Assembly (NCBI RefSeq): GCF_001592435.1
Contig: NZ_CP014750.1
Span: 1,054,001-1,118,000 of the forward strand
Origin: Thermococcus peptonophilus
GTDB taxonomy: Archaea > Methanobacteriota_B > Thermococci > Thermococcales > Thermococcaceae
DNA length: 64,000 nt
Direction: 5' to 3'
Made by a program: the position numbers and the translations under genes. Position 1 is the stretch's first letter, and each line of letters begins with the position of its first letter. Under the pieces are notes generated by a model, which was given only the letters and a program-made list of their open reading frames with translations, was not told where the DNA came from and did no database searches. Positions 1 through 64,000 of this stretch are shown piece by piece.

Positions 1-469
1 GCATGCCCCAGTAAGGGGTCTCGACTGGATAGAAGTCCTCCAAGATGAGAGCATTTATCCCTATTCCCTTCACTCCAGGTGGGAGCTTTTCAGCCGGTTC
101 AATCGAAACGACGTACTGGTCGTAGAACTCGATGTGTTCAGCTCTGATTGTTAATCCTCTTGAGAGCTTCGAGCGGAGCGGGATGAGCTGGAGGAAAAGG
201 GCTTCCCTCTCAACGTCCCAGCTCGCGCTTATTGAAACGCTCCCCTTCGTGAAGAACTGGGTTATGAAGCGGTCGTCCTTCTCCTCGCCAGCTAAATGAA
301 AGCCCAGCTTGGCCATCGCCCTGCCTAAAAAGTTAGGCCTCGGGAGCTTCTGGTAGTTTATCAGATACTCTCCTATCCAGCCAGCTAAGGGCATGGAATA
401 GCCTATGAAGGCCTGCTTCTGAACGCGCAGGTAGGCAACGCTGGGGAGGAGCTTGAACTGATTGAACAT
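1..469 (-). CDS. Conserved hypothetical protein (C-terminus cut by window edge)
   Basis: An open frame runs off the left edge of the window. It starts at the ATG complementary to 467-469 (MFNQFKLLPSVAYLRVQKQ...) and gives 156 residues with no stop. I see no transmembrane segment, signal peptide or catalytic motif; it reads as a soluble alpha/beta protein. A TATA-like ATATATA lies at about 490-496, some 20-25 bases upstream, with no Shine-Dalgarno sequence, so a leaderless transcript separate from the polymerase operon is likely. I do not recognise the family. Thermococcal codon usage and the promoter make a real gene likely. Confidence 0.7.
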   Translation of the reverse strand, partial: MFNQFKLLPSVAYLRVQKQAFIGYSMPLAGWIGEYLINYQKLPRPNFLGRAMAKLGFHLAGEEKDDRFITQFFTKGSVSISASWDVEREALFLQLIPLRSKLSRGLTIRAEHIEFYDQYVVSIEPAEKLPPGVKGIGINALILEDFYPVETPYWGM

Positions 470-543
470 CAATGGATAAACGGCGTTGTCATATATATGC
501 TTAACGGAAACCTAACCCAAGAAAAGGAAGAACTAAGAAGATA

Positions 544-3500
544 TTACGAGCCGAAGAACTCGTCCAGGCTTATGCCCCTCTTTTTCTTCTTTTTGGGCTT
601 CTTATCTTCAGCCTTCTTAGCGCTCTCGGCCGTTTCTCTTATCTGCCCCTTCTTAGCGGCCGCTTCGAAACTGGTAAGAGCCTTGACCTTCCCTGAGCGC
701 TTTAGCTTTTCTTCCTCTTTCTTTTTCGCGGGTTCTTTGTCTTTTCCAGAGGGTTTTGAGGCCAAACTCCTAGACTTTTTGCCAGCTTTTCCGTTCTTTC
801 CGTTGAACTCGTCGAGGTAGCCGTTCCTCCCGTTGGAATGGCCGGTTCTCTCCTTGATCATCCTCTCGCAGATGTCAGCCGAAAAGCCCATGAGGGTCCT
901 CTGCCTCTCCGGAAAGATGTTCTCGAAGAGCGTTTTTATGTCCTTCTCGGTTATGCATATCCTCTGCCTCGTGTAGTCCTTGACGTTATACTTCGTAACG
1001 AGCATCTTGGCCGTGGGCAGGTACTTCTCTATGGCTCCTTTGCTGACGGTGAGGACTATCTTTCCGCCGCACTTGGGGCACTTACCGGCTAAGGGCGGCC
1101 TCCGGTATTTGGTGTTGCACTTTACACATCTGAACTCCTGCCTCGTGAAGCTCCTCAGGTTGCCTCTAAGGTCTGGAACGAGGTGGGAGTTGATAATGGT
1201 CTCAGCCACGTGGTGCTCATCAACGGCCCTTATGCGCTCCGCCAGAGCGAGCTGTCTGGCGACCTTCTCCTCCATGTCGCCGAGCTGTTTGTACAGGCTC
1301 ATCTTCGGGCCGAGACCGATATCATCTGTGTCGTGGGTGAACTTTATCCCCTCGTACATCTCGGGCTTTCCTAAGCGGTCCTCAACCCTTTCGATGACCT
1401 TCACTTCTTTTGGAGACTTCAGCTCGTATGTGGCCTTGTAAAACTCGAGAGGATAGTACCTCACAACGTCCATGTTGTGGACCTCGCTGTCGACTTCCCT
1501 CGGGTCAAGACGGGTGGTAACGACCAGAGGGGCATCCATCTTTCCGCCGCGCTTTTCTGGGAGATAGTACTTGCTGAAATTGAGGAGGGCGTCGAGGAGG
1601 AGCATAACGGCGTCTTCGTCGCCGTCACAATTGCGTCTTTTTGCGGCGTGGTAATACGGGTGTGCATAGCCAACGAGAACGTCTGAAAAGCCGATTATCC
1701 TCCCAATGATTCCAGCCGAGGTGTGTGGAGCAAGACCTATGACGAGGTGACCCACAAGGTCTTCCATCTTCTCGGCGTTGTAGAACCTCGGCAGGCCGTA
1801 GAACTTCTCGAGGAGGTCATCAATGAAGCGAGCAACCTTGAGTAAGTATCTCCCAGCCTCGTAGGGTAGAATAACGTCCTGGACCTTCAGCTCGAGTATC
1901 TGGTCGTCCCTCTCGAGGGGCTTGCCCTCGAAGTCGTGAGTGTAGCCGAGCCCCTTCAGTTTCTCAACGCTAGTTCCTATCTCCTTCGGCTTGAAGTGGG
2001 TTATCGGAGCGTCGGTCGCGTCGAAACGGATTGTACCGTCCTTAAACACGTAGACGTCGTTTTTCACCCTGAGGAGACCCTTCTCTAGCGGCTCAGCCAT
2101 CTTGTAGCCGGAGGTCATACCCTTGACGCCCTTGAGCCTGTCTATACCATAGACCTTGACGTTCTCCATTGCCTGCCTTAAAAGATCGGCCGGCTTTATC
2201 TCCCGCTCCGCGTAGGGCTTGAGCTCAACGTCGCACTTCGGACAGCGGTAGTTAAAGTCCTTTGCGTCGCTTTCAGGATAATCCGCTCCACACTTCGAAC
2301 AGTGCCAGAGAAGCTCCTTTCTCGTCCCGCAGACGGGGCAGAGGTGCTCCGGCCCGACGTGGCCGCACTTGGGACACTTGAAGAAGGCTATCTCGACTTT
2401 AGCAGTTTTTCCTTCCTCCGCCGCCTTCTTGATGTCCCTGCTCTGGCCACCTGCGAGGCCTATTGGGAAGAGAACCTGAACCGGCGGCTTCATTTTCCTC
2501 TCCTTCGCCTTCTCAGGCCTCCCCATCCTCGCGCCGATCCAGCTTATTCCCCTATCGCGGAGCTTTATCCTGTTGTTCTCGTTGATGATGTCTATGACCG
2601 TGTAGAAGGGCTTGGCCTTGAACTCCCACTCGAGGTTGCCGAGCGGTGTCAGGAGGGCCGCGCTCCACGGGTACTCAACGACAATGACCTTCTTCTTCTC
2701 AACCCTCTCAAGCCTGTGGGGCAGGCCGAGGAGCTCGAGGTAGCGCTTTATCTTAGGATCGTTCTCAAGGACGACCTTCTTCGCGAAGCGGTTCTTTCTG
2801 AATTCACCCCACTCAATTTGGGCATTGAGCAGGGCCCTCTGAAGTTCCTCAACTCCCTCCGGCTTGAGGGTGTTCCAGTAGAGGGTATAGTAAGGATGAA
2901 GCGGGATGTCGAGAACCGTTGAAAGATGAATTGCAGTCTCAACATTCGGTTTAACCCTGAGGGGATCTCTCAAGAGGTTCCACAGGAAATCTGAGTCTAC
3001 CTCAAGGTATTCCGCCGCTTCCCCAACGGCGTCCCTATCGTTCTCGGCGAAGGGCTGAAGCTCAACCTCATAGAGGTCTTTGATAGCCTGGATAAGCTCC
3101 TGAACCCACCACTCCTCGACGTAGTTCGCCGGGAGAAGGGTTTGATTGTTCTCAACGAAGTCGCCGAAGTTTACGAGGGCATCGCCAACGTAGAGGATCT
3201 CGTCAATCTCGTTCCTGACCCTTAATGCAGTCTCGTAGTCATCTACCCTGATCACGCTCCCGTTTTTGAGCCTCACGATCGGACCTTCAACGGTAGTCGC
3301 TGGCGTCACGATACAGCCCTTACCGGGCCTCTCCGTCTTCATCTGGGTTCCAATTGCTATGAACTCGTCCAAAATGAGCATAGTGGCCGGATTGACGCTC
3401 CAAGTCGCAAAGCCAGAAACCCTAGAGCGGCCGTACCTAAGCCTGAAGCCACCGTTCGCCGAAGGTTCAGCGAAGAGGGGCCTCCCGCCGATTATCTCCT

Positions 3501-4515
3501 TGGTGTACTTCTTGTTGGGGGCGATGTTGGCTTTAAATTTTTCATAAAGCTCGTAGTAGAAGCCCCTCTTGACCTTCTCTTTCTTTTCAGCGACGCTCTC
3601 GGTTCCAGCGTCTTCGGCCTTCGATTCGTCTTTATTCTCTTCACTACTCTTGCCCTTCTCCTTGGCTTCCACGAACTCCTTTATCCAGTCCCAGCCCTCT
3701 ATTCCCATCTTGTCTATGTACTTCACGAGCTTCTTCGCCTTCTGGAGGACACCCTCAGCGAGGACGAGAATAGCACCGCCGCGGAGGTGGTTCGTCTCAA
3801 CACCGGGAACGTTTCTGTGAGAGACTTCGACCTTATCGGTCTCTTCACCGGTTATCTCGATCGGGATGTTCCTCATGGCGAGCCTTACCTCGTCTGCTTC
3901 CGGGTGATACTGCAACCTCGTAACGGCCCTGTGATATAGGTCAACTTCCTCGACCATCCTCTCAATGTGCTCATCGCTTGGCTTGAAGCGGTCGAGGCCG
4001 AGCTTCCTCCTCACGTAGTCGCCGACTAGAACGCTCAAAGCTTGGGCAGTCCCACCGGAACTCCTGATCGGGCCGGCGTAGTAGAGGGCAAGGTACTCGC
4101 TCCCATCTGTCCACTCGTTGCGCTTTATTTTGACGTCAGCGATACCTTCCAGTGGAGCGGAGACTATACCCTCGGTGAGAATAGCAAGAGCCGTCCTCAC
4201 CGCCTGCTCGGCGTACTTCTCCTTGCTGCCAAGATCACCGAACTTGCCCTCGATTATCTCATCAACAACTTTAAGGGCCGCTATCTCCTTGCCGTACTCT
4301 TTGACAAGCTCCCTAATTCTCTTGGCCACACCGGGCGGCCCAACGAGACTCTCGACACGGCCAGCCATGTCAGTAGCTTGAGGAACCTCAACGTCAAGGC
4401 TCGGGTCTTTACCCTGTGCGCGGGCCTTTCTCGCTATCTCGTAGGCCCTGTCTATCTCGCGCTGGAGTGATTCAAAGTAAGCCTTCATTTCAGACGAGTA
4501 AATCTCTTCGCTCAT
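544..4515 (-). CDS. polC: DNA polymerase D large subunit (DP2)
   Basis: Catalytic subunit of the euryarchaeal replicative polymerase PolD (1323 aa). The conserved NCDGDED motif begins at residue 962, with Asp964 and Asp966 as the metal-binding aspartates known for the family. Two groups of CxxC zinc knuckles are visible, near residues 705-760 and 1130-1150. The C-terminal ~110 residues are Lys/Ser-rich and end in ISLDEFFGS, a PCNA-interacting (PIP-box-like) peptide. No intein is present at the NCDGDED site, where some Pyrococcus DP2 genes carry one. The ATG directly abuts the DP1 stop (TGAATG) and a GAGGGGG ribosome binding site lies in the DP1 end, so the two subunits are translationally coupled. 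It is the last gene of the orc1-DP1-DP2 operon. Confidence 0.98.
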   Translation of the reverse strand: MSEEIYSSEMKAYFESLQREIDRAYEIARKARAQGKDPSLDVEVPQATDMAGRVESLVGPPGVAKRIRELVKEYGKEIAALKVVDEIIEGKFGDLGSKEKYAEQAVRTALAILTEGIVSAPLEGIADVKIKRNEWTDGSEYLALYYAGPIRSSGGTAQALSVLVGDYVRRKLGLDRFKPSDEHIERMVEEVDLYHRAVTRLQYHPEADEVRLAMRNIPIEITGEETDKVEVSHRNVPGVETNHLRGGAILVLAEGVLQKAKKLVKYIDKMGIEGWDWIKEFVEAKEKGKSSEENKDESKAEDAGTESVAEKKEKVKRGFYYELYEKFKANIAPNKKYTKEIIGGRPLFAEPSANGGFRLRYGRSRVSGFATWSVNPATMLILDEFIAIGTQMKTERPGKGCIVTPATTVEGPIVRLKNGSVIRVDDYETALRVRNEIDEILYVGDALVNFGDFVENNQTLLPANYVEEWWVQELIQAIKDLYEVELQPFAENDRDAVGEAAEYLEVDSDFLWNLLRDPLRVKPNVETAIHLSTVLDIPLHPYYTLYWNTLKPEGVEELQRALLNAQIEWGEFRKNRFAKKVVLENDPKIKRYLELLGLPHRLERVEKKKVIVVEYPWSAALLTPLGNLEWEFKAKPFYTVIDIINENNRIKLRDRGISWIGARMGRPEKAKERKMKPPVQVLFPIGLAGGQSRDIKKAAEEGKTAKVEIAFFKCPKCGHVGPEHLCPVCGTRKELLWHCSKCGADYPESDAKDFNYRCPKCDVELKPYAEREIKPADLLRQAMENVKVYGIDRLKGVKGMTSGYKMAEPLEKGLLRVKNDVYVFKDGTIRFDATDAPITHFKPKEIGTSVEKLKGLGYTHDFEGKPLERDDQILELKVQDVILPYEAGRYLLKVARFIDDLLEKFYGLPRFYNAEKMEDLVGHLVIGLAPHTSAGIIGRIIGFSDVLVGYAHPYYHAAKRRNCDGDEDAVMLLLDALLNFSKYYLPEKRGGKMDAPLVVTTRLDPREVDSEVHNMDVVRYYPLEFYKATYELKSPKEVKVIERVEDRLGKPEMYEGIKFTHDTDDIGLGPKMSLYKQLGDMEEKVARQLALAERIRAVDEHHVAETIINSHLVPDLRGNLRSFTRQEFRCVKCNTKYRRPPLAGKCPKCGGKIVLTVSKGAIEKYLPTAKMLVTKYNVKDYTRQRICITEKDIKTLFENIFPERQRTLMGFSADICERMIKERTGHSNGRNGYLDEFNGKNGKAGKKSRSLASKPSGKDKEPAKKKEEEKLKRSGKVKALTSFEAAAKKGQIRETAESAKKAEDKKPKKKKKRGISLDEFFGS

Positions 4516-6699
4516 TCAAACCCCCTCACAGAACTGGTCAAACCTGACAACGGCCCTTACACGGGAGGTTTCAACGTCTATTATCGGAACCCTCGCAGGA
4601 GTCGGGATTATGTTCACCATCTTCTGGAACTCGGTCTGGGCCTGCCATGTGCCGGTGTTTATGACGAAGACGCCGTTGTAGATTTTGTACTGCATGACGT
4701 GGACGTGGCCTGCCTGGAAGAGGTCGGGGACGCTCTCGATGACGAGCGTGTCCTCAGGGTCGGGAGCTATCGGAACCTTGTTCCCGAAGGTCGGAGCTAT
4801 GTGCCTGAGCTTCAGAAGCTCTATCATTGCCTCCGCGGGCCTGTGGTGGCTCCTGTTGGGGACGAAATCAACGACGTCCTCTATTCCCCTGCCATGGGCT
4901 ATGAGGAAGTCCCTGCCGTGAAGTCGTATGACAGCAGGGTTGCTGATTATCACAGCGTTCTTGAGCTTGTAGAGAGGCTTGGCATATTCCTCATAGAAGC
5001 CAGGCTGTGGAAGGGCCGTTCTAGCCGCGTCGTGGTTCCCAGGGCCAATGAACATCGTTATGTGGTCTGGAACCTGCTTCAGCAGGTTCGCCAGGGCCTC
5101 GTACTGGTCGAAAATATCTGGAATCGCCAGCTCGTTGTACTGGCCAGGATAGATGCCGACGCCGTCAACGACGTCGCCGCCGATGATGATGTATTTGATT
5201 CTGCTCACCAGCTCTTCCTCGGTTCTGCTGTTGACTTCACCGTTGAGCCACTCGAGGAACTTGATAAAAGCTTCCTCGCAGAACTTGTTGCTGCCGACGT
5301 GGATGTCGCTGAGCAGGATGGCGTAGACCTTCTCCTCAAGCGGTGGTTTTGACCTCTTGAACTTCGGAACGTCCGGCAGGAACACCCTGTTTGCAAAAAA
5401 TATTCCTTTCCCGGGGGTGCCTCTGAAAGCAACGACCGAATCGGGCATTATCGTGTTGTAGGCTTCCTTAGCCCCCTCTTTATCGGAGCTTATGAAGACC
5501 TTGATCCTTCCCGTGGCGTCCTCGATCTCGAAGAGGTAGCCCTTCTTTGTCTCGCGCTTTTCATTGACGAGCCCGATTATCGTGACATCCTTCTCACGGA
5601 CGTAGCTTAACTTAGCGATGTCCACGATCGTGCCGATTTCAGGGTTTTCGCGGAAGATTCTCCGCATCTTCTTGAGCCGGGACTTGAAGTAGCTGGAATA
5701 TACCTGAATTATAACCTCACCCTCCTTGCTCTGGGCGTTCTTGACCTTTGGAACCTCGAACTTCACGTTCTTGACGTCAAAGGCGAGCTCCCACTCGTCG
5801 GGAATCTCCTTTGCCCGGTAATTGAAGCCTTCCTTCGGGGTTATTACTAAGTCGGAATATGTCGAATAGGCTTTCTCCTCCTCGGGAGTCTCATCGGCCA
5901 CATATGCCATTGGAACGCCGTAGTCACCGTAGACTATCTTCGGCTTGACGCCGTTGTCGCCGTTCTCATAGTACTCTTCGGAGTCCCCGTACCCATTCTC
6001 ACTCCCGTTTTCCAGTGTAAGGGACTCATCAGGGAAGCCGTTTTCAGCGGAAAATTCCTCCTCAGGAGGCTCTTCTATAAGAGTATCACCTTCAGAAGTT
6101 CCAGTGGAAATGAAACTCTCCCCCCCTAAGAAAGGCCCGTTTAAAGTCTCTAATTCAGAAACAGAGCCACTATAGTCCCCAAATTTCAAGGCATTTCCAG
6201 TGGAAATAGAGGTCTCTTCACCTTCGGAAGGCTGAACAACTTCAGCATTATCTTCCACGGAAGTGAGCAGATCCGGTTCAGTACTGATTTCATCCTCCAC
6301 CGAAAAACTTTCCTCAGCAACGACAATATCTTCAGCAGGCGCTATACTGGACGCAACTGAGGATTCACCATCGTCCTCAATGCCCTCATCGAGAGGAGCT
6401 TCAAGAGATTCAGACCCCTCAGACTCCAGAGCAACCTCTGGACTGGGTTCAGGGTGAGATTCAGAAACGCTGATCTCAGATAGTGCCGAACCTTCGAGGG
6501 CACCATTTCCACTGGAAATTATGCCCTTCTCAGCTAAAAACTCTCTGGCAAGGTTGGAATCTATAACGAACGTCCCCTGGTTTTTGGCGAACTTTATCAG
6601 CTCGGCCAGGGTAAAGGCCTTTTTATAGTGGTCTGCGAGCAGGTAATACGCGGACGGTGTGATAAGGTAGTTGTTCTTAAGGAGGTCCTCTACTAGCAT
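4516..6699 (-). CDS. polB: DNA polymerase D small subunit (DP1), 3'-5' exonuclease
   Basis: DP1 is the Mre11-like proofreading exonuclease subunit of PolD. The calcineurin-type phosphoesterase motifs appear in order in the C-terminal third: DIHVGSN (about residue 465), GGDVVDG, GPGNHD, AHGRG and AGHVHV. An OB-fold region precedes them. Residues ~68-280 form a long Ser/Glu/Gly-rich, acidic, probably disordered linker between the N-terminal helical domain and the OB fold. I chose the ATG at 6699 (MLVEDLLKNN), preceded by GGAGGT and overlapping the orc1 stop (TGATG), rather than the TTG one codon upstream. The linker contains three ISTG/ISSG-type peptides whose codons form origin-box palindromes (see the repeats at 6098, 6193 and 6505). 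Confidence 0.97.
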   Translation of the reverse strand: MLVEDLLKNNYLITPSAYYLLADHYKKAFTLAELIKFAKNQGTFVIDSNLAREFLAEKGIISSGNGALEGSALSEISVSESHPEPSPEVALESEGSESLEAPLDEGIEDDGESSVASSIAPAEDIVVAEESFSVEDEISTEPDLLTSVEDNAEVVQPSEGEETSISTGNALKFGDYSGSVSELETLNGPFLGGESFISTGTSEGDTLIEEPPEEEFSAENGFPDESLTLENGSENGYGDSEEYYENGDNGVKPKIVYGDYGVPMAYVADETPEEEKAYSTYSDLVITPKEGFNYRAKEIPDEWELAFDVKNVKFEVPKVKNAQSKEGEVIIQVYSSYFKSRLKKMRRIFRENPEIGTIVDIAKLSYVREKDVTIIGLVNEKRETKKGYLFEIEDATGRIKVFISSDKEGAKEAYNTIMPDSVVAFRGTPGKGIFFANRVFLPDVPKFKRSKPPLEEKVYAILLSDIHVGSNKFCEEAFIKFLEWLNGEVNSRTEEELVSRIKYIIIGGDVVDGVGIYPGQYNELAIPDIFDQYEALANLLKQVPDHITMFIGPGNHDAARTALPQPGFYEEYAKPLYKLKNAVIISNPAVIRLHGRDFLIAHGRGIEDVVDFVPNRSHHRPAEAMIELLKLRHIAPTFGNKVPIAPDPEDTLVIESVPDLFQAGHVHVMQYKIYNGVFVINTGTWQAQTEFQKMVNIIPTPARVPIIDVETSRVRAVVRFDQFCEGV
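6098..6126 (+). repeat. Near-complete ORB copy inside the DP1 coding sequence
   Basis: Bases 6098-6119 match the oriC ORB at 8712-8733 over all 22 positions (GTTCCAGTGGAAAT followed by GAAACTCT). In oriC the next bases are GGGGG; here they are a run of seven Cs, so the G-string has the opposite strand sense. On the coding strand the box encodes ESFISTGTS within the low-complexity linker of DP1. It may be an Orc1/Cdc6 binding site hidden in coding DNA; binding is inferred. Confidence 0.75.
6193..6207 (+). repeat. Mini-ORB palindrome in DP1 linker
   Basis: ATTTCCAGTGGAAAT is the 13-base core of the origin boxes in this window plus one flanking base on each side. It encodes ISTG in the DP1 linker. 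No adjacent G-string. Confidence 0.6.
6505..6519 (+). repeat. Mini-ORB palindrome in DP1 linker
   Basis: ATTTCCACTGGAAAT is the same palindrome with the central base swapped. It encodes ISSG near the start of the acidic linker. Third box in about 420 bp of coding sequence. Confidence 0.6.
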
Positions 6700-7949
6700 C
6701 AAAACAACCTCCTCTGGCGGGAGAGGCTCAGGGTGAGCAGCGGGCGAACCTGCTCATCGTGGCGGTAAATGTTCTTCACCATATACGGAGTCACGTTAAG
6801 CCTTATCTCCTTTGTTCTCCCGTAGCGGCCCTTGCTGACGACCTTGGCGTTGATAATGCCGAGCATGTCAAGTTCGTTGATCAAGTCACTTACGCGCCTT
6901 TGAGTGAGCGGTTCGATGTCGAGGCTGTCACAGAGCATCTTATAAATTGAGTAGACCTCACCAGTATTAGCGGGAAGGTCCCCGTTCTCGTCGAGCATGA
7001 CTATCGCGTAGAGGAGAACCTTTGAGTGAAGCGGAAGGGTTTTTATGACCTCTTCCATTGTGTCCTGTTCAATCTTTTCCTGGGCTTTCCATACGTGCCT
7101 CTCAGTAACTTTGCTCGCTCCTTCGCGCTCCGCTATCTCACCAGCAACGCGAAGTAGATCAAGTGCCCTCCGTGCATCACCGTGCTCTCTGGCCGCCAAA
7201 GCGGCACAGAGGGGGACGACGGCATCATCCAGAACGCCTTCATAAAACGCTTCTTTGGCACGCTGCATGAGGATGTCCCTGAGCTGGTTCGCGTCGTATG
7301 GAGGAAAGACCACCTCCTCTTCGCTCAGGCTGGAAAGGACGCGCGCATCCAGGTACTCCTTGAACTTGAGGTCGTTGGAAATTCCAATGATGCTTACTTT
7401 CGCCCGGGTAAGTTCGCTGTTGATCCTCGTCAGAGAATACAGGATGTCGTCTCCACTCTTCTTGATGAGCTTGTCTATCTCGTCGAGGACTATTATAACG
7501 AAGCGCTCCTTGGCATCTATGACTTCCTTGAGCTTTGCATAGACCTCATCAGTAGGCCAGCCGACCAGGGGAACCTCAATCCCGCTCTCCTCTTTGAAGT
7601 GGTTTACAATCCTTGCGAGAACGCGGTAGTGAGTATCAATTATTTCACAGTTGATATATATGACCTCAACGGGGATATTGTACTTCTGGGAGATCTTCTT
7701 CAGTTCTTCAGTAACGAACTTGACCGTTACGGTCTTGCCAGTTCCAGTTTTTCCATACACAAAAACATTTGATGGGGTCTCACCGCGGAGAACAGGAACG
7801 AGGATGTGGGCGAGGTCATCTATCTGCTTGTGTCTGTGCGGGAGCTCCTTTGGAGTATAACTGTGCCTAAGCACCTCTTTGTTCTTGAATATCTTCCTGG
7901 CGTGGAGGTACTTCTCGAATATCGAGCTGAGGTAATCGTCGTCCATCAT
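6699..7949 (-). CDS. cdc6: Orc1/Cdc6 replication initiator
   Basis: Origin-binding AAA+ initiator and probable MCM loader. Visible motifs: Walker A (VYGKTGTGKT), Walker B (VIIVLDEIDKL), sensor 1 (IGISND) and sensor 2/arginine region (HGDARRALDLLR), followed by a C-terminal winged helix (QRRVSDLINELDMLGIINAKV...GRYGRTKEIRLN) that contacts the ORB. The start at 7949 follows a GGAG with six-base spacing; a GTG four codons upstream is the alternative. TATA-like sequence lies near 7996-8006. The gene borders oriC, as usual in Thermococcales, and its stop overlaps the DP1 start, so initiator and replicative polymerase are co-expressed. Only one initiator gene is seen here. Confidence 0.97.
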   Translation of the reverse strand: MMDDDYLSSIFEKYLHARKIFKNKEVLRHSYTPKELPHRHKQIDDLAHILVPVLRGETPSNVFVYGKTGTGKTVTVKFVTEELKKISQKYNIPVEVIYINCEIIDTHYRVLARIVNHFKEESGIEVPLVGWPTDEVYAKLKEVIDAKERFVIIVLDEIDKLIKKSGDDILYSLTRINSELTRAKVSIIGISNDLKFKEYLDARVLSSLSEEEVVFPPYDANQLRDILMQRAKEAFYEGVLDDAVVPLCAALAAREHGDARRALDLLRVAGEIAEREGASKVTERHVWKAQEKIEQDTMEEVIKTLPLHSKVLLYAIVMLDENGDLPANTGEVYSIYKMLCDSLDIEPLTQRRVSDLINELDMLGIINAKVVSKGRYGRTKEIRLNVTPYMVKNIYRHDEQVRPLLTLSLSRQRRLF

Positions 7950-8430
7950 CTCACTCTCCACTTGAAACCATACTCGACGGGAGTCATTGCGTCAACTTAA
8001 TACCCCCTCCCATATCCTAATGACCAAAGTCATTGCTACATCCCAACATTTTGACATCGAATAACTGGAAATACTGAACATTCACGAGGGATTCCACCGG
8101 AACCAGCGGATACACAGGAAGGCATACCTATGTGTAGGCCACCGGTTTATATGGGTTGTTGAACATAGAACTGTTAAAGACTTCCACTTGAAGTTCCAGT
8201 TCTAACCTGCGTGGGAGAACTTCTCCAGTGGAAGAGCGAAACGAGTAATGATCAGGTATGTACACGTAAGTTTACATTAGGCAAACAAAACATCGATAGG
8301 TGCGGCTATTTCCACTGAAATAGGAATGGACAAAAATAGACATGAAAATGCGAACAGTAATGAACAGAAAAGACCATTTTGGGAAAATTCTTATGCTTTC
8401 ATGTTATCAAAAGGTAAACAGTTTTGTAGT

Positions 8431-8460
8431 CCCCCAGAGTTCTGTTTCCAGTGGAAACGG
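8431..8460 (-). repeat. ORB, left, full length with G-string
   Basis: On the + strand it reads CCCCCAGAGTTCTG followed by TTTCCAGTGGAAACGG. Its reverse complement aligns base for base with the right ORB apart from the central palindrome base and a few positions between core and G-string. Orc1/Cdc6 is expected to bind here, with the G-string contacted by the initiator. Confidence 0.92.
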
Positions 8461-8700
8461 CTTTTGTAGTTACACCCATTTACTTATCGATTTTTGGTGT
8501 AAACACTCCCATTTTTTATTTTTCATCTGATATTTATAGTTTTCTATAAACAATGTTCAATATTAGTCTTTGATAAGACGAGAAAATTGGGAAAAAAGCA
8601 GATTGTATATAAATCCGCCTGAACAAAATCACATTTACATTGTCACTAACGCTTTAAAAATACCTCTTTCGCTGTTTAAAGTCATCAAATCCATCCATCC
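8461..8700. other. AT-rich duplex unwinding element of oriC
   Basis: Strongly AT-rich block between the two full ORBs, with long T and A runs. It contains a perfect hairpin at 8533-8550 (TTTATAG-TTTT-CTATAAA) and TATA-like tracts near 8605-8615 and 8650-8658. This is where strand opening by Orc1/Cdc6 and MCM loading would be expected; the role is inferred from position and composition. Confidence 0.75.
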
Positions 8701-8711
8701 TCCGAAAGTTG

Positions 8712-8738
8712 GTTCCAGTGGAAATGAAACTCTGGGGG
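8712..8738 (+). repeat. ORB, right, full length with G-string
   Basis: GTTCCAGTGGAAAT plus GAAACTCTGGGGG. It is the inverted partner of the left ORB, with the G-string pointing away from the AT-rich core. The first 22 bases recur exactly in the DP1 gene. Confidence 0.92.
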
Positions 8739-8762
8739 ATCTTTTCGATGAGTATCGAAAAA

Positions 8763-8784
8763 GAGTTCTGTTTCCACTGGAAAA
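8763..8784 (-). repeat. Third ORB, G-string missing
   Basis: GAGTTCTGTTTCCA followed by CTGGAAAA matches the left ORB through its spacer but has no C-run at the left end. Same orientation as the left ORB and only about 25 bp from the right one, so a composite site is possible. Confidence 0.8.
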
Positions 8785-8853
8785 CTTGCGCCTAGTGGTA
8801 TTTTTATGTTCATTAAAGTTCAATTGGTCGCGTCCCAATGTTTTTAACTTCCT

Positions 8854-9888
8854 ATGATTCTAGCACAGATGATGATACCGATAACAGTAATCCGCAGGCT
8901 TGTCAAGATTCGATATCGGGTTAGACGGAGTAAGCTCCTTCAGATAGGTGCCGCTGTGGTGCTCCTCTCCTTAGTCTTCGCAGGGCTGTTTGCATACTTT
9001 GAAGGGCTGGGCTTCTTCACTGCCTTCTACTGGGCCGTAATAACCATGGCGACGATAGGTTACGGTGATATAACGCCGCAGACGGAGGCAGGTAGGGTAG
9101 TTGCCATGGTTGCTGCCGTCGCAGGCATCTCAACTTTTACGGCCCTAGTTTCCCTTCTGGCGGAGTTCCTCATTTCTTCATCTCTCAGGAGGATGATGGG
9201 TATGCACCGTGTTGGGTATTCTGGACACTATGTTGTGATCGGGCAGGGGAGTAGCGTGGCCAGCTTTGTGAGAGAGATGCTCTCCGCGATGGATCGGGGC
9301 GAGGTTCCTCACAGGCCCGTTGTTGTAGTATTTCCGAACGAAGAAGAGCGCAGGAAGGTTGAGCTTCCGGAGGAAGTCGAGATTCTGATAGGGGACCCAA
9401 TAAACAGAGAAACACTTGAAAGAGCCCGGGTTGAAAGTGCTTCCCATGTTGTTCTAGCGCTCGACGATGACTCAAGGTCAGTCTTCGTAACCCTCCGCGT
9501 CAAGAGCATTTCCAGTGCAAAGGTACTTGTGGAGGCTCTGAGCGGGGACAGCATAGACCTTCTGAAGCAGGCCGGGGCCGACAGGGTCATCCTCAGCAGG
9601 GGTCTGGCGGGGAGACTGCTCGCCAGCGCCGTCATAGAGCCTGAAGTCGTGGACGTCATTGATGACATAACAAGCTCTCTTGGCGGCTATGACATCACTG
9701 TGGTCAAACTTCCAGAAGTTTGGGGTATGATGTACTCAGAGGCACTTGAGCTGGTTCAGAAGAAGTATGGGCTGTACTTGATGGGTTACTACACTGACCG
9801 TCCTGTGCTCGTTCCGCGGCTTGACTCTCCAGTTCCAGAGGGCTCAAAGCTCATAGTCCTTAGGGAAGTTAAAAATAATGGTGGTTAA
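8854..9888 (+). CDS. Two-TM potassium channel with RCK/TrkA domains (MthK-like)
   Basis: K+ channel of the membrane (344 aa). Two helices (about residues 31-50 and 85-110) flank a pore loop with the selectivity filter TIGYGD. The cytoplasmic part carries a TrkA-N/RCK Rossmann domain (HYVVIGQGSSVASFV) and a TrkA-C domain ending near residue 335 (SPVPEGSKLIVL). This is the order of MthK-type ligand-gated channels. Start is uncertain: ATG 8854 is used, but a TATA-like TTTTTAA at 8839-8845 would place transcription start near 8866 and favour the ATG at 8872. It is the first gene right of oriC and probably monocistronic; a T-rich tract follows. Confidence 0.93.
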   Translation: MILAQMMIPITVIRRLVKIRYRVRRSKLLQIGAAVVLLSLVFAGLFAYFEGLGFFTAFYWAVITMATIGYGDITPQTEAGRVVAMVAAVAGISTFTALVSLLAEFLISSSLRRMMGMHRVGYSGHYVVIGQGSSVASFVREMLSAMDRGEVPHRPVVVVFPNEEERRKVELPEEVEILIGDPINRETLERARVESASHVVLALDDDSRSVFVTLRVKSISSAKVLVEALSGDSIDLLKQAGADRVILSRGLAGRLLASAVIEPEVVDVIDDITSSLGGYDITVVKLPEVWGMMYSEALELVQKKYGLYLMGYYTDRPVLVPRLDSPVPEGSKLIVLREVKNNGG

Positions 9889-9890
9889 TG

Positions 9891-9955
9891 CTTTTATTTC
9901 TAGTTTAAAGCGTTTTTCTGTCTTTTATTGTAAGATATAGGCTTTTTATTGCTTG
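9891..9955 (+). terminator. T-rich terminator after the K+ channel gene
   Basis: Several oligo-T tracts follow the stop codon (CTTTTATTT, GTTTTTCTGTCTTTTATTG, CTTTTTATTG), typical of archaeal intrinsic termination. No strong hairpin seen. Confidence 0.5.
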
Positions 9956-10009
9956 TTTCTCGAATTGGGCGAAACTCTTAAAAGTTTCATTGCAAAGTTG
10001 CTGGGGGAC

Positions 10010-10024
10010 ATAAAGTATATAACC
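10010..10024 (+). promoter_or_regulatory. radA promoter (BRE/TATA)
   Basis: ACATAAAGTATATAACC, with the TATA centred near 10018, lies about 45 bases before the chosen radA start. A GGTGAT ribosome binding site at 10056-10061 fits a short leader. Confidence 0.6.
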
Positions 10025-10065
10025 TCTTCAGGTTTTACCCACATCAAAGGTATTGGGTGATGCTG

Positions 10066-11130
10066 ATGGGCCGCAAGAAGAAAGTTGAGGATGAAGTCAA
10101 AGAGCTTGATGAGTTTGAGGAGCTTGATGTTGAAGAGTCACTTTCATCATCTGCTGAGCAATCAAAGCCTGGTAAAAAACTCACGACTCTCGAGGACCTT
10201 CCTGGGGTTGGTCCAGCCACCGCCGAAAAGCTGCGTGAGGCCGGTTACGACACGATAGAGGCAATAGCGGTTGCTTCTCCTCTGGAGCTTAAGGAGATAG
10301 CGGGGATAAGTGAGGGTGCCGCGCTCAAGATCATCCAGGCGGCGAGGGAAGCCGCCAACATTGGAACCTTCATGCGCGCCGACGAGTACATGAAGAGAAG
10401 AACTACGATAGGCAAGATTTCCACTGGAAGCAAAGCCCTTGACAAGCTCCTGGGCGGCGGTATTGAGACGCAGGCCATCACGGAAGTATTCGGTGAGTTT
10501 GGAAGTGGAAAGACCCAGCTCGCCCACACACTAGCTGTGATGGTTCAGAAGCCGCCTGAAGAAGGGGGTCTCGGCGGTTCCGTCATCTGGATAGACACAG
10601 AAAACACCTTCAGGCCTGAGAGGATAAAGCAGATCGCCGAAAACCGCGGCCTCGACCCAGAGGAGGCCCTTAAGAACATCTACGTCGCGAGGGCATTCAA
10701 CAGCAACCATCAGATGCTCCTCGTCGAGAAGGCCGAGGAAATCATCAAAGAGAAGGCAGAGAGTGACAGGCCTGTAAAGCTCCTCGTCGTGGACTCCCTC
10801 ATGGCGCACTTCAGGAGTGAGTACGTCGGCAGGGGAACCCTGGCTGAGAGGCAACAGAAGCTGGCCAAGCACCTCGCTGACCTCCACAGGTTGGCTGACC
10901 TCTACGACATAGCGGTCTTCGTGACCAACCAGGTTCAGGCGAAGCCCGATGCCTTCTTCGGCGACCCGACGAGACCTGTTGGAGGTCACATCCTTGCCCA
11001 CAGCGCCACTCTTAGAGTCTACCTCAGGAAGGGCAAAGCTGGAAAGAGGGTCGCAAGGCTCATAGATAGCCCGCACCTCCCTGAGGGTGAGGCGGTCTTC
11101 AGGATAACCGAGAAGGGCGTCGAGGACTGA
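10066..11130 (+). CDS. radA: DNA recombinase RadA (Rad51/RecA family)
   Basis: Strand-exchange protein of homologous recombination. After a charged N-terminal tail comes a helix-hairpin-helix domain ([15 protein letters not shown]...[12 protein letters not shown]), the linker polymerisation motif (GTFMRADEY), Walker A ([10 protein letters not shown]) and Walker B ([11 protein letters not shown]), with L2-loop and ATP-cap residues near [14 protein letters not shown]. About 354 aa, normal length, and no intein (some Thermococcales RadA genes have one). The ATG at 10066 ([11 protein letters not shown]) is four bases behind GGTGAT; GTG 10057 and ATG 10060 are alternatives. The codons of the conserved [15 protein letters not shown] contain a mini-ORB-like ATTTCCACTGGAAG at 10427, which may simply be protein-constrained. 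Confidence 0.97.
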
Positions 11131-11142
11131 AGGCTTTAAATA
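11130..11142 (+). promoter_or_regulatory. nucS promoter, leaderless transcript
   Basis: AGGCTTTAAATACC begins at the radA stop. The TATA centre (11138) is 27 bases before the nucS ATG at 11165, and no Shine-Dalgarno sequence is present. Confidence 0.7.
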
Positions 11143-11164
11143 CCCTCTTCTTTTACCCATTTCC

Positions 11165-11923
11165 ATGTCCAAGGACAAGGTAACGGTCGTCATATCACCT
11201 TCAATTGAAGAGCTCGTTTCGCTTGTCAATTCCGCCCTCTTAGAGGAGGCCATGCTGACTATTTTTGCCCGCTGTAAGGTTCACTACGATGGAAGGGCAA
11301 AGAGCGAGCTCGGTTCCGGCGACAGGGTTATCATAGTCAAGCCCGACGGCTCTTTTCTCATACACCAGAGCAAGAAGCGCGAGCCTGTGAACTGGCAGCC
11401 ACCGGGTAGCAGGGTGAGGTTGGAGCTGAGGGAGAACCCTGTTCTCGTTTCGATAAGGAGAAAGCCCAAGGAAACCCTTGAGGTCGAGCTCGAAGAGGTC
11501 TACATGGTCTCCGTCTTCCGGGCTGAGGACTACGAGGAACTCACCCTTACCGGAAGCGAGGCCGAAATGGCAGAGCTTATCTTTGAAAATCCAGAGGTCA
11601 TAGAGCCCGGCTTCAAGCCGCTTTTCCGCGAGAAGACAATCAAGTCCGGGATTGTTGATATCCTTGGAAGGGACAGTAACGGGAATATCGTCGTCCTTGA
11701 GCTTAAGCGCAGGAGGGCGGAACTCCATGCCGTCAGACAGCTCAAGAGCTACGTAGAGATCCTGAAGGAAGAGTACGGCGATAAAGTTCGTGGTATCCTC
11801 GTTGCCCCGTCGCTCACTTCCGGAGCAAAGAGGCTCTTGGAGAAGGAGGGCCTCGAGTTCAGAAAGCTTGAACCGCCGAAAAAGAAGGGCAAGACAAAAG
11901 GCAAACAGAAGACGCTGTTTTAG
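11165..11923 (+). CDS. nucS: Mismatch endonuclease NucS/EndoMS
   Basis: Non-canonical mismatch repair nuclease that makes double-strand cuts at mismatched bases and works with PCNA. The N-terminal half is the DNA-binding domain. The C-terminal RecB-like nuclease domain shows the catalytic set GIVDILGRD, VVLELKRRR (Asp, Glu, Lys) and QLKSYVE. The tail KGKQKTLF is a PCNA-binding peptide of the kind known for this family. 252 aa, normal length. Its position directly after radA and close to oriC, PolD and Orc1 puts replication, mismatch processing and recombination in one neighbourhood. Its end overlaps the convergent gene by four bases. Confidence 0.95.
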   Translation: MSKDKVTVVISPSIEELVSLVNSALLEEAMLTIFARCKVHYDGRAKSELGSGDRVIIVKPDGSFLIHQSKKREPVNWQPPGSRVRLELRENPVLVSIRRKPKETLEVELEEVYMVSVFRAEDYEELTLTGSEAEMAELIFENPEVIEPGFKPLFREKTIKSGIVDILGRDSNGNIVVLELKRRRAELHAVRQLKSYVEILKEEYGDKVRGILVAPSLTSGAKRLLEKEGLEFRKLEPPKKKGKTKGKQKTLF

Positions 11924-12303
11924 CCAATCTGCATCTCCTGCGGGAGCATTTCTCTAACCTTCACAACTACTATCGAGTCTCTCCTCTCAATCTTTACAAC
12001 CCTTCCAAGGCCGAGGAGCTTTATCCTCGCCCTGCAGACGGTCACTTCCCGCTCGTCGCTTTCCTCCCACGGAACTCTCATGTTAAGTTCTCTGGCCTCT
12101 ATTAACTCGGTTATCAGCCCCTCTGTTCCGCTTCTAACGTCCTCAAAGGGTTCATACGTCAGAAATAATTTTTTTAGGTCTTCCATAGCCTTCTCGACTG
12201 CGAGGACGTTTCTGGCACTCCTGAGCTCAACCGTCCTGTAAGGGTTCCTCAAAAGCTCGTCAAGGAGCCTCCGCGCGATTCCAGCTATCAGTATAGCCTC
12301 CAT
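11920..12303 (-). CDS. Conserved hypothetical protein downstream of PAC2 gene
   Basis: A 127-residue protein beginning MEAILIAGIARRLLDELL. I chose ATG 12303 because GAGGTGAT precedes it at the spacing seen elsewhere here; ATG 12309 would overlap that ribosome binding site. Helical N-terminal half, then a beta-rich C-terminal half (ITELIEARELNMRVPW..., RIKLLGLGRVVKIERRDSIVVVKV). No catalytic motif recognised. The start is 10 bases past the PAC2 stop, so the two genes are cotranscribed and may be functionally linked. Confidence 0.75.
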   Translation of the reverse strand: MEAILIAGIARRLLDELLRNPYRTVELRSARNVLAVEKAMEDLKKLFLTYEPFEDVRSGTEGLITELIEARELNMRVPWEESDEREVTVCRARIKLLGLGRVVKIERRDSIVVVKVREMLPQEMQIG

Positions 12304-12313
12304 GGTCATCACC

Positions 12314-13042
12314 TCACAGGTACAGGCTCTCGTACTGCTTCTCGGCCCTCTGTCTGGCCTGCTCCATCTGCTCGTGCATCTTCCTGAGCTGCTCCTCAAT
12401 CATCCTGGCCTCCTGGAGGAGCGGCTCCGTGCTGAGGTCAATGCTGGTGAGCTTCTTGACGACTTCAAGGACGTTTGCTGCTGCCCTCGGGTCGGGCCTG
12501 TCGCCGAAGGTCTCGCCCATCAGCGCGTAAGCGTTCAGGCCCTTTCTGCTCGCTTCCCAGAGGAGCTTTCCGCTCATGCCCATTATCGAGCCGTACTGGA
12601 GTATCTTAACCCCCTTCTCCTCAAGCTCCTTGTTGAGCTCCTCGCTTGAACCGACGCCCCAGACGTCGAGCTGTTCCTTGAAGAAGCCTATCCCTATGCC
12701 GCCCATTGAAATTACCTTCTCGGCCTTCATCTCGCTCAGGTAGTTCACGAGCTCCTTGGCTATCTCGTTGACGAGCGTGGGAGGGACGTAGATGTCAGCT
12801 ACCGCCACTATGACGTTGTCCTTTCCGTAGAACCTCAGCGGTGGGTTTGGCTTCCCCTCAAGGATCAGTGCCATCGGCGGCAGGAACGGACTTTCCACGT
12901 AGCCTATCATGTCCATCTTCAGCTCCTTCGCCAGGAAGTTCGCCGCTATGTGGCCCACGAGGCCTATTCCGGGGTAGCCTTCGATGAGGATCGGGTTCTT
13001 AATCTCTGGCAGGACGAGCTTGACCGGCTTCCCGTTCTCCAT
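12314..13042 (-). CDS. PAC2-family protein (proteasome assembly chaperone-like)
   Basis: PAC2/DUF75 family, related to eukaryotic proteasome assembly chaperones; the archaeal role is not settled. The signature is PILIEGYPGIGLVGHIAANFLA near residues 16-40, followed by the Rossmann-like core (VIVAVADIYVP, VISMGGIGIG) and a C-terminal charged coiled coil (LLQEARMIEEQLRKMHEQMEQAR). Start at 13042 is preceded by GGGGGTGGGAGA, and a BRE/TATA (CGAAAGTTTAATAACC on the minus strand) lies about 40 bases upstream, which rules out the 21-residue longer frame. Divergent from the MTA phosphorylase gene. Confidence 0.9.
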   Translation of the reverse strand: MENGKPVKLVLPEIKNPILIEGYPGIGLVGHIAANFLAKELKMDMIGYVESPFLPPMALILEGKPNPPLRFYGKDNVIVAVADIYVPPTLVNEIAKELVNYLSEMKAEKVISMGGIGIGFFKEQLDVWGVGSSEELNKELEEKGVKILQYGSIMGMSGKLLWEASRKGLNAYALMGETFGDRPDPRAAANVLEVVKKLTSIDLSTEPLLQEARMIEEQLRKMHEQMEQARQRAEKQYESLYL

Positions 13043-13157
13043 TCTCCCACCCCCAGAGAACTTTAGTTTCCAAAGGTTATTAAACTTTCGGAGTTTGGTT
13101 TCCACTGGAAAGGCAACCCTTATATTGTCCAGGTGTTAGATTAACATGGTGATGACC
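13043..13157. promoter_or_regulatory. Divergent promoter region with a mini-ORB palindrome
   Basis: Left-facing TATA (TTTAATAA on the minus strand, about 13075-13085) serves the PAC2 gene; right-facing CCCTTATATTG near 13118-13128 serves the MTA phosphorylase. Between them is TTTCCACTGGAAA at 13099-13111, the core of the origin boxes. A protein bound there would contact both promoters. Confidence 0.6.
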
Positions 13158-13931
13158 ATGCCGAAGATAGGTATCATCGGCGGTTCTGGAGTTTACGGCG
13201 TCTTCGAGCCGAAGGAGACCGTTAAGGTGCACACTCCCTATGGAAGGCCTTCAGCTCCAGTGGAAATAGGGGAGATTGAGGGCGTTGAGGTTGCTTTCAT
13301 CCCGCGCCACGGCAAGCACCACGAGTTCCCGCCACACGAGGTTCCCTACAGGGCCAACATTTGGGCTTTCAAGGAGTTGGGCGTTGAGAGGGTTATTGGA
13401 ATCACTGCAGTTGGTTCTCTTCGTGAGGAATACAAGCCCGGCGATATAGTCATAACCGACCAGTTCATAGACTTCACTAAAAAGAGAGACTATACCTTCT
13501 ACAACGGGCCGCGCGTTGCCCACGTTTCAATGGCAGATCCATTCTGTCCAGAGCTAAGGAAGATATTCTACGAGACCGCCAAGGAGCTCGGCTTCCCGGT
13601 TCACGAGAAGGGCACCTACGTCTGCATTGAAGGGCCGAGGTTCTCCACGAGGGCGGAGAGTTTCATGTTCAGGCAGTTCGCCCACATCATCGGAATGACC
13701 CTCGTCCCGGAGGTCAACCTTGCCAGGGAGCTCGGCATGTGCTACGTCAACATAGCGACCGTTACCGACTACGATGTCTGGGCAGACAAGCCAGTGGATG
13801 CCCAGGAAGTCCTTAAGGTCATGGCCGAGAACAACTACAAGGTTCAGGAGCTCCTCAAGAAGGGCATTCCGAAGATTCCCGAAGAGAGGCACTGCGGCTG
13901 TGCCGATGTTCTGAAGACGATGTTCGTGTGA
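13158..13931 (+). CDS. mtnP: 5'-methylthioadenosine phosphorylase (nucleoside phosphorylase family)
   Basis: Cleaves 5'-methylthioadenosine (and possibly other purine nucleosides) with phosphate to the base and sugar 1-phosphate, in polyamine by-product salvage and nucleoside breakdown. Family motifs: [46 protein letters not shown], the substrate-binding [12 protein letters not shown], and a C-terminal CGC pair (residues ~248-250) like the CXC disulfide known from Pyrococcus MTAP. 257 aa. ATG 13158 follows GGTGATGACC, better than the upstream ATG 13146. An MTA/SAH deaminase lies 0.7 kb downstream. A second partial origin-box sequence, TCCAGTGGAAA, is in codons near 13256. Confidence 0.95.
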
Positions 13932-13934
13932 TTT

Positions 13935-13965
13935 AGTTGTCTTTTTCTTTTTCGATGATTTGTTT
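13935..13965 (+). terminator. Oligo-T terminator after mtnP
   Basis: TTGTCTTTTTCTTTTTCG just past the stop codon. Confidence 0.5.
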
Positions 13966-14029
13966 TGATGTTGACATTCTTGGCATAAAACACTTAAGCA
14001 ACATCTTTAATCTTCATTGGTGATCTTAA

Positions 14030-14494
14030 ATGAGGCGTGCTGGAATTATGCTGGTTTCGTTAGTCGTTTTTATTCTTCTAAGTTTGGGCTTCGTCTCGGC
14101 CTATGAGTTCCAGGCTTATGGAAAGGTTACCCGGGTCGTTGACGGAGACACACTTTGGTTCTACTCCTACTATGGCTACCGTGCCGGTGAGAGCTTCAAA
14201 GTCCGCTTTGCCGACATAAATGCCCCTGAGATTTATACTCCAGAAGGGCAGGAGTCAAAGGCAGCTCTGGAGTGGCTCTTCGACAACTATGGGCACTACG
14301 TTTACCTCGACGTTGACGACGTCTACGAGACCGACCATTATGGGAGGGTTGTTGCCGTCGTTTATCTCCCGTTCTGGTACTACGGCTACGCACTGAACGT
14401 CAACGAATGGCTCGTTGAGAGCGGCTACGCTTCCATTTGGGATCACTACAACGAGTTCAACCCCTACACCTGGAGCCTCTGGGTGCCCATCTGA
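14030..14494 (+). CDS. Secreted thermonuclease-like (SNase-fold) nuclease
   Basis: Staphylococcal-nuclease-type phosphodiesterase (154 aa). A signal peptide (MRRAGIMLVSLVVFILLSLGFVSA) directs it out of the cell. The SNase core is clear: VVDGDTLWF, VRFADINAPE (first Arg and general-base Glu) and DHYGRVVAVVYL (second Arg). A Tyr/Trp-rich C-terminus replaces the usual Lys-rich tail. Probably degrades extracellular nucleic acid for nutrition. GGTGATCTTAA lies in front of the ATG. Monocistronic. Confidence 0.9.
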   Translation: MRRAGIMLVSLVVFILLSLGFVSAYEFQAYGKVTRVVDGDTLWFYSYYGYRAGESFKVRFADINAPEIYTPEGQESKAALEWLFDNYGHYVYLDVDDVYETDHYGRVVAVVYLPFWYYGYALNVNEWLVESGYASIWDHYNEFNPYTWSLWVPI

Positions 14495-14563
14495 GCTTAT
14501 TCCTTCTATCCTTTTATTCCATTAGACTCTTTCTGGCCTAAGAACTTGGCAAATCTTTTTAAC

Positions 14564-14580
14564 TTCCACTGGAAACAGAG
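14564..14580 (+). repeat. Mini-ORB upstream of the deaminase gene
   Basis: TTCCACTGGAAACAGAG, the origin-box core plus spacer but no G-string. It sits just downstream of a TATA-like CTTTTTAAC, near the expected transcription start of the next gene, so it could interfere with transcription or be an outlying initiator site. Confidence 0.5.
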
Positions 14581-14608
14581 CTTTTCAAAGGGGTCAAAGG
14601 TGGTAACC

Positions 14609-15883
14609 ATGAGCATTCTCATCAAGAATGGATACGTTATCTACGGCGAGAACCTCAACGTTGTGAAGGCTGACGTCCTCATCGAGGGCAACAGGGTCGT
14701 GAGCGTCGAGAGGAACATAAACGAGGCCGCTGACACCGTTATAGACGCCACCGGAAGGGTAGTTTCTCCCGGCTTCATAAACCTGCACACCCACTCGCCT
14801 ATGGGCCTCCTTAGAGGCTTGGCGGATGATCTCCCCCTAATGGACTGGCTCCAGAACCACATCTGGCCGAGGGAGGCAAAACTCACCCCCGAGTACATCA
14901 AGGTCGGTGCCTACCTTGGAGCGCTTGAGATGATAAGGAGCGGGACTACTACTTTCCTCGATATGTACTTCCATATGGACAAGGTGGCAGAGGCCGTTCT
15001 CGATGCTGGCTTAAGGGGATATCTTTCCTACGGCATGATAGACCTCGGCGACCCGGACAGGACGGAGAGGGAAATAAAGGAGGCTCTCCGCGAGATGGAG
15101 GCGATAGAGAAACTAAACTCTGATAGAGTCCACTTCGTCTTCGGGCCGCATGCGCCGTACACATGTTCGATAGCCCTCTTGAAAGAGGTTAGGAAGCTTG
15201 CGAGTGAGCATAGAAAACTCATAACGATTCACGTGAGCGAGACGATGGCGGAGATAGGTCAGATAACCGAGCGCTACGGAAAGAGCCCTGTAGTTCTCCT
15301 CGACGACATCGGCTTCCTTGGAAACGACGTCATAATAGCCCACGGCGTCTGGCTGGACAGCAGGGACATCCAGATTCTGGCCAGGCACGGCGTTACTGTT
15401 GCCCACAACCCGGGAAGCAACATGAAGCTCGCGAGCGGCGTCATGCCCCTCGAAAAGCTCCTCAACGCCGGCGTTAACGTTGGCTTAGGAACGGACGGAA
15501 GCGCGAGCAACAACAACCTCGACATGCTCGAGGAGATGAAGTTAGCGGCCCTCCTCCACAAGGTCCACAATCTCGATCCCACCGTAGCGGACGCCAGGAC
15601 GGTCTTCAGGATGGCCACACAGAACGGAGCAAAGGCATTAAGACTCAACGCGGGCGTCATTAAGGAGGGCTACCTGGCTGATATCATCATAATCAACTTC
15701 AACAGGCCGCACCTCAGGCCCATTAACGACGTGATAAGCCATCTCGTCTATTCTGCCAATGGAAACGACGTTGAGACGACGATAGTCGGCGGAAAAATCC
15801 TGATGCTCGACGGAGAAGTCCTGACCCTCGACGAGGAGAAGGTTATCAGCGAGGCCGAGAAAGTCTCAGAAAAGCTCGCCTGA
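14609..15883 (+). CDS. mtaD: 5'-methylthioadenosine/S-adenosylhomocysteine deaminase (amidohydrolase)
   Basis: Metal-dependent deaminase of the amidohydrolase superfamily (424 aa). Motifs: HTHSPMGLLRG, a catalytic Glu/His region (HVSETMAEI), HGVWL, and GTDGSASNNNLDML, which place it in the MTA/SAH deaminase group rather than cytosine deaminase or dihydroorotase. It would turn methylthioadenosine or S-adenosylhomocysteine into the inosine derivative, complementing the nearby phosphorylase. Start at 14609 (MSILIKNGYV) has AGGTGGTAACC in front; the 21-residue longer frame crosses the TATA and is rejected. Substrate is inferred from motifs and neighbourhood. Confidence 0.9.
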   Translation: MSILIKNGYVIYGENLNVVKADVLIEGNRVVSVERNINEAADTVIDATGRVVSPGFINLHTHSPMGLLRGLADDLPLMDWLQNHIWPREAKLTPEYIKVGAYLGALEMIRSGTTTFLDMYFHMDKVAEAVLDAGLRGYLSYGMIDLGDPDRTEREIKEALREMEAIEKLNSDRVHFVFGPHAPYTCSIALLKEVRKLASEHRKLITIHVSETMAEIGQITERYGKSPVVLLDDIGFLGNDVIIAHGVWLDSRDIQILARHGVTVAHNPGSNMKLASGVMPLEKLLNAGVNVGLGTDGSASNNNLDMLEEMKLAALLHKVHNLDPTVADARTVFRMATQNGAKALRLNAGVIKEGYLADIIIINFNRPHLRPINDVISHLVYSANGNDVETTIVGGKILMLDGEVLTLDEEKVISEAEKVSEKLA

Positions 15884-15927
15884 GTTAGCGTTAAATCCTC
15901 TTCTTCCCTATTTCCTTGGTGGTGGTC

Positions 15928-16470
15928 GTGGTCGAGTTTGAGATCGTTAAGGGAGACATAACCCGCTTTCCGGCCGAGGCGATAGTCAACGCAGCCAACA
16001 GGTACCTTGAGCACGGCGGCGGTGTTGCCTACGCAATAGCAAAGGCAGCCGCAGGCGATCCGAGGGAATACATCAGGATAAGTAAGGAAGCCATGCGTGA
16101 ACAGATAGGAAGGGGTTACATCGAGCACGGGGAAGTCGTTGTAACGCCGGCCATGCGGCTCGAAAAACACGGCATCCGCTACGTCATTCACACCGTTGGC
16201 CCATACTGCGGTGGGATCTGGGACGGGGACAAGAAGGAGAAGCTGAGGAAGGCCATCCTCGGGGCGCTGAGAAAGGCGGAGGAGCTTGGGGTCAAAACGA
16301 TAGCCTTTCCGGCGGTAAGCGCTGGCATCTACGGCTGTCCGCTTGAGGAAGTCGTGAAGACCTTCAAAGAAGCTGTTGAAGAGTTCAGAAAGGAAGCGAG
16401 GGGCGTCGAGAGGGTTTATCTTGTGCTGTACTCAGAGGGGGACTACGAGAGGGCTCTGAGAGTTGTTTGA
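15928..16470 (+). CDS. Macrodomain protein (ADP-ribose binding / deacylase)
   Basis: Stand-alone macrodomain, 180 aa. Typical features: DITRFPAEAIVNAANRYLEHGGGVAYAIAKAAG-type loop, a GYIEHGEVVVTPA strand, VIHTVGP, and AFPAVSAGIYGCPLEE. The family binds ADP-ribose and removes ADP-ribose derivatives (O-acetyl-ADP-ribose, ADP-ribose-1''-phosphate or ADP-ribosyl-protein). The first codons are a run of TTG/GTG/GTC; GTG 15928 is favoured because GGTGGTC precedes it. A GTTAAAT TATA-like box is near 15890. The stop overlaps the frame leading into the next gene. Confidence 0.9.
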   Translation: MVEFEIVKGDITRFPAEAIVNAANRYLEHGGGVAYAIAKAAAGDPREYIRISKEAMREQIGRGYIEHGEVVVTPAMRLEKHGIRYVIHTVGPYCGGIWDGDKKEKLRKAILGALRKAEELGVKTIAFPAVSAGIYGCPLEEVVKTFKEAVEEFRKEARGVERVYLVLYSEGDYERALRVV

Positions 16471-16534
16471 ATTCAGACCCGGAAACATGTGTGGAATGCT
16501 ATCTGGTAGTCCCGTGGTGTTCGAGGTGAACGCT

Positions 16535-16903
16535 GTGAAAGAGTACGTCAGGCTTCTCTTTCTTCTCAGGCTCTTTCTGAGAGTATTTGCCTTTGTTTAT
16601 CCCCTATTTATCACTGTGATGTATGACTTCTGGATTTTCGAGAAATTTCCTTCATGGGCGCTAGTGGTTTACATCGTCGTAATGGGTATGGTTGAGCTTA
16701 TCATTGCCATCTCCATGAGAAGATCATGGATGGTTGCTTTATCTCAGGTTTACCTGGCGCTTGCGATCGTCTTTGAGTTCCCATCTGCGGTGGTGGAGCT
16801 TCTGGTTAGGGGACAGACTTCTGGATACCTGCCATTTTTTGGATGGGCGTTCGTATGGTATTTTCCGGTGTTATTGATAGCCCTTAGCCTGGCGAAGGAA
16901 TGA
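16535..16903 (+). CDS. Small polytopic membrane protein
   Basis: 122-residue protein with four predicted membrane helices (around residues 5-28, 38-58, 62-85 and 97-118). Start chosen at GTG 16535 because GAGGTGA lies six bases upstream; a longer reading begins at TTG 16463. No family recognised. Follows the macrodomain gene by 64 bases on the same strand. Confidence 0.65.
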   Translation: MKEYVRLLFLLRLFLRVFAFVYPLFITVMYDFWIFEKFPSWALVVYIVVMGMVELIIAISMRRSWMVALSQVYLALAIVFEFPSAVVELLVRGQTSGYLPFFGWAFVWYFPVLLIALSLAKE

Positions 16904-16994
16904 ATAACACGCGCCAACGGTTTTTATGTTTCATAGATCTGTACCCATAAACTTTAAAAATAAACTTCTTGCGATTGGGAGTGGTGATACTATA

Positions 16995-19058
16995 ATGAGG
17001 AAGATGAGTAGTATCTTGGGCTTAGTGCTGGGACTCCTGTTAATTATTCCGTATGTGGGAGCTTTTGAAGTTAAAATGGTTTCATCAGGCCCGTCTCTGG
17101 ACGGGGGCTATTCAGGTGAATACTTCACGAACGGTTTTTGGATTGTCTATAAGGTGAATTCCAAGACTCACTCGTACTTTACGAAGATAGTAAACGCCTC
17201 GAATAATGAGACCGTCCTGACAATAAATGAGAGAGTTGGTCCCGTCGTGCCTGTAGAAGGGGGTAAATACTTCCTGCTGACTACAATTGGGAATGAGTAC
17301 TCGCTGCGCCTGTATCGCCTGGAAGACGGTGAGTATTCCCTCGTCTGGAAGTTTGATACAAGCAGGTACGGCTGGGTCAGCTCCGTTCTCCCCGTGAAAG
17401 ACAAGGATCTAATACTAGCTGGTACCGTCGATGTGTCTCAGAACAACTTCGGCGGGCATTATGTAATTGGTCTTGACTTCAGTGGCACCCTCAAGTTTGC
17501 CACAAACCTTCATGTGAAGAGAAATACTGTCTCGGATATACTTCCCGCGGGGAACGGGATGTACCTGGTAATAATCCCCGGTTTAGGTCATGGCCTTCCT
17601 TATCTTGGCCTCATAGACGAGTCGGGTAATATCGTTAAGTCAGTTAGGGTCAACTATCCCTGGGCTTCTCAGTATGTCTACGTCCAGGGACGTGATTTTG
17701 TTATGGTATCCTGGCATGAAAAAGATGAGGGGTACGTAAAGGATCTAAAAACCTACTATGGAATCTGGACTCTTAATTTAACCCACGTGGCTACTGTTGA
17801 GCTTCCACATAGATTTCTGGGTGCAACACCAGTTTTTGACAACAACATGCTCTATCTCTTTACCGTGGAGAAATCAAACTCGACTTATAATCTCATAGAG
17901 TCAAAATACCATCTGAACGGTACCCTCGTATGGCGCAGAAAAGTTGGAAAGCTAAAATTTGAAGAGCTTCCGGAGCCTTCGAACAATTGTGTGATTTCAG
18001 GGGAAAACGTTCTTCCGATAATACTCCCGTATTCTAACGTCTACGTTGGCGTTTACCTAGTGGGAAAAGCCGTTAATGTCGTGGCCGTGGACTTCAAGGA
18101 CGCCATTCCCCTGGCGAATGCATCAATTACGCTGCCGGTAACCTATAATGAATGGGGTTGTTCCGTTGGGTTTATGTATGACAACAAGTACATAGAGGCA
18201 GGATCTGAGGTTTACTCCATAAACACCACGGCCATTCCCTCGGCGGTCATCGTAGACTCTAACCTTCCAGCGAACGTCACTGTTGATGGGAAGTGGTCTG
18301 GAAAAACTCCGTTTTATCTCAATGTGGAGCCTGGACGTCATAGAGTAGAGATTGTCCGGAGAAATTACTCCCCAATAGAGCGCGTTGTGAGGGTTGGTTC
18401 TCACGAGGGAGTCAGGGTTTTTGCTACTCTAACTCCACTAAACGCCACCGTTGTCCTCACATCAACTCCGACCGCTGAAGTTGACATCTTGCCTGCGGGC
18501 ATCACGGTGAACACTCCCTCAAACGTCTCCCTCCGCAACGGAACGTACACGCTCATCTTCAAGTCCAAGGAGTATCCCGGACAGTACGAACGGATTAGAA
18601 AAACTGTGACTCTCCTCCCCAATGAAACCAGAACTATAAACGTTGAGCTATCCCTCATACGCTCTGAACTCAATATAAATTCAACTGTTGAGAACGCCAC
18701 AGTATACATTGATGGGAAGATGGTGGGGAATTCCCCACTGCAGGTCTTTGTGGTTCCAGGTTCTCATAACGTTACCTTAAAGGCTCAGGGCTACCTCCCG
18801 GAGTCCGTTGAAATAAACGCGACAAGACCGGTTCTCAATGTTTCTGTGGCTTTAACTCCCGTCACCGACTCAAATAGAGACGAAACGTTTTCCAGCCCGA
18901 CTACAGCAACCCCTAGCATTACCCACTCCAGTACTTCATTGAAACCCACTGAAACTGAGTCAAAAAAGGATACGCATTCAACATGCGGTCCAGGATTCAT
19001 GGTTTTCCTTTCCATAACGGCTGTTTTTGCATTGAGAAGGCGGAATGGTTCTAAGTGA
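16995..19058 (+). CDS. Surface-anchored PEGA-domain protein with CGP-CTERM signal
   Basis: Secreted 687-residue protein. Signal peptide MRKMSSILGLVLGLLLIIPYVGA; then a ~400-residue beta-rich region that may be a propeller; then tandem PEGA-type modules (VTVDGKWSGKTPFYLNVEPG and VYIDGKMVGNSPLQVFVVPG, near residues 430-460 and 575-610); a Ser/Thr-rich stalk; and a C-terminal tail with CGPG, a hydrophobic stretch and LRRRN. That tail is the CGP-CTERM sorting signal of Thermococcales, implying processing and lipid anchoring at the cell surface. ATG 16995 follows GGTGATAC. Many N-x-S/T sites suggest glycosylation. Ligand unknown. Confidence 0.85.
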   Translation: MRKMSSILGLVLGLLLIIPYVGAFEVKMVSSGPSLDGGYSGEYFTNGFWIVYKVNSKTHSYFTKIVNASNNETVLTINERVGPVVPVEGGKYFLLTTIGNEYSLRLYRLEDGEYSLVWKFDTSRYGWVSSVLPVKDKDLILAGTVDVSQNNFGGHYVIGLDFSGTLKFATNLHVKRNTVSDILPAGNGMYLVIIPGLGHGLPYLGLIDESGNIVKSVRVNYPWASQYVYVQGRDFVMVSWHEKDEGYVKDLKTYYGIWTLNLTHVATVELPHRFLGATPVFDNNMLYLFTVEKSNSTYNLIESKYHLNGTLVWRRKVGKLKFEELPEPSNNCVISGENVLPIILPYSNVYVGVYLVGKAVNVVAVDFKDAIPLANASITLPVTYNEWGCSVGFMYDNKYIEAGSEVYSINTTAIPSAVIVDSNLPANVTVDGKWSGKTPFYLNVEPGRHRVEIVRRNYSPIERVVRVGSHEGVRVFATLTPLNATVVLTSTPTAEVDILPAGITVNTPSNVSLRNGTYTLIFKSKEYPGQYERIRKTVTLLPNETRTINVELSLIRSELNINSTVENATVYIDGKMVGNSPLQVFVVPGSHNVTLKAQGYLPESVEINATRPVLNVSVALTPVTDSNRDETFSSPTTATPSITHSSTSLKPTETESKKDTHSTCGPGFMVFLSITAVFALRRRNGSK

Positions 19059-19059
19059 T

Positions 19060-19085
19060 TGCATATTTCTTTTTCTTTCCCTTTG
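19060..19085 (+). terminator. Oligo-T terminator after PEGA protein
   Basis: ATTTCTTTTTCTTTCCCTTTGGG directly after the stop codon. Confidence 0.4.
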
Positions 19086-19163
19086 GGAAAGTTAGGTGTC
19101 AAAGCCCTCTTCCCAACTGAAAATGATTTAACACATAGCGGCCAATTACTCTTGGTGATCTCG

Positions 19164-20606
19164 ATGAGAATCGAGGACGTCTACATCTGGGACATCAACG
19201 CTAAGTGGCTCGGCATCTCCCCTTACCAACTAATGGAGAACGCTGGTGCTGGTGTCGCAAGAACTATCGAGGAGCGCTTCGGGAAGGGACTCAGGATAGC
19301 GGTCTTCTCTGGAACCGGAAACAACGGGGGAGACGGCTTCGTTGCAGCGAGGCACCTAAGCTTTGAAAACGACGTTACCCTCTTCCTGGTCGGCAACGAG
19401 GAAAAGATCAGGAGCGAGGAGGCAAAGCACAACTGGGGGATTCTCAAAAAGCTCGACTTCGTGAAGATCAAAGTTCTCAAGGACTCTTCTTACATCAAGT
19501 CCCTCGACCTTTCTGGCTTTGATGTGATAGTTGATGCTCTCCTTGGTGCGGGAACGAAAGGAGAACCGAGGGAGCCAATAAGGAGTGCCATCGAGAAGAT
19601 AAACGAATATGCAGGAAAGGCGAAGATAGTGAGCGTTGACCTTCCGAGCGGCTATCCGAGCAGTGTTAGAGTAAAGGCTGACGTTGCTGTCACCTTCCAG
19701 TGGGACAAGGAAGAATACGAAGGCTTTGAGCACGTTATAGTGAAAATAGGCTACCCGAAGGAGCTCTACCACCTAGTGGGCCCGGGCGATGCCAAGTTCG
19801 CACTGAGGAAGAGAGGGGGGCACAAAGGTCAGAACGGGAAGCTCCTAGTGATCGGTGGAAGCGAGGACTACTTCGGAGCGCCTTATCTTGCCTCAAAAGC
19901 GGCTTCCTACCTCGTTGATCTGGTCTATCTTGCGATGCCCGAGTACTCAGCGAGAAGAATAAACGATCCCAACTTAATCCTGCGCCCCTTTGGGGGCAGG
20001 AACTTCACAAAGGAAGATGTGGAGGACGTTTTGGCAATAGCTGATGGGGTTGATGCAGTCGTTATCGGGCCTGGAATTGGACAGAGGGCCGAGACAAAGG
20101 AGTTCATCCTTGAGTTCCTCCGCTGGTCCGAGAAGCCTGTAGTTATAGACGCCGACGCCCTAAAGGCCGTCGCCGAGGATTTGGACGTTCTCAAGGGGAA
20201 GAAGTTCATTCTAACACCCCACGCCGGCGAGTTCAGGATACTGTTTGGTGAGAAGCCTGATGGAAGCCTTGAGGAGAAGCCGAAGCTCGTGGTGGAGAAA
20301 GCAAAGGCCGTTGGGGGAACGATCCTGCTCAAAGGGGCCTACGACATCATAAGCGACGGAAAGGTCTGGAAGTACAACAAGACCGGCAACAGGGGCATGA
20401 CGACCGGCGGAACCGGCGACGTTTTGGCGGGTTTAGTTGGAGCACTCCTCGCGCTCGGGAACTCTCCATTGAAGGCTGCCTCTGCCGGAGCCTTCCTCAA
20501 TGGTTTGGCAGGCGACATGGTGAAAGAAGAGGTGGGAGAGAACTTCACGGCTTTGGACGTTGCCGGAAAGGTGCCGCAGGCAGTAAAGTGGGTACTTGAG
20601 TTTTGA
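19164..20606 (+). CDS. nnr: Bifunctional NAD(P)H-hydrate epimerase / ADP-dependent dehydratase
   Basis: Repairs hydrated NAD(P)H (NADHX). The N-terminal YjeF_N epimerase domain (residues ~1-210) has the phosphate loop GTGNNGGDGFVAARHL. The C-terminal ribokinase-like dehydratase domain has NGKLLVIGGSEDYFGAPYLA, VIGPGIG, LTPHAGEF and the signature MTTGGTGDVLAGL. 480 aa, usual for the fused enzyme. Start at 19164 (MRIEDVYIWD) with GGTGATC in front; the upstream 35 codons are rejected. The next gene begins 10 bases after the stop, so the two form an operon. Confidence 0.95.
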   Translation: MRIEDVYIWDINAKWLGISPYQLMENAGAGVARTIEERFGKGLRIAVFSGTGNNGGDGFVAARHLSFENDVTLFLVGNEEKIRSEEAKHNWGILKKLDFVKIKVLKDSSYIKSLDLSGFDVIVDALLGAGTKGEPREPIRSAIEKINEYAGKAKIVSVDLPSGYPSSVRVKADVAVTFQWDKEEYEGFEHVIVKIGYPKELYHLVGPGDAKFALRKRGGHKGQNGKLLVIGGSEDYFGAPYLASKAASYLVDLVYLAMPEYSARRINDPNLILRPFGGRNFTKEDVEDVLAIADGVDAVVIGPGIGQRAETKEFILEFLRWSEKPVVIDADALKAVAEDLDVLKGKKFILTPHAGEFRILFGEKPDGSLEEKPKLVVEKAKAVGGTILLKGAYDIISDGKVWKYNKTGNRGMTTGGTGDVLAGLVGALLALGNSPLKAASAGAFLNGLAGDMVKEEVGENFTALDVAGKVPQAVKWVLEF

Positions 20607-20615
20607 GGTGGTCTC

Positions 20616-21236
20616 ATGAAGCGGGTCGTTGGACTCTTTCTCTTTTTGGTTCTCACCTCAGTTGTGGTTTTCACCATTCTCTTGAACTCATCCGAGAAGT
20701 ATCCAGCCAAGCTCCACGCGGGGTTTCAGAGGCCGGTAGAGTTTAATGGGGTCGAGTTGCTCAAGGGCTATCCAAACGCCGTCACCCACGTTGTTGTCTT
20801 CCGCTTTAAAGAGTCACCAGTCGGAAAGAACGTTTGGGAACTTGAGGAAGTCTTTGATGTTGCTCCGGACTACCTCATCATTGAGATCCAGAACGGCTCA
20901 ACGCTCTTCTGTCGGGCGAAGAGCGAGAATGGCACCTTTGTTTTCAGGGGAGAAACCTGCTATGGAACCCTTGATGAGGCCTTAACAAGGCGTATAACCC
21001 TAACGGGCTGTCTCGACGCCACATACATCGGCCACCGCCTCGAAAGGAATTCGATATTAATCTTTGAGTTCAGGGCCGCGAAGGAGACAACCTGCGTGAA
21101 CAAGACCGTCGAAGTTAGGGGGAGACTCTACGATGTGCTGGTAAGGATTGAGACGGGAAATGGGACGGTTGAGTTTCCTGTCAAGAGGGTTGAAGGAAAT
21201 TATCTAACGGATGAGGTCTATGAAATCCAAAAGTAA
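20616..21236 (+). CDS. Membrane-anchored or secreted hypothetical protein
   Basis: 206-residue protein with an N-terminal hydrophobic helix (VVGLFLFLVLTSVVVFTILL) acting as signal anchor, and an extracellular beta-rich domain with several Cys (STLFCRAK, GETCYG, LTGCLD, TTCVNKT) that could pair as disulfides. GAGGTGGTCTC precedes the ATG. Cotranscribed with the NADHX repair gene. No family recognised. Confidence 0.75.
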   Translation: MKRVVGLFLFLVLTSVVVFTILLNSSEKYPAKLHAGFQRPVEFNGVELLKGYPNAVTHVVVFRFKESPVGKNVWELEEVFDVAPDYLIIEIQNGSTLFCRAKSENGTFVFRGETCYGTLDEALTRRITLTGCLDATYIGHRLERNSILIFEFRAAKETTCVNKTVEVRGRLYDVLVRIETGNGTVEFPVKRVEGNYLTDEVYEIQK

Positions 21237-21254
21237 TGAAAAACGAAAGAACTC

Positions 21255-22640
21255 TCACCCAACCCCGCAGTAGCTCCAGACGGTGTATCCGTACTGTCCG
21301 TTGGCTGGGTCGTAGGCAGGAGCTTCGAGATAGACCCAGCCGCTCGACTCAACGTACTTGTCAACCCAGTCGCCGAGGTTGCCCGTGTACTCGTGGATGC
21401 ACGCGCCCGCGAACTTCGGTACGTACACCCACCTTCCGGCCCTGCTCGAGCCGAGGTTGATGTACGTTATCAGTCCTGGCCTCTTTGAATCCCCTGTTCT
21501 CTCAAAGATGAGCTCGTCGCTGTCATAGTAGACTATGCTCGTGCTCCCTCCAGCGAGGTGATCGTGTATCCAGATAAGGTTTATCAGCTTATCTTTGTTC
21601 AGCCATTCCTCAAAATCGCGGTAGAATATGACGGGCTGACCCTCATAGGTGAGAATGAAGGCGTAAGCCGGGTACTTGTTCCAGATTATGTCCGTGTCGT
21701 GGTTTGCTACAAACGTAACGGCCTTGAACGGATCGCGGGAAACAACAGTCTGGCCGTTCTGGAGGGCATCAACTAGGGCCGGGATGTTGGTGTTGTCGAA
21801 GGCCTCGTCCATCTTGTAGTAGAGCGGGAAGTCGAAGACTTTGGCGCCGCTGTCGTAGGCCCAGCTGAGGATGACATCAACGTTGGTGTCCCAGTACTCT
21901 CCAACGGCCCAGCCGCCCCACCAGTTGAGCCAGTCATTAACGACCCATGCACCGTAGCCCTTCACGTAATCGAAGCGCCAGGCATCAACACCGATGCTTC
22001 TGAGGTAAGCGGCGTAGCTCTCGTCGCTCGCCCAGAGCCAGTACTGATCCCACTCCTTCTCGTGGGCTATGTCTGGATAACCGCCGAAAGTTCCTTCGTC
22101 ACAGCATTTAACCTCGTTGGGGTGGAAGTCGAGGTAGTTGGCCGTGTATTTGCCAGAAGCCACCTTCGAGAAGTCCGTCCATGTGTAGTCCCCAACGAAC
22201 GGGTTCCACTCGAGGTCTCCGCCTGAGCGGTGGTTTATGACGATGTCGGCTATGACCTTTATCCCATAGGCGTGGGCGGTGTTTATCATATTGATAAGCT
22301 CCTGCTTCGAGCCGAAACGTGTCTCAACGGTTCCCTTCTGGTAGTACTCACCGAGGTCAAAGAAGTCGTAGGGGTCGTAACCCATCGAGTAACCGCCGCT
22401 TGCTCCCTTGCTCGCGGGGGGAATCCAGATGGCGGATATTCCTGCCTCGTACCACTCTGGTATCTTGCTCCTGATTGTATCCCACCAGATTCCTCCGCCT
22501 GGGACGTCCCAGTAAAAGGCCTGCATTATAACGCCGCCTTCTTCGAGTTCGAGGTACTTTGCAGCGCTGACAGGCTGTGCAGTGGCTGCCATACTCACTA
22601 CAAAAAACAGGGTTATGAACAGGGCAACAAACTTCTTCAT
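21255..22640 (-). CDS. Secreted alpha-amylase, GH13 (Pyrococcus type)
   Basis: Extracellular endo-alpha-1,4-glucanase for starch. Signal peptide [26 protein letters not shown], then the GH13 barrel with [21 protein letters not shown] (nucleophile Asp), VGEYWDTN (acid/base Glu) and FVANHDTD (stabilising Asp). The C-terminal beta domain ends WSYCGVG. 461 aa, the length of thermococcal liquefying amylases. ATG 22640 follows GGGTGGTTCC; a longer frame to 22766 crosses the promoter. Promoter: minus-strand AAAATTTAAATATC near 22690-22704, with a TGM-like operator between TATA and ATG (separate entry), implying maltodextrin-responsive repression. Confidence 0.97.
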
Positions 22641-22673
22641 GGAACCACCCCTATGTTCAGCGGTGCTTATATG

Positions 22674-22690
22674 TATCACCGCTGGTGAGA
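22674..22690. promoter_or_regulatory. TGM-like operator of the amylase promoter
   Basis: TATCACCGCTGGTGAGA matches the Thermococcales glycolytic motif TATCAC-N5-GTGATA at 11 of 12 defined positions. It lies downstream of the TATA box (22690-22704) on the amylase side. For the regulator Tgr/TrmBL1 that position is the repressing one; binding here is inferred. Confidence 0.7.
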
Positions 22691-22826
22691 TATTTAAATT
22701 TTGCCATTTAAGGACATTAAAGAACATTACTATACACAACGCTCGACATTGGTTTTGTGCCTTCATGTTCTGTTCGGGTGGTTAATAGTTTGAGGTCGAA
22801 AATAAGAATTAACTAGAATGGACGCA

Positions 22827-23384
22827 TCAGAACGAAACGAGGTCTCTAACTTTCTTCGCATGTTCGCAAAGCTCACAGCTCTGAAGGAAGACGAGCATGT
22901 TGAGAAGATGGAACAGCTCTATTTCGCTCAGCTCGACATCTGCCTCTGAGATGCGCTTTATTATTGGCTGAGAGCGGATTTCAATGGTGTCAAGTACTTC
23001 TTTGATAAGAACCTTGAGGGTTCCTCTATCTTTTATCTTAAATCCGCTCTTTTCTAGTATCTGGACGAGCTTCTCAGCCTCAATCTGCAGGTAGGACTGT
23101 CTGAACTCCTCGATGCTCTCATCGGGTTCGGCCTTTATCAGGAACATCCTCGCCGCTCTCGCGTATATCCTCTCGTTTCCATTGGTGTCTATCTCTTCCA
23201 CAAGTCCCTCGGATTCTAGGGCCTTTATGTGTCTGTAAACCGTTGTTCTGTCCTTTTCCAGGAAGTCGCTCAGTTCGTTGACGCTCATCGGTCTTTCTCT
23301 GAGCAGTTTGAGTATCTGAAATCTGGTTGGGTCTGAGAGCACCTTTACGGTCTTCGGGTTCGTGATTATCAAAACTTCTCTCAT
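22827..23384 (-). CDS. Winged-helix transcriptional regulator (ArsR/HTH_20 type)
   Basis: 185 aa. N-terminal winged helix: VKVLSDPTRFQILKLLRERPMSVNELSDFL (helices 1-3), EKDRTTVYRHIKALESEGLVEEI (recognition helix), then a wing. The C-terminal half is helical and probably dimerises; it holds CELCEHAKKV (CxxC...H), a possible metal or redox site. Follows the DUF211 gene by nine bases and, further upstream, a second winged-helix gene, so the three are probably one transcript. Target unknown. Confidence 0.85.
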   Translation of the reverse strand: MREVLIITNPKTVKVLSDPTRFQILKLLRERPMSVNELSDFLEKDRTTVYRHIKALESEGLVEEIDTNGNERIYARAARMFLIKAEPDESIEEFRQSYLQIEAEKLVQILEKSGFKIKDRGTLKVLIKEVLDTIEIRSQPIIKRISEADVELSEIELFHLLNMLVFLQSCELCEHAKKVRDLVSF

Positions 23385-23393
23385 AGCCGGCCC

Positions 23394-23699
23394 TCAGTAC
23401 TCCTCCAGTTTGTCCTGGGGAGTTTCCTCTTCTTCGATTATCCTCTTTCCGGCCGCCACCATGTCTATGCTGTGGACGACGCCGCCGAACTCCTCGATTG
23501 TCCTGACAATTTCTTCGTAGTCAAGGTTGTCACCCATTATGGTTATCTTTACGTTTTCCGTCTCCTTATCGATCTCAACTAGGGTTATGTTGACGCCGTC
23601 AACCCCCTCAAGCTCGCTCAGACCAAGCGCGAGGTCGGTCACCATCGGCTGGTGCGGCTTGAGCACGTCCAGTACGAGAAGCCTTATCCCCCTCGCCAT
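23394..23699 (-). CDS. DUF211 protein (small ferredoxin-like fold)
   Basis: 101-residue archaeal DUF211 protein, MARGIRLLVLDVLKPHQP start, with the beta-alpha-beta pattern of an ACT/ferredoxin-like domain (GVDGVNITLVEID, NVKITIMGDNLDYEEIVRTIEEFGGVVHSID). Members form ring oligomers; the biochemical role is not known to me. It sits between two winged-helix regulators with 3-9 base gaps, so it may sense a ligand or metal for them. Confidence 0.85.
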   Translation of the reverse strand: MARGIRLLVLDVLKPHQPMVTDLALGLSELEGVDGVNITLVEIDKETENVKITIMGDNLDYEEIVRTIEEFGGVVHSIDMVAAGKRIIEEEETPQDKLEEY

Positions 23700-23702
23700 T
23701 CA

Positions 23703-24284
23703 TTATTCCTCCTTTTTGAGGATCTCCCCAAGCTTCCTGAGCAGGTTGAGAACCTCTTCGTCTCTGCCCATCCTGGCCATGGCAAGCCACTCTATTGCGT
23801 GGATTATGTCCTCGTCTGAGAAGTCCTTCAGCTTTTCTTCGTTGGCTTCAATTTCCTTTGAAATCTCCGTCTTGTACTCGTGCTCCTTCTTGAGGATTTC
23901 GTCCATGACGTTGAGAAGCTCCTCATCGTTGAACTCATAGCCCAAGGCCTTGAATATCTCGAGCTTCGTCTTGAGCCTTGAGCGGGCGAAGTAGCGGAGC
24001 TCTTCGTCGCCGAGATATAGGTTTATGTAGAACGCATCAGCCGTCCTTCCGTAGTACTTCTCCACGAGGTTGCCCTTCATCTCCGTCCGCTTGACCTCTA
24101 CCAGCCCTGCTTCCTTGAGTTTCTCGATGTGGTGGTAGATGGTTTGGGGTGTCTTCCCGAGGATTTCGCTCAGCTGGGAGATCGTCATCTCCCTGTTCCT
24201 CAGGAGCTGGAGTATCTTCCTCCTTGTGTCTTCCAGCATCAGCTTTATGACCTCTGGGTCAGTGATCACTTTCACTTTTGCCAT
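23703..24284 (-). CDS. Winged-helix transcriptional regulator (ArsR/HTH_20 type)
   Basis: 193 aa. Winged helix at the N-terminus (LMLEDTRRKILQLLRNREMTISQLSEILGKTPQTIYHHIEKLKEAGLVEV) followed by KYYGRTADAFYI and a long acidic helical C-terminal region (DEILKKEHEYKTEISKEIEANEEKLKDF). Start at 24284 is set by GGGTGATCGA; the GTG three codons upstream lies in that site. First gene of a three-gene leftward unit. Its own leader contains three AACGT-type repeats, suggesting autoregulation. Confidence 0.87.
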   Translation of the reverse strand: MAKVKVITDPEVIKLMLEDTRRKILQLLRNREMTISQLSEILGKTPQTIYHHIEKLKEAGLVEVKRTEMKGNLVEKYYGRTADAFYINLYLGDEELRYFARSRLKTKLEIFKALGYEFNDEELLNVMDEILKKEHEYKTEISKEIEANEEKLKDFSDEDIIHAIEWLAMARMGRDEEVLNLLRKLGEILKKEE

Positions 24285-24301
24285 TTCGATCACCCAATTT
24301 A

Positions 24302-24328
24302 AACGTTCTAACGTCTCTTTTAACGTTC
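24302..24328. promoter_or_regulatory. AACGTTC repeats in the regulator leader (candidate operator)
   Basis: AACGTTC at 24302-24308, AACGTCT at 24310-24316 and AACGTTC at 24322-24328, spaced 8 and 12 bp. They lie between the regulator start (24284) and a minus-strand TATA-like GTTAAATG (about 24332-24340), a repressing position. Confidence 0.5.
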
Positions 24329-24375
24329 GGGCATTTAACTCTTTTGTTCGCCCTCAAAACTTCATCACCGGCAGG

Positions 24376-24440
24376 TTTATATATGTAAAGCCTGACCACC
24401 AGTGGATATAAAATCCATATCCAGGGAACGCTTAAAAACC
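24376..24440 (+). promoter_or_regulatory. Acetyl-CoA synthetase promoter(s) with a dyad
   Basis: Two TATA-like boxes face right: GTTTATATATG (about 24375-24385) and CGCTTAAAAACC (24429-24440). The second is about 35 bases before the GTG start. Between them is the dyad TGGATAT-N7-ATATCCA at 24403-24423, just upstream of the proximal TATA, where an activator or repressor could act. Confidence 0.6.
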
Positions 24441-24471
24441 CGTGCCCGAAAAAGCTTCGGAGGTGATTTCG

Positions 24472-25881
24472 GTGGAGAGCCCGAACCTGGACTTCCTGTT
24501 TTATCCCAAGAGCGTCGCAGTCATAGGTGCCTCAAACGTCCCCGGGAAGGTTGGAAACGCCATAATGCGCTCGATAACCCTCCGCTTCGACGGGAAGGTC
24601 TATCCCGTTAACATAAAGGGCGGGGAAATCGAGGTAAATGGGAAGAAGTTCAAGGTCTACAGGAGCGTTAAGGAGATTCCAGATGAGGTTGACGTCGCCG
24701 TTATAGCCGTCCCCGCGAAGTTCGTGCCCGATGTTATTGATGAGTGCGGTGAGAAGGGCGTTAAAGCGGCAGTTGTCATCTCCGCTGGTTTCAAGGAGGC
24801 GGGAAACGTTGAACTCGAAGAAGAGCTCGTAAAGAGGGCCAGGAAGTGGGGAATCCGCGTTGTCGGTCCGAACTGCCTTGGAGTTACCAACCTTGAGAAC
24901 GGTTTCGACTGCAACTTCAACCCGCCCGAGAGGCAGGCTAGGCCCTCATTTGGAAAGGTCGCCTTCATGAGCCAGAGCGGGGCATTCGGCGCTGCAATCC
25001 TCGACTGGGCCGCCAGCCACAAGATAGGGATGAGTAAGTTCATCAGCCTCGGCAACATGGCTGACCTCGACGAGAGCGACTTCATGGCATACCTTGGCGA
25101 CGACCCGAAGACGGGCGTCATAACCGGCTACATTGAGGGAGTCAAGGACGGGAGGAAGTTCTTCAACACGGCAAAGGAAGTGACTCTCAAGAAGCCCGTC
25201 GTTATCCTCAAGGCTGGAAGGACGGAGGCAGGGGCAAAGGCGGCCGCTTCCCACACTGGCTCTCTCGCCGGCTCTTACAGGATATACCAGGCTGCCTTTG
25301 AGCAGACCGGAGTTCTGGAAGCCAAGAGCATGCGCCAGCTCTTCAACTACGCGAAGGCATTGGCCATGCAGAGCCCCGCTAAGGGCAACCGCGTGGCCAT
25401 CGTCACCAACGGCGGTGGAGCTGGAGTCATGATGAGCGACGGCTTGCTTGAGAAGGGCATAAAGCTCGCCGAGCTCAGCGAGGAGACCAACGAGAAGTTT
25501 GAGAGGGACATCAAGGAAGGAAAGCTCCCGCACCACATGAGCTACAAGAACCCAATCGACGTCATAGGCGACGCACCCTCAAGCCGCTACGAGATAGCCA
25601 TGCGCTATGCCCTAGAAGACCCGAACGTTGACGTCCTCGTCGTCATAGCCCTCTTCCAGAGCCCCGCACTTGACGAGGGAATTGTTGAGGCTATGGAGAG
25701 AATGAAGGCCTACGGCAAGCCGATAGTCTTCGTTGCACCCGGGGGGGCCTATCCACACAAGATGGCAAGGAACATCGAGCTGAAGGGCATTCCGGTCTAT
25801 GAGACAGTTGAGGACGGCGTCGATGCAGTCTATGCGCTCGTTAAGTACGGAGAGTGGCTCAGGGAGAACGGGAAGCTTTGA
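24472..25881 (+). CDS. Acetate-CoA ligase (ADP-forming), alpha subunit
   Basis: Alpha subunit of the NDP-forming acyl-CoA synthetase that converts acetyl-CoA, ADP and phosphate to acetate, CoA and ATP: the energy-conserving last step of sugar and peptide fermentation in Thermococcales. Domain order: CoA-binding Rossmann (FYPKSVAVIGASNVPGKVGNAI), succinyl-CoA-ligase-like domain with the catalytic His loop (KAAASHTGSLAG), and a third flavodoxin-like domain (GNRVAIVTNGGGAGVMMSD). About 469 aa. Start chosen at GTG 24472 (MESPNLDFLFYP) because GGAGGTGATTTC precedes it; the ten codons before would start ahead of the predicted transcript. The beta subunit is not in this window, as is usual for this split enzyme. 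Confidence 0.95.
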   Translation: MESPNLDFLFYPKSVAVIGASNVPGKVGNAIMRSITLRFDGKVYPVNIKGGEIEVNGKKFKVYRSVKEIPDEVDVAVIAVPAKFVPDVIDECGEKGVKAAVVISAGFKEAGNVELEEELVKRARKWGIRVVGPNCLGVTNLENGFDCNFNPPERQARPSFGKVAFMSQSGAFGAAILDWAASHKIGMSKFISLGNMADLDESDFMAYLGDDPKTGVITGYIEGVKDGRKFFNTAKEVTLKKPVVILKAGRTEAGAKAAASHTGSLAGSYRIYQAAFEQTGVLEAKSMRQLFNYAKALAMQSPAKGNRVAIVTNGGGAGVMMSDGLLEKGIKLAELSEETNEKFERDIKEGKLPHHMSYKNPIDVIGDAPSSRYEIAMRYALEDPNVDVLVVIALFQSPALDEGIVEAMERMKAYGKPIVFVAPGGAYPHKMARNIELKGIPVYETVEDGVDAVYALVKYGEWLRENGKL

Positions 25882-25884
25882 AAG

Positions 25885-26661
25885 CTAAACCTCAACCCAA
25901 GTAAAGTCTCTCGCAACTTCTCCCCTTATCCCCCTCTCCCTTACTTTCTTCTCAAGAACCTCGTGCGTGTAGTTGCTGTGACTTATATGGGCGAATATGG
26001 TGTATGAAGCGCCGGTAAGCTCGGCAAGCTTTATGGCGTCATTAACGCCGAGGTGAACTCTTGGAATTGACTCCCTGTGGGTCATCTCAGCTATTAGAAG
26101 GTCAGCGCCCTCGATGAGCTTAAGCGTCTCCCCGTCCTGAAGTATCTCCGGCCCGGTGTCCCCGGTTATGGCTATTCTCCTCCCGTTGATCTCGAAGACG
26201 AAGCCGCCGGAGTTCTCTATCGGCTGATGGACAGTTCTGAAGTGATAGACTCTCATTCCTTCAATCTTGTACCACTTCCCGAATTCAAGCTCGTGGTAGC
26301 GCCAGTCCCTGTTTTCCGGGGCCGCTCCGCCGAGGAAGATGGCTGAGAGGTGCCTCGCCATCTCGACCGCCTGCCTGTGGGAGTAGACGTCTATTTCCTT
26401 GAACACCTGAAGCTCCGGAAAGCCGGCTATGTGGTCGAAGTGGGCGTGGGTTATGAAGACCTTCTCAATCCTCTTGTTCAGCCGCTCGAGGTGGTAGTGT
26501 AAATCCGGACTCGGGTCAACGAGAATTCCATCCCCTATGTAGAGGGAAAAACGAGTCCTCCTCAGTGCTGGATTTATTCTAGCCCTTGAACAGTTCTCAC
26601 AGGTACAGAGGGGCTTTGGAGTCCCGCTGTAGGAACCCGAGCCGAGGACAACTACCTTCAT
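25885..26661 (-). CDS. Metallo-beta-lactamase-fold hydrolase (PhnP/RNase Z-like)
   Basis: 258 aa. Metal site HAHFDH in VFITHAHFDHIAGFPELQ, GDTGPE, the late His (FAHISHSNYTHE), and a short N-terminal zinc knuckle (CTCENCSRARINP) like that of PhnP-type phosphodiesterases. It likely hydrolyses a cyclic phosphodiester or nucleotide; substrate unknown. Start at 26661 (MKVVVLGSGS) with AGGGGTGATGTC. Convergent with the acetyl-CoA synthetase gene, four bases apart. Confidence 0.9.
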   Translation of the reverse strand: MKVVVLGSGSYSGTPKPLCTCENCSRARINPALRRTRFSLYIGDGILVDPSPDLHYHLERLNKRIEKVFITHAHFDHIAGFPELQVFKEIDVYSHRQAVEMARHLSAIFLGGAAPENRDWRYHELEFGKWYKIEGMRVYHFRTVHQPIENSGGFVFEINGRRIAITGDTGPEILQDGETLKLIEGADLLIAEMTHRESIPRVHLGVNDAIKLAELTGASYTIFAHISHSNYTHEVLEKKVRERGIRGEVARDFTWVEV

Positions 26662-26777
26662 GACATCACCCCTCACCACTTCTAACGGGGAAATTTAAGC
26701 TTGAGCCTTGAGCATCATGCTCACGGATACCTCTGTCTTGAACTCTTCCTAGGGAAGGTGAGCATCGAAAGCCTTAA

Positions 26778-26813
26778 TTATGATAACTGCTATTATGATA
26801 ATGGTGATTATCA
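26778..26813. promoter_or_regulatory. TTATGATAA repeats before the ATPase gene (candidate operator)
   Basis: Near-palindrome TTATGATAA occurs at 26778-26786 and 26793-26801, and the palindrome TGATTATCA at 26805-26813. The two identical copies are 15 bp apart. They cover the expected transcription and translation start of the downstream gene and include its ribosome binding site. Confidence 0.5.
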
Positions 26814-26817
26814 AGTG

Positions 26818-28158
26818 ATGCCCTTCGTGGACAGGAAGGAGGAGCTGGAATCCCTCCGCGAGAGACTCCTGAGCGAGAACTTCGAGCTTGTAGTCATCTA
26901 TGGCAGGAGAAGGGTCGGGAAGACGAGGCTCGTTCTTGAGGCGGTCAAAGGGATTCCCCACGTTTACTACCTCGCCGTCGAGGGGGACAACCTCAGGCAC
27001 TTCCGCGAGACCGCCGAGAGGATTTTCCCGGAAGTCAGGTACTCGCGAGAGGACTGGGAGGGGACGCTCCACGCGCTCAAAGGAAAGGTCATCGTCATAG
27101 ACGAGTTCCCGAACCTGATAAAGGAAGACCCAAAAGTGCTCTCGGTTTTTCAGAGGGCGATTGATATTGATCTCTCAAACTCGGGGACTAAGCTAATCCT
27201 CCTGGGCTCTTCAGTCGGAATGATGGCAGAAAAGGTTCTCAGCTACAAGAGCCCCCTCTACGGCAGGAGAACCGGCTCTATGAAGCTCAAGCCGATGAGT
27301 TTCTTTGCCCTCAAAGAGTTCTTCCCAGAGGCGAGCTGGGAGGAGCTGGTTGAAATTTATGGACTCACCGATGGGATTCCCTTTTACATCACCCGCGTTA
27401 AACTTCCCTTCTGGGAGTGGCTTGAGAAAGAACTGAAAGACCCCGTGAGCTTCTTCAGGGACGAGGTTGACTTCCTCCTCCGCTACGAGTTCAGCGAGAT
27501 AAGCACGTACAAGAGGATCCTAGAGGCGATAGCCCTCGGAAGGACAACCCCGAAGGAGATAAGGGACTTCACGGGAATGAGGCACTCCGACATAACCCCC
27601 TACCTCAGGAACCTCATTTCCGTTGATCTTCTCATCCGTGAGGTTCCGGTGACGGAGAAGCCGACCTCAAAGAGGGGGCGCTACTATCTGGCTGATAACT
27701 TCCTAGCTTTCTGGTTCCGCTTCGTCTATCCGAACCTCTCCCGCATCGAAGAGGGGACTTTTGAGGTGGCTGAGATCAGGGAGACTTATCCACACTACCT
27801 CGGCCGGGTCTTCGAGAAGGTCGCCAGGCAGTTCCTCGTGGGGATGAACAAGGCAGGAAAGCTCCCCTTCAGACTCACCAAAATTGGTCGCTGGTGGTAC
27901 AAAGGAGAAGAAATAGACCTCGTCGCTCTCAACGAGCGGGAGAGAAAAGCGCTCTTCGTCGAAGTCAAGTGGAAGGATTTGGGGAAAAGGGAAGCGAGAG
28001 GGATTTTGAAGGATTTAGAGAGGAAGGCGGAACTCGTCGGGCTAGAGGATTGGGAGAGAAGTTATGGATTGATAGCGAAGGGGATTGATGGGAAGGATGG
28101 ACTTAGGGAAGAGAGCTTTTTGGTTTGGGACTTGAAGGAGTTTAATGGGAGTTCATAG
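26818..28158 (+). CDS. Archaeal ATPase with C-terminal DUF234 nuclease-like domain
   Basis: P-loop ATPase of the large archaeal family (446 aa). Walker A VIYGRRRVGKTRLV, Walker B KVIVIDEFPNL, then sensor region ILLGSSVGMM. The middle holds a winged helix (RTTPKEIRDFTGMRHSDITPYLRNLISVDLL), and the C-terminal DUF234 part resembles restriction-type nucleases: EEIDLVALNERERKALFVEVKWKD fits an E...D...ExK motif. The role of the family is unclear. I start at ATG 26818 (MPFVDRKEEL); GTG 26815 is equally possible behind GGTGAT. The 39 codons before are rejected because they translate the repeat region. Confidence 0.88.
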   Translation: MPFVDRKEELESLRERLLSENFELVVIYGRRRVGKTRLVLEAVKGIPHVYYLAVEGDNLRHFRETAERIFPEVRYSREDWEGTLHALKGKVIVIDEFPNLIKEDPKVLSVFQRAIDIDLSNSGTKLILLGSSVGMMAEKVLSYKSPLYGRRTGSMKLKPMSFFALKEFFPEASWEELVEIYGLTDGIPFYITRVKLPFWEWLEKELKDPVSFFRDEVDFLLRYEFSEISTYKRILEAIALGRTTPKEIRDFTGMRHSDITPYLRNLISVDLLIREVPVTEKPTSKRGRYYLADNFLAFWFRFVYPNLSRIEEGTFEVAEIRETYPHYLGRVFEKVARQFLVGMNKAGKLPFRLTKIGRWWYKGEEIDLVALNERERKALFVEVKWKDLGKREARGILKDLERKAELVGLEDWERSYGLIAKGIDGKDGLREESFLVWDLKEFNGSS

Positions 28159-28211
28159 GGCCACTTCAGCATCTTAGGGAAGAAGGAGCAAGCTGTGTTC
28201 CTTTGTAAAGG

Positions 28212-28541
28212 TCACAGAACGTCTGAGAGCATCTCCTTAAGGAGTGGAATGTCTTCTTTTATGGTCTTCCAGACAACGCGGAGGTCAACGCCGAAGTACG
28301 CGTGGATAAGCTTATCCCTCATCCGAGCCATCTCCCTCCAAGGGAGCCGGGAATGAGACCTCTTGAAGTCGTCGGGAATGGCTTTGGCGGCCTCACCAAT
28401 GACTTCAAGCGCCCGGATTACTGCAAACTGGGTCTTTCTATCCGCCAGAAACTCTTCGAAGGTCATTCCTTCCGTGAACTCTTCTATTAACGAGATGGCC
28501 TCGGCTATGTCGTTGAGATAATCTTCATGGGTTCGCTTCAT
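28212..28541 (-). CDS. hepT: HepT-like toxin (DUF86) of a HepT/MntA pair
   Basis: 109-residue helical HEPN-type protein. The HEPN motif RDKLIHAYFGVD (Rx4-6H) marks the catalytic site of this RNase toxin family. Its ATG overlaps the MntA stop by four bases (ATGA), so the pair is translationally coupled. In characterised systems the MntA partner neutralises HepT by AMP transfer to the Tyr of the RX4HXY motif, which is present here (HAY). Confidence 0.92.
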   Translation of the reverse strand: MKRTHEDYLNDIAEAISLIEEFTEGMTFEEFLADRKTQFAVIRALEVIGEAAKAIPDDFKRSHSRLPWREMARMRDKLIHAYFGVDLRVVWKTIKEDIPLLKEMLSDVL

Positions 28542-28831
28542 ACGTAGATGACCTCCCTCTTCACGTGCTTACCTATCTTCGGCTTTAGCGCGGACTTCAT
28601 GACGAGGTCAACCCTGACGCCGAGGAGGTCTTCGAGGTACTCCTCAAGCCGAATGAACTCCAGAAGGGAGGGGATTCTGTGGAAGTCCACGAGAATATCA
28701 ACGTCGCTCGTTTCCCTTGCCTCTCCCCTAACGTAGGAGCCGAATATTCCTATCTCTTTGACTCCAAACTTCTCCTCAAGCTCGCGCTTGTGCATTCTAA
28801 GGATCTCTTCAATCTCATCAAGGCTCCTCAT
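28538..28831 (-). CDS. mntA: MntA-like minimal nucleotidyltransferase antitoxin
   Basis: 97 aa. The motif GIFGSYVRGEARETSDVDILVDF (GSxRG...SDxD) is the minimal nucleotidyltransferase signature; the expected role is AMPylation of HepT. Start at 28831 (MRSLDEIEEILRM) is favoured; the frame stays open to 29245 but that extension translates AT-rich DNA of the neighbouring element and is rejected. Minus-strand TATA-like AATAAAACCC lies near 28872-28882. Confidence 0.92.
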   Translation of the reverse strand: MRSLDEIEEILRMHKRELEEKFGVKEIGIFGSYVRGEARETSDVDILVDFHRIPSLLEFIRLEEYLEDLLGVRVDLVMKSALKPKIGKHVKREVIYV

Positions 28832-29019
28832 GGTTGGTAATTCGCCCGGGAAGTCAAAAGCTTTTCGAAAGGGTTTTATTGATTTGGGCGATAATAGGTA
28901 AATGTGATCGTTAATCAATAACATTGTTAGCTGAAGTGTCAGCAAGCGCAACAACAGGCCGATTACAGTAAGCATAGTTACGAAAAATATGTTGGCAACG
29001 TTGCTGTCTGGAAGGGTAT

Positions 29020-29057
29020 GGAATATAAAACACGGATACGTAATAACCATAGGGTGA
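29020..29057 (+). promoter_or_regulatory. Promoter and ribosome binding site of the broken gene at 29065
   Basis: GGAATATAAAACACGG (TATA 29024-29030) and GGGTGAT at 29052-29058 stand in correct order before ATG 29065, evidence that translation was meant to begin there and not at 29336. Confidence 0.65.
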
Positions 29058-29064
29058 TTACAAG

Positions 29065-30160
29065 ATGGTAAGCAGATACCAGAAAAAAATATACGAAGCG
29101 AAGCTATCCGTACCAGAAGGATTTTTAGGGTTAGGAAAAAACAAAAAAAAGTCGTACTAACAGCAAGGGTAGCAAGAAACGAAACGCTTTTAGCCGAGAT
29201 TAACCATTTACGTGAACTCTTTGAAAAAGAAGGTGTAGAATTCAACGAAACATTAGAGAAAGCAATGGAAGATGCGCTGACTCACTACGAGGTAGAACAT
29301 CCCGAAAAAACCCATATGACAAATACAGGACAACGGTGCGTGCATTCGCAGAATCTAAAGAGGACGCATTAAAATATGCAACATTCCTTCAAATTCTACA
29401 TCTATTGCTCACCGCAGCACATAAAGATAGACGAGATGCAACAATAACAATAGAAAAAACCCTATGGCCAGCAGTCAAACGGGGAGATATTCATATCGTA
29501 GCACTAAACGAAGAAGAAGAGAATAGATTGAAAAATCTGTCAGCCAGTTCCATGAGCAATTATGCCGGATACCCCCTGATTCCTTTTGAAGAATTTAAGA
29601 CGAAACAAATTGATCGAGTAAGCAGATTAATTCTTGAAAATGTGAAGAGAAAGAACCCCAATGCGATCGCAAACCCACAGGAATTCATAAAAGCAATAAA
29701 ACTCGCAGCAGAAGCTGCAGATAAGATCATCGAAGAAAAGAAGAAAAGATCTGGTGGACAAGGTCTCGCGCCGATAAATGGAGATATCAAAAAAATTCCC
29801 GAACTTGTAGAAGCTATAAAGATCATCGCGAAGATGCTTCCTGCAGAATACAGGAAAACAGCGGGCAAAACCCCAAAATACCCTCAGGTTCAGAAGCAGG
29901 ACACCCCAAAATGGATCTTGGAGACAGTCCCGGAGGGAGTAAAGTTAGAAGTCCTCTCCCTCCTCAAGGCCGTTGAGCTTGTCGGTTCTCCAGAGGTTAG
30001 GAGCAAAGCCGCTGAAGAACTCAGGGAAAAGGTAAGGGAGATAGCCAACGGCGAGCTTAGTGAAGAGGCACTCCTCAAGGCTGGCCTCTACGCGGTTGCC
30101 GCTGAACTCATAGCCCCGGGAAAGGATGAAAAGCTCAAGGAACTCCTAGATACGGGCTGA
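29065..30160 (+). pseudogene. Chimeric gene of unknown function, interrupted at two poly-A runs
   Basis: Reading from ATG 29065 gives MVSRYQKKIYEAKLSVPEGF... and stops at 29158. A single extra A at the A8 run (29143-29150) continues the frame into VVLTARVARNETLLAEINHL...HYEVEHPEK, and one more A at the A6 run (29305-29310) continues into NPYDKYRTTVRAFAESKED and on to the stop at 30160. Together about 365 aa, charged and helical, no known domain. The uninterrupted C-terminal part is 29336-30160. Up to about 29,890 the DNA is AT-rich with codon use unlike neighbours; the last ~270 bases (PKWILETVPEGVKLEVLSLL...) have normal thermococcal composition, so the gene looks like a fusion of foreign and native sequence. 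The first run contains A-AAA-AAG, a classical -1 slippery heptamer in frame, so recoding is an alternative to decay. Confidence 0.7.
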
Positions 30161-30207
30161 GCGTTTCCTTGCCAATGTACAAGAGGAACACTTTGGAATA
30201 TGCACGG

Positions 30208-31050
30208 TTACCTCTTCCCGCTTTCCTCAAAGGCTATCAGAAGCGTTCCGATTGTTACAAGAAGGAAGCCGAGTAAATGATAAACCCCAACCTTCTCACC
30301 GAGGAAGGCTATAGCTACCGCTATCGTGACGACCGGAGCTGGAGTGAGTATCGCGGTGGCCTTCGAGAGGTTTATTCTTGAAATCGAGGCGTACCATAGG
30401 GTTTGAGTTGTCGCTATTATGATTCCCTCCGCAACGGCGGGCTTGGTTAGCCGAATTCCGCTCAGGAGCGCAAGTGGGAGTAGGAGGAGAAAGCCAAAGG
30501 TGTTCCTGAGTGTAGCTATCGTCAGCGGCGAGTAGTCGGTGAACTTTGCAACAGTATGTCCCAGTTGCCAGAATAGCGGCGTTAGGAGGAGCAGGAGATC
30601 GCCCTTCCTTGGTGTTATCAACTTTCCCTGCGTGAGTACTAGAAAGACCCCGCCGAAGAGCAGGAGCGAAGAGGTCAGAGCCTTTCCGCTCACCCTCTCC
30701 CTGAGGAGAAGCCAACCGATGGCGAGGGAATAGAACACCTCAAGGCGCGTTATTATGGCTGAGTTCACGGCCGTGCTCATGCTTGTCCCGAGCGAGTAGA
30801 GGGAGTAGGCAATGGCGGTGGCAAAAAGGCCGGTTAGGAAGGTCTTCTTAAGCTCGGCAGGTTTCTCTCGAATCTCTCCGAACCTGCCAGTTGCCAGAAG
30901 AACCACCCACAGGATAAGGGCCGCGGAGAAGATGGACAGGGTTATGAAGCCGATTGGATTGGAGGGATTGGCCCTTATGATGGCTGGCTCAAGACCCAAA
31001 GCAAGGAGGACGAGAAAAGCGAGGAGCGTGCCTTCGACTTCCTTATTCAC
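30208..31050 (-). CDS. EamA/DMT-family permease
   Basis: 280 aa with about ten membrane helices in two EamA halves (e.g. LLAFLVLLALGLEPAIIR and TLRNTFGFLLLLPLALLSG). Drug/metabolite transporter superfamily; substrate unknown. GTG start at 31050 behind GAGGTGTAAAT, which lies across the VapC stop, so it is cotranscribed with the upstream toxin-antitoxin pair. Confidence 0.9.
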   Translation of the reverse strand: MNKEVEGTLLAFLVLLALGLEPAIIRANPSNPIGFITLSIFSAALILWVVLLATGRFGEIREKPAELKKTFLTGLFATAIAYSLYSLGTSMSTAVNSAIITRLEVFYSLAIGWLLLRERVSGKALTSSLLLFGGVFLVLTQGKLITPRKGDLLLLLTPLFWQLGHTVAKFTDYSPLTIATLRNTFGFLLLLPLALLSGIRLTKPAVAEGIIIATTQTLWYASISRINLSKATAILTPAPVVTIAVAIAFLGEKVGVYHLLGFLLVTIGTLLIAFEESGKR

Positions 31051-31052
31051 AT

Positions 31053-31496
31053 TTACACCTCGTTCACACTTTGAATTATCCTGAGATGGGGCACTCTTTT
31101 GAAATCATCGTCAAAAGTAGCCAGTGTGGAAATTCCATAGAAGCTACATGTGGCGGCAATAAGGGCATCATTGGGCAGAAGGAGACTATCTTTGATGTAG
31201 TTTCTAGACTCTCTCACGATGTCAGAGTTCAAGTCGAGAATTTTGAAAAGTGAGAACAGCTCGAAAACCGGTTCCAGATCCAATTTAGAAAGATTCTCTG
31301 GACGTTTTTTCAGCTCATATGACTTCATTCCAGTATTGGCTTTTATGTAAAAGAAGAGAACTTCTGAGACCACAATTGGGTTTATAAAGCCTCTGATACT
31401 CCCGTTCTCTACAGATTGAATCAAAGCTTTTGCCTCTTGTATTCCACTTAGGTGGTAAATTAAAACGTTCGAATCAAAGAAGATGCTACCACTCAT
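31053..31496 (-). CDS. vapC: PIN-domain toxin (VapC-like)
   Basis: 147 aa PIN-fold RNase. Acidic residues are in place: FFDSNVLIYHL (first Asp), VVSEVLFF (Glu), LLPNDALIAATC (Asp) and LATFDDDF (last Asp). Starts inside the end of the antitoxin gene (11-base overlap). Expected to cleave RNA when its partner is lost. Confidence 0.9.
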   Translation of the reverse strand: MSGSIFFDSNVLIYHLSGIQEAKALIQSVENGSIRGFINPIVVSEVLFFYIKANTGMKSYELKKRPENLSKLDLEPVFELFSLFKILDLNSDIVRESRNYIKDSLLLPNDALIAATCSFYGISTLATFDDDFKRVPHLRIIQSVNEV

Positions 31497-31674
31497 CCTC
31501 TATCTCCTCGATGATTTTGTCAACTTCCTCTTTACCAAGCTTCACGATTCCAAAGGTCTTCTCGGATATTTTCTTGGGGATGAGCTTAACACTGACCTCG
31601 GTACCATCGGGTAAGTTGAGCTTTTTCTTGAGCTTGAGGACGCCGTTCTCGTAAACAGCCTCAACTACCTCCAT
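31486..31674 (-). CDS. vapB: AF2212-like (DUF104) antitoxin
   Basis: 62 aa. MEVVEAVYENGVLKLKKKLNLPDGTEVSVKLIP is the DUF104/AF2212-like antitoxin motif, followed by an acidic C-terminal helix (KEEVDKIIEEIEDEW) that would wrap the toxin. First gene of the vapB-vapC-permease unit; probably autoregulates. Confidence 0.88.
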   Translation of the reverse strand: MEVVEAVYENGVLKLKKKLNLPDGTEVSVKLIPKKISEKTFGIVKLGKEEVDKIIEEIEDEW

Positions 31675-31730
31675 ACTCCCACCAATTAGTTGTGCTACAT
31701 TTCCCTAAAAACACTTTCGCACCCAAAAAC

Positions 31731-31853
31731 TTTAAAATCTCCTCGCCCTTTCTTCTTCCATGTTCGGTGGTCGTTTTTGGCCTTGGTGAAGCCTATCTCT
31801 TCTGCACCGCCTTAGTCTGGAGTTTCCTTTCCACTGGAAACGGAGGTGTTTGA
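31731..31853 (+). promoter_or_regulatory. trpS promoter and leader with a possible switch
   Basis: TATA TTTAAAAT at 31731-31738 predicts transcription start near 31758-31762, giving a leader of about 95 bases. In it are a nine-codon ORF (31760-31789), CACCGCC at 31805-31811 and the ribosome binding site GGAGGTG at 31842-31848. CACCGCC can pair with GGAGGTG (one mismatch) or, through CACCG, with CGGTG inside the short ORF (31765-31769). GTTTCC (31822-31827) or TTTCC (31828-31832) can pair with GGAAAC at 31836. These pairings are my reading, not a computed fold. Confidence 0.5.
31760..31789 (+). CDS. Candidate Trp-rich leader peptide of trpS (MFGGRFWPW)
   Basis: ATG TTC GGT GGT CGT TTT TGG CCT TGG TGA encodes nine residues, two of them Trp. 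The ATG lies about 25 bases downstream of the TATA centre, so it would open the transcript as a leaderless ORF. It ends 64 bases before trpS and is in a different frame. A Trp-containing short ORF before the tryptophanyl-tRNA synthetase gene suggests sensing of charged tRNA-Trp. Too short for statistical support on its own. Confidence 0.4.
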   Translation: MFGGRFWPW

Positions 31854-33008
31854 ATGGACGACTTTAAGGTTACCCCCTGGGACGTTGAGGGAATGGTTGA
31901 CTACGACAGGCTGATAAAGGAGTTCGGGACGACGCCGCTGACGGACGATCTCCTGGAGAGAACGGCGAAGCTGACTAAGAGCGAACTCCCGATATTCTTC
32001 AGGAGGAGGTTCTTCTTCTCCCACAGGGACTACGACAAAATCCTCGACGACTACGAAAGCGGGAGGGGCTTCTTCCTCTACACCGGCAGAGGCCCGAGTG
32101 GCCCGATGCACATCGGCCACATCATTCCTTTCTTCGCGACCAAGTGGCTTCAGGAGAAGTTTGGGGTGAACCTCTACATCCAGATAACCGACGACGAGAA
32201 GTTCCTCTTCAAGGAGAAGCTGAGCTTTGAGGATACCAAGAGGTGGGCCTACGAGAACATCCTCGACATAATTGCTGTGGGCTTCGACCCTGACAAGACT
32301 TTCATCTTCCAGAACAGCGAGTTCACCAAGATCTACGAAATGGCCCTCCCGATAGCCAAGAAGATAAACTTCTCGATGGCGAGGGCAGTCTTCGGCTTCA
32401 ACGAGCAGAGCAAGATTGGAATGATATTCTACCCAGCAATACAAGCCGCTCCAACGTTCTTCGAGAAGAAGCGCTGTCTGATTCCTGCCGCCATAGACCA
32501 GGACCCCTACTGGAGGCTCCAGAGGGACTTCGCTGAAAGCTTAGGCTACTACAAGACTGCCGCCCTCCACTCCAAGTTCGTTCCGCCCTTAACGGGCCTC
32601 GAGGGCAAGATGAGCGCGAGCAAGCCCGAAACGGCCGTTTACCTCACCGACGATCCGGAAGAAGCTGGAAAGAAGATATGGAGGTTTGCCCTCACCGGCG
32701 GCCAGCCAACGCTCAAGGAGCAGCGGGAGAAGGGTGGAAACCCTGAGAAGTGTGTCGTCTTCAAGTGGCTTGAGATATTCTTCGAGGAGGACGACAAGAA
32801 GCTCATGGAGCGCTACCACGCCTGTAAGGCCGGAGAGCTGACCTGCGGCGAGTGCAAGCGCTACCTCATCAAGAAAGTCCAGGACTTCCTCAAGGAGCAC
32901 CAGAAGAAGAGGAAAGAGGCCGAGAAGAAGGTCGAGAAGTTCAAGTACACCGGTGAGCTGGCCCAGGAGCAGTGGGATAAGGCTATTCCTGAGCCGTTGA
33001 AAAACTAA
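31854..33008 (+). CDS. trpS: Tryptophanyl-tRNA synthetase
   Basis: Class I aminoacyl-tRNA synthetase (384 aa), archaeal/eukaryotic type. HIGH motif GPMHIGHIIP, KMSKS motif as KMSAS (LTGLEGKMSASKPE), and QITDDEKFLF and AAIDQDPYWRLQRD, typical of the archaeal enzyme. C-terminal part has CKAGELTCGECKRYL and a Lys/Glu-rich helix. GGAGGTG lies six bases before the ATG. The sequence just upstream (TTTCCACTGGAAACGGAGG) also matches the origin-box core. Confidence 0.97.
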   Translation: MDDFKVTPWDVEGMVDYDRLIKEFGTTPLTDDLLERTAKLTKSELPIFFRRRFFFSHRDYDKILDDYESGRGFFLYTGRGPSGPMHIGHIIPFFATKWLQEKFGVNLYIQITDDEKFLFKEKLSFEDTKRWAYENILDIIAVGFDPDKTFIFQNSEFTKIYEMALPIAKKINFSMARAVFGFNEQSKIGMIFYPAIQAAPTFFEKKRCLIPAAIDQDPYWRLQRDFAESLGYYKTAALHSKFVPPLTGLEGKMSASKPETAVYLTDDPEEAGKKIWRFALTGGQPTLKEQREKGGNPEKCVVFKWLEIFFEEDDKKLMERYHACKAGELTCGECKRYLIKKVQDFLKEHQKKRKEAEKKVEKFKYTGELAQEQWDKAIPEPLKN

Positions 33009-33009
33009 T

Positions 33010-33060
33010 TTTACACTTTTTTCCCTTTTGTCTTTTTGTTAGTACTTTTTTGTTTTTTGT
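33010..33060 (+). terminator. Oligo-T terminator after trpS
   Basis: Repeated T runs (ACACTTTTTTCCC, GTCTTTTTG, ACTTTTTTG, TTTTTTG) within 50 bases of the stop: a strong multi-run archaeal terminator. Confidence 0.7.
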
Positions 33061-33100
33061 CAAATATACTAAAAAACTGAAGAAAAGAAACAATGAGCAA

Positions 33101-33346
33101 TCAAAACCAGTTGCCTATATCAAAAACGTCATCTACATCATCTATCTCATCTTCTTGGGCTTCTGAAATTAAGTCAACAATGAAATCTTCAAAGTCCTCG
33201 TCGTCTTTTTTAAAATTCCTCGCGGCGGCGCTCATGGCCCTGCTCTTAAAGCCTCCGTCAGCTTTGACGGCCCTTCCGCTGTCCACCGCGCTCTGAATCC
33301 TCCTTGCGGCGTCCCATGTCATGGGCTTGGAACCCTTCTTCCCCAT
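33101..33346 (-). CDS. Small seed-maturation-protein-like (SMP/LEA) protein
   Basis: 81 aa. The N-terminal half (MTWDAARRIQSAVDSGRAV, GGFKSRAMSAAARNF) resembles the SMP domain of plant seed maturation proteins and its small microbial relatives; the C-terminal half is very acidic (EDFIVDLISEAQEDEIDDVDD). Function unknown; stress protection is only a guess from the family name. Start at 33346 (MGKKGSKPM) behind GGAGGTGACCTC. Divergent from the next gene. Confidence 0.75.
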   Translation of the reverse strand: MGKKGSKPMTWDAARRIQSAVDSGRAVKADGGFKSRAMSAAARNFKKDDEDFEDFIVDLISEAQEDEIDDVDDVFDIGNWF

Positions 33347-33460
33347 CGAGGTCACCTCCAAGTGGTTGTCAATAATAGTTCAACGTTTTACTTTATAATA
33401 TAGTATTCTCAAAAGAAAGGCTTTTTTGTGAATATCCATGCAAAGATTATGGGTGGCATC

Positions 33461-34606
33461 ATGGCCAATCCAAAAGACGATAAAGACAAAGTCAAATTCA
33501 AGATCGCCAAGAAAATAATCGAGCTTGGTGAGAAAGGGGAAGAGCTAACAGTTTACAACCTCACAAAAAGGCTCAGGGAGATTTCAAAAAAAGAGGGTGA
33601 GCCTAAACTGGACGTTGGGCCGGAACAGGTGCGCAGGGTTCTGAACGAGCTAGTTAAGTTAAAGGTTCTGGCTCCATTCCAAGGGATACTTGGAGAAAAA
33701 CCAAACGGCAAGAAACCAAAAAAGCCCTACCAACTCCTGTGGCCCCCCGAAAAGGCCTATGGTATCGTTGAATGTTGGGAGGAGTCCCACTCCCTTCAGG
33801 GGTTTATCAATGCCCTGAGCCACTTGGAAAAGTCTACCAAAAAGAAAACACGTTTTCAAGACCTTGCATATACTCTTTGTCCCTACATGGTTCTCCTTGG
33901 GATCGACTGGATTGAAGGGTTGACCGGCTTCCTTGGGAAGTTTGACTGGGGAACGTTCTTAGATCGAGCGATCCCGCTGTACAATGCCGTGTTCTCCCTG
34001 AGACACGACGGGGAGCTTAAGGCGCTCAACGAAAACTACATAGGCGGCGATTTCTTCCTGGCCTCGGGTTCAAACTCATGCCGGTTCTTTGAAGAGGCCC
34101 GGTGGGTGAATTACGTTGCCAGAAGAAAGGCCAAAACCGAGATTGAGGACAAACTCTTGGAAATGTTTTATGAGGGAAACGAACTCAGGTGCGCGAGCCT
34201 TCACTACGGTAATGGTGTTTCTTCCCTTTCAAACTACATCATTGGCATTAGATATGCTCTCGTGGATTCGAAGATCGTTGTTTTTGATTTTTCACCGAAT
34301 CCCTTTCTTAGAAGAGAAGACGATGGGAAGGTAACCAAGAGCTTCAAAAAGCTGTTGGAATATCTTGAGCAAACACACAAAGAAGCAGGATCAATTCAGG
34401 TTAGGACGTTATCTCCCGCCATGGAGGAACTGCTTAAAAAACACTTCGGATTTGAAGAGAGTGACAAGTTTTACTTATTCACAAGGACCGAAAAGATCAA
34501 AGATGGCTCTCGCTTCATCGTTGAATTTTCTAAGAACCCTCCTTCGGTTTATGAAAATGAATGGATAATTAAAGTACTTGAAAAGAAAATTGGCTTTAAA
34601 GAGTGA
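33461..34606 (+). CDS. Conserved hypothetical protein with N-terminal winged helix
   Basis: 381 aa. Residues ~10-70 look like a winged helix (KIAKKIIELGEKGEELTVYNLTKRLREI...GPEQVRRVLNELVKLKVL) followed by a Pro/Lys-rich linker. The remaining ~290 residues are a mixed alpha/beta domain I do not recognise. ATG 33461 follows GGGTGGCATC; the upstream GTG 33428 is less likely. TATA-like ACTTTATAATAT at 33390-33402. It may be a DNA-binding regulator with a sensor domain. Confidence 0.75.
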   Translation: MANPKDDKDKVKFKIAKKIIELGEKGEELTVYNLTKRLREISKKEGEPKLDVGPEQVRRVLNELVKLKVLAPFQGILGEKPNGKKPKKPYQLLWPPEKAYGIVECWEESHSLQGFINALSHLEKSTKKKTRFQDLAYTLCPYMVLLGIDWIEGLTGFLGKFDWGTFLDRAIPLYNAVFSLRHDGELKALNENYIGGDFFLASGSNSCRFFEEARWVNYVARRKAKTEIEDKLLEMFYEGNELRCASLHYGNGVSSLSNYIIGIRYALVDSKIVVFDFSPNPFLRREDDGKVTKSFKKLLEYLEQTHKEAGSIQVRTLSPAMEELLKKHFGFEESDKFYLFTRTEKIKDGSRFIVEFSKNPPSVYENEWIIKVLEKKIGFKE

Positions 34607-34630
34607 GGTAAAAGTTACGAGGGTGATACC

Positions 34631-35308
34631 ATGATCCGCCTTACATTCCGCGACGGTTTTTATGAGCTCCGCCCGAGCAAGATAGTGGCATTAGCCAAAA
34701 ACTACGCGGAGCACGCAAAGGAAATGGAGAGCGACGTCCCGGAGAAGCCGGTCTTCTTCCTCAAGCCGCCGAGCGCGCTCATCGGCCCGGGAGACCCGAT
34801 AATTCTGCCCAGGGTGAGCAAGAGGGTTGACCACGAGGTTGAGCTGGCTGTCATCATCGGAAAGAAGGCAAAGCGCGTTCCGGCTGAGAAGGCGATGGAC
34901 TACGTCATGGGCTACACGATAATGCTCGACATTACCGCCAGAGACCTTCAGGCCGAGGCAAGGAGAAAGGGCCTTCCCTGGACTATCTCCAAAGGCTTCG
35001 ACACCTTCGCCCCCGTTGGGCCAAGGGTCGTTGATAAGCGCGAGTTAAAGGTTGAAGACCTCGAAATCGGTCTCAAGGTGAACGGAGAGCTCAGACAGCT
35101 TGGAAGGACGAGCGGGATGGTCTTCAAGGTTCCGGAGCTGATAGAGTATATAAGCTCGGTAATGACACTCGAGCCGGGGGACATAATAGCGACAGGAACG
35201 CCGGCAGGTGTGGGCCCGCTCAGGCACGGCGACCACATCGAGGCGTGGATAGAGGGGATAGGGAAGGCTGAGTTCGACGTTCTGAGCGAGGGCTCGATAC
35301 TGTGCTGA
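34631..35308 (+). CDS. Fumarylacetoacetate hydrolase-family protein
   Basis: 225 aa, FAH fold. Motifs: KIVALAKNYAEHAKEM, PVFFLKPPSALIGPGDPI, DHEVELAVIIGKKA (metal-binding Glu residues), GYTIMLDITARDLQ, and IATGTPAGVG. Family members hydrolyse or decarboxylate diketo-acids, for example acylpyruvates or oxaloacetate. Substrate not predictable. 24 bases after the preceding gene on the same strand with GGGTGATACC. Confidence 0.92.
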   Translation: MIRLTFRDGFYELRPSKIVALAKNYAEHAKEMESDVPEKPVFFLKPPSALIGPGDPIILPRVSKRVDHEVELAVIIGKKAKRVPAEKAMDYVMGYTIMLDITARDLQAEARRKGLPWTISKGFDTFAPVGPRVVDKRELKVEDLEIGLKVNGELRQLGRTSGMVFKVPELIEYISSVMTLEPGDIIATGTPAGVGPLRHGDHIEAWIEGIGKAEFDVLSEGSILC

Positions 35309-35698
35309 CTACTCTTTTTTGTTTATGACCTTCGCTGAAATCCACCTCATTCCTTCCCCTTCGTTCTTGACGACGAGGATGTACTCCCCGTCCGGTATCC
35401 TAATGCCATCGAACTCGACGCTCCGAACGTTCTCCCAGGCCTTGTAGTAGCTGAAGTTCTCGCCGCGTCTCATCCTCTCGAAGTCCTTTTTGGTGAGGAT
35501 GTAGATGCTGACCTCCCCGTCTGCCTTGATGTAGCCGTTGAGAAGGGAGTTCCCGGTCAGCTGGTAGGTGTGGTAGTCCTTGAAGCTGGACTTCCACTCG
35601 TAGTTGAAGCTTCCGTAGTGGTTAATCGCGTAGTTCACGCCGAGCCCTATCGCGAGAACAAGTGCCAACGCTAAAACCACAGCACCAGCCTTCCTCAT
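35309..35698 (-). CDS. Membrane-anchored hypothetical protein
   Basis: 129 aa with an N-terminal hydrophobic helix (AGAVVLALALVLAIGLGVNYAI) and a small extracytoplasmic beta-rich domain (YQLTGNSLLNGYIKADGEVSIYILTKKDFERM). The stop abuts that of the convergent FAH gene. No family recognised. Confidence 0.75.
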   Translation of the reverse strand: MRKAGAVVLALALVLAIGLGVNYAINHYGSFNYEWKSSFKDYHTYQLTGNSLLNGYIKADGEVSIYILTKKDFERMRRGENFSYYKAWENVRSVEFDGIRIPDGEYILVVKNEGEGMRWISAKVINKKE

Positions 35699-35750
35699 TG
35701 CTCATCCCCGAAAAACATATGAAATACAACTTAAAAAAGTTTGCGAAAGC

Positions 35751-37921
<2,171 letters not shown>

Positions 37922-38302
37922 CTCGCACCACCGTTATCTCAAAGATCACGGTTCCCCCGCCAGTGTATGGCGGACCAGGGTCAAGGCACTGGACGTAAGC
38001 CTTCTTCCCTCTGCCGAGGCCTAACTCACTGGGTTTAATACCCTTTCGAAGGGCAACTATGTAGGGGAGGATGGAAGCAAAGGCATGAGTGCATACTGCG
38101 TCGGTTTCCTTGAGGTTTATCTTTGGCCCTTCTATTACTATTTTGTCCCCCAACTTGAAAACGGGGCATTTTCCGCGAATTTCCACGACTCTAATTTCTA
38201 GCTTTTCCATCTCCGCCACCGAAAGCTAAATAAGGATTTAGAACTAAAAGCTATTTCGGGGGTTTACGATCATTATATCAATCCCTGTGGGTGGTGCTGA
38301 AT

Positions 38303-39745
38303 ATGGCTGAGGATATCGAAGCAAAAATTCGTCGCCTGAGGGAACTGGGAAGGATGGCAACTGAGAGCGAGGCTCCTTCACCAGCTGCTCCTCCCAAACC
38401 TTCTCCCTCTAAAAAACCGGCGCGCAGACCTAGGTCTTTGAGTAGCATTCGTCAGAAAGAGCGTAGAAAGAGAATTTTGATTGGGGCTTCCATTCTGATA
38501 ATAATAATTCTGCTCATATCTGTTGGCGTTTATTCCTATATCCAAAGCTCTAAGGCATCAAAACTCGAAAATACTCGTGCCGAAAAAATCGGTGAACTAA
38601 ACCGCTACTTCAGCTCGTACAATTTCTCGAACTCCAACTGCAGTCAAAAGGCATTTCAGTATAAGAGCCTCGCACTTTCTAGAATAACCTCGGCTAACAG
38701 TCTTGATGAACTAAACAGTATTGATGTGAGAACGTATTTTGACCAGGCTGTTACTGCCTATGAGAAGTGTGTCCAGGAGATAAACCAGCGTGAATATGAG
38801 AAGCAACTTAACCAGACAAAGCAGCAGAAGATTCAGGAGATAGAGTTAGCATTCCAGCCTCTGCTTTCCCTCAGCCTGCCTGATACTCTCAGAACAAAGG
38901 CAGTGGCCACTATGAAGAGCCTTGAGGAGCAGGTACAGAGCGCTACAACGATTGAGCAGGTCAAGTCAATAAAGCCAGACAGCTACCTGCTCTCCCTCTG
39001 GAAGGAGTACTACCTGCTGGAGATTGATAAGATACCGGGACAGGATGTCATTCTTGAGCGGAACGGTGAGAAGTCCCTTATTTCAAAGGATCAGGCAAAG
39101 ACCCTCATATCTATAGTGGACAATTACCAGGACCTGATCGGGTACAAGATAGCTCCTGTTGAATGGGTTGAGATATCACTAGTACTTCAGAGAAAGGACA
39201 TGAACGGGGCGTTGTTCGCTCCAGGCGACAGAATTAAGCTTTACATCAGGGGTGCTAACACAACCGTTGTTGACGGATACCTTGAGCTCATGCTCCTTCC
39301 GGTCAGTGAGGGTGGCTCAATATCCGTGAGTGAATCCCAGAGTCAGTCCAGTTCGACATCCACTTCCTCCTCAACTTCCTACAGTGAGAGCCACTCCACC
39401 TCTGAGTCTCCCGGAGGGGCTTCAATCTCAGACAGTAGCAGTGCGAGCGATTCCTACTCCAACAGTCAGTCTGGCAGTCAGAGTTCCTCGGCCAGCTACT
39501 CTTACAGTGTCAACCTCGCGGAAATCCTAAAGGCAATAGCGGCCGGAAAGATACAGGCTAGCGATGAAGTCAAAGCTCAGCTCCAGAACTACGGCTGGAG
39601 ACTTCTGGACCTCGAAAAGAGCACCGGTCTTCAGTCAATGCCCGAAACCACCAGGATAATGGTGATCGTGAAAGTCCCATCAATCTTTGTGCCGGATATC
39701 CTTGAGAACGAAAACTCTATTACTATTGCAAAAGTCATTACCTGA
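38303..39745 (+). CDS. DUF515-like membrane protein of the pilus-type operon
   Basis: 480 aa. Cytoplasmic Pro/Lys/Arg-rich N-terminus, one membrane helix (ILIGASILIIIILLISVGVYSYI, about residues 58-80), an external coiled-coil region with two Cys, a beta domain (VEWVEISLVLQRKDMNGALFAPGDRIKLYIRG), a 70-residue Ser-rich stretch (about 335-405) and a final folded segment. It matches what I know of archaeal DUF515 proteins. ATG 38303 follows GGTGGTGCTGAAT; TATA-like ATTATATCAA is near 38270. First gene of a five-gene unit with the KlbA ATPase, so probably an envelope part of the pilus-like machine. Confidence 0.8.
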   Translation: MAEDIEAKIRRLRELGRMATESEAPSPAAPPKPSPSKKPARRPRSLSSIRQKERRKRILIGASILIIIILLISVGVYSYIQSSKASKLENTRAEKIGELNRYFSSYNFSNSNCSQKAFQYKSLALSRITSANSLDELNSIDVRTYFDQAVTAYEKCVQEINQREYEKQLNQTKQQKIQEIELAFQPLLSLSLPDTLRTKAVATMKSLEEQVQSATTIEQVKSIKPDSYLLSLWKEYYLLEIDKIPGQDVILERNGEKSLISKDQAKTLISIVDNYQDLIGYKIAPVEWVEISLVLQRKDMNGALFAPGDRIKLYIRGANTTVVDGYLELMLLPVSEGGSISVSESQSQSSSTSTSSSTSYSESHSTSESPGGASISDSSSASDSYSNSQSGSQSSSASYSYSVNLAEILKAIAAGKIQASDEVKAQLQNYGWRLLDLEKSTGLQSMPETTRIMVIVKVPSIFVPDILENENSITIAKVIT

Positions 39746-39756
39746 GGTGGTTGGAA

Positions 39757-40605
39757 ATGAGACGCCTTTTGGTTTTTTTAATGATTTTTAGCGTGATAAC
39801 GACTTCTCTTTATTATCCCCCTGTGAAGGCCGCGAGTAGTGTGGATAGCGTCCTAACTCTCAACCTGAATGTGACCGTCGTTAATACGGCCCCGTTTCCG
39901 AAGTTCCTTGTTTTGAACCCCTCTTACGTTATTACCGTCTATCGCTTAAATGACAACGAGACAACTTCAGAATTAGTTTCAAACCCTAGGCTTCAGCTCA
40001 ACGGCAATCCGGGGATATGGTTAATGCCCTATGAAAAAGTTGTCATAAACCTAGTGAGCGTCCGCACCCAGACGTATTCCCTTCCACAGGTATCCTGCGG
40101 TGGAGAGGGAGATGGAAGCAACTTGGCATGCGGTTCAGTAGTTCCGCCTCTGGTGAATTCCCCTTACTCACTCTCAGCGAGGTCAATCTTCCCGGTGCTC
40201 GATGGGTACATTAAGATACTAGGTTATGGGGGCAAAATTACTTTTGTTGTAACTCCTACCGATAACTCTCCGACCTTCTTTGCAGTCACGCTTCCCGTTG
40301 TGTTTTCCGATGGAGAGATCAGCGATATGGATCCGAGCCCAACGATGACGTATGATGAGTACAAGGACATGCTCTATGAGTACAGCGGCTTCCAGCGGAA
40401 GATTAGGGGGCCTGTTCAAGTCATGAACACCTCTTCGAATCTGTTCCAGCTTACTCCAAAGCTTTTGACTGGAGTTCAAATTAGCGTCCCAACGGTTGAT
40501 TTTGAAACCAGTATGGACTACGAGCTTCCAGTGTGGATTGTTTATTCAACGGGTGGCAGTATTGAAATAAGCTATAACGTAAAATGGAGTGTGGGAGGGG
40601 GATAA
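39757..40605 (+). CDS. Secreted beta-rich protein of the pilus-type operon
   Basis: 282 aa. Signal peptide MRRLLVFLMIFSVITTSLYYPPVKA; the rest is beta-rich with a CGGEGDGSNLACG loop whose two Cys may pair. No family recognised. GAGGTGG precedes the ATG by seven bases. Lies between the DUF515 gene and the ATPase gene; likely an extracellular or membrane-facing component. Confidence 0.75.
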   Translation: MRRLLVFLMIFSVITTSLYYPPVKAASSVDSVLTLNLNVTVVNTAPFPKFLVLNPSYVITVYRLNDNETTSELVSNPRLQLNGNPGIWLMPYEKVVINLVSVRTQTYSLPQVSCGGEGDGSNLACGSVVPPLVNSPYSLSARSIFPVLDGYIKILGYGGKITFVVTPTDNSPTFFAVTLPVVFSDGEISDMDPSPTMTYDEYKDMLYEYSGFQRKIRGPVQVMNTSSNLFQLTPKLLTGVQISVPTVDFETSMDYELPVWIVYSTGGSIEISYNVKWSVGGG

Positions 40606-40608
40606 GTC

Positions 40609-43600
40609 TTGTTTCCGGATGAGAAAAAGAAAAAGGAGTCCCTCTCATGGATAGATGAGATACTCTCCGGCGGGGAGGATCCCCTAGCGGGTATTCTAAA
40701 AAAAGAGGACAAAAAAGAACAGTCTGGCAAAAATAAGGTTTCCGAAGAGCATCCTGTTCCGCCCTCAGGTGCGAGTAGCTTGGAGGATATACTTTCGGGA
40801 TCCGCTACAGAAAAACGGGACTCTACACTCGCCCCCGAGACTGGCGCTGATCTGTTGAGTCAGCTACTGGGAAAGGAAGAGAAGCCTCAGAAATTGGAAA
40901 AAGAGAAAACTACTAAAAAGGAAAAAAGGTTATCACCTTCCCAGAGCACGCCAGAACCAGCGCCCCCAGTGCCTCCATCCGCTGGGGCTACGGGAGCTGA
41001 TTTCCTTGCGGAGCTTCTTGGTGGTTCCTCCGGGTCAACGGCATCACAACCGATCCCAACTTCACCAAGCAAGCCTGTGTCCAACGCCAGGTCAATTTTC
41101 TCGGAGTCATTGAAGGAGGAGTCCTCGTACGCTGGCAGGGCTCAAGTCCTGGATGCTTACGGAAACGTGAGAATACTGAAGGTCAAGGGGGAACCAGTTC
41201 CCATATACGAACTCAGACTCCCCAAACTTTCAAAGGAGGAAGAGCAGCTCTTCAGGCGCATTAAAGACAGGGCCATAACCGAAATCCAGATTGATCCCAC
41301 TGCGATTCCAAATCCGGAGGAGCGCAGGAAGATCTTCATGAACGCTGTTAAAAAGATGATAAAAGAGGAGGCCCCACACTACTCGGAAGGCAGAATCGAG
41401 GTTCTCGCCGACATGATAGTTCAGCAGATGATCGGCTACGGAAAGCTTGACCCCCTTGTAAGGGACGACAACCTTGAAGAAGTAATGGTGATAGGAACTA
41501 ACCGTCCGGTCTATGTATGGCACAGACGCTTCAACATGTGTAAGACTAATGTCCTCTTTGAGAATGAAAAGGAAATCCTGAACATAATAGAGCGTATAGC
41601 TAGGGAAGTGGGAAGGAGAATAGACCAGCAGAGTCCTCTCTTGGATGCCCGTCTTCCTGATGGGAGCCGTGTGAACGCGACAATACCTCCGATAAGTCTT
41701 GATGGACCAACAATAACAATCCGTAAGTTCAAGAGGGATCCGTTGACGATCATAGACCTTATCAAATACGGTACAATGAGCTCCGAAGTCGCTGCTTTCC
41801 TCTGGGTTCTCGTTGATGGACTTGGAGTTAAACCAGCCAACATACTCGTAGCTGGTGGTACGGGTTCAGGGAAGACCACTACCCTCAACTCCCTTGGAAT
41901 GTTCATCCCTCCTAGTGAGCGCGTTATCAGCATAGAGGACACCGCCGAGCTCCAGCTTCCAGTGGAACACTGGGTCAGGCTGGAGACGAGGCCGCCCAAC
42001 CTTGAGGGTAAGGGAGAAGTCACTATGGATGACCTGGTTAGAAACACCCTCCGTATGCGTCCTGATAGGATTATCGTCGGTGAGGTTCGTGGCCCAGAGG
42101 CCAGGACGATGTTTACAGCAATGAACACGGGGCATAATGGTGCCCTCTACGATTTCTCGGTCATACAGCTCTCCAATGGAAAGTTCGTTCTGATAGGCGA
42201 TGTCGTTGAGGAACTCTTCAACAAGTACTCTGACAGGATAAAGACATACAAAGATCTTGAGTACATAGAGCTCGATCCTGAAGACCAGTTTGAGGTGGTT
42301 AGCGTAGGGCCGAATCTGAAGGCAGGAAAACACACTGTCACGGTAGTATGGCGCAGAAAAGTAAGGAAGGGAGAGAAGCTGATGAGGATAAGGACGAGAA
42401 CGGGCAACGAGGTTATCCTGACGAAAACCCACCCGTTCTTTGTCTTCAGCGACGGCGACGTGGTTAGGAAGGAAGCGGAGAAGGTCAGGCCGGGCGATAG
42501 GGTTGCCGTGATGATGAGACCCCCCAAAGCTCCCCAGAGCCCGGCTGTAGTTTCCCTTGAGGTTTATGCCGGAATAAGTGATTACTACCTTGTTCCAAAC
42601 GGAAGCGGAATGAAGAAAGTCCCGAACAGAGGTCTACCACCAGAAAACGCCGAGTACCTTCTATCAAGGAACTCAAAACCGGTTAAGCTCGTCCGTGAAG
42701 TTGAAACCAGCCTTGCCTACGTTGCAGGAGTAATACTGGGCGACGGATACCTCTCCTCAGACGGATACCGCCTTTCAGCAACCTTCGATGATCCTGACTA
42801 TATGGAGGCTTTCACCTCAGCGATCTCGGAGTTCCTACCCGAGTCCTCACCGCGCATAAAGGACAATGGAACGAGCACAGTGGTAACCTACGGCTCTAGG
42901 ATATTCAATGAGATGCTGTCCAGGATATTTGGGATTCCAAAGGGCAGGAAGTCCGCGGCGTGGGATGTCCCGGATATTATCCTTACAAACGATGATCTCG
43001 TGAGGTACTTCATAGCGGGTCTCTTTGATGCCGATGGCTCCGTGGATGAGAGCGGGCCTGCGGTGATTCTGACAACAAAGAGCGAAAGCGCCGCCAGAAA
43101 AATCTGGTACGCCCTTCAGAGGCTTGGAATAATAAGCACTGTCTCAAAGGTAAGGAACAGGGGCTTTAAAGAAGGCCACATATTCAGGGTAATCGTCAGC
43201 GGCGTTGAGGATCTGAAGAAGTTCGACTCGCTGATACCGCTCTCCCATTCGAGGAAACGGGAAAAGTTGGAGGTCATCCTCAAGGAAAAGCGGCCGTACC
43301 GCGGAAGGCACACTTACAGGGTTCCGATATCGCCTGAGATGATAAAGCCCCTGCGCACCCGGTTGAACCTGACGGTAGCCGAGCTTTCAAAGCTGGCCTC
43401 GAAATATGCGGGAGAAACCATTACCGAGAGCCTGATAAGGCACGTCGAGAAAGGCAGGACGTCCGAGATAAGGCGCTCAGCGCTTAGGGGAATAGCCCTC
43501 GCCCTTCAGAGAATTGCCGAAGACATTGGGGACGAGGATGCCTGGGTGATGGCTAAGAGGCTCGAATTGATCGCGGATGGGGACGTGTACTGGGACAGAG

Positions 43601-44205
43601 TAGTTGAAGTGGAGGAAGTGGATCCCGAGGAGGTTGGCATAGAGTATCTATACGACTTGACCGTTGATGAGGATCATAACTACGTTGCCAACGGTATACT
43701 CCTTTCAAACTGCATGGGTACAATCCACGCCAACAGCGCCCGTGAGACTATAGTCAGGCTTGAAAGTCCTCCAATGAACGTTCCAAGGATCATGATTCCA
43801 GCCCTTGACATAATCCTCATGCAGGTTCGCTACCACAGCAGAAAGAAGGGGACGATAAGACGTGTAACGGAGATAGCTGAGGTCTCTGGCCTTGAGGGCG
43901 AGAGCATACAGCTCAACACCCTTTACAAGTACGATCCGGCCAAAGATGAACTCGTTCCCACAGGTGTTCCAAGCAGAACGATCAACATTCTGGCCCAGCA
44001 TACGGGAATGAGCGTTAGAGAAATAGAGCTTGAGATTGAAAAGCGCAGGTTGATACTTGAGTGGATGGTTGAGAAGGGCATTAGGGACATAGACAAAGTT
44101 GGATACTACATACGCCAGTTCTACATCGACGAAGAATGGCTCCTCAACAAGATCTCCGCGGAGAGCGACGTAGAAACCAGCAAGCAGATACAGGCTTTGA
44201 TGTGA
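40609..44205 (+). CDS. klbA: KlbA/TadA-type secretion ATPase with intein
   Basis: Type II/IV secretion ATPase, 1198 codons including a 523-residue intein (512-1034); the spliced host is about 675 aa. N-terminal ~150 residues are a Ser/Pro/Lys-rich linker. The host ATPase shows Walker A NILVAGGTGSGKTTTLNSL, the Asp box (VISIEDTAELQL), and Walker B RPDRIIVGEVRGPEA; the intein interrupts the conserved TGHNG/CMGTIHANSARETI segment. Powers assembly of pilus-like filaments with the two membrane proteins downstream. Start codon is TTG 40609 behind GGGAGGGGGA. Three bases after the preceding gene. Confidence 0.95.
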   Translation: MFPDEKKKKESLSWIDEILSGGEDPLAGILKKEDKKEQSGKNKVSEEHPVPPSGASSLEDILSGSATEKRDSTLAPETGADLLSQLLGKEEKPQKLEKEKTTKKEKRLSPSQSTPEPAPPVPPSAGATGADFLAELLGGSSGSTASQPIPTSPSKPVSNARSIFSESLKEESSYAGRAQVLDAYGNVRILKVKGEPVPIYELRLPKLSKEEEQLFRRIKDRAITEIQIDPTAIPNPEERRKIFMNAVKKMIKEEAPHYSEGRIEVLADMIVQQMIGYGKLDPLVRDDNLEEVMVIGTNRPVYVWHRRFNMCKTNVLFENEKEILNIIERIAREVGRRIDQQSPLLDARLPDGSRVNATIPPISLDGPTITIRKFKRDPLTIIDLIKYGTMSSEVAAFLWVLVDGLGVKPANILVAGGTGSGKTTTLNSLGMFIPPSERVISIEDTAELQLPVEHWVRLETRPPNLEGKGEVTMDDLVRNTLRMRPDRIIVGEVRGPEARTMFTAMNTGHNGALYDFSVIQLSNGKFVLIGDVVEELFNKYSDRIKTYKDLEYIELDPEDQFEVVSVGPNLKAGKHTVTVVWRRKVRKGEKLMRIRTRTGNEVILTKTHPFFVFSDGDVVRKEAEKVRPGDRVAVMMRPPKAPQSPAVVSLEVYAGISDYYLVPNGSGMKKVPNRGLPPENAEYLLSRNSKPVKLVREVETSLAYVAGVILGDGYLSSDGYRLSATFDDPDYMEAFTSAISEFLPESSPRIKDNGTSTVVTYGSRIFNEMLSRIFGIPKGRKSAAWDVPDIILTNDDLVRYFIAGLFDADGSVDESGPAVILTTKSESAARKIWYALQRLGIISTVSKVRNRGFKEGHIFRVIVSGVEDLKKFDSLIPLSHSRKREKLEVILKEKRPYRGRHTYRVPISPEMIKPLRTRLNLTVAELSKLASKYAGETITESLIRHVEKGRTSEIRRSALRGIALALQRIAEDIGDEDAWVMAKRLELIADGDVYWDRVVEVEEVDPEEVGIEYLYDLTVDEDHNYVANGILLSNCMGTIHANSARETIVRLESPPMNVPRIMIPALDIILMQVRYHSRKKGTIRRVTEIAEVSGLEGESIQLNTLYKYDPAKDELVPTGVPSRTINILAQHTGMSVREIELEIEKRRLILEWMVEKGIRDIDKVGYYIRQFYIDEEWLLNKISAESDVETSKQIQALM
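42142..43710 (+). mobile_element. KlbA intein, class 2 (Ala1) with LAGLIDADG endonuclease
   Basis: Begins with Ala (ALYDFSVIQLSNGKFVLIGD) after host ...TGHNG and ends HNYVANGILLSN before Cys+1 of CMGTIHAN. Ala1 instead of Cys/Ser is the hallmark of KlbA inteins, in which Cys+1 attacks the upstream splice junction directly. Block B is NEVILTKTHPFFV (TxxH). The homing endonuclease has both DOD motifs, VAGVILGDGYLS and FIAGLFDADGSVD, so it looks active. A helix-turn-helix-like segment (NLTVAELSKLASKYAGETITES) lies between endonuclease and C-terminal splicing block. 523 residues. Confidence 0.95.
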
Positions 44206-44215
44206 GGTGGTTCCT

Positions 44216-45271
44216 GTGGGGTTCATAGAGTTCCTTGAGAAACTCGGCGGTAAAACGCTCGAAGTGGCAGAAAGACCTAGAAGGCGCCTTCCAGAGGGTA
44301 AGACTGTTCAGGAAAGATTGAGGGCTCTTAAAGAGCTTCAAAAGGAGCTTGAGCAGGAAAAAGAACAGAAAGATGAGAGGGAGACATTTATAGAAGCAGT
44401 CCTTGAGCAGCGCAGGGAAGAGGTTCAACAGCCCTTTGCCGAGCGTCTTGCTAGTGCTATCCTCAAGTACTTTAGAGGGCCCGTTGAGGCGCTGACCACT
44501 TCTCTCTCTGGGCTTGATATTGACCTCTACCGTGCAAACATTACGATGTCCAGGGAGGCTTATGTGGCATACATGCTTGGAGTTGCCATGATAGCCGGGT
44601 TCTTCGGTTTTATATTTGCATATTTGATGTATCTTCCCATCGATATTTCACTTCTGGCAGGCCTCCTTGGTTTTCTTGGTGGGTTCTTTTACATGAGGTA
44701 TTATCCTAAGATGGTCTGGAAGAGGCGGGTTAGGGAGGTTGAGAAGGCACTTCCATACGCTCTGAGACATATAGCTTCTCTCCTGAGTGCAGGGGTTGGC
44801 ATCGCCGAGGCCATGCTCTCAGTGGCAAGGGCCGACTACGGCCCCCTATCGGAGGAGTTTGAGCTAGTCATCAGGGACATGAGAACGGGTTCTTCCTTTG
44901 AGGATGCAATGCTGAAATTTGAGGAGAAAATGGCATCAGAAAACGTGAGCAGGGTGGTCAAGCAGATCCTCCGTGCCGTTAAATTTGGTGGAAACCTCGC
45001 CGATATTTTATACAAGCTTGCCGAGGACTTCGCATTCGAGTACCGTATGAAGCTCGTCGAGTACGTTCAGAAAGTCAACGGTATTTCTTTCGTGTACATG
45101 TTCATGACGATAGTCATGCCGACAATGCTCGTTGTCGGCATCTTAGCAGGTTCTCTAATGGCAAGAAAGCTTATATTCAGCGTTCCTATGGTTGCGGTTA
45201 TACTTTTGGTTGTATTCCCAATGATGTCATTCATAATCATAAACATGATAAAGAGTGCTGAGCCGAGGTGA
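44216..45271 (+). CDS. Type II/IV pilus assembly membrane protein (TadB/GspF type)
   Basis: 351 aa. Charged cytoplasmic N-terminus (KELQKELEQEKEQKDERETF), membrane helices near residues 110-160, a T2SF cytoplasmic domain (LPYALRHIASLLSAGVGIAEAM...ADYGPLSEEFELVIRDMRTGSSFEDAM) and two C-terminal helices. GTG 44216 follows GAGGTGG; the three codons upstream are inside that site. Platform protein for the KlbA ATPase. Confidence 0.92.
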   Translation: MGFIEFLEKLGGKTLEVAERPRRRLPEGKTVQERLRALKELQKELEQEKEQKDERETFIEAVLEQRREEVQQPFAERLASAILKYFRGPVEALTTSLSGLDIDLYRANITMSREAYVAYMLGVAMIAGFFGFIFAYLMYLPIDISLLAGLLGFLGGFFYMRYYPKMVWKRRVREVEKALPYALRHIASLLSAGVGIAEAMLSVARADYGPLSEEFELVIRDMRTGSSFEDAMLKFEEKMASENVSRVVKQILRAVKFGGNLADILYKLAEDFAFEYRMKLVEYVQKVNGISFVYMFMTIVMPTMLVVGILAGSLMARKLIFSVPMVAVILLVVFPMMSFIIINMIKSAEPR

Positions 45272-45276
45272 AGCGG

Positions 45277-46185
45277 ATGCCAAAGCTGAACATTTCAGGG
45301 CCTCTCGTTCAGCTCATTGAGAGACTCCTCCCAGGTCGGTACCTTAAGCGTTATGAACTGTTCCTGTACTCCGCTAACATTAACTTTCTGGCGGCGGAGT
45401 ACCTGGTCATATCCTTCCTTATGGGCCTTATCTTGGGACTTGCCGTTTCAATATTCAGTTTTCTGTATGGGATAGTAGCTTTCATAGCCGGGTTCGTTGG
45501 AATGGCCTTTCTTTACCCCTACTGGCGTCTTACCAAGAAAATTGATGAGATTGAAAAAAATCTCCCGGACGCTTTCTTTTATCTGGCCAGTTCTCTGAGG
45601 GCAGGTATCTCTTTCTCTGAGGCTCTGGAGGAACTGACAACTGCAAAGTTTGGGGCGCTCACGGAGGAGTTCAAGAGAACAGTTGCCGAGATAAACAAAG
45701 GCCGTCCAACCGCAGACGCGTTAAGGGCATTTGCCCTCAGAAACAAAAGATCGCAGGTGCTTTACCGTTCAATGATGATAGTAATTGAGGCTCTTGAGAG
45801 GGGTGCCCCGATGAGTGATGTCCTTATCTACGTTGCCAACGACGTCAGGGAGATACTGAGAATACAGCAGGAGAGAAAGGCATCAACGGGCATGCAGATG
45901 ATGTTCTTCACGATAACCAGCGGCTTTGTTGGTCCCCTTATTCTAGGAATAGTGGCCCAGGTTATGTCCTCCATGAGCAGCCCAGAGCTTGGAATCGTGT
46001 TCCCAATGAGCTCAATGACGACAATCCTGATGGCCTTTGTCGTGGTCCAGGCTGTTCTCTCAGGTTTGGGAATGGGAGTAATAAGAGAAGGAAAGTACAG
46101 CGCGGGGCTGAAGTATTCCATCATGCTAGCTGTAATGGGATTGGCCATATTTAAAGTGGCTACTATAATCAAACTAAACTTCTGA
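45277..46185 (+). CDS. Type II/IV pilus assembly membrane protein (TadC/GspF type)
   Basis: 302 aa, paralogous to the preceding protein: two N-terminal helices (about 35-75), T2SF domain (LPDAFFYLASSLRAGISFSEALEELTTAKFGALTEEFKRTVAEI) and C-terminal helices. ATG 45277 behind GAGGTGA. Last gene of the operon; its end overlaps the convergent FKBP gene by 12 bases. No prepilin gene is in this cluster. Confidence 0.92.
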   Translation: MPKLNISGPLVQLIERLLPGRYLKRYELFLYSANINFLAAEYLVISFLMGLILGLAVSIFSFLYGIVAFIAGFVGMAFLYPYWRLTKKIDEIEKNLPDAFFYLASSLRAGISFSEALEELTTAKFGALTEEFKRTVAEINKGRPTADALRAFALRNKRSQVLYRSMMIVIEALERGAPMSDVLIYVANDVREILRIQQERKASTGMQMMFFTITSGFVGPLILGIVAQVMSSMSSPELGIVFPMSSMTTILMAFVVVQAVLSGLGMGVIREGKYSAGLKYSIMLAVMGLAIFKVATIIKLNF

Positions 46186-46653
46186 GTCTTCTTCTGCCTT
46201 TTTTACTTCTAGAACTTCAACCTCGAAGACGAGGGTTTTTCCGGCCAGTGGGTGGTTGAAATCGAGGGATACTTCATTCTCACCGACCGAGAGTATCTTG
46301 GCTATGCCGGAATCAGTCATAACGTAGAGGCCTTCCTGTGGTTCAAGACCGGCCTTCGTGAACTCTTCCCTCGGAACGGAAATCACAAGCTCAGGATTCG
46401 GCATTCCGTAAGCCTTCTCTGGAGGAACGGTCACGGTCCTCTTCTCCCCAGCTTCCATACCAATTATGGCCTCGTCGAGGCCCGGGATGATTTCACCGAT
46501 GCCTATCCTGGCCCACATCGGGCCGTACTCCCTCTCATCGACTAGGATGCCGTTTTCCCTAGCTATCTCCTCGTAGCTCGTGTCAAAAACTTCTCCATCC
46601 TCGAACCTTCCAACGTAGTGGAACAGAACGTAATCACCAGCTTCAACTTTCAT
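46174..46653 (-). CDS. FKBP-type peptidyl-prolyl isomerase (SlyD-like)
   Basis: 159 aa. FKBP domain (VLFHYVGRFEDGEVFDTS...GIGEIIPGLDEAIIGMEAGEKRTVTVPPEKAYG) with the inserted IF chaperone domain (ELVISVPREEFTKAGLEPQEGLYV), as in archaeal short FKBPs. Folding helper in the cytoplasm. Start at 46653 (MKVEAGDYVLF); the longer frame runs through the promoter. Minus-strand AAAGATTTATAAAGG (about 46696-46710) is a good BRE/TATA. Confidence 0.95.
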   Translation of the reverse strand: MKVEAGDYVLFHYVGRFEDGEVFDTSYEEIARENGILVDEREYGPMWARIGIGEIIPGLDEAIIGMEAGEKRTVTVPPEKAYGMPNPELVISVPREEFTKAGLEPQEGLYVMTDSGIAKILSVGENEVSLDFNHPLAGKTLVFEVEVLEVKKAEEDSEV

Positions 46654-46774
46654 TTCCTTCAACTCCAAAAGTGTCTTCAGCGAAGATATGTTCTGTCCTT
46701 TATAAATCTTTGGGCATTCGGAAACATACTTGGGAAGTGGGGAAAACCTAATATAGCATGAAGTGCAACTTAGC

Positions 46775-47075
46775 ATGGTGATTGAGATGGGAGTATTTTT
46801 CTAAGATGCTCCAAGAGGAGTACGGCGACCTTGATGTCCGAGAGGTGTACAAGACTAGACTTGGCACAACGGATGTTGAGATAGTCGAAGTGTCAAAATG
46901 AGAAAACAAGTTCATAGCGATGTTTCAGAGCAGTCTTGTAAAGGATGATATCTATTGGTCCCTGATAATAACAAGCCCCAACAACACCCGTACGCTGAAA
47001 GGAATGGACAAGGAAGATGGCATAAAGCTGGCAATAAGGTCGAGCATAGACGCCATGATGAAAGGCATGGAGTGA
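46775..47075 (+). pseudogene. Broken small gene of unknown function
   Basis: A TATA-like CTAATATAG (46748-46756) is followed at 46775 by ATG (MVIEMGVFF, stop). One frame over, EYFSKMLQEEYGDLDVREVYKTRLGTTDVEIVEVSK continues to TGA at 46899-46901, then ENKFIAMFQSSLVKDDIYWSLIITSPNNTRTLKGMD...MMKGME to TGA 47073. So the ~100-residue product is damaged by a frameshift near 46790 and one in-frame TGA. The regular amino acid composition on both sides of the stop shows it was a gene. Family not recognised. Confidence 0.7.
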
Positions 47076-47570
47076 CTACTCTTCTGGCAGGATGTAGTAG
47101 AGGTAGTGCGGCCTGTTCGTTATCTCGTCAATGAAGACTACTGTGCCCGTCTTAGGAGGCTTCAGGTAGTGGACTTCCCCTTTTCTTGTGGTTACTGCCG
47201 CGAACGCATCTCCAGTTCTGACTCTGTTGCCCACGTTGGCTATTAGGGTCTTTGTGAACCCCTCAACGGGCAGTATCATCAGCTCGTCCCCCTTCTTCAG
47301 GTAAATCCTCGTTCTTCCGTCCGGGAGAACTAGTATTGCATCGGTAGTCATCTTCTGCTCCGTCCTGTCAACGTAGAGGTAGAAGCGGTCGTAGACTTCC
47401 CTCTTCAGGAACTTCGCTTTCGAGGCATCCACGAACTCTGGAAGCTCCTCGTTCTCTTTCAGCCAGACCTCAACGTTCCCCATAATGACGACGCACTCGG
47501 TCAGCATTTTTCCTTCCTTTACGCACTCTTCCTGAGTGGCCTCAACGTAAAGCTTCGGCAGTTTTTCCAT
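47076..47570 (-). CDS. DUF2118-like protein with C-terminal lipoyl-like fold
   Basis: 164 aa. N-terminal region with CVVIMGNVEVWLKENEELPEF and a C-terminal part (LIANVGNRVRTGDAFAAVTTRKGEVHYLKPPKTGTVVFI) that resembles a biotinyl/lipoyl barrel but lacks the lipoylated Lys motif. I associate it with the archaeal DUF2118 family; function unknown. Promoter-proximal gene, convergent with and touching the broken gene at 47075. Confidence 0.75.
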   Translation of the reverse strand: MEKLPKLYVEATQEECVKEGKMLTECVVIMGNVEVWLKENEELPEFVDASKAKFLKREVYDRFYLYVDRTEQKMTTDAILVLPDGRTRIYLKKGDELMILPVEGFTKTLIANVGNRVRTGDAFAAVTTRKGEVHYLKPPKTGTVVFIDEITNRPHYLYYILPEE

Positions 47571-47640
47571 GTTCTCACCTGAGGTTTACTATCCCGTAAA
47601 ACTTTTATATGTTTATTGGTACCTGCATCTGTGAGCATTC

Positions 47641-48477
47641 ATGGGCGCTAAAGTAAGGTTCATTTCCCTGCTCATTGTTTTGATACTTCTAACCTCTCTG
47701 CTGATGAACAGTCACGAGTTCAGTTCTCCTCACAAAAGCAATCCTAAGGCCGGTGACATCATGGCCCTTATTATGTCAATATTGTACGTGGGAGGCCTCA
47801 TACTGATCCTGCTGACCACGTACTACTATTATGACAGGTTCGCCCGGAAGAGGAGAAAGGAGTATCAGGCTTCTTCGGCCGACTTGATTCCAGTTCTTTT
47901 ATACCTCATTGTCCTCCCCTTGCTGGCACTGTTCTTCGGGAAGAATACTATCCGGGTCTCCCCCTCAAGCAATGTCACGGCCTCTGGCCCTTTGATAGCG
48001 TCCAACAGGACTTTTCACGGTGTTGTAACCCCTTCTTCTCCTTTACGTACTCACCTCTACATCTTTGCGCTGATACCAATCGCCATAGGAGTTGGCTACA
48101 TCTCATACTATTATGTCCGTCTCGCACTGAAAGAAGTCGAGAGAAAGAAGAAGGTGAAGATAGCGGTCAGCTTTGACAGGAAGCTTGATGAGCTTGGCCT
48201 TGACCAGTTCAATGACCCCAAAGAGGCAATCGTCCAGATATACAAAAACGCCGTGCTCTGGCTTGAGGGGCTGGGGGTTCCCTACCAAGAGAGCTGGACG
48301 CACTGGGAGCACGCGGAACACGTAAACTACATGAGAATCCTCTACCTTGACCTTGTTAAGCTCTTCGAGAAGGCAAAGTACGCCCCCGAGAGGGTTGAAT
48401 GGAAGGACGCCGAAAAGGCCCTTGAAATATACTTGGAGCTCAGGGGGAAGGCTCGTGAAGTTGCTGGAATTGATTAA
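47641..48477 (+). CDS. DUF4129-domain membrane protein
   Basis: 278 aa. Helices near residues 5-22, 42-62, 82-100 and 138-160, then a cytoplasmic DUF4129-like domain (KEAIVQIYKNAVLWLEGLGVPYQESWTHWEHAEHV...). Members occur in MoxR/DUF58 operons. Starts a rightward operon; TATA-like CTTTTATATG near 47602-47612 gives a leaderless or very short leader. Confidence 0.85.
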   Translation: MGAKVRFISLLIVLILLTSLLMNSHEFSSPHKSNPKAGDIMALIMSILYVGGLILILLTTYYYYDRFARKRRKEYQASSADLIPVLLYLIVLPLLALFFGKNTIRVSPSSNVTASGPLIASNRTFHGVVTPSSPLRTHLYIFALIPIAIGVGYISYYYVRLALKEVERKKKVKIAVSFDRKLDELGLDQFNDPKEAIVQIYKNAVLWLEGLGVPYQESWTHWEHAEHVNYMRILYLDLVKLFEKAKYAPERVEWKDAEKALEIYLELRGKAREVAGID

Positions 48478-48892
48478 AACGTATCGGGCAAGGATTATAA
48501 TAGGACTGCTCTTGACCCTTGGCTCCATACTTCCAGGGGAGTACTACGTCAGATGGGTCTTTGCAGTCGCCTTAGCGGCCTTTCTGGGCTGGGTTCTCAT
48601 TGGATACGACGTGCTCATTCCATACAGGCCCAAGAGAGATGAGTACCAAATCGCAAGGAGGCCCGACTTTGAGAGGGCGCTTCTGCTGGTAAAAAGAGCT
48701 AAAAAAGGTGGTGGAAGGGAGGTTGCGGAGGAGTACCTCCTTGAGATACTTCACTCCATAACCGGCCGCTCCTTCTACGATCTGAGGACCGATCCTCCAA
48801 AAGCCCTTCAGGCGTTCTATTCATCTAGAGACCCCTACAGGGGCCTTAAAGAGGCGTTAAAAATCCTGGAGGCTGAGCTAAATGAAGATTGA
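48455..48892 (+). CDS. Small membrane protein of the MoxR operon
   Basis: 145 aa: two N-terminal helices (IIIGLLLTLGSILPG and WVFAVALAAFLGWVLIGY) and a cytoplasmic helical domain. GTG 48455 follows GGGGGAAGGCTC and overlaps the DUF4129 gene by 23 bases; its end overlaps moxR by 11 bases. Earlier start at 48347 is rejected as shadow. No family recognised. Confidence 0.8.
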   Translation: MKLLELIKTYRARIIIGLLLTLGSILPGEYYVRWVFAVALAAFLGWVLIGYDVLIPYRPKRDEYQIARRPDFERALLLVKRAKKGGGREVAEEYLLEILHSITGRSFYDLRTDPPKALQAFYSSRDPYRGLKEALKILEAELNED

Positions 48893-49835
48893 GGAAGTGC
48901 ATGAGAAGGCTGACCTCGTGCTTTCCGAGGTCGGGAAAGTCATCGTTGGAAAGGAGAACGTCCTGAAAATGATACTGGCCACGATCCTCGCCGACGGCCA
49001 CGTCCTCATAGAAGACTTGCCCGGTCTTGCGAAGACTCTGATGGCGAAGAGCTTTGCAGGTGCACTCGGCCTTGACTTCAAGCGCGTTCAGTTCACCCCC
49101 GACTTGCTGCCCAGCGACATCATCGGTGTGAGCGTCTTCAACCAGAAGACTCTCGAGTTCGAGTTCAAAAAGGGCCCGGTGTTCACGAACATACTCCTCG
49201 CCGACGAGGTTAACAGGTCTCCGCCGAAGACTCAGTCTGCCCTCCTTGAGGCGATGCAGGAGAGGCAGGTTACCGTTGAGGGAAAGACATATTCCCTCCC
49301 AAGGCCATTCGTGGTCATAGCCACCCAGAACCCCATAGAGCAGGAGGGCACGTATCCACTCCCGGAGGCCCAGCTCGACAGGTTTCTGGTGAGGCTCCAC
49401 GTTGGCTACCCCACGAAGAAGGAAGAGCTTGAGATACTGCGGAGAAGGATAGGGAGAAAGAGCGACGAGATCAGCGTTTCTCCGGTTGTCACGGCGGAAG
49501 AAGTCCTTGAGATGCAGCGTGCCGTTGAGGACGTTTACGTCAGCGACCCGGTACTCGAGTACATCGTCGATATCGTTGAGGCCACGAGAAAGAACAAAAA
49601 GGACGTTGAGGTAGGGGCTTCCCCGAGGGGAAGCCTTGCACTCCTCAAGCTCGCAAGGGCATACGCGGCCATAGAGGGAAGGGACTACGTAATCCCGGAC
49701 GATGTCAAGACCGTTGCTATTCCTGCCCTGAGCCACAGACTGATCCTCAAGAGAGAGCTGTGGTACACTAAGGTCAGCCAGGAGAGCGTCATGGCGAAGA
49801 TCTTGGATAGGGTGCCTGTTCCAAAGTTTGAGTGA
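48882..49835 (+). CDS. moxR: MoxR-type AAA+ ATPase
   Basis: 317 aa. Walker A-like LIEDLPGLAKTLMAK (the first Gly/Lys of the P-loop are as in the MoxR family), Walker B ILLADEVNRSPPKTQSALLEAMQE, sensor 1 VIATQNPIEQEGTYPLPEAQLDRF, and an arginine-rich lid domain (GASPRGSLALLKLARAYA). MoxR ATPases act as chaperones that activate or insert partner proteins, here likely the DUF58 protein next door. Confidence 0.95.
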   Translation: MKIEEVHEKADLVLSEVGKVIVGKENVLKMILATILADGHVLIEDLPGLAKTLMAKSFAGALGLDFKRVQFTPDLLPSDIIGVSVFNQKTLEFEFKKGPVFTNILLADEVNRSPPKTQSALLEAMQERQVTVEGKTYSLPRPFVVIATQNPIEQEGTYPLPEAQLDRFLVRLHVGYPTKKEELEILRRRIGRKSDEISVSPVVTAEEVLEMQRAVEDVYVSDPVLEYIVDIVEATRKNKKDVEVGASPRGSLALLKLARAYAAIEGRDYVIPDDVKTVAIPALSHRLILKRELWYTKVSQESVMAKILDRVPVPKFE

Positions 49836-49849
49836 AGGACGGGAATAGC

Positions 49850-51175
49850 ATGATGCAGGGATTCAGCCCCGTAACTGGACTGGGTTCCCAGCCTTATCAG
49901 CCTTCAGCCATCCCCGCTGGGCAAAAGGAGGTCGAGCCACCTAGGGGTGTTTCCCCGACTGCAGAGCTCGGCCTCCTTGTGGCTTCAGCGTGGGTTATCC
50001 CCCTCGTTGCCTTCTTCCTCCTCAGGTGGGAGCTTGCATACCTTGTCCTGCCCTACGTTACACTTGTCTCCATCGAATACCTTCTTTTCAAGCCTCAGGG
50101 GGAGATCAAGGTCTGGCGCTCGGTGCCCCACCACCGCTTCCTCGAGGGCCAGGAGGTTGAGGTTGAGGTTCACGTTGTCCCCGAGTTCAGCGTCGAACAC
50201 CTTGTGGTCAGGGATATAGTGCCTGAGGAACTTGAAATTGTCTCGGGCAGTCCGGAAAAGGCCTTTTCCCTCCGTGCTGGGGAAGAAGGCGTTTTGAAAT
50301 ACACGGTAAGGATTAAGAGGGGGGTTCATCACTTTGAGAGGGTGGAGGTTTCCTACAGAGATCCCCTGGGCTTCTTTTCGGCAGATGCCTTCGTTGAACT
50401 CTTCACTGAGGCTATTGGAGTTCCCCAGGTTTATGACGTCCCAACGCCGTACTCCACCAGGGGCACCAAGATAACCATTGGCCCCCTCCCATCGCCCCTT
50501 ATTGGAGAGGGTCTTGAATTCCATGCCGTTAGGGAGTACCGTCCAGGTGATCCTTTGAAGATAATAAACTGGAAGGCCACAGCCAGGACTGGAAAGATAA
50601 TGGCCAATGAATTCGAGAGCGAGAGAAAGGTAGATGTCGTTTTTATCGTCGATGCCTCCCGAAACAACCTGCCAGTCTTTGATTACCTGATAAGGGCGGC
50701 GGCTTCCCTTATGCTCAACGCCCTCAACGACGGTACAAGTTTTGGCCTTCTACTGGCAGAAGAGGTTCCACTTTGGGTCAGGGTGGACTACGGAAAGAGG
50801 CACTTCTTCAAGTGCATTGACTTCCTGAGCACGGCCAAGCCCGATTTAAACAACGTCATAGCCTACCAGGTCGAGCACCTTGCCAAGTCCGCCTTTCCCC
50901 CGCGGGCGCAGATAGTTTACTTCTCCCCCCTCCTGACCAAGGAAAGCCGGGAGGCCCTCAAAATACTTGGCGAGCTGGGTTACAAAGTCGTTGTGATAAG
51001 CCCGAACCCGAACAGTCTCTACATCCCATCTACCGAGGAGGAAGAGCTCGCGATGAAGCTCGTTGAACTCAGGAGAAAAGCTCTGTTGCGTGAACTTTCC
51101 GCCTACGGCCTGATTATAGACTGGGACGTCAAAAAGCCCCTGAAGGCCGCGATAGCGGAGGTGATTAAGTTATGA
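49850..51175 (+). CDS. DUF58 protein (von Willebrand A-like)
   Basis: 441 aa. Two helices (about residues 35-75), an extracytoplasmic beta domain, and the DUF58 motif EFHAVREYRPGDPLKIINWKATARTGKIMANEF followed by a VWA-like VVFIVDASRNNLP (DxS metal site). Partner of MoxR in the established pairing. ATG 49850 chosen behind GGACGGGA; GTG 49832 overlaps the moxR stop and has no ribosome binding site. Confidence 0.92.
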   Translation: MMQGFSPVTGLGSQPYQPSAIPAGQKEVEPPRGVSPTAELGLLVASAWVIPLVAFFLLRWELAYLVLPYVTLVSIEYLLFKPQGEIKVWRSVPHHRFLEGQEVEVEVHVVPEFSVEHLVVRDIVPEELEIVSGSPEKAFSLRAGEEGVLKYTVRIKRGVHHFERVEVSYRDPLGFFSADAFVELFTEAIGVPQVYDVPTPYSTRGTKITIGPLPSPLIGEGLEFHAVREYRPGDPLKIINWKATARTGKIMANEFESERKVDVVFIVDASRNNLPVFDYLIRAAASLMLNALNDGTSFGLLLAEEVPLWVRVDYGKRHFFKCIDFLSTAKPDLNNVIAYQVEHLAKSAFPPRAQIVYFSPLLTKESREALKILGELGYKVVVISPNPNSLYIPSTEEEELAMKLVELRRKALLRELSAYGLIIDWDVKKPLKAAIAEVIKL

Positions 51176-51597
51176 TCAGAGAACTGTACCTGGGAATGCT
51201 CTTTGCAATCACGACGTACCTGACCTACATCGGCTTTGATGAGAAGGTTTTCCTCGTTCTAACTCTGGCTTCGGCACTCTCTTTCTTCTTCTGGGGGGCT
51301 GGCTACGCATACCTCACCGTTCTGGGGATTGTTCTCGTGTATTTCAATCGAGGAGGTCTTTACGGGCTGTCCCTCCTTTCCCTCGCCATAATATTCGTCG
51401 AGTCAGTCCATCTCACGCGCATCAGGTCCCCAATGAGGCACTATGGGATGCTCTTCGTGGCAGTCATGCTTGCAATTCCAATCTACTACATCGTTCAGAT
51501 TATCTCCGCTTACCTCCCCAGCCTGAGCAACACCACGGTGGCGGCCTTCTTCATCGTCTCGCTCTATCTGACTTTCTATTTCGTGCTCAGACGGTGA
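51172..51597 (+). CDS. Polytopic membrane protein ending the MoxR operon
   Basis: 141 aa, about five membrane helices and little else. Starts on the DUF58 stop (ATGA overlap). Its end overlaps the convergent kinase gene by 11 bases. No family recognised; membership in the operon is clear. Confidence 0.8.
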   Translation: MIRELYLGMLFAITTYLTYIGFDEKVFLVLTLASALSFFFWGAGYAYLTVLGIVLVYFNRGGLYGLSLLSLAIIFVESVHLTRIRSPMRHYGMLFVAVMLAIPIYYIVQIISAYLPSLSNTTVAAFFIVSLYLTFYFVLRR

Positions 51598-52423
51598 TGC
51601 TCCAGTTTCCCCATTTTTTCAGGACTTCCCTTGCCCTTTCCAGACCCAGCCTTACGCACTCCTTAAGGGGAAGACCCCTCGAATAGCCAGCGAGGAAACC
51701 GCCGGCAAAGGCGTCCCCGCCGCCCGTTGGATCAACGATCTCCTCGGGTTCTATCGGAAGGGCCTGGAATTCTCTGAACGAGCCATCGTATATGAGGACT
51801 CCCTTTTCACCGCGGGTTATTACGACCGTCTTTGCTCCCCACTCGTGAAGAACTCTCGCGGCCTCTTTGACATCATCCGCTCCAGTGATCATGATGGCCT
51901 CTCTCTCGTTAGGAAAGATTATTTCGGCCCTCGATACTATCTCCTGCAGGAGGTCTCTTCTCTTAACGTACTCTTCCTTGTACGTTGGGTTGAAATCAAT
52001 GGTAACTATTTTCCCCTTTAAGCGGTTGAGGAGCTTCAGCTGTTCTTCCGGCGGAATCGGGGAAATGTGGAAGACTTTAGCATCGAGGTACTCCTTGGGG
52101 ATTGAGATTTCGCCCATTTTCTGGGCGACCCCCATTTCAACCGGGGCATCAACGCTTCCGTCCTCGTGGTAAATCATGTAGATGTGGATTGTCTTTCCGG
52201 GCAGGATTTGAATCCCTCTAATGTCCACCACGGAAGAAAGTACTTGAAGCCACTCCTTTGGGAAGTCCTCTCCTATCTTCGTGACGAGTCCGACCTTTGC
52301 CCCGGCGAGCGCCGCTGAAGTGGCCACCCCTGCGGCGGCACCTCCAGGCATTGTTACGCGCCTTCCATTCGGGAATATAAGGGTGTCAATTGAAACGTGA
52401 CCGATAACCACGAGATCCAGCAT
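51587..52423 (-). CDS. PfkB-family carbohydrate/nucleoside kinase
   Basis: 278 aa. PfkB signatures: PGGAAAGVATSAALAGAKVGLVTKIGEDF near the N-terminus and IVDPTGGGDAFAGGFLAGYSRG with the catalytic Asp near the C-terminus. Substrate cannot be read from motifs. In T. kodakarensis PfkB relatives include cytidine, inositol and ribose-1-phosphate kinases; the last would fit with nucleoside phosphorylases but that is a guess. Start at 52423 with GGGTGGTACC. Confidence 0.9.
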   Translation of the reverse strand: MLDLVVIGHVSIDTLIFPNGRRVTMPGGAAAGVATSAALAGAKVGLVTKIGEDFPKEWLQVLSSVVDIRGIQILPGKTIHIYMIYHEDGSVDAPVEMGVAQKMGEISIPKEYLDAKVFHISPIPPEEQLKLLNRLKGKIVTIDFNPTYKEEYVKRRDLLQEIVSRAEIIFPNEREAIMITGADDVKEAARVLHEWGAKTVVITRGEKGVLIYDGSFREFQALPIEPEEIVDPTGGGDAFAGGFLAGYSRGLPLKECVRLGLERAREVLKKWGNWSITV

Positions 52424-52555
52424 GGTACCACCCGAGACCCTTAGGAGTCCCCCTTAATACCGTTTCCCTCAATAGTAATTCCTTTACCTTCACTCGTTCA
52501 GATATCCATCGAAAAGATTAAAAGTTTGGCAATCCAAAAAGTAGCGGTGATAGGA

Positions 52556-54055
52556 ATGGAGTCCGTTTTCCAGAACGAGACGATTAAGGCTATTCTTGAG
52601 AAGTACCGCAGGATATGGGCCATTGGGCACGCTCAGAGCGTTCTTGGCTGGGACATGGAGGTCAACATGCCCAAGGAGGGCATCCTTGAGAGGAGCGTTG
52701 CCCAGGGGGAGCTCAGTGTCCTTTCACAGGAGTTTCTGCTCAAGCCCGACTTCGTCGAGCTTGTCGAGAAGGCTAAGGGAATAGAGGGCCTTAACGAATA
52801 TGAGAGGGGAGTCGTCCGCGTTCTTGACAGGCAGATACGGATAAGCAAGTCCTTCCCGCCGGAGTTTCTCAGAGAGATGAGCGAAGTCACGAGTCAGGCA
52901 ACTAAAGCCTGGGAAGAAGCCAAGAGGAGCGACGACTTCTCCAAGTTCGAGCCGTGGCTCGACAGAATCATAGACCTTGCCAAGAGGGCCGCTGACTACC
53001 TCGGCTACGAGGAAGAGCCCTATGATGCCTTGCTCGACCTCTTCGAGGAAGGTCTCACCACGAAGGAAGTCGAGAGGATGTTCGAAAAGCTCGAGAAGGA
53101 GCTGAAGCCGCTCCTTGAGAAAATCATGGAAGAGGGCAAAGTGCCCAGGGAACACCCTCTCGAGAAGGAGCGCTATGAGAGAGAGCAGATGGAAAAGGTG
53201 AACATATGGATACTCCAGAAGTTCGGCTTTCCGCTCGGAGTCCGCTCAAGGCTCGATGTTTCGGCTCACCCCTTCACTACCGAGTTCGGGATAAGGGACG
53301 TGAGGATAACGACCAGATACGAGGGTTACGACTTCAGGAGAACCATCCTCAGCACCGTCCACGAGTTTGGGCATGCGCTCTACGAGCTCCAGCAGGACGA
53401 GAGGTTCATGTTCAGCCCGATTGCCGGCGGTGTCTCCCTTGGAATCCACGAAAGTCAGAGCAGGTTCTGGGAGAACATAATCGGCCGCTCGAGGGAGTTC
53501 GCTGGACTCATATACCCGGTACTCAAGGAGAACCTCCCGTTCATGGCGAGCTATACCCCTGAAGACGTTTACCTATACTTCAACATAGTCAGACCAGACT
53601 TCATAAGGACTGAAGCAGATGTCGTTACCTACAACTTCCACATACTCCTCCGCTTCAAGCTCGAGAGGATGATGCTCAACGAGGGCGTTAAGGCGAAAGA
53701 CTTACCTGAGCTCTGGAACGAGGAGATGGAGAGACTCCTCGGAATCAGACCGAAGACCTACGCCGAGGGAATCCTCCAGGACATCCACTGGGCGCACGGA
53801 ACAATCGGCTACTTCCCGACCTACAGCATAGGAACGCTCCTCGCGAGCCAGATATACTACCACATCAAGCGCGACATCCCGGACTTCGAGGAGAAGGTTG
53901 CAAGGGCCGAGTTCGAGCCAATAAAGGCCTGGCTCAGGGAAAGGATACATCGCTGGGGAAGCATCTACTCGCCGAAGGAGCTCCTCCAGAAGGCCCTCGG
54001 CGAGGAGCTGAACCCAGACTACTTCATCCGCTGGGTGAAGGAGAAGTATCTGTGA
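52556..54055 (+). CDS. M32 metallocarboxypeptidase (carboxypeptidase Taq type)
   Basis: 499 aa, the same length as the Pyrococcus furiosus enzyme. HEXXH zinc site in TVHEFGHALYELQ, the family motif GVSLGIHESQSRFWEN with the third ligand Glu, IRPDFIRTEADVVTYNFHILLR and TIGYFPTYSIGTLLASQ. Cytoplasmic peptide trimming from the C-terminus. ATG 52556 (MESVFQNETIK) behind GGTGATAGG; the ten codons before are rejected. Confidence 0.96.
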   Translation: MESVFQNETIKAILEKYRRIWAIGHAQSVLGWDMEVNMPKEGILERSVAQGELSVLSQEFLLKPDFVELVEKAKGIEGLNEYERGVVRVLDRQIRISKSFPPEFLREMSEVTSQATKAWEEAKRSDDFSKFEPWLDRIIDLAKRAADYLGYEEEPYDALLDLFEEGLTTKEVERMFEKLEKELKPLLEKIMEEGKVPREHPLEKERYEREQMEKVNIWILQKFGFPLGVRSRLDVSAHPFTTEFGIRDVRITTRYEGYDFRRTILSTVHEFGHALYELQQDERFMFSPIAGGVSLGIHESQSRFWENIIGRSREFAGLIYPVLKENLPFMASYTPEDVYLYFNIVRPDFIRTEADVVTYNFHILLRFKLERMMLNEGVKAKDLPELWNEEMERLLGIRPKTYAEGILQDIHWAHGTIGYFPTYSIGTLLASQIYYHIKRDIPDFEEKVARAEFEPIKAWLRERIHRWGSIYSPKELLQKALGEELNPDYFIRWVKEKYL

Positions 54056-54057
54056 TT

Positions 54058-54092
54058 GCTCTCCTTTTTCTTTCCAGCTTGTTTTTCGGTGT
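54058..54092 (+). terminator. Oligo-T terminator after the carboxypeptidase gene
   Basis: CTCTCCTTTTTCTTTCC and CTTGTTTTTCGG follow the stop codon. Confidence 0.45.
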
Positions 54093-54168
54093 TCTTAGTG
54101 ATGCTGTTGATACCAAGAAATGTATTTAAGCTCTTTTAATCAATATGGTGAGAAGGTGAAGTCTTGTG

Positions 54169-57100
54169 ATGAAGAAGTTGGTAAGCTCTGGACTAGTCCT
54201 TTTGTTTTTGGCAAGTTTGGGTGCAGTTCCAGTCTTCTATGAGAACTACGCAGAAGCGTTAGGCATACTTCAATAAAGAATCCACACCTTGGGCTCGGAG
54301 CTATGGGGAAAGTAATTATGATGAAGCTAAGGCTGTTGCCCTCGCTCCAAACGGGGATATCATTGTAGTCGGGTACTATGGGGGAACCGATTGGAGAGGT
54401 TCTGAAGCTGATGTTTGGGTTCTCAGGCTTGATGAGAATGGTAATGTGATATGGCAGAAAACCTACGGTGGAAACAACGACGATGAGGCTGATGCAGTCG
54501 CTATAGCTGAAAATGGGGACATTGTCGTAGCAGGCACATATGGAGGCTATGCCTGGGTTCTCGAGCTTGATGGAAACGGCAATATTGTATGGCAAAAAGC
54601 TTACAGATTTTACGCTGTTATCAACGCCGTTGCTATTGATCCGAATGGGAATATTATAGTAGCTGGTACTAATTCTGATTTTTTTGTTCTCAAGCTTAAT
54701 GGGAACGGTGATTTTGAGTGGGGTAAATCCTGGGGTACTAGTAGGAGTGCAGATGAGGCTACTTCAGTTGCCATTGATAACGGGGACATCGTTGTAGCCG
54801 GATACACTTGGGGCTTTGGTATTAATGGTGATTTTTGGGTTTTTAGGCTTGATGGGGACGGTAATGTCATATGGCAGAAGACCTACGGTGGAAACAGCGA
54901 AGACGAGGCCAACGCGGTCGCCGTAACTAACAGCGGGGATATTATCGTGGCAGGTTACACGTACAGCTTCGGCGCTGGCAGGTCTGATGTTTGGGTTCTC
55001 AGGCTCGATGGAAATGGGAATATTGTATGGCAGAAAACTTACGGAGGGAACCTTAGAGATAGGGCTAATGTAGTTGCCATGGCCCCAAATGGGGATATTA
55101 TCGTAGCAGGTTATACTGAAAGCTTCGGCGCGGGTAACTATGATGTTTGGGCTCTTCGCATTCCTCCCGATGGGTACCTCCCTCCTGAGGGTATTAGGGA
55201 TCTGGACTTCCATACGGGGGATAGCAATGCGATGGTAAATGTTACGAATGCTGCCGCTTTAAGCACTATTCCATCTCCCTACGATTCAAACGTTTTAGTT
55301 AAACTTGCCTCCGCAGTTCCGCAGGAAACAAACGCTACAACTGAGGCTCAGTACTACTACGCCGGACCCACCAAGTTATCGTTCACTCCACCAACTCCAG
55401 AGAACAGTAGCGTGCTAACATCGGACTACGTTTTTGTCAACGTGACCTCCAACAACCTTTTGGAGAGTGCAAAGCTGGAGTGGAATGGTAAGAACATTAC
55501 GATGAATAAAGCCTCGGACACGAACTGGTACTTGAACGTGACAGGTTTGACTAACGGGGAGTACACTTTCAAAGTCTGGGGTAAGGATTTATCTGAGAAG
55601 TGGGTTGCCAGCGAGGTCAGAACTGTTACCGTGAATTCAACAGTCGTTCTGTCCTTCGTCCCGCCAACTCCGGCTGATGGTGCAGTGATAGACACTGATT
55701 ATATTTTCGTCAACGTAACTTCTAGCCAGCCTCTACAGATTGCAAAGCTGGAGTGGAATGGTGAGAACATTACGATGCAGAAGGCCTCCGATGCTAATTG
55801 GTATTTGAATGTGACTGGTCTGACTAACGGTCATTACACCCTTAGAGTTTGGGGTAATGATTCCCTTGGAAACTGGTTTACCAGTGAAGTTAGGGCAATA
55901 ACTGTAAACGCTACTATCCATCTTTCATTTGTCTCTCCGACTCCTGATGATGGTGCAGTGGTGAGCACTGATTACGTTTTCATTAATGTGACTTCTGACC
56001 AACCATTGATGACTGCCCTACTGGAGTGGAACGGTGAGAACTTCACTATGAGCAACACTTCAAGCATGAAGTGGTATTTGAACGTGACCAATCTAACTAA
56101 TGGACATTACAATTTCAAAGTGTGGGGTCGGGACGTCCTTGGGAACTGGTTTACCAGTGAGATTAGAACAGTTACTGTGAATGGAACAATCATCCTCTCA
56201 TTCGTCTCACCGACTCCAAATGATGGAGCAGTGGTGGACGTTGATAGCGTCGTGATAAACGTCACTTCAAGCCAGCCCCTTGAGTCTGCCGTACTGGAGT
56301 GGAATAACCAGAACTTCACGATGCACAGAGGGTCTGGCGGGAGTTGGTATCTGAGCATGACGGGTCTTACAAATGGACACTACACCTTTAAGGTTTGGGG
56401 CAATGACTCCCTCGGAAACCGGTTTAACAGTGAGACAAGGACAATCACAGTGAATTCAACAGTCGTTCTCTCCTTTGTCCCTCCGACTCCTGAGAACGGC
56501 GCTATTATGGACACCGATAGAGTTCTAATAAACGTAAGCTCAGGTCAGCCTCTAAAGATTGCCCTGCTGGAATGGAACGGACTGAACCTCACCATGCAGA
56601 GTGCATCCAATACAAACTGGTATCTTGAGGTACTCACCTTAACGAATGGATACTACACGTTTAGAGCATGGGGAGAGGATCAGCTGGGAAACTGGTTTGG
56701 CAGCGAGGTTAGGAGCATTGCTATAAACAGGACGATTTTGCTATCCTTTGTCCCACCAACCCCCCAGAATAACAGTGCAGTAAACTCCGACTACGTTTTC
56801 GTAAACGTTACCGCAGATCAACCTCTTGAGGTTGCTTTACTGGAATGGAACGGACACAACCTTACCATGCACAATACGTCAAGCACCAATTGGTATTTGA
56901 ATATAACCGGACTAATAAACGGCCACTACGAGTTCAGGGCTTGGGGTAGGGATCCCCTAGGAAACCTGTTTAGCACTGAGGTTAGAACCGTTGCCGTGAA
57001 TTCAACGGTCGTGCTGTCCTTTGCTCCTCCGACTCCTGAAAACGGTGCGGTGGTTAACACTGACTATGTTCTAGTGAACGCTACCTCCAGTCAGCCTTTA

Positions 57101-57886
57101 CAGGTTGCGTTGCTGGAATGGAACGGCCAGAATCTCACCATGGAAATGCTATCGAACACGAGCTGGTATCTAAAAGTGACCAATTTGACAAACGGTCGTT
57201 ATACGTTTAGGGCATGGGGCAGGGATTCCTTAGGGAACTGGTTCGCCAGTGGTATTATAACGATTGCCGTCAACAGGACGATAACCTTTTCCTTCATTCC
57301 CCCGACTCCAGAGGATGGTGACGTATTGAACTCCGACAGCGTTTTCATCAACGTAACCTCTAGCCAGCCTCTAGAGTCTGCTCTACTGGAGTGGGATGGC
57401 AAGAACTTCACTATGAGCAACGCTTCAGGCACTAATTGGTACTTGAACATGACGGGATTAAGGAACGGTCACTACACCCTTAGGGTATGGGGTAGGGATT
57501 CCCTTGGAAACTGGTTTAGCACAGAGGTTAGGGGAATAACGATAAAGGTCAACACCCAGTCCACGTACGATATCTGGATTAAGCTGTCGTGCCTGTGGAC
57601 CACCTGGTTCTTCAATCACCGTACCGAGTTCTTTGAGCTCTATGAGAACGCAACGGTCTTGGGGGTTGATAACGAAACCATACAATTGGCATTGGAACTC
57701 AATGACAATGCGACGGCTTTGATGTTGGGTGCGTGGGAGGCGGACAACTTAGAGGACATCAGGGCGAACCTATGGAACTTCGAGTCGCCCACAAGGCAGA
57801 TTCCACGTCTCTGGGACATAAGAAAGGCGTTCCTGATGGAGAAGGAAGCCGTGGAAATCCTGAAAAAAGCCCTAGGCAGCCTGTGA
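54169..57886 (+). pseudogene. Large secreted repeat protein, propeller plus eight Ig-like modules, frameshifted after the signal peptide
   Basis: ATG 54169 (behind AAGGTGA, TATA near 54121-54130) opens a signal peptide MKKLVSSGLVLLFLASLGAV and reads ...ENYAEALGILQ, stop at 54274. Skipping one G at 54262-54263 continues ...YFNKESTPWARSYGESNYDEA into the long frame that ends at 57886. The mature part has about six beta-propeller repeats (KTYGG..DEA.AVA...GDIIVAGYT...DVWVLRLDGNGNIVWQ, to about 55170), then eight ~90-residue repeats (LSFVPPTPENGA...VNVTSSQPL...LLEWNG.N.TM...WYLNVTGLTNGHYTFRVWGRDSLGNWF) from about 55380 to 57545, and a unique helical C-terminus. Many N-x-S/T sequons. Without the shift the uninterrupted reading frame would start no earlier than about 54262 and lack a secretion signal. 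Confidence 0.8.
55380..57545 (+). repeat. Eight tandem ~270 bp modules encoding Ig-like domains
   Basis: Period about 270 bp (90 aa). Each unit carries PPTP, NVTS, LEWNG, WYLN, LTNGHYTF and DSLGNWF in the same order. Protein similarity is high but DNA copies differ at many third positions, so the array is not freshly duplicated. Confidence 0.85.
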
Positions 57887-59430
57887 CTTCTTTTTTGTCC
57901 TTTCAATTTTAATTCCAACGAACGCCCCTATCAGAAGTCCAAGGATGAAAACCGCCAGCAGTTTCAGTGGGAGCTGGTGTTGGGAGCTCTGCTCTTCTCC
58001 AACCGTTGCCTGTTCGTTCTTCCATTCTTCACTGTAGAGGCTCAGCGCTATCAAGGCGTAGGCATCGCCGTCGAAGCTCATATCGTCCCTGGGACTTGCA
58101 AGCTCCAGGAACCGAAGCGCCTCTTCGACGTTGTCCTCTTCTTCACCAGCAAGGTACAGCCATATCAGGGCTACAGCAGTTGAATAAACGTTGTGGTTCC
58201 AGGAGCCATCGAGGGCTGGAACTTCAAGTATCGCGTAGTTCTTTCCGTTTTCGAACTGGAACTCGGCGTAAAAATCCCCCACAAACTCGATATAGTTCTC
58301 TGGAAGACGGGGGTACAGCCTTTAACTCCCCTTAAAAAAGCCCGACTCGTTTAGAAGAAGAGGCTCTCCGGAGGTTACAACAAACCTGCTTTTTCTGTCG
58401 TAGAAGTCGGGGGTTGAGTTGGATATTGGCTTCTTTCCCATTACCTTTCCATTCCCCACTGACTTCCCAGCCGTTTATGATGTAATCCAGCTCTTTCACA
58501 GTGTAGTTGGTAACGCCCTTAAAGCTCAGCCTCAAAGTCGCGTTTCCGGTGTACTGCGTCTCTTCAAGTAGTGAAGCCATAAACTCAAGCGTATCGTTCG
58601 GCGGCGTCATGTTCTCCTCTCTGAGAAATAGGAGGGGCAAAACTATGCTCTCGTAGGGCGCCCTCATGTCTCTGTACGGCATCGGGAAGAGGAAACCCGT
58701 GAAGAAGTTGTCGAGATACGGGGTTATGAGCCTCTCCCGTGTTAGTCTTTCCCTCAGCCATTCTATTCCCGGGAAACGTTGTAGCCGAGCCTCGATAGCG
58801 CCGCCACGGCGTAGGCGGTGGCAACGATGCTGGGCGACTCGTTCACCTCGTGGAGTCCAGTTTTCTCCCAGTATATGTATACGGTGCTCGTCCAGTGGTC
58901 TTTACTCTCGTTCTTCAGGAGGAACTGGGCGGCTTTTCTTATCTCTCCGGAGTTGTGCTTTCCCCCGCTTCGAGGAGGGTTAAAATAGCGAGCCCCGTTC
59001 CGGCCGCCTTTGAGAGCTCCCAGTAGAACCACTCAGAGTCAGATTCAGGGTAGTCGTCCGTTATTACCGCGGGAAACGAACCATCTTCTCCCTGCTGGGA
59101 TTTTATCCACTCAACAAGCTTCCGAAACTTGGAAGAGTTCCGCGGGTAGCCGCTCCGCGCAAGGGCTATAACCTTCAGGCAGGTCAAGTAAAAGCTCTCG
59201 TTCTCCCTGAAGGCATTCCATCCTGAGAGACCTTCCGTGCTGTCCCATGGATAGGAGTAGAGGGTTCTTGGCTGGTATTTTTCTATGGGGTGTCTTACCC
59301 ATCCCGTTTGCAGCCAGCCGTCAGCGAGAACCAGTGGGGATAAAGCTGAAGTGACAAAGATGATGAAAACCAAGGCGGTTAATTTTTGCTTTGTGCCTTT
59401 AGGACTCTGTGTGGACACCATTGTACTCAT
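57872..59430 (-). pseudogene. Secreted alpha-toroid (prenyltransferase-like repeat) protein, multiply disrupted
   Basis: N-terminal frame (to ~58,962): signal peptide (LTALVFIIFVTSALSPLVLA), then KVIALARSGYPRNSSKFRKLVEWIKSQQGEDGSFPAV and TGLAILTLLEAG. A frameshift at the C-run 58962-58966 (plus strand) leads to GGKHNSGEIRKAAQFLLKNE...AYAVAALSRLGYNVS; a second near 58768 leads to GIEWLRERLTRERLITPYLDNFF...PYRDMRAPYESIVLPLL; a third near 58440-58480 leads to STPDFYDRKSRFVVTSGEPLLLNESG; then an in-frame TAA at 58322-58324, and the last segment ends in a membrane helix (LLAVFILGLLIGAFVGI). The LL..QQ..DGSF repeats recall terpenoid-cyclase/prenyltransferase-type alpha-alpha toroids. At least four lesions make a functional product unlikely. 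Its tail overlaps the convergent repeat protein by 15 bases. Confidence 0.85.
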
Positions 59431-59506
59431 CGTTTGTATTTAAATACTTTAAATTCAGAAGTTTTTCTGTTCTTATAAATTTTCAAGTAATAACCCCTGG
59501 GTACTC

Positions 59507-59842
59507 TCATATCCACGCAACGGGCTCGACCTCTATCGCCGCAACCCCGTACTTCTTCTCCTTTTCCTCCGAGTAGAACCTCCTGTAAACCTTCACGCCC
59601 TCCTCGATGCTCTTAACTCCAGGAAGAACGTTCTCAAGGCCCTCCTTCTCCAGCATCTCCCTGAACGAAGAGTAAACCCTGATGTCCTTGACGACGCACA
59701 CGAGCTTGTTCTCGAAGACTATCTCGTCGCCGGGCTTGATTTTCTGCCTCTTCTCGTCGTACAGCCTGCCCTCAATTTTCTTCTTTCCCTCGGCTATCGC
59801 CATCAGGTACTCCTCCTGGAGGCCCATCCTCCACCTCGCCAT
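59507..59842 (-). CDS. ASCH-domain protein
   Basis: 111 aa. Starts MARWRMGLQEEYLMAIAEGKKKIEGRLYDEKRQKIKPGDEIVFEN, the ASCH (PUA-like) pattern with the GxKxxEgR motif. Family members bind RNA or act as RNases/amidohydrolases. ATG behind GAGGTGGGATT. Nine bases downstream of the flavoprotein gene, likely cotranscribed. Confidence 0.9.
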   Translation of the reverse strand: MARWRMGLQEEYLMAIAEGKKKIEGRLYDEKRQKIKPGDEIVFENKLVCVVKDIRVYSSFREMLEKEGLENVLPGVKSIEEGVKVYRRFYSEEKEKKYGVAAIEVEPVAWI

Positions 59843-59851
59843 AATCCCACC

Positions 59852-60967
59852 TCACAGCAGTGCCCTGATTATGGACGGGCTGACCTTTATAAGCCTCGCC
59901 AGAAGGCTCGGCTTTCTCAGTATGGCCTTGGCCGTCTTCCAGTGGTCGTCGAAGTCCGCCTGGCTCTCGATGACCTCCTTCGCCTCCTCGCTCTTCAGGA
60001 CTTCAAAGATTTTTTCAATAACCTCCTGGTCGAGTCCGAGGAACAGCTTCCTGAACTTCAGGCCGAAGCTTATCTGCTTTCTCACCCAGGAACAGTAGTT
60101 CCAGTACCTCTCGGGTGCTCCCTCGATAAGGGCTTTCCTGAGAGCGTGAGCGCAGAGCATTCCGTAGGCGATTCCGCCGGCGGTCGTCGGCTTTATCTGG
60201 AGCGCGGCGTCTCCAATAAGGGCAACGTTACCCCTGACCCAGGGCTTCCTCCAGCCGAGACCGACACTGCCAGCTTTGAACTCGACGGCGGAAGTCGGCT
60301 CCAGCATTCTAACCCTTAGAAACCTGTTCAAGTCTTCGAGGTTTCCAAACGTCCCCACTCTCGCCAAGTCATCTTCAACTGGAGTTACCCACGCGAAAAA
60401 CTTGGGGGTTATCTCCTTGTTCACCCATACTTCCGTAAAGTCCGTTCTTTCAAACTTCCCTATGACCTCTACTTCATATCCCGTTAAGAATTCCGCCTTT
60501 GTTGAGGCTCCAATGCTCTTCGCTACCGTGCTCGCAACACCATCGGCACCTACGTAAAAGGATGCCTCCATCTCAAGCCTTTCGTTCATGTGGCCTAGTA
60601 TCGCTTTCCCGTTCTTGAAGCCCTGGAAGGTCGTCCCCATGAAGTAGTCGGCTCCCCTCTTCACTGCACTTTTGGCGAGCTCTTTTTCAAGGATTTTCCT
60701 GTCCACTACGTAGGCCTGTGGGGGCTTTCTCTGGATTTCGAAACTCTGTATCTTTGAATAAAAAACCGCCCCTCTGAGCCTGTTTAGAACGGCCTTTTCC
60801 GGAAGACCCAGCCTTTCGTAGTTCTCTGCCCCTATTATTCCCGTGCAGGCCTTTCCACCGAAGGACGTTTTTCTCTCAACGACGGCAACGTTAAAGTCTC
60901 TCGCGAGAAGAGACGCTAGGTAGTTGCCAACAGGTCCCCCTCCGATTATAAGGATATCGTATCTCAT
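59852..60967 (-). CDS. Geranylgeranyl-reductase-family flavoprotein
   Basis: 371 aa FAD-dependent oxidoreductase. N-terminal dinucleotide-binding YDILIIGGGPVGNYLASLLA, central FYVGADGVASTVAKSIG (GD/ADG motif), and GNVALIGDAALQIKPTTAGGIAYGM near the FAD ribityl site. Resembles digeranylgeranylglycerophospholipid reductases that saturate archaeal lipid chains; other substrates are possible. Start at 60967 (MRYDILIIGG) behind AGGGGTGAGA; the longer frame overlaps the divergent gene. Confidence 0.9.
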   Translation of the reverse strand: MRYDILIIGGGPVGNYLASLLARDFNVAVVERKTSFGGKACTGIIGAENYERLGLPEKAVLNRLRGAVFYSKIQSFEIQRKPPQAYVVDRKILEKELAKSAVKRGADYFMGTTFQGFKNGKAILGHMNERLEMEASFYVGADGVASTVAKSIGASTKAEFLTGYEVEVIGKFERTDFTEVWVNKEITPKFFAWVTPVEDDLARVGTFGNLEDLNRFLRVRMLEPTSAVEFKAGSVGLGWRKPWVRGNVALIGDAALQIKPTTAGGIAYGMLCAHALRKALIEGAPERYWNYCSWVRKQISFGLKFRKLFLGLDQEVIEKIFEVLKSEEAKEVIESQADFDDHWKTAKAILRKPSLLARLIKVSPSIIRALL

Positions 60968-60977
60968 TCTCACCCCT

Positions 60978-61015
60978 CGAATGCAGTGGTTTTTAAACCC
61001 TAAAAACCTAACCTT
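60978..61015. promoter_or_regulatory. Overlapping divergent promoters for the flavoprotein gene and pcp
   Basis: GGTTTTTAAACCC (about 60989-61001) is near-palindromic and offers a TATA on both strands. It is about 25-30 bases before each start (60967 leftward, 61029 rightward), so the two genes compete for or share one promoter core. Confidence 0.6.
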
Positions 61016-61028
61016 TTTGGTGGTCCCA

Positions 61029-61646
61029 ATGAAGGTTCTTGTTACAGGCTTCGAGCCTTTTGGTGGTGAAGAAATTAATCCGTCATGGGAGGCCGTAAAA
61101 GTGCTCCCAGACGAGATTGACGGGGCAGATGTCGTTAAGTTCCAGCTGCCGGTAACTTTCAACGGTGTGAGGGAGATGCTCCCGAGACTGATTGTCAAGG
61201 AACATCCCGACGCGGTCGTTCTAACAGGGCAAGCGGGCGGAAGGCCGAACATAACCGTGGAGAGAGTCGCGATCAACGTTATGGACTCAACAATGCCGGA
61301 CAACGAGGGCTACAAGCCGGAAGACGAGCCCGTTTTTGAGGGTGCTCCAGCCGCGTACTTTGCCACGGTTCCCGTGAAGGCAATCGTCAAAGCCCTCAGG
61401 GAGGCTAAGATCCCTGCGGCGGTTTCGAACACTGCAGGGACCTACGTCTGCAACACTGCCATGTTCACTGCCCTTCACACCATAGAAGTTTCGGGAATGA
61501 CGACAAAGGCAGGCTTCATCCACGTTCCTTTCAGCCACGAACAGGCCCTCGACAAGCCGAGGCCTTCCATGGCACTCGAAACCATCAGAAAAGGTCTGGA
61601 AATTGCGATTAAAACTGTCGTTGAAGATTTGATAGAAGGAACATGA
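61029..61646 (+). CDS. pcp: Pyrrolidone-carboxylate peptidase
   Basis: Cysteine peptidase (205 aa) removing N-terminal pyroglutamate. Catalytic triad in context: Glu in NITVERVAINVMDS, Cys in SNTAGTYVCNTAMF, His in AGFIHVPFSHEQ. Start MKVLVTGFEPFGG is family-typical; GGTGGTCCC precedes it. The 35-codon longer frame is the complement of the divergent gene and is rejected. Confidence 0.97.
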   Translation: MKVLVTGFEPFGGEEINPSWEAVKVLPDEIDGADVVKFQLPVTFNGVREMLPRLIVKEHPDAVVLTGQAGGRPNITVERVAINVMDSTMPDNEGYKPEDEPVFEGAPAAYFATVPVKAIVKALREAKIPAAVSNTAGTYVCNTAMFTALHTIEVSGMTTKAGFIHVPFSHEQALDKPRPSMALETIRKGLEIAIKTVVEDLIEGT

Positions 61647-61973
61647 TTAAAGCTCGTTGAAGTCTATCTCGTAGGATACTGAGCCGTTGAAGCTCTGGGC
61701 TTCCTTAAACCTTGCTATTATCCCGCTGAGGGCTTCCACCAGTGCTCCCCTTATCTCCCCCATCAACCTCTCCGCTGCGTCCTTGCTTGGAAGCTCAAAG
61801 ACCCTTCCTTTTAGCTCCGATATCGGGAGGTCTTCCTCGCCTATTCTGACTGTGGGTGTGATGCCTTTCAGTATCTCCTGGAGTTCTTCGTCGAACTCGA
61901 GTTCTCGGACTTTTACCTTGTAAGTTCCCTTCATTATGTCATATTCTTTGTCAAAGACTATCCTCAACTTCAT
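61647..61973 (-). CDS. Conserved hypothetical protein
   Basis: 108 aa, beta strands at the N-terminus (MKLRIVFDKEYDIMKGTYKVKVRELEF) and an amphipathic helix (KDAAERLMGEIRGALVEALSGIIARFKEAQ). No motif recognised. Stop abuts that of pcp. TATA-like sequence TTTAAGG (minus strand) about 30 bases upstream. Confidence 0.7.
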   Translation of the reverse strand: MKLRIVFDKEYDIMKGTYKVKVRELEFDEELQEILKGITPTVRIGEEDLPISELKGRVFELPSKDAAERLMGEIRGALVEALSGIIARFKEAQSFNGSVSYEIDFNEL

Positions 61974-62088
61974 TGGACTCCCCCCGAGTGGTCCTATGCA
62001 TCCAACCTTAAATACCCTATTGGTTTGATATTCAAACCCCCTAAACTTTTAAAGTCACGTCCGAACTTCCCAGTGAAGGTGGTGGCTC

Positions 62089-64000
62089 ATTCTAGTAATC
62101 GGACTTGACGTCGTTGGAGAGAATCCCAAGAGGTTTGCGGTGGTGAGCTGGTTCAACGGGAAGCTTGAGAGAAAGGGTGAGTTTACACTCTATCGGTTAG
62201 TCCGCTTCATTCGGACAAAAAGGCCCGATATAGTTGCCATTGACAGCGTTACAGAACTCGGTGACGACCTGAGGAGGTTTTTGCGTGCCCTCCCGCCTGG
62301 AACAAAGCTCGTCCAGGTCACTGGAAAACCCGGCGAGCAGAGGACCCTTCAGAGCCTCGCTAAGGAACATGGAATAAGGACTGGTGACCGCTTCGATCCT
62401 TACGAGGAGGCAAAGCTGGCGGCCCTTCTCGCGAGTAAAGGAGTCGGCTACGAAGTCCTCGCATTTGAGGACGAGGTTATTGTGAAGGTAACCCGCGGCA
62501 GGAGCCACGGGAAGGGGGGCTGGAGTCAGGACAGGTACAGGAAACGCGTTCACAACCTCGTAAGGGACAAGGTGAGAGAGATAGAGGACCGGCTTAGGAG
62601 GGCGGATATACCATTCGACCTTGAGACCGAAGAGAAGGACTACGGACTGGCCAGGGGCGAGTTCCGGGTCTACGCCAGCAGGGAGGAGCTTGCTGGTCTG
62701 ATACGGCCGATGAGAGGTGGAGACGTCGAGGTCAGAATTCAGCCCGTTGAGAGGGCGGAGCTAGGCTTCGCTCCGCTGAAGAAGGAGGAGGCGATAAGAG
62801 AAAGGAAGAGCCTCATAGTTGGCATAGACCCTGGGATAACCGTTGGAATAGCGGCGATAGACCTCGACGGCAGGATAGTTGCCCTCCACAGCGAGAGGAA
62901 CATGCCGGTTGGTGAAGTCTTCCGCTTCATCAGCGAGCTCGGGCATCCGGTTATAATAGCGACGGACGTTTCTCCTGCTCCGGGCTTCGTTGAGAAGATA
63001 GCCCGCTCCTTCAAGGCCCAGCTCTTCGTGCCGAGGGAGAGCCTCCGTGTGGGGGAGAAGAACGAGCTCCTCAGGGATCTGGGGATAACAGTTGACGACG
63101 ACCACCAGAGGGACGCTTTAGCGGCTGCGTACAAGGCGTACCTCAGGATAAAGCCGAAGCTTGAGAGAATAGACGCCCGTCTGAGAGAAGCCGGTCTGAG
63201 CAAGAAGTCCGACGAGGTCAAGGCTCTCGTCATAGCAGGCTACAACCTCGGCGAGGCCATGCAGAAGGTAACCTTACGGGAGAGAAGGAGGGAGGAAGAG
63301 AAGGAAGAGCCCGAGACCGAGAAAAGCTTCGATGCTGAACTCTACCTCAAGAGGATACGGGAACTTGAAAGGAGAATAGAGTTCCTTGAGAGGGAGAACG
63401 AGGAGCTGAGGGAGATTATAAAGGAGCAGAGGAAGACGATAGGAAAGCTTGAGCGGAAGATAGCCGACTACGACGAGGAGGTAAGGAGAAAGGTTCTACG
63501 CGAGCGAGAGCTGGAGGCTAAGGTCAAGCGCATTGAAATCCTTGAAAAACAGCTGAGGGAAGCGAAGGCCGTCATTGAGAGGCTGAGCAGGGATTTAGTC
63601 CAGGTCAAGAGGATGAACGTCATAGAAGTCAGGGGTTCGGCCGTTCCGCTTAAGGTTCTCAAGGTTCTCAGCTGGGATGAGCTGGAGAGGATAGAGCGGG
63701 AAGTCGGCTTGAGGAGGGGCGACGTCCTCTTCGTTATAAACCCTGCTGGAGCGGGGAAGGCGATAGCGGAGGAGCTCGTTGAGAAGGGAATAAGGGCGAT
63801 AATAACCGAAAAGCCTCTGCCCGAAGTTGTGAGGGAGGTTCTCCGCGAGGCTCACGTACCGTTCTTCACGAGCGAGGAGCTTGACGTCAAGAGGATAGAT
63901 GAGTTCGCCGTTGTTGAGAGGGAGACGCTTGAAAGGGCCATTGGGGAGCTCCTCACAAGATGGGAGGAGGAAGACCGTGAGAGGGAAGCTGAAAAACTTC
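62089..64000 (+). CDS. DUF460 protein with RNase H-like domain (C-terminus beyond window)
   Basis: Open to the right edge, over 630 residues. N-terminal VIGLDVVGENPKRFAVVSW; a second RNase H-fold (RuvC/YqgF-like) domain at about residue 245 (SLIVGIDPGITVGIAAIDLDG ... IIATDVSPAPGFVEKIA ... DDDHQRDALAAAYKAY); then a long coiled coil (about 400-510) and a small C-terminal domain. Likely a nucleic-acid-binding protein. The start is unusual: GAAGGTGGTGGCTC is followed by ATT CTA GTA ATC GGA, with no ATG, GTG or TTG in frame between the upstream TGA (62073) and the conserved N-terminus, so ATT 62089 is the best candidate. TATA-like CTTTTAAAG near 62046-62054. Confidence 0.88.
   Translation, partial: MLVIGLDVVGENPKRFAVVSWFNGKLERKGEFTLYRLVRFIRTKRPDIVAIDSVTELGDDLRRFLRALPPGTKLVQVTGKPGEQRTLQSLAKEHGIRTGDRFDPYEEAKLAALLASKGVGYEVLAFEDEVIVKVTRGRSHGKGGWSQDRYRKRVHNLVRDKVREIEDRLRRADIPFDLETEEKDYGLARGEFRVYASREELAGLIRPMRGGDVEVRIQPVERAELGFAPLKKEEAIRERKSLIVGIDPGITVGIAAIDLDGRIVALHSERNMPVGEVFRFISELGHPVIIATDVSPAPGFVEKIARSFKAQLFVPRESLRVGEKNELLRDLGITVDDDHQRDALAAAYKAYLRIKPKLERIDARLREAGLSKKSDEVKALVIAGYNLGEAMQKVTLRERRREEEKEEPETEKSFDAELYLKRIRELERRIEFLERENEELREIIKEQRKTIGKLERKIADYDEEVRRKVLRERELEAKVKRIEILEKQLREAKAVIERLSRDLVQVKRMNVIEVRGSAVPLKVLKVLSWDELERIEREVGLRRGDVLFVINPAGAGKAIAEELVEKGIRAIITEKPLPEVVREVLREAHVPFFTSEELDVKRIDEFAVVERETLERAIGELLTRWEEEDREREAEKL

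Follow-up and report, generated by a model that had tools for sequence, protein, structure and literature searches.

What is the nine-codon reading frame that precedes the tryptophanyl-tRNA synthetase (TrpRS) gene of Thermococcus peptonophilus, and how might it act on that gene? In the window, the 64,000-nucleotide stretch of DNA analysed here from a genome of 1.9 Mb, trpS occupies positions 31854–33008 of the plus strand and encodes a protein of 384 amino acids (NCBIfam NF008924, tryptophan--tRNA ligase, 755 bits). A previous sequence-only reading proposed that ribosomes stalling at the Trp codons of this micro-ORF sense tRNA charging and change the pairing of the leader RNA. Our analysis partly supports that interpretation. 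On comparative evidence, the leader is likely to be a tRNA-Trp-sensing programmed +1 frameshift cassette, which would control TrpRS by fusion of the shifted frame to the enzyme or, as in the window, through ribosomes brought to the trpS start.

Anatomy and conservation of the micro-ORF

A TATA box, TTTAAAAT, was read directly in the window sequence at 31731–31738 (plus strand, as are all leader features below). The distance from its TTTAAA to the ATG of the micro-ORF is 29 nt; therefore, the predicted transcription start lies at or beside the ATG, and the transcript would be leaderless. A TATA–ATG distance of 29–30 nt and a pyrimidine preceding the ATG, the sequence-based marks of a candidate leaderless mRNA, are both present. 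Published start-site maps support this reading: the median distance from TATA box to transcription start is 23 bp in T. kodakarensis (PMC4247193), and leaderless genes of T. onnurineus start with ATG in 94.9% of cases and favour a pyrimidine at −1 (PMC5316973). The micro-ORF (31760–31789) reads ATG TTC GGT GGT CGT TTT TGG CCT TGG TGA and encodes MFGGRFWPW, with its ATG at 31760, Trp codon 7 at 31778–31780 and TGA at 31787–31789. A spacer of 64 nt (31790–31853) separates it from trpS. Within the spacer lie CACCGCC (31805–31811), previously proposed to pair with the Shine–Dalgarno (SD) sequence or with the micro-ORF; a short hairpin, TTTCC-ACT-GGAAA (31828–31840), just 5′ of the SD; and the trpS SD itself, GGAGGTG (31842–31848). 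All of these elements agree base for base with the earlier description. On the minus strand at 31053–31674, the window encodes a PIN-domain protein (PF01850) and an AF2212-like small protein (PF01954), probably a VapBC-type toxin–antitoxin pair, which is divergent from trpS and has the upstream region in common with it.

TrpRS was detected in 86 of 94 Thermococcaceae genomes, and the upstream DNA was readable in 83. All 83 carry an ATG micro-ORF of the form M-(x)-G-[GD]-[RCG]-[FL]-W, confirming the observation far beyond chance; the comparison of trpS upstream regions, suggested earlier as a check, recovered a short ORF with a Trp codon throughout the family. The micro-ORF has 9 codons in 77 genomes, 8 in three and 10 in three, and ends with TGA in 73, TAA in 7 and TAG in 3. 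The distance from TTTA[AT]A to the ATG is 29 or 30 nt in 75 of the 83, and for the remaining eight our script matched a second, nearer TTTAAA-like sequence. The description of a leaderless-type, translated-looking micro-ORF therefore holds across the family. Codons 3 (GGT), 4 (GGT or GAT), 5 (C/T/G-G-T/C), 6 (TTT or CTT) and 7 (TGG) are conserved, in one genome behind an extra codon, and codons 2, 8 and 9 vary. Two Trp codons among nine had been emphasized in the sequence-only reading. This is true of the window, and codon 7 is TGG in 83/83, but codon 9 is replaced in a minority of genomes by Ser, His, Asn, Asp, Ile, Phe, Leu or Arg, indicating that the second Trp is dispensable and that the pair of Trp codons is not a conserved feature. 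The invariance of codon 7 supports the proposal that trpS is controlled through a Trp codon of the micro-ORF that probably senses charged tRNA-Trp.

In searches of Thermococcaceae genomes, matches to the pattern ATGNNNGGTGRTNGYYTTTGG were essentially confined to trpS. A looser pattern (TATA box, ATG and GGTG-N5-YTT) matched trpS in 41 of 41 genomes and gave only scattered matches elsewhere, and neither search revealed a recurrent non-trpS locus with the same leader. A second, non-trpS-type sequence, ATGACRGGTGATGGYTTTTGG, was found in four Thermococcus genomes (G022:C1:1986506, G046:C125:1784, G051:C76:10078 and G053:C3:15211). The fixed TATA distance in Thermococcaceae would also be expected of an operator or promoter element that acts at the DNA level within the initially transcribed region, translation playing no part. 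However, the position of the stop is conserved while all three stop codons occur, other archaea carry the cassette behind an SD-led ATG at different promoter distances, and such an element would not account for the frame effects described below (the open +1 frame and the TGG–SD phase). We consider an operator extremely improbable.

RNA pairing and the frames of the spacer

In classical leader-peptide control, stalling at the Trp codon would alter RNA pairing and thereby expose or hide the trpS SD, with no frameshift. The conserved Trp codon and the leaderless start suit such a mechanism; in addition, CACCGCC pairs with the trpS SD in the predicted fold of the window, and local hairpins covering the SD are frequent in Thermococcus. 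However, the proposed pairings proved not to be conserved: in a set of 16 divergent Thermococcus leaders, CACCGCC:GGAGGTG and CGGTG:CACCG were each 76% paired, were broken at single pairs in up to 6–7 of the 16, and showed none of the compensatory changes that the sequence-only reading had named as support. We therefore rejected the anti-SD and anti-micro-ORF pairings as conserved elements, and the stalling-driven pairing switch built on them was not supported. RNAalifold detected no covarying helix in the leader alignment, and the fold energy of the window leader was no better than that of shuffled sequences. Mutually exclusive conserved pairings 3′ of the leader ORF, as expected of an attenuator, were not found, nor did the leader match a T-box or any other Rfam family up to E = 5. 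The TTTCC/GGAAA stem, likewise put forward earlier, does form a hairpin in most Thermococcus, but it is nearly invariant there and hence uninformative, and it is not evident in the printed leader sequences of other genera. Local structure sequestering the SD may help in Thermococcus; it is not the conserved principle. Classical control is further weakened by the replaceable second Trp, and a pairing switch leaves unexplained the GGTG-N5-YTT-TGG spacing, the open +1 frame and the start-less fused genes of relatives described below. These points lead us to +1 frameshifting at a hungry Trp codon, and we regard classical leader-peptide control as unlikely.

Within the micro-ORF of the window, an internal SD-like element, GGTGGT (31766–31771), precedes the predicted shift site TTT_TGG (31775–31780), GGTG being separated from the shift codon by 5 nt. 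Upon a shift, the P-site tRNA-Phe on TTT would re-pair with TTT at 31776–31778, and the next codon would be GGC (31779–31781). Past the shift, the +1 frame (31779–31853) reads GLGEAYLFCTALVWSFLSTGNGGV and closes at a TGA (31851–31853) that directly abuts the trpS ATG. After YTT_T, this frame is open across the spacer, over 50–77 nt, in 83/83 Thermococcaceae genomes, and its first stop lies at −3 to +14 nt from the trpS start in 82 of them. Frame 0 stops at −71 to −48 and frame +2 at −72 to −21 relative to the trpS start in the 83 genomes, although in many Thermococcus the +2 frame also ends at similar sites, a point against the frameshift reading. The −1 frame (TTG GCC...) was rejected as a candidate, being open for 10–12 codons in many Thermococcus and for one codon in others and never reaching trpS.

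The phase of the spacer is conserved as well. The trpS SD is in phase with the +1 frame (GGA GGT) in 78 of 83 genomes, and the TGG-to-SD distances in these 78 (46, 49, 52, 55, 58, 61 and 64 nt) are all 1 mod 3, indicating that insertions and deletions in the spacer mostly preserved the +1 phase. Dinucleotide shuffling gave a mean chance of an open +1 frame of 0.38 per spacer, and the product of the chances over 19 divergent representatives was approximately 1e-9, a value that ignores shared ancestry. When columns were shuffled in 46 spacers of the same length, 3.6 rows with a +1 stop were expected and 0 were observed; 12 of 500 shuffles were as low. The pN/pS ratio of the +1 spacer peptide was 1.01 (approximately 1 in the +1 and +2 frames, 0.72 in frame 0), and no protein-level selection on this peptide was thus found. 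This ratio is compatible with a mere ribosome path and gives no positive sign of translation. The argument for the +1 frame is therefore one of openness and phase, not of peptide conservation, and the frame seems to be kept open as a path for ribosomes rather than for its product.

The cassette and fused trpS genes in other archaea

Beyond the family, Korarchaeia and archaea of the Caldarchaeum, Geocrenenecus and Pelearchaeum types have the same cassette 5′ of trpS, the group names being those given in record titles. GG[T/G]G-N5-YTT-TGG, with GG[T/G]G at −9 to −6, is present with invariant spacing in 51 of 51 distinct cassettes, the invariance of YTT_TGG outside Thermococcaceae being partly by construction, as YTTTGG was the search key there; inside Thermococcaceae, no genome failed the YTT_TGG search. 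Despite this invariant core, codons 2, 5, 8 and 9 and the stop vary. The search for non-Thermococcaceae cassettes required a 0-frame stop within a limit of 12 codons; in those recovered, this stop is at most about 10 codons from the Trp codon. In those relatives whose sequence we read, an SD or a TATA box of its own accompanies the 0-frame ATG.

The conserved residues Gly-[Gly/Asp]-x-[Phe/Leu]-Trp could also be maintained as a peptide, so that M-x-G-[GD]-x-F-W would be an arrest peptide sensing free tryptophan in the manner of TnaC, a mode of sensing with precedent (PMC8429421). However, the constraint is on bases and not on residues: the third base of GGT and the YTT are fixed, and codon 5 spans R/C/G/L/F/Y/S/H/V/D. 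The peptide is only 7 residues long at the Trp, and the fused genes require a change of frame regardless. Like the DNA operator, an arrest peptide accounts for fewer facts, and we judge it very improbable.

The fusions are informative about the frameshift reading. Among 92 TrpRS loci analysed, the +1 frame continues straight into TrpRS in 23; in another 16, comprising Thermococcaceae and six others, it closes near the trpS start. Examples are L071, with ATG GGT GAA TAT CTT TGG CTC TAA and the +1 frame GSKNNGDFMVTPW, and L205, with ATG CAA GGT GGT TCA CTT TGG CGG TGA and GGEEEFKVTPW. In most fused relatives, GGTG also yields a GTG in the +1 frame, a possible start for TrpRS without a shift. Internal initiation at this GTG is the most serious rival explanation and, in some lineages, the main one: it would start TrpRS in the fused loci and the spacer ORF in Thermococcaceae, leaving the ATG micro-ORF incidental or a plain uORF. 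A +1-frame GTG is found in nearly all cassettes and is the sole start-like codon in several fused loci. Two genomes of the Methanodesulfokora clade argue against it. L196 (=L101) reads ATG GGG GAT CGT CTT TGG CAG CGT TAG, with GSVSPWEVTG in the +1 frame, and L212 reads ATG GGG GAT CGC CTT TGG AAG CGT TAG, with GSVSPWEVAG; the SD element of this clade, GGGGAT, creates no internal GTG. In both loci the TrpRS frame contains no ATG, GTG or TTG from the upstream in-frame stop to the conserved domain, so that, given ordinary start codons, TrpRS is obtainable only via a +1 shift. A distant GTG makes the case less strict in L197 of the same clade. Furthermore, every cassette collected has an in-frame ATG or GTG ahead of the Trp codon. 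The bases of YTT/TGG do not vary, even though a +1-frame Phe codon could equally be TTC. Internal GTG initiation thus appears decidedly unlikely as the general explanation. The product lies in the +1 frame in the fused lineages, obligatorily in L196 and L212, and in Thermococcaceae the +1 frame ends at the trpS start. Several fused Korarchaeia loci (L198–L202, L206 and L208) possess an in-frame ATG of their own as well. A second TrpRS-like protein, of 36–43% identity, was seen in Korarchaeia G094, G095, G408–G410, G412–G414, G416, G417 and G420 (including L221–L225), and no cassette was found upstream of those of its genes that were inspected.

On a 92-row TrpRS tree, the presence and absence of the cassette requires at least 8 changes, indicating repeated gain, loss or movement together with the gene. 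Most archaeal lineages sampled lack it. A scan of 57 loci from the Asgard phylum and from that of G110 gave no cassette, three further loci flagged there proving on reading to be something else, and another 40 loci, from Thermoproteota and the class to which the window belongs, yielded none of the same form. The TrpRS of Korarchaeia L050–L052 and L054–L058 is 76–79% identical to that of the window, unusually close across phyla, which suggests that trpS moved together with its leader between Korarchaeia and Thermococcaceae. Other conserved leader sequences were observed as well. Three loci of one family of the window's class (L226, L227 and L228, in G427, G426 and G428; family f2) have a different conserved leaderless-type micro-ORF 5′ of trpS, GTG ATC TTC TTG GGA TGG (MIFLGW.T..*), 29–30 nt past a TATA box; in each of them, an overlapping open frame with an ATG inside GGATGG extends 8 nt beyond the trpS start. 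This is possibly a decayed or an independent Trp-codon leader. In Desulfurococcales/Sulfolobales-type loci (L068, L070, L082 and L087), the trpS leader carries another short conserved near-start motif, e.g. GGTGGCTT..GTATTGTGGCT, which is not the cassette.

Proposed mechanism and relation to known systems

The anatomy, conservation, reading frames and missing start codons described above are direct observations, and from them we infer a shift of the ribosome. A ribosome would initiate at the ATG of the micro-ORF and, with YTT in the P site and TGG in the A site, the upstream GGTG(R) could pair with the anti-SD of 16S rRNA. GGTGRT matches the Thermococcus SD consensus GGDGRD (PMC4247193, PMC5316973), on which this anti-SD match relies; a search for the 16S 3′ end with a haloarchaeal-type pattern, which is ill-suited here, found nothing in G000. 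With plentiful Trp-tRNA, TGG would be read and translation would terminate after 8–10 codons, yielding little TrpRS. As the A-site codon is TGG, the signal would be a shortage of charged tRNA-Trp: the ribosome would stall on TGG, the P-site tRNA (Phe on TTT, Leu on CTT) would slip +1 onto TTT, and reading would resume with GGN. In many Korarchaeia and Caldarchaeum/Geocrenenecus-type archaea, the shifted frame would be TrpRS itself. In Thermococcaceae, the shifted ribosome would traverse the spacer, open any structure over the trpS SD and stop at the trpS start, and TrpRS would then be made by the arriving ribosome or from the opened site. Such termination–reinitiation coupling operates in archaea (PMC6728339). 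We consider it likely that this is an autoregulatory programmed +1 frameshift at a sense codon, by which a synthetase gene gauges the charging of its own tRNA through hungry-codon slippage, with fused and coupled designs in Thermococcaceae, Korarchaeia and Caldarchaeum/Geocrenenecus-type archaea.

The closest known design is that of prfB (RF2), whose consensus combines an SD-type stimulator with YTT_TRA_C (PMC3711429); CUU_U is highly conserved there, UUU_U occurs in a minority of species, and slippage is set by the slowness of A-site codon supply (PMC5009743). The trpS cassette resembles it in its short 0-frame ORF ending soon past the shift site, its SD-like stimulator upstream at a fixed short distance and its slippery P-site CUU or UUU followed by U (CUU being commoner and UUU rare in prfB), as well as in a slow A-site codon as the proposed sensor, a product in the +1 frame of the fused lineages and a presumed negative feedback on the protein that would relieve the stall. 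Unlike bacterial prfB, the cassette is archaeal, its slow codon is the sense codon TGG rather than a UGA/URA stop, it would sense charged tRNA-Trp, and its product is an aminoacyl-tRNA synthetase, not RF2. By our own reckoning, alignment to the anti-SD also places the archaeal SD a few nucleotides farther from the shift codon than in prfB, and in Thermococcaceae the shifted frame ends at the start codon of the enzyme without encoding it. Because the codon and the product differ, the cassette works like that of RF2 and is not a member of the prfB family. Bacterial attenuation of trp and synthetase genes by leader peptides likewise relies on a very short ORF in which the regulated amino acid is encoded, and on a stalled ribosome as the sensor; in contrast, in the trpS leader no terminator or conserved alternative pairing was found, a single Trp codon is essential, and the response would be a change of frame. 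T-box riboswitches also sense tRNA charging ahead of synthetase genes but do so by a structured tRNA-binding RNA, for which the leader gave no Rfam match. The fucA1 gene of Saccharolobus solfataricus is a cellular archaeal gene with programmed frameshifting (PMC8211752); it differs in shifting −1 on A_AAA_AAT, without conservation among relatives or a known signal.

In the open-licence literature searched, no frameshift or leader peptide was reported for an archaeal synthetase gene. A review of archaeal recoding from 2021 listed one demonstrated cellular frameshift, of the −1 type, and called the study of such events urgently needed (PMC8211752); archaeal predictions otherwise concern haloarchaeal viruses and magnesium chelatase. 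The large GeneTack survey, which covered 77 archaeal genomes, missed prfB shifts located no more than 50 nt from the start (PMC3711429) and would have missed a trpS shift likewise. If our interpretation is correct, trpS would provide a conserved cellular +1 frameshift in an essential gene of a genetically tractable archaeal genus, and the logic of RF2 would have arisen a second time, around a sense codon. Archaea would have a means of sensing an amino acid that serves the same kind of purpose as T-boxes and attenuators, and the apparent lack of a start codon in some archaeal trpS genes would be explained. The trpS leader would also be a convenient system in which to study translation-based regulation and coupling in hyperthermophiles.
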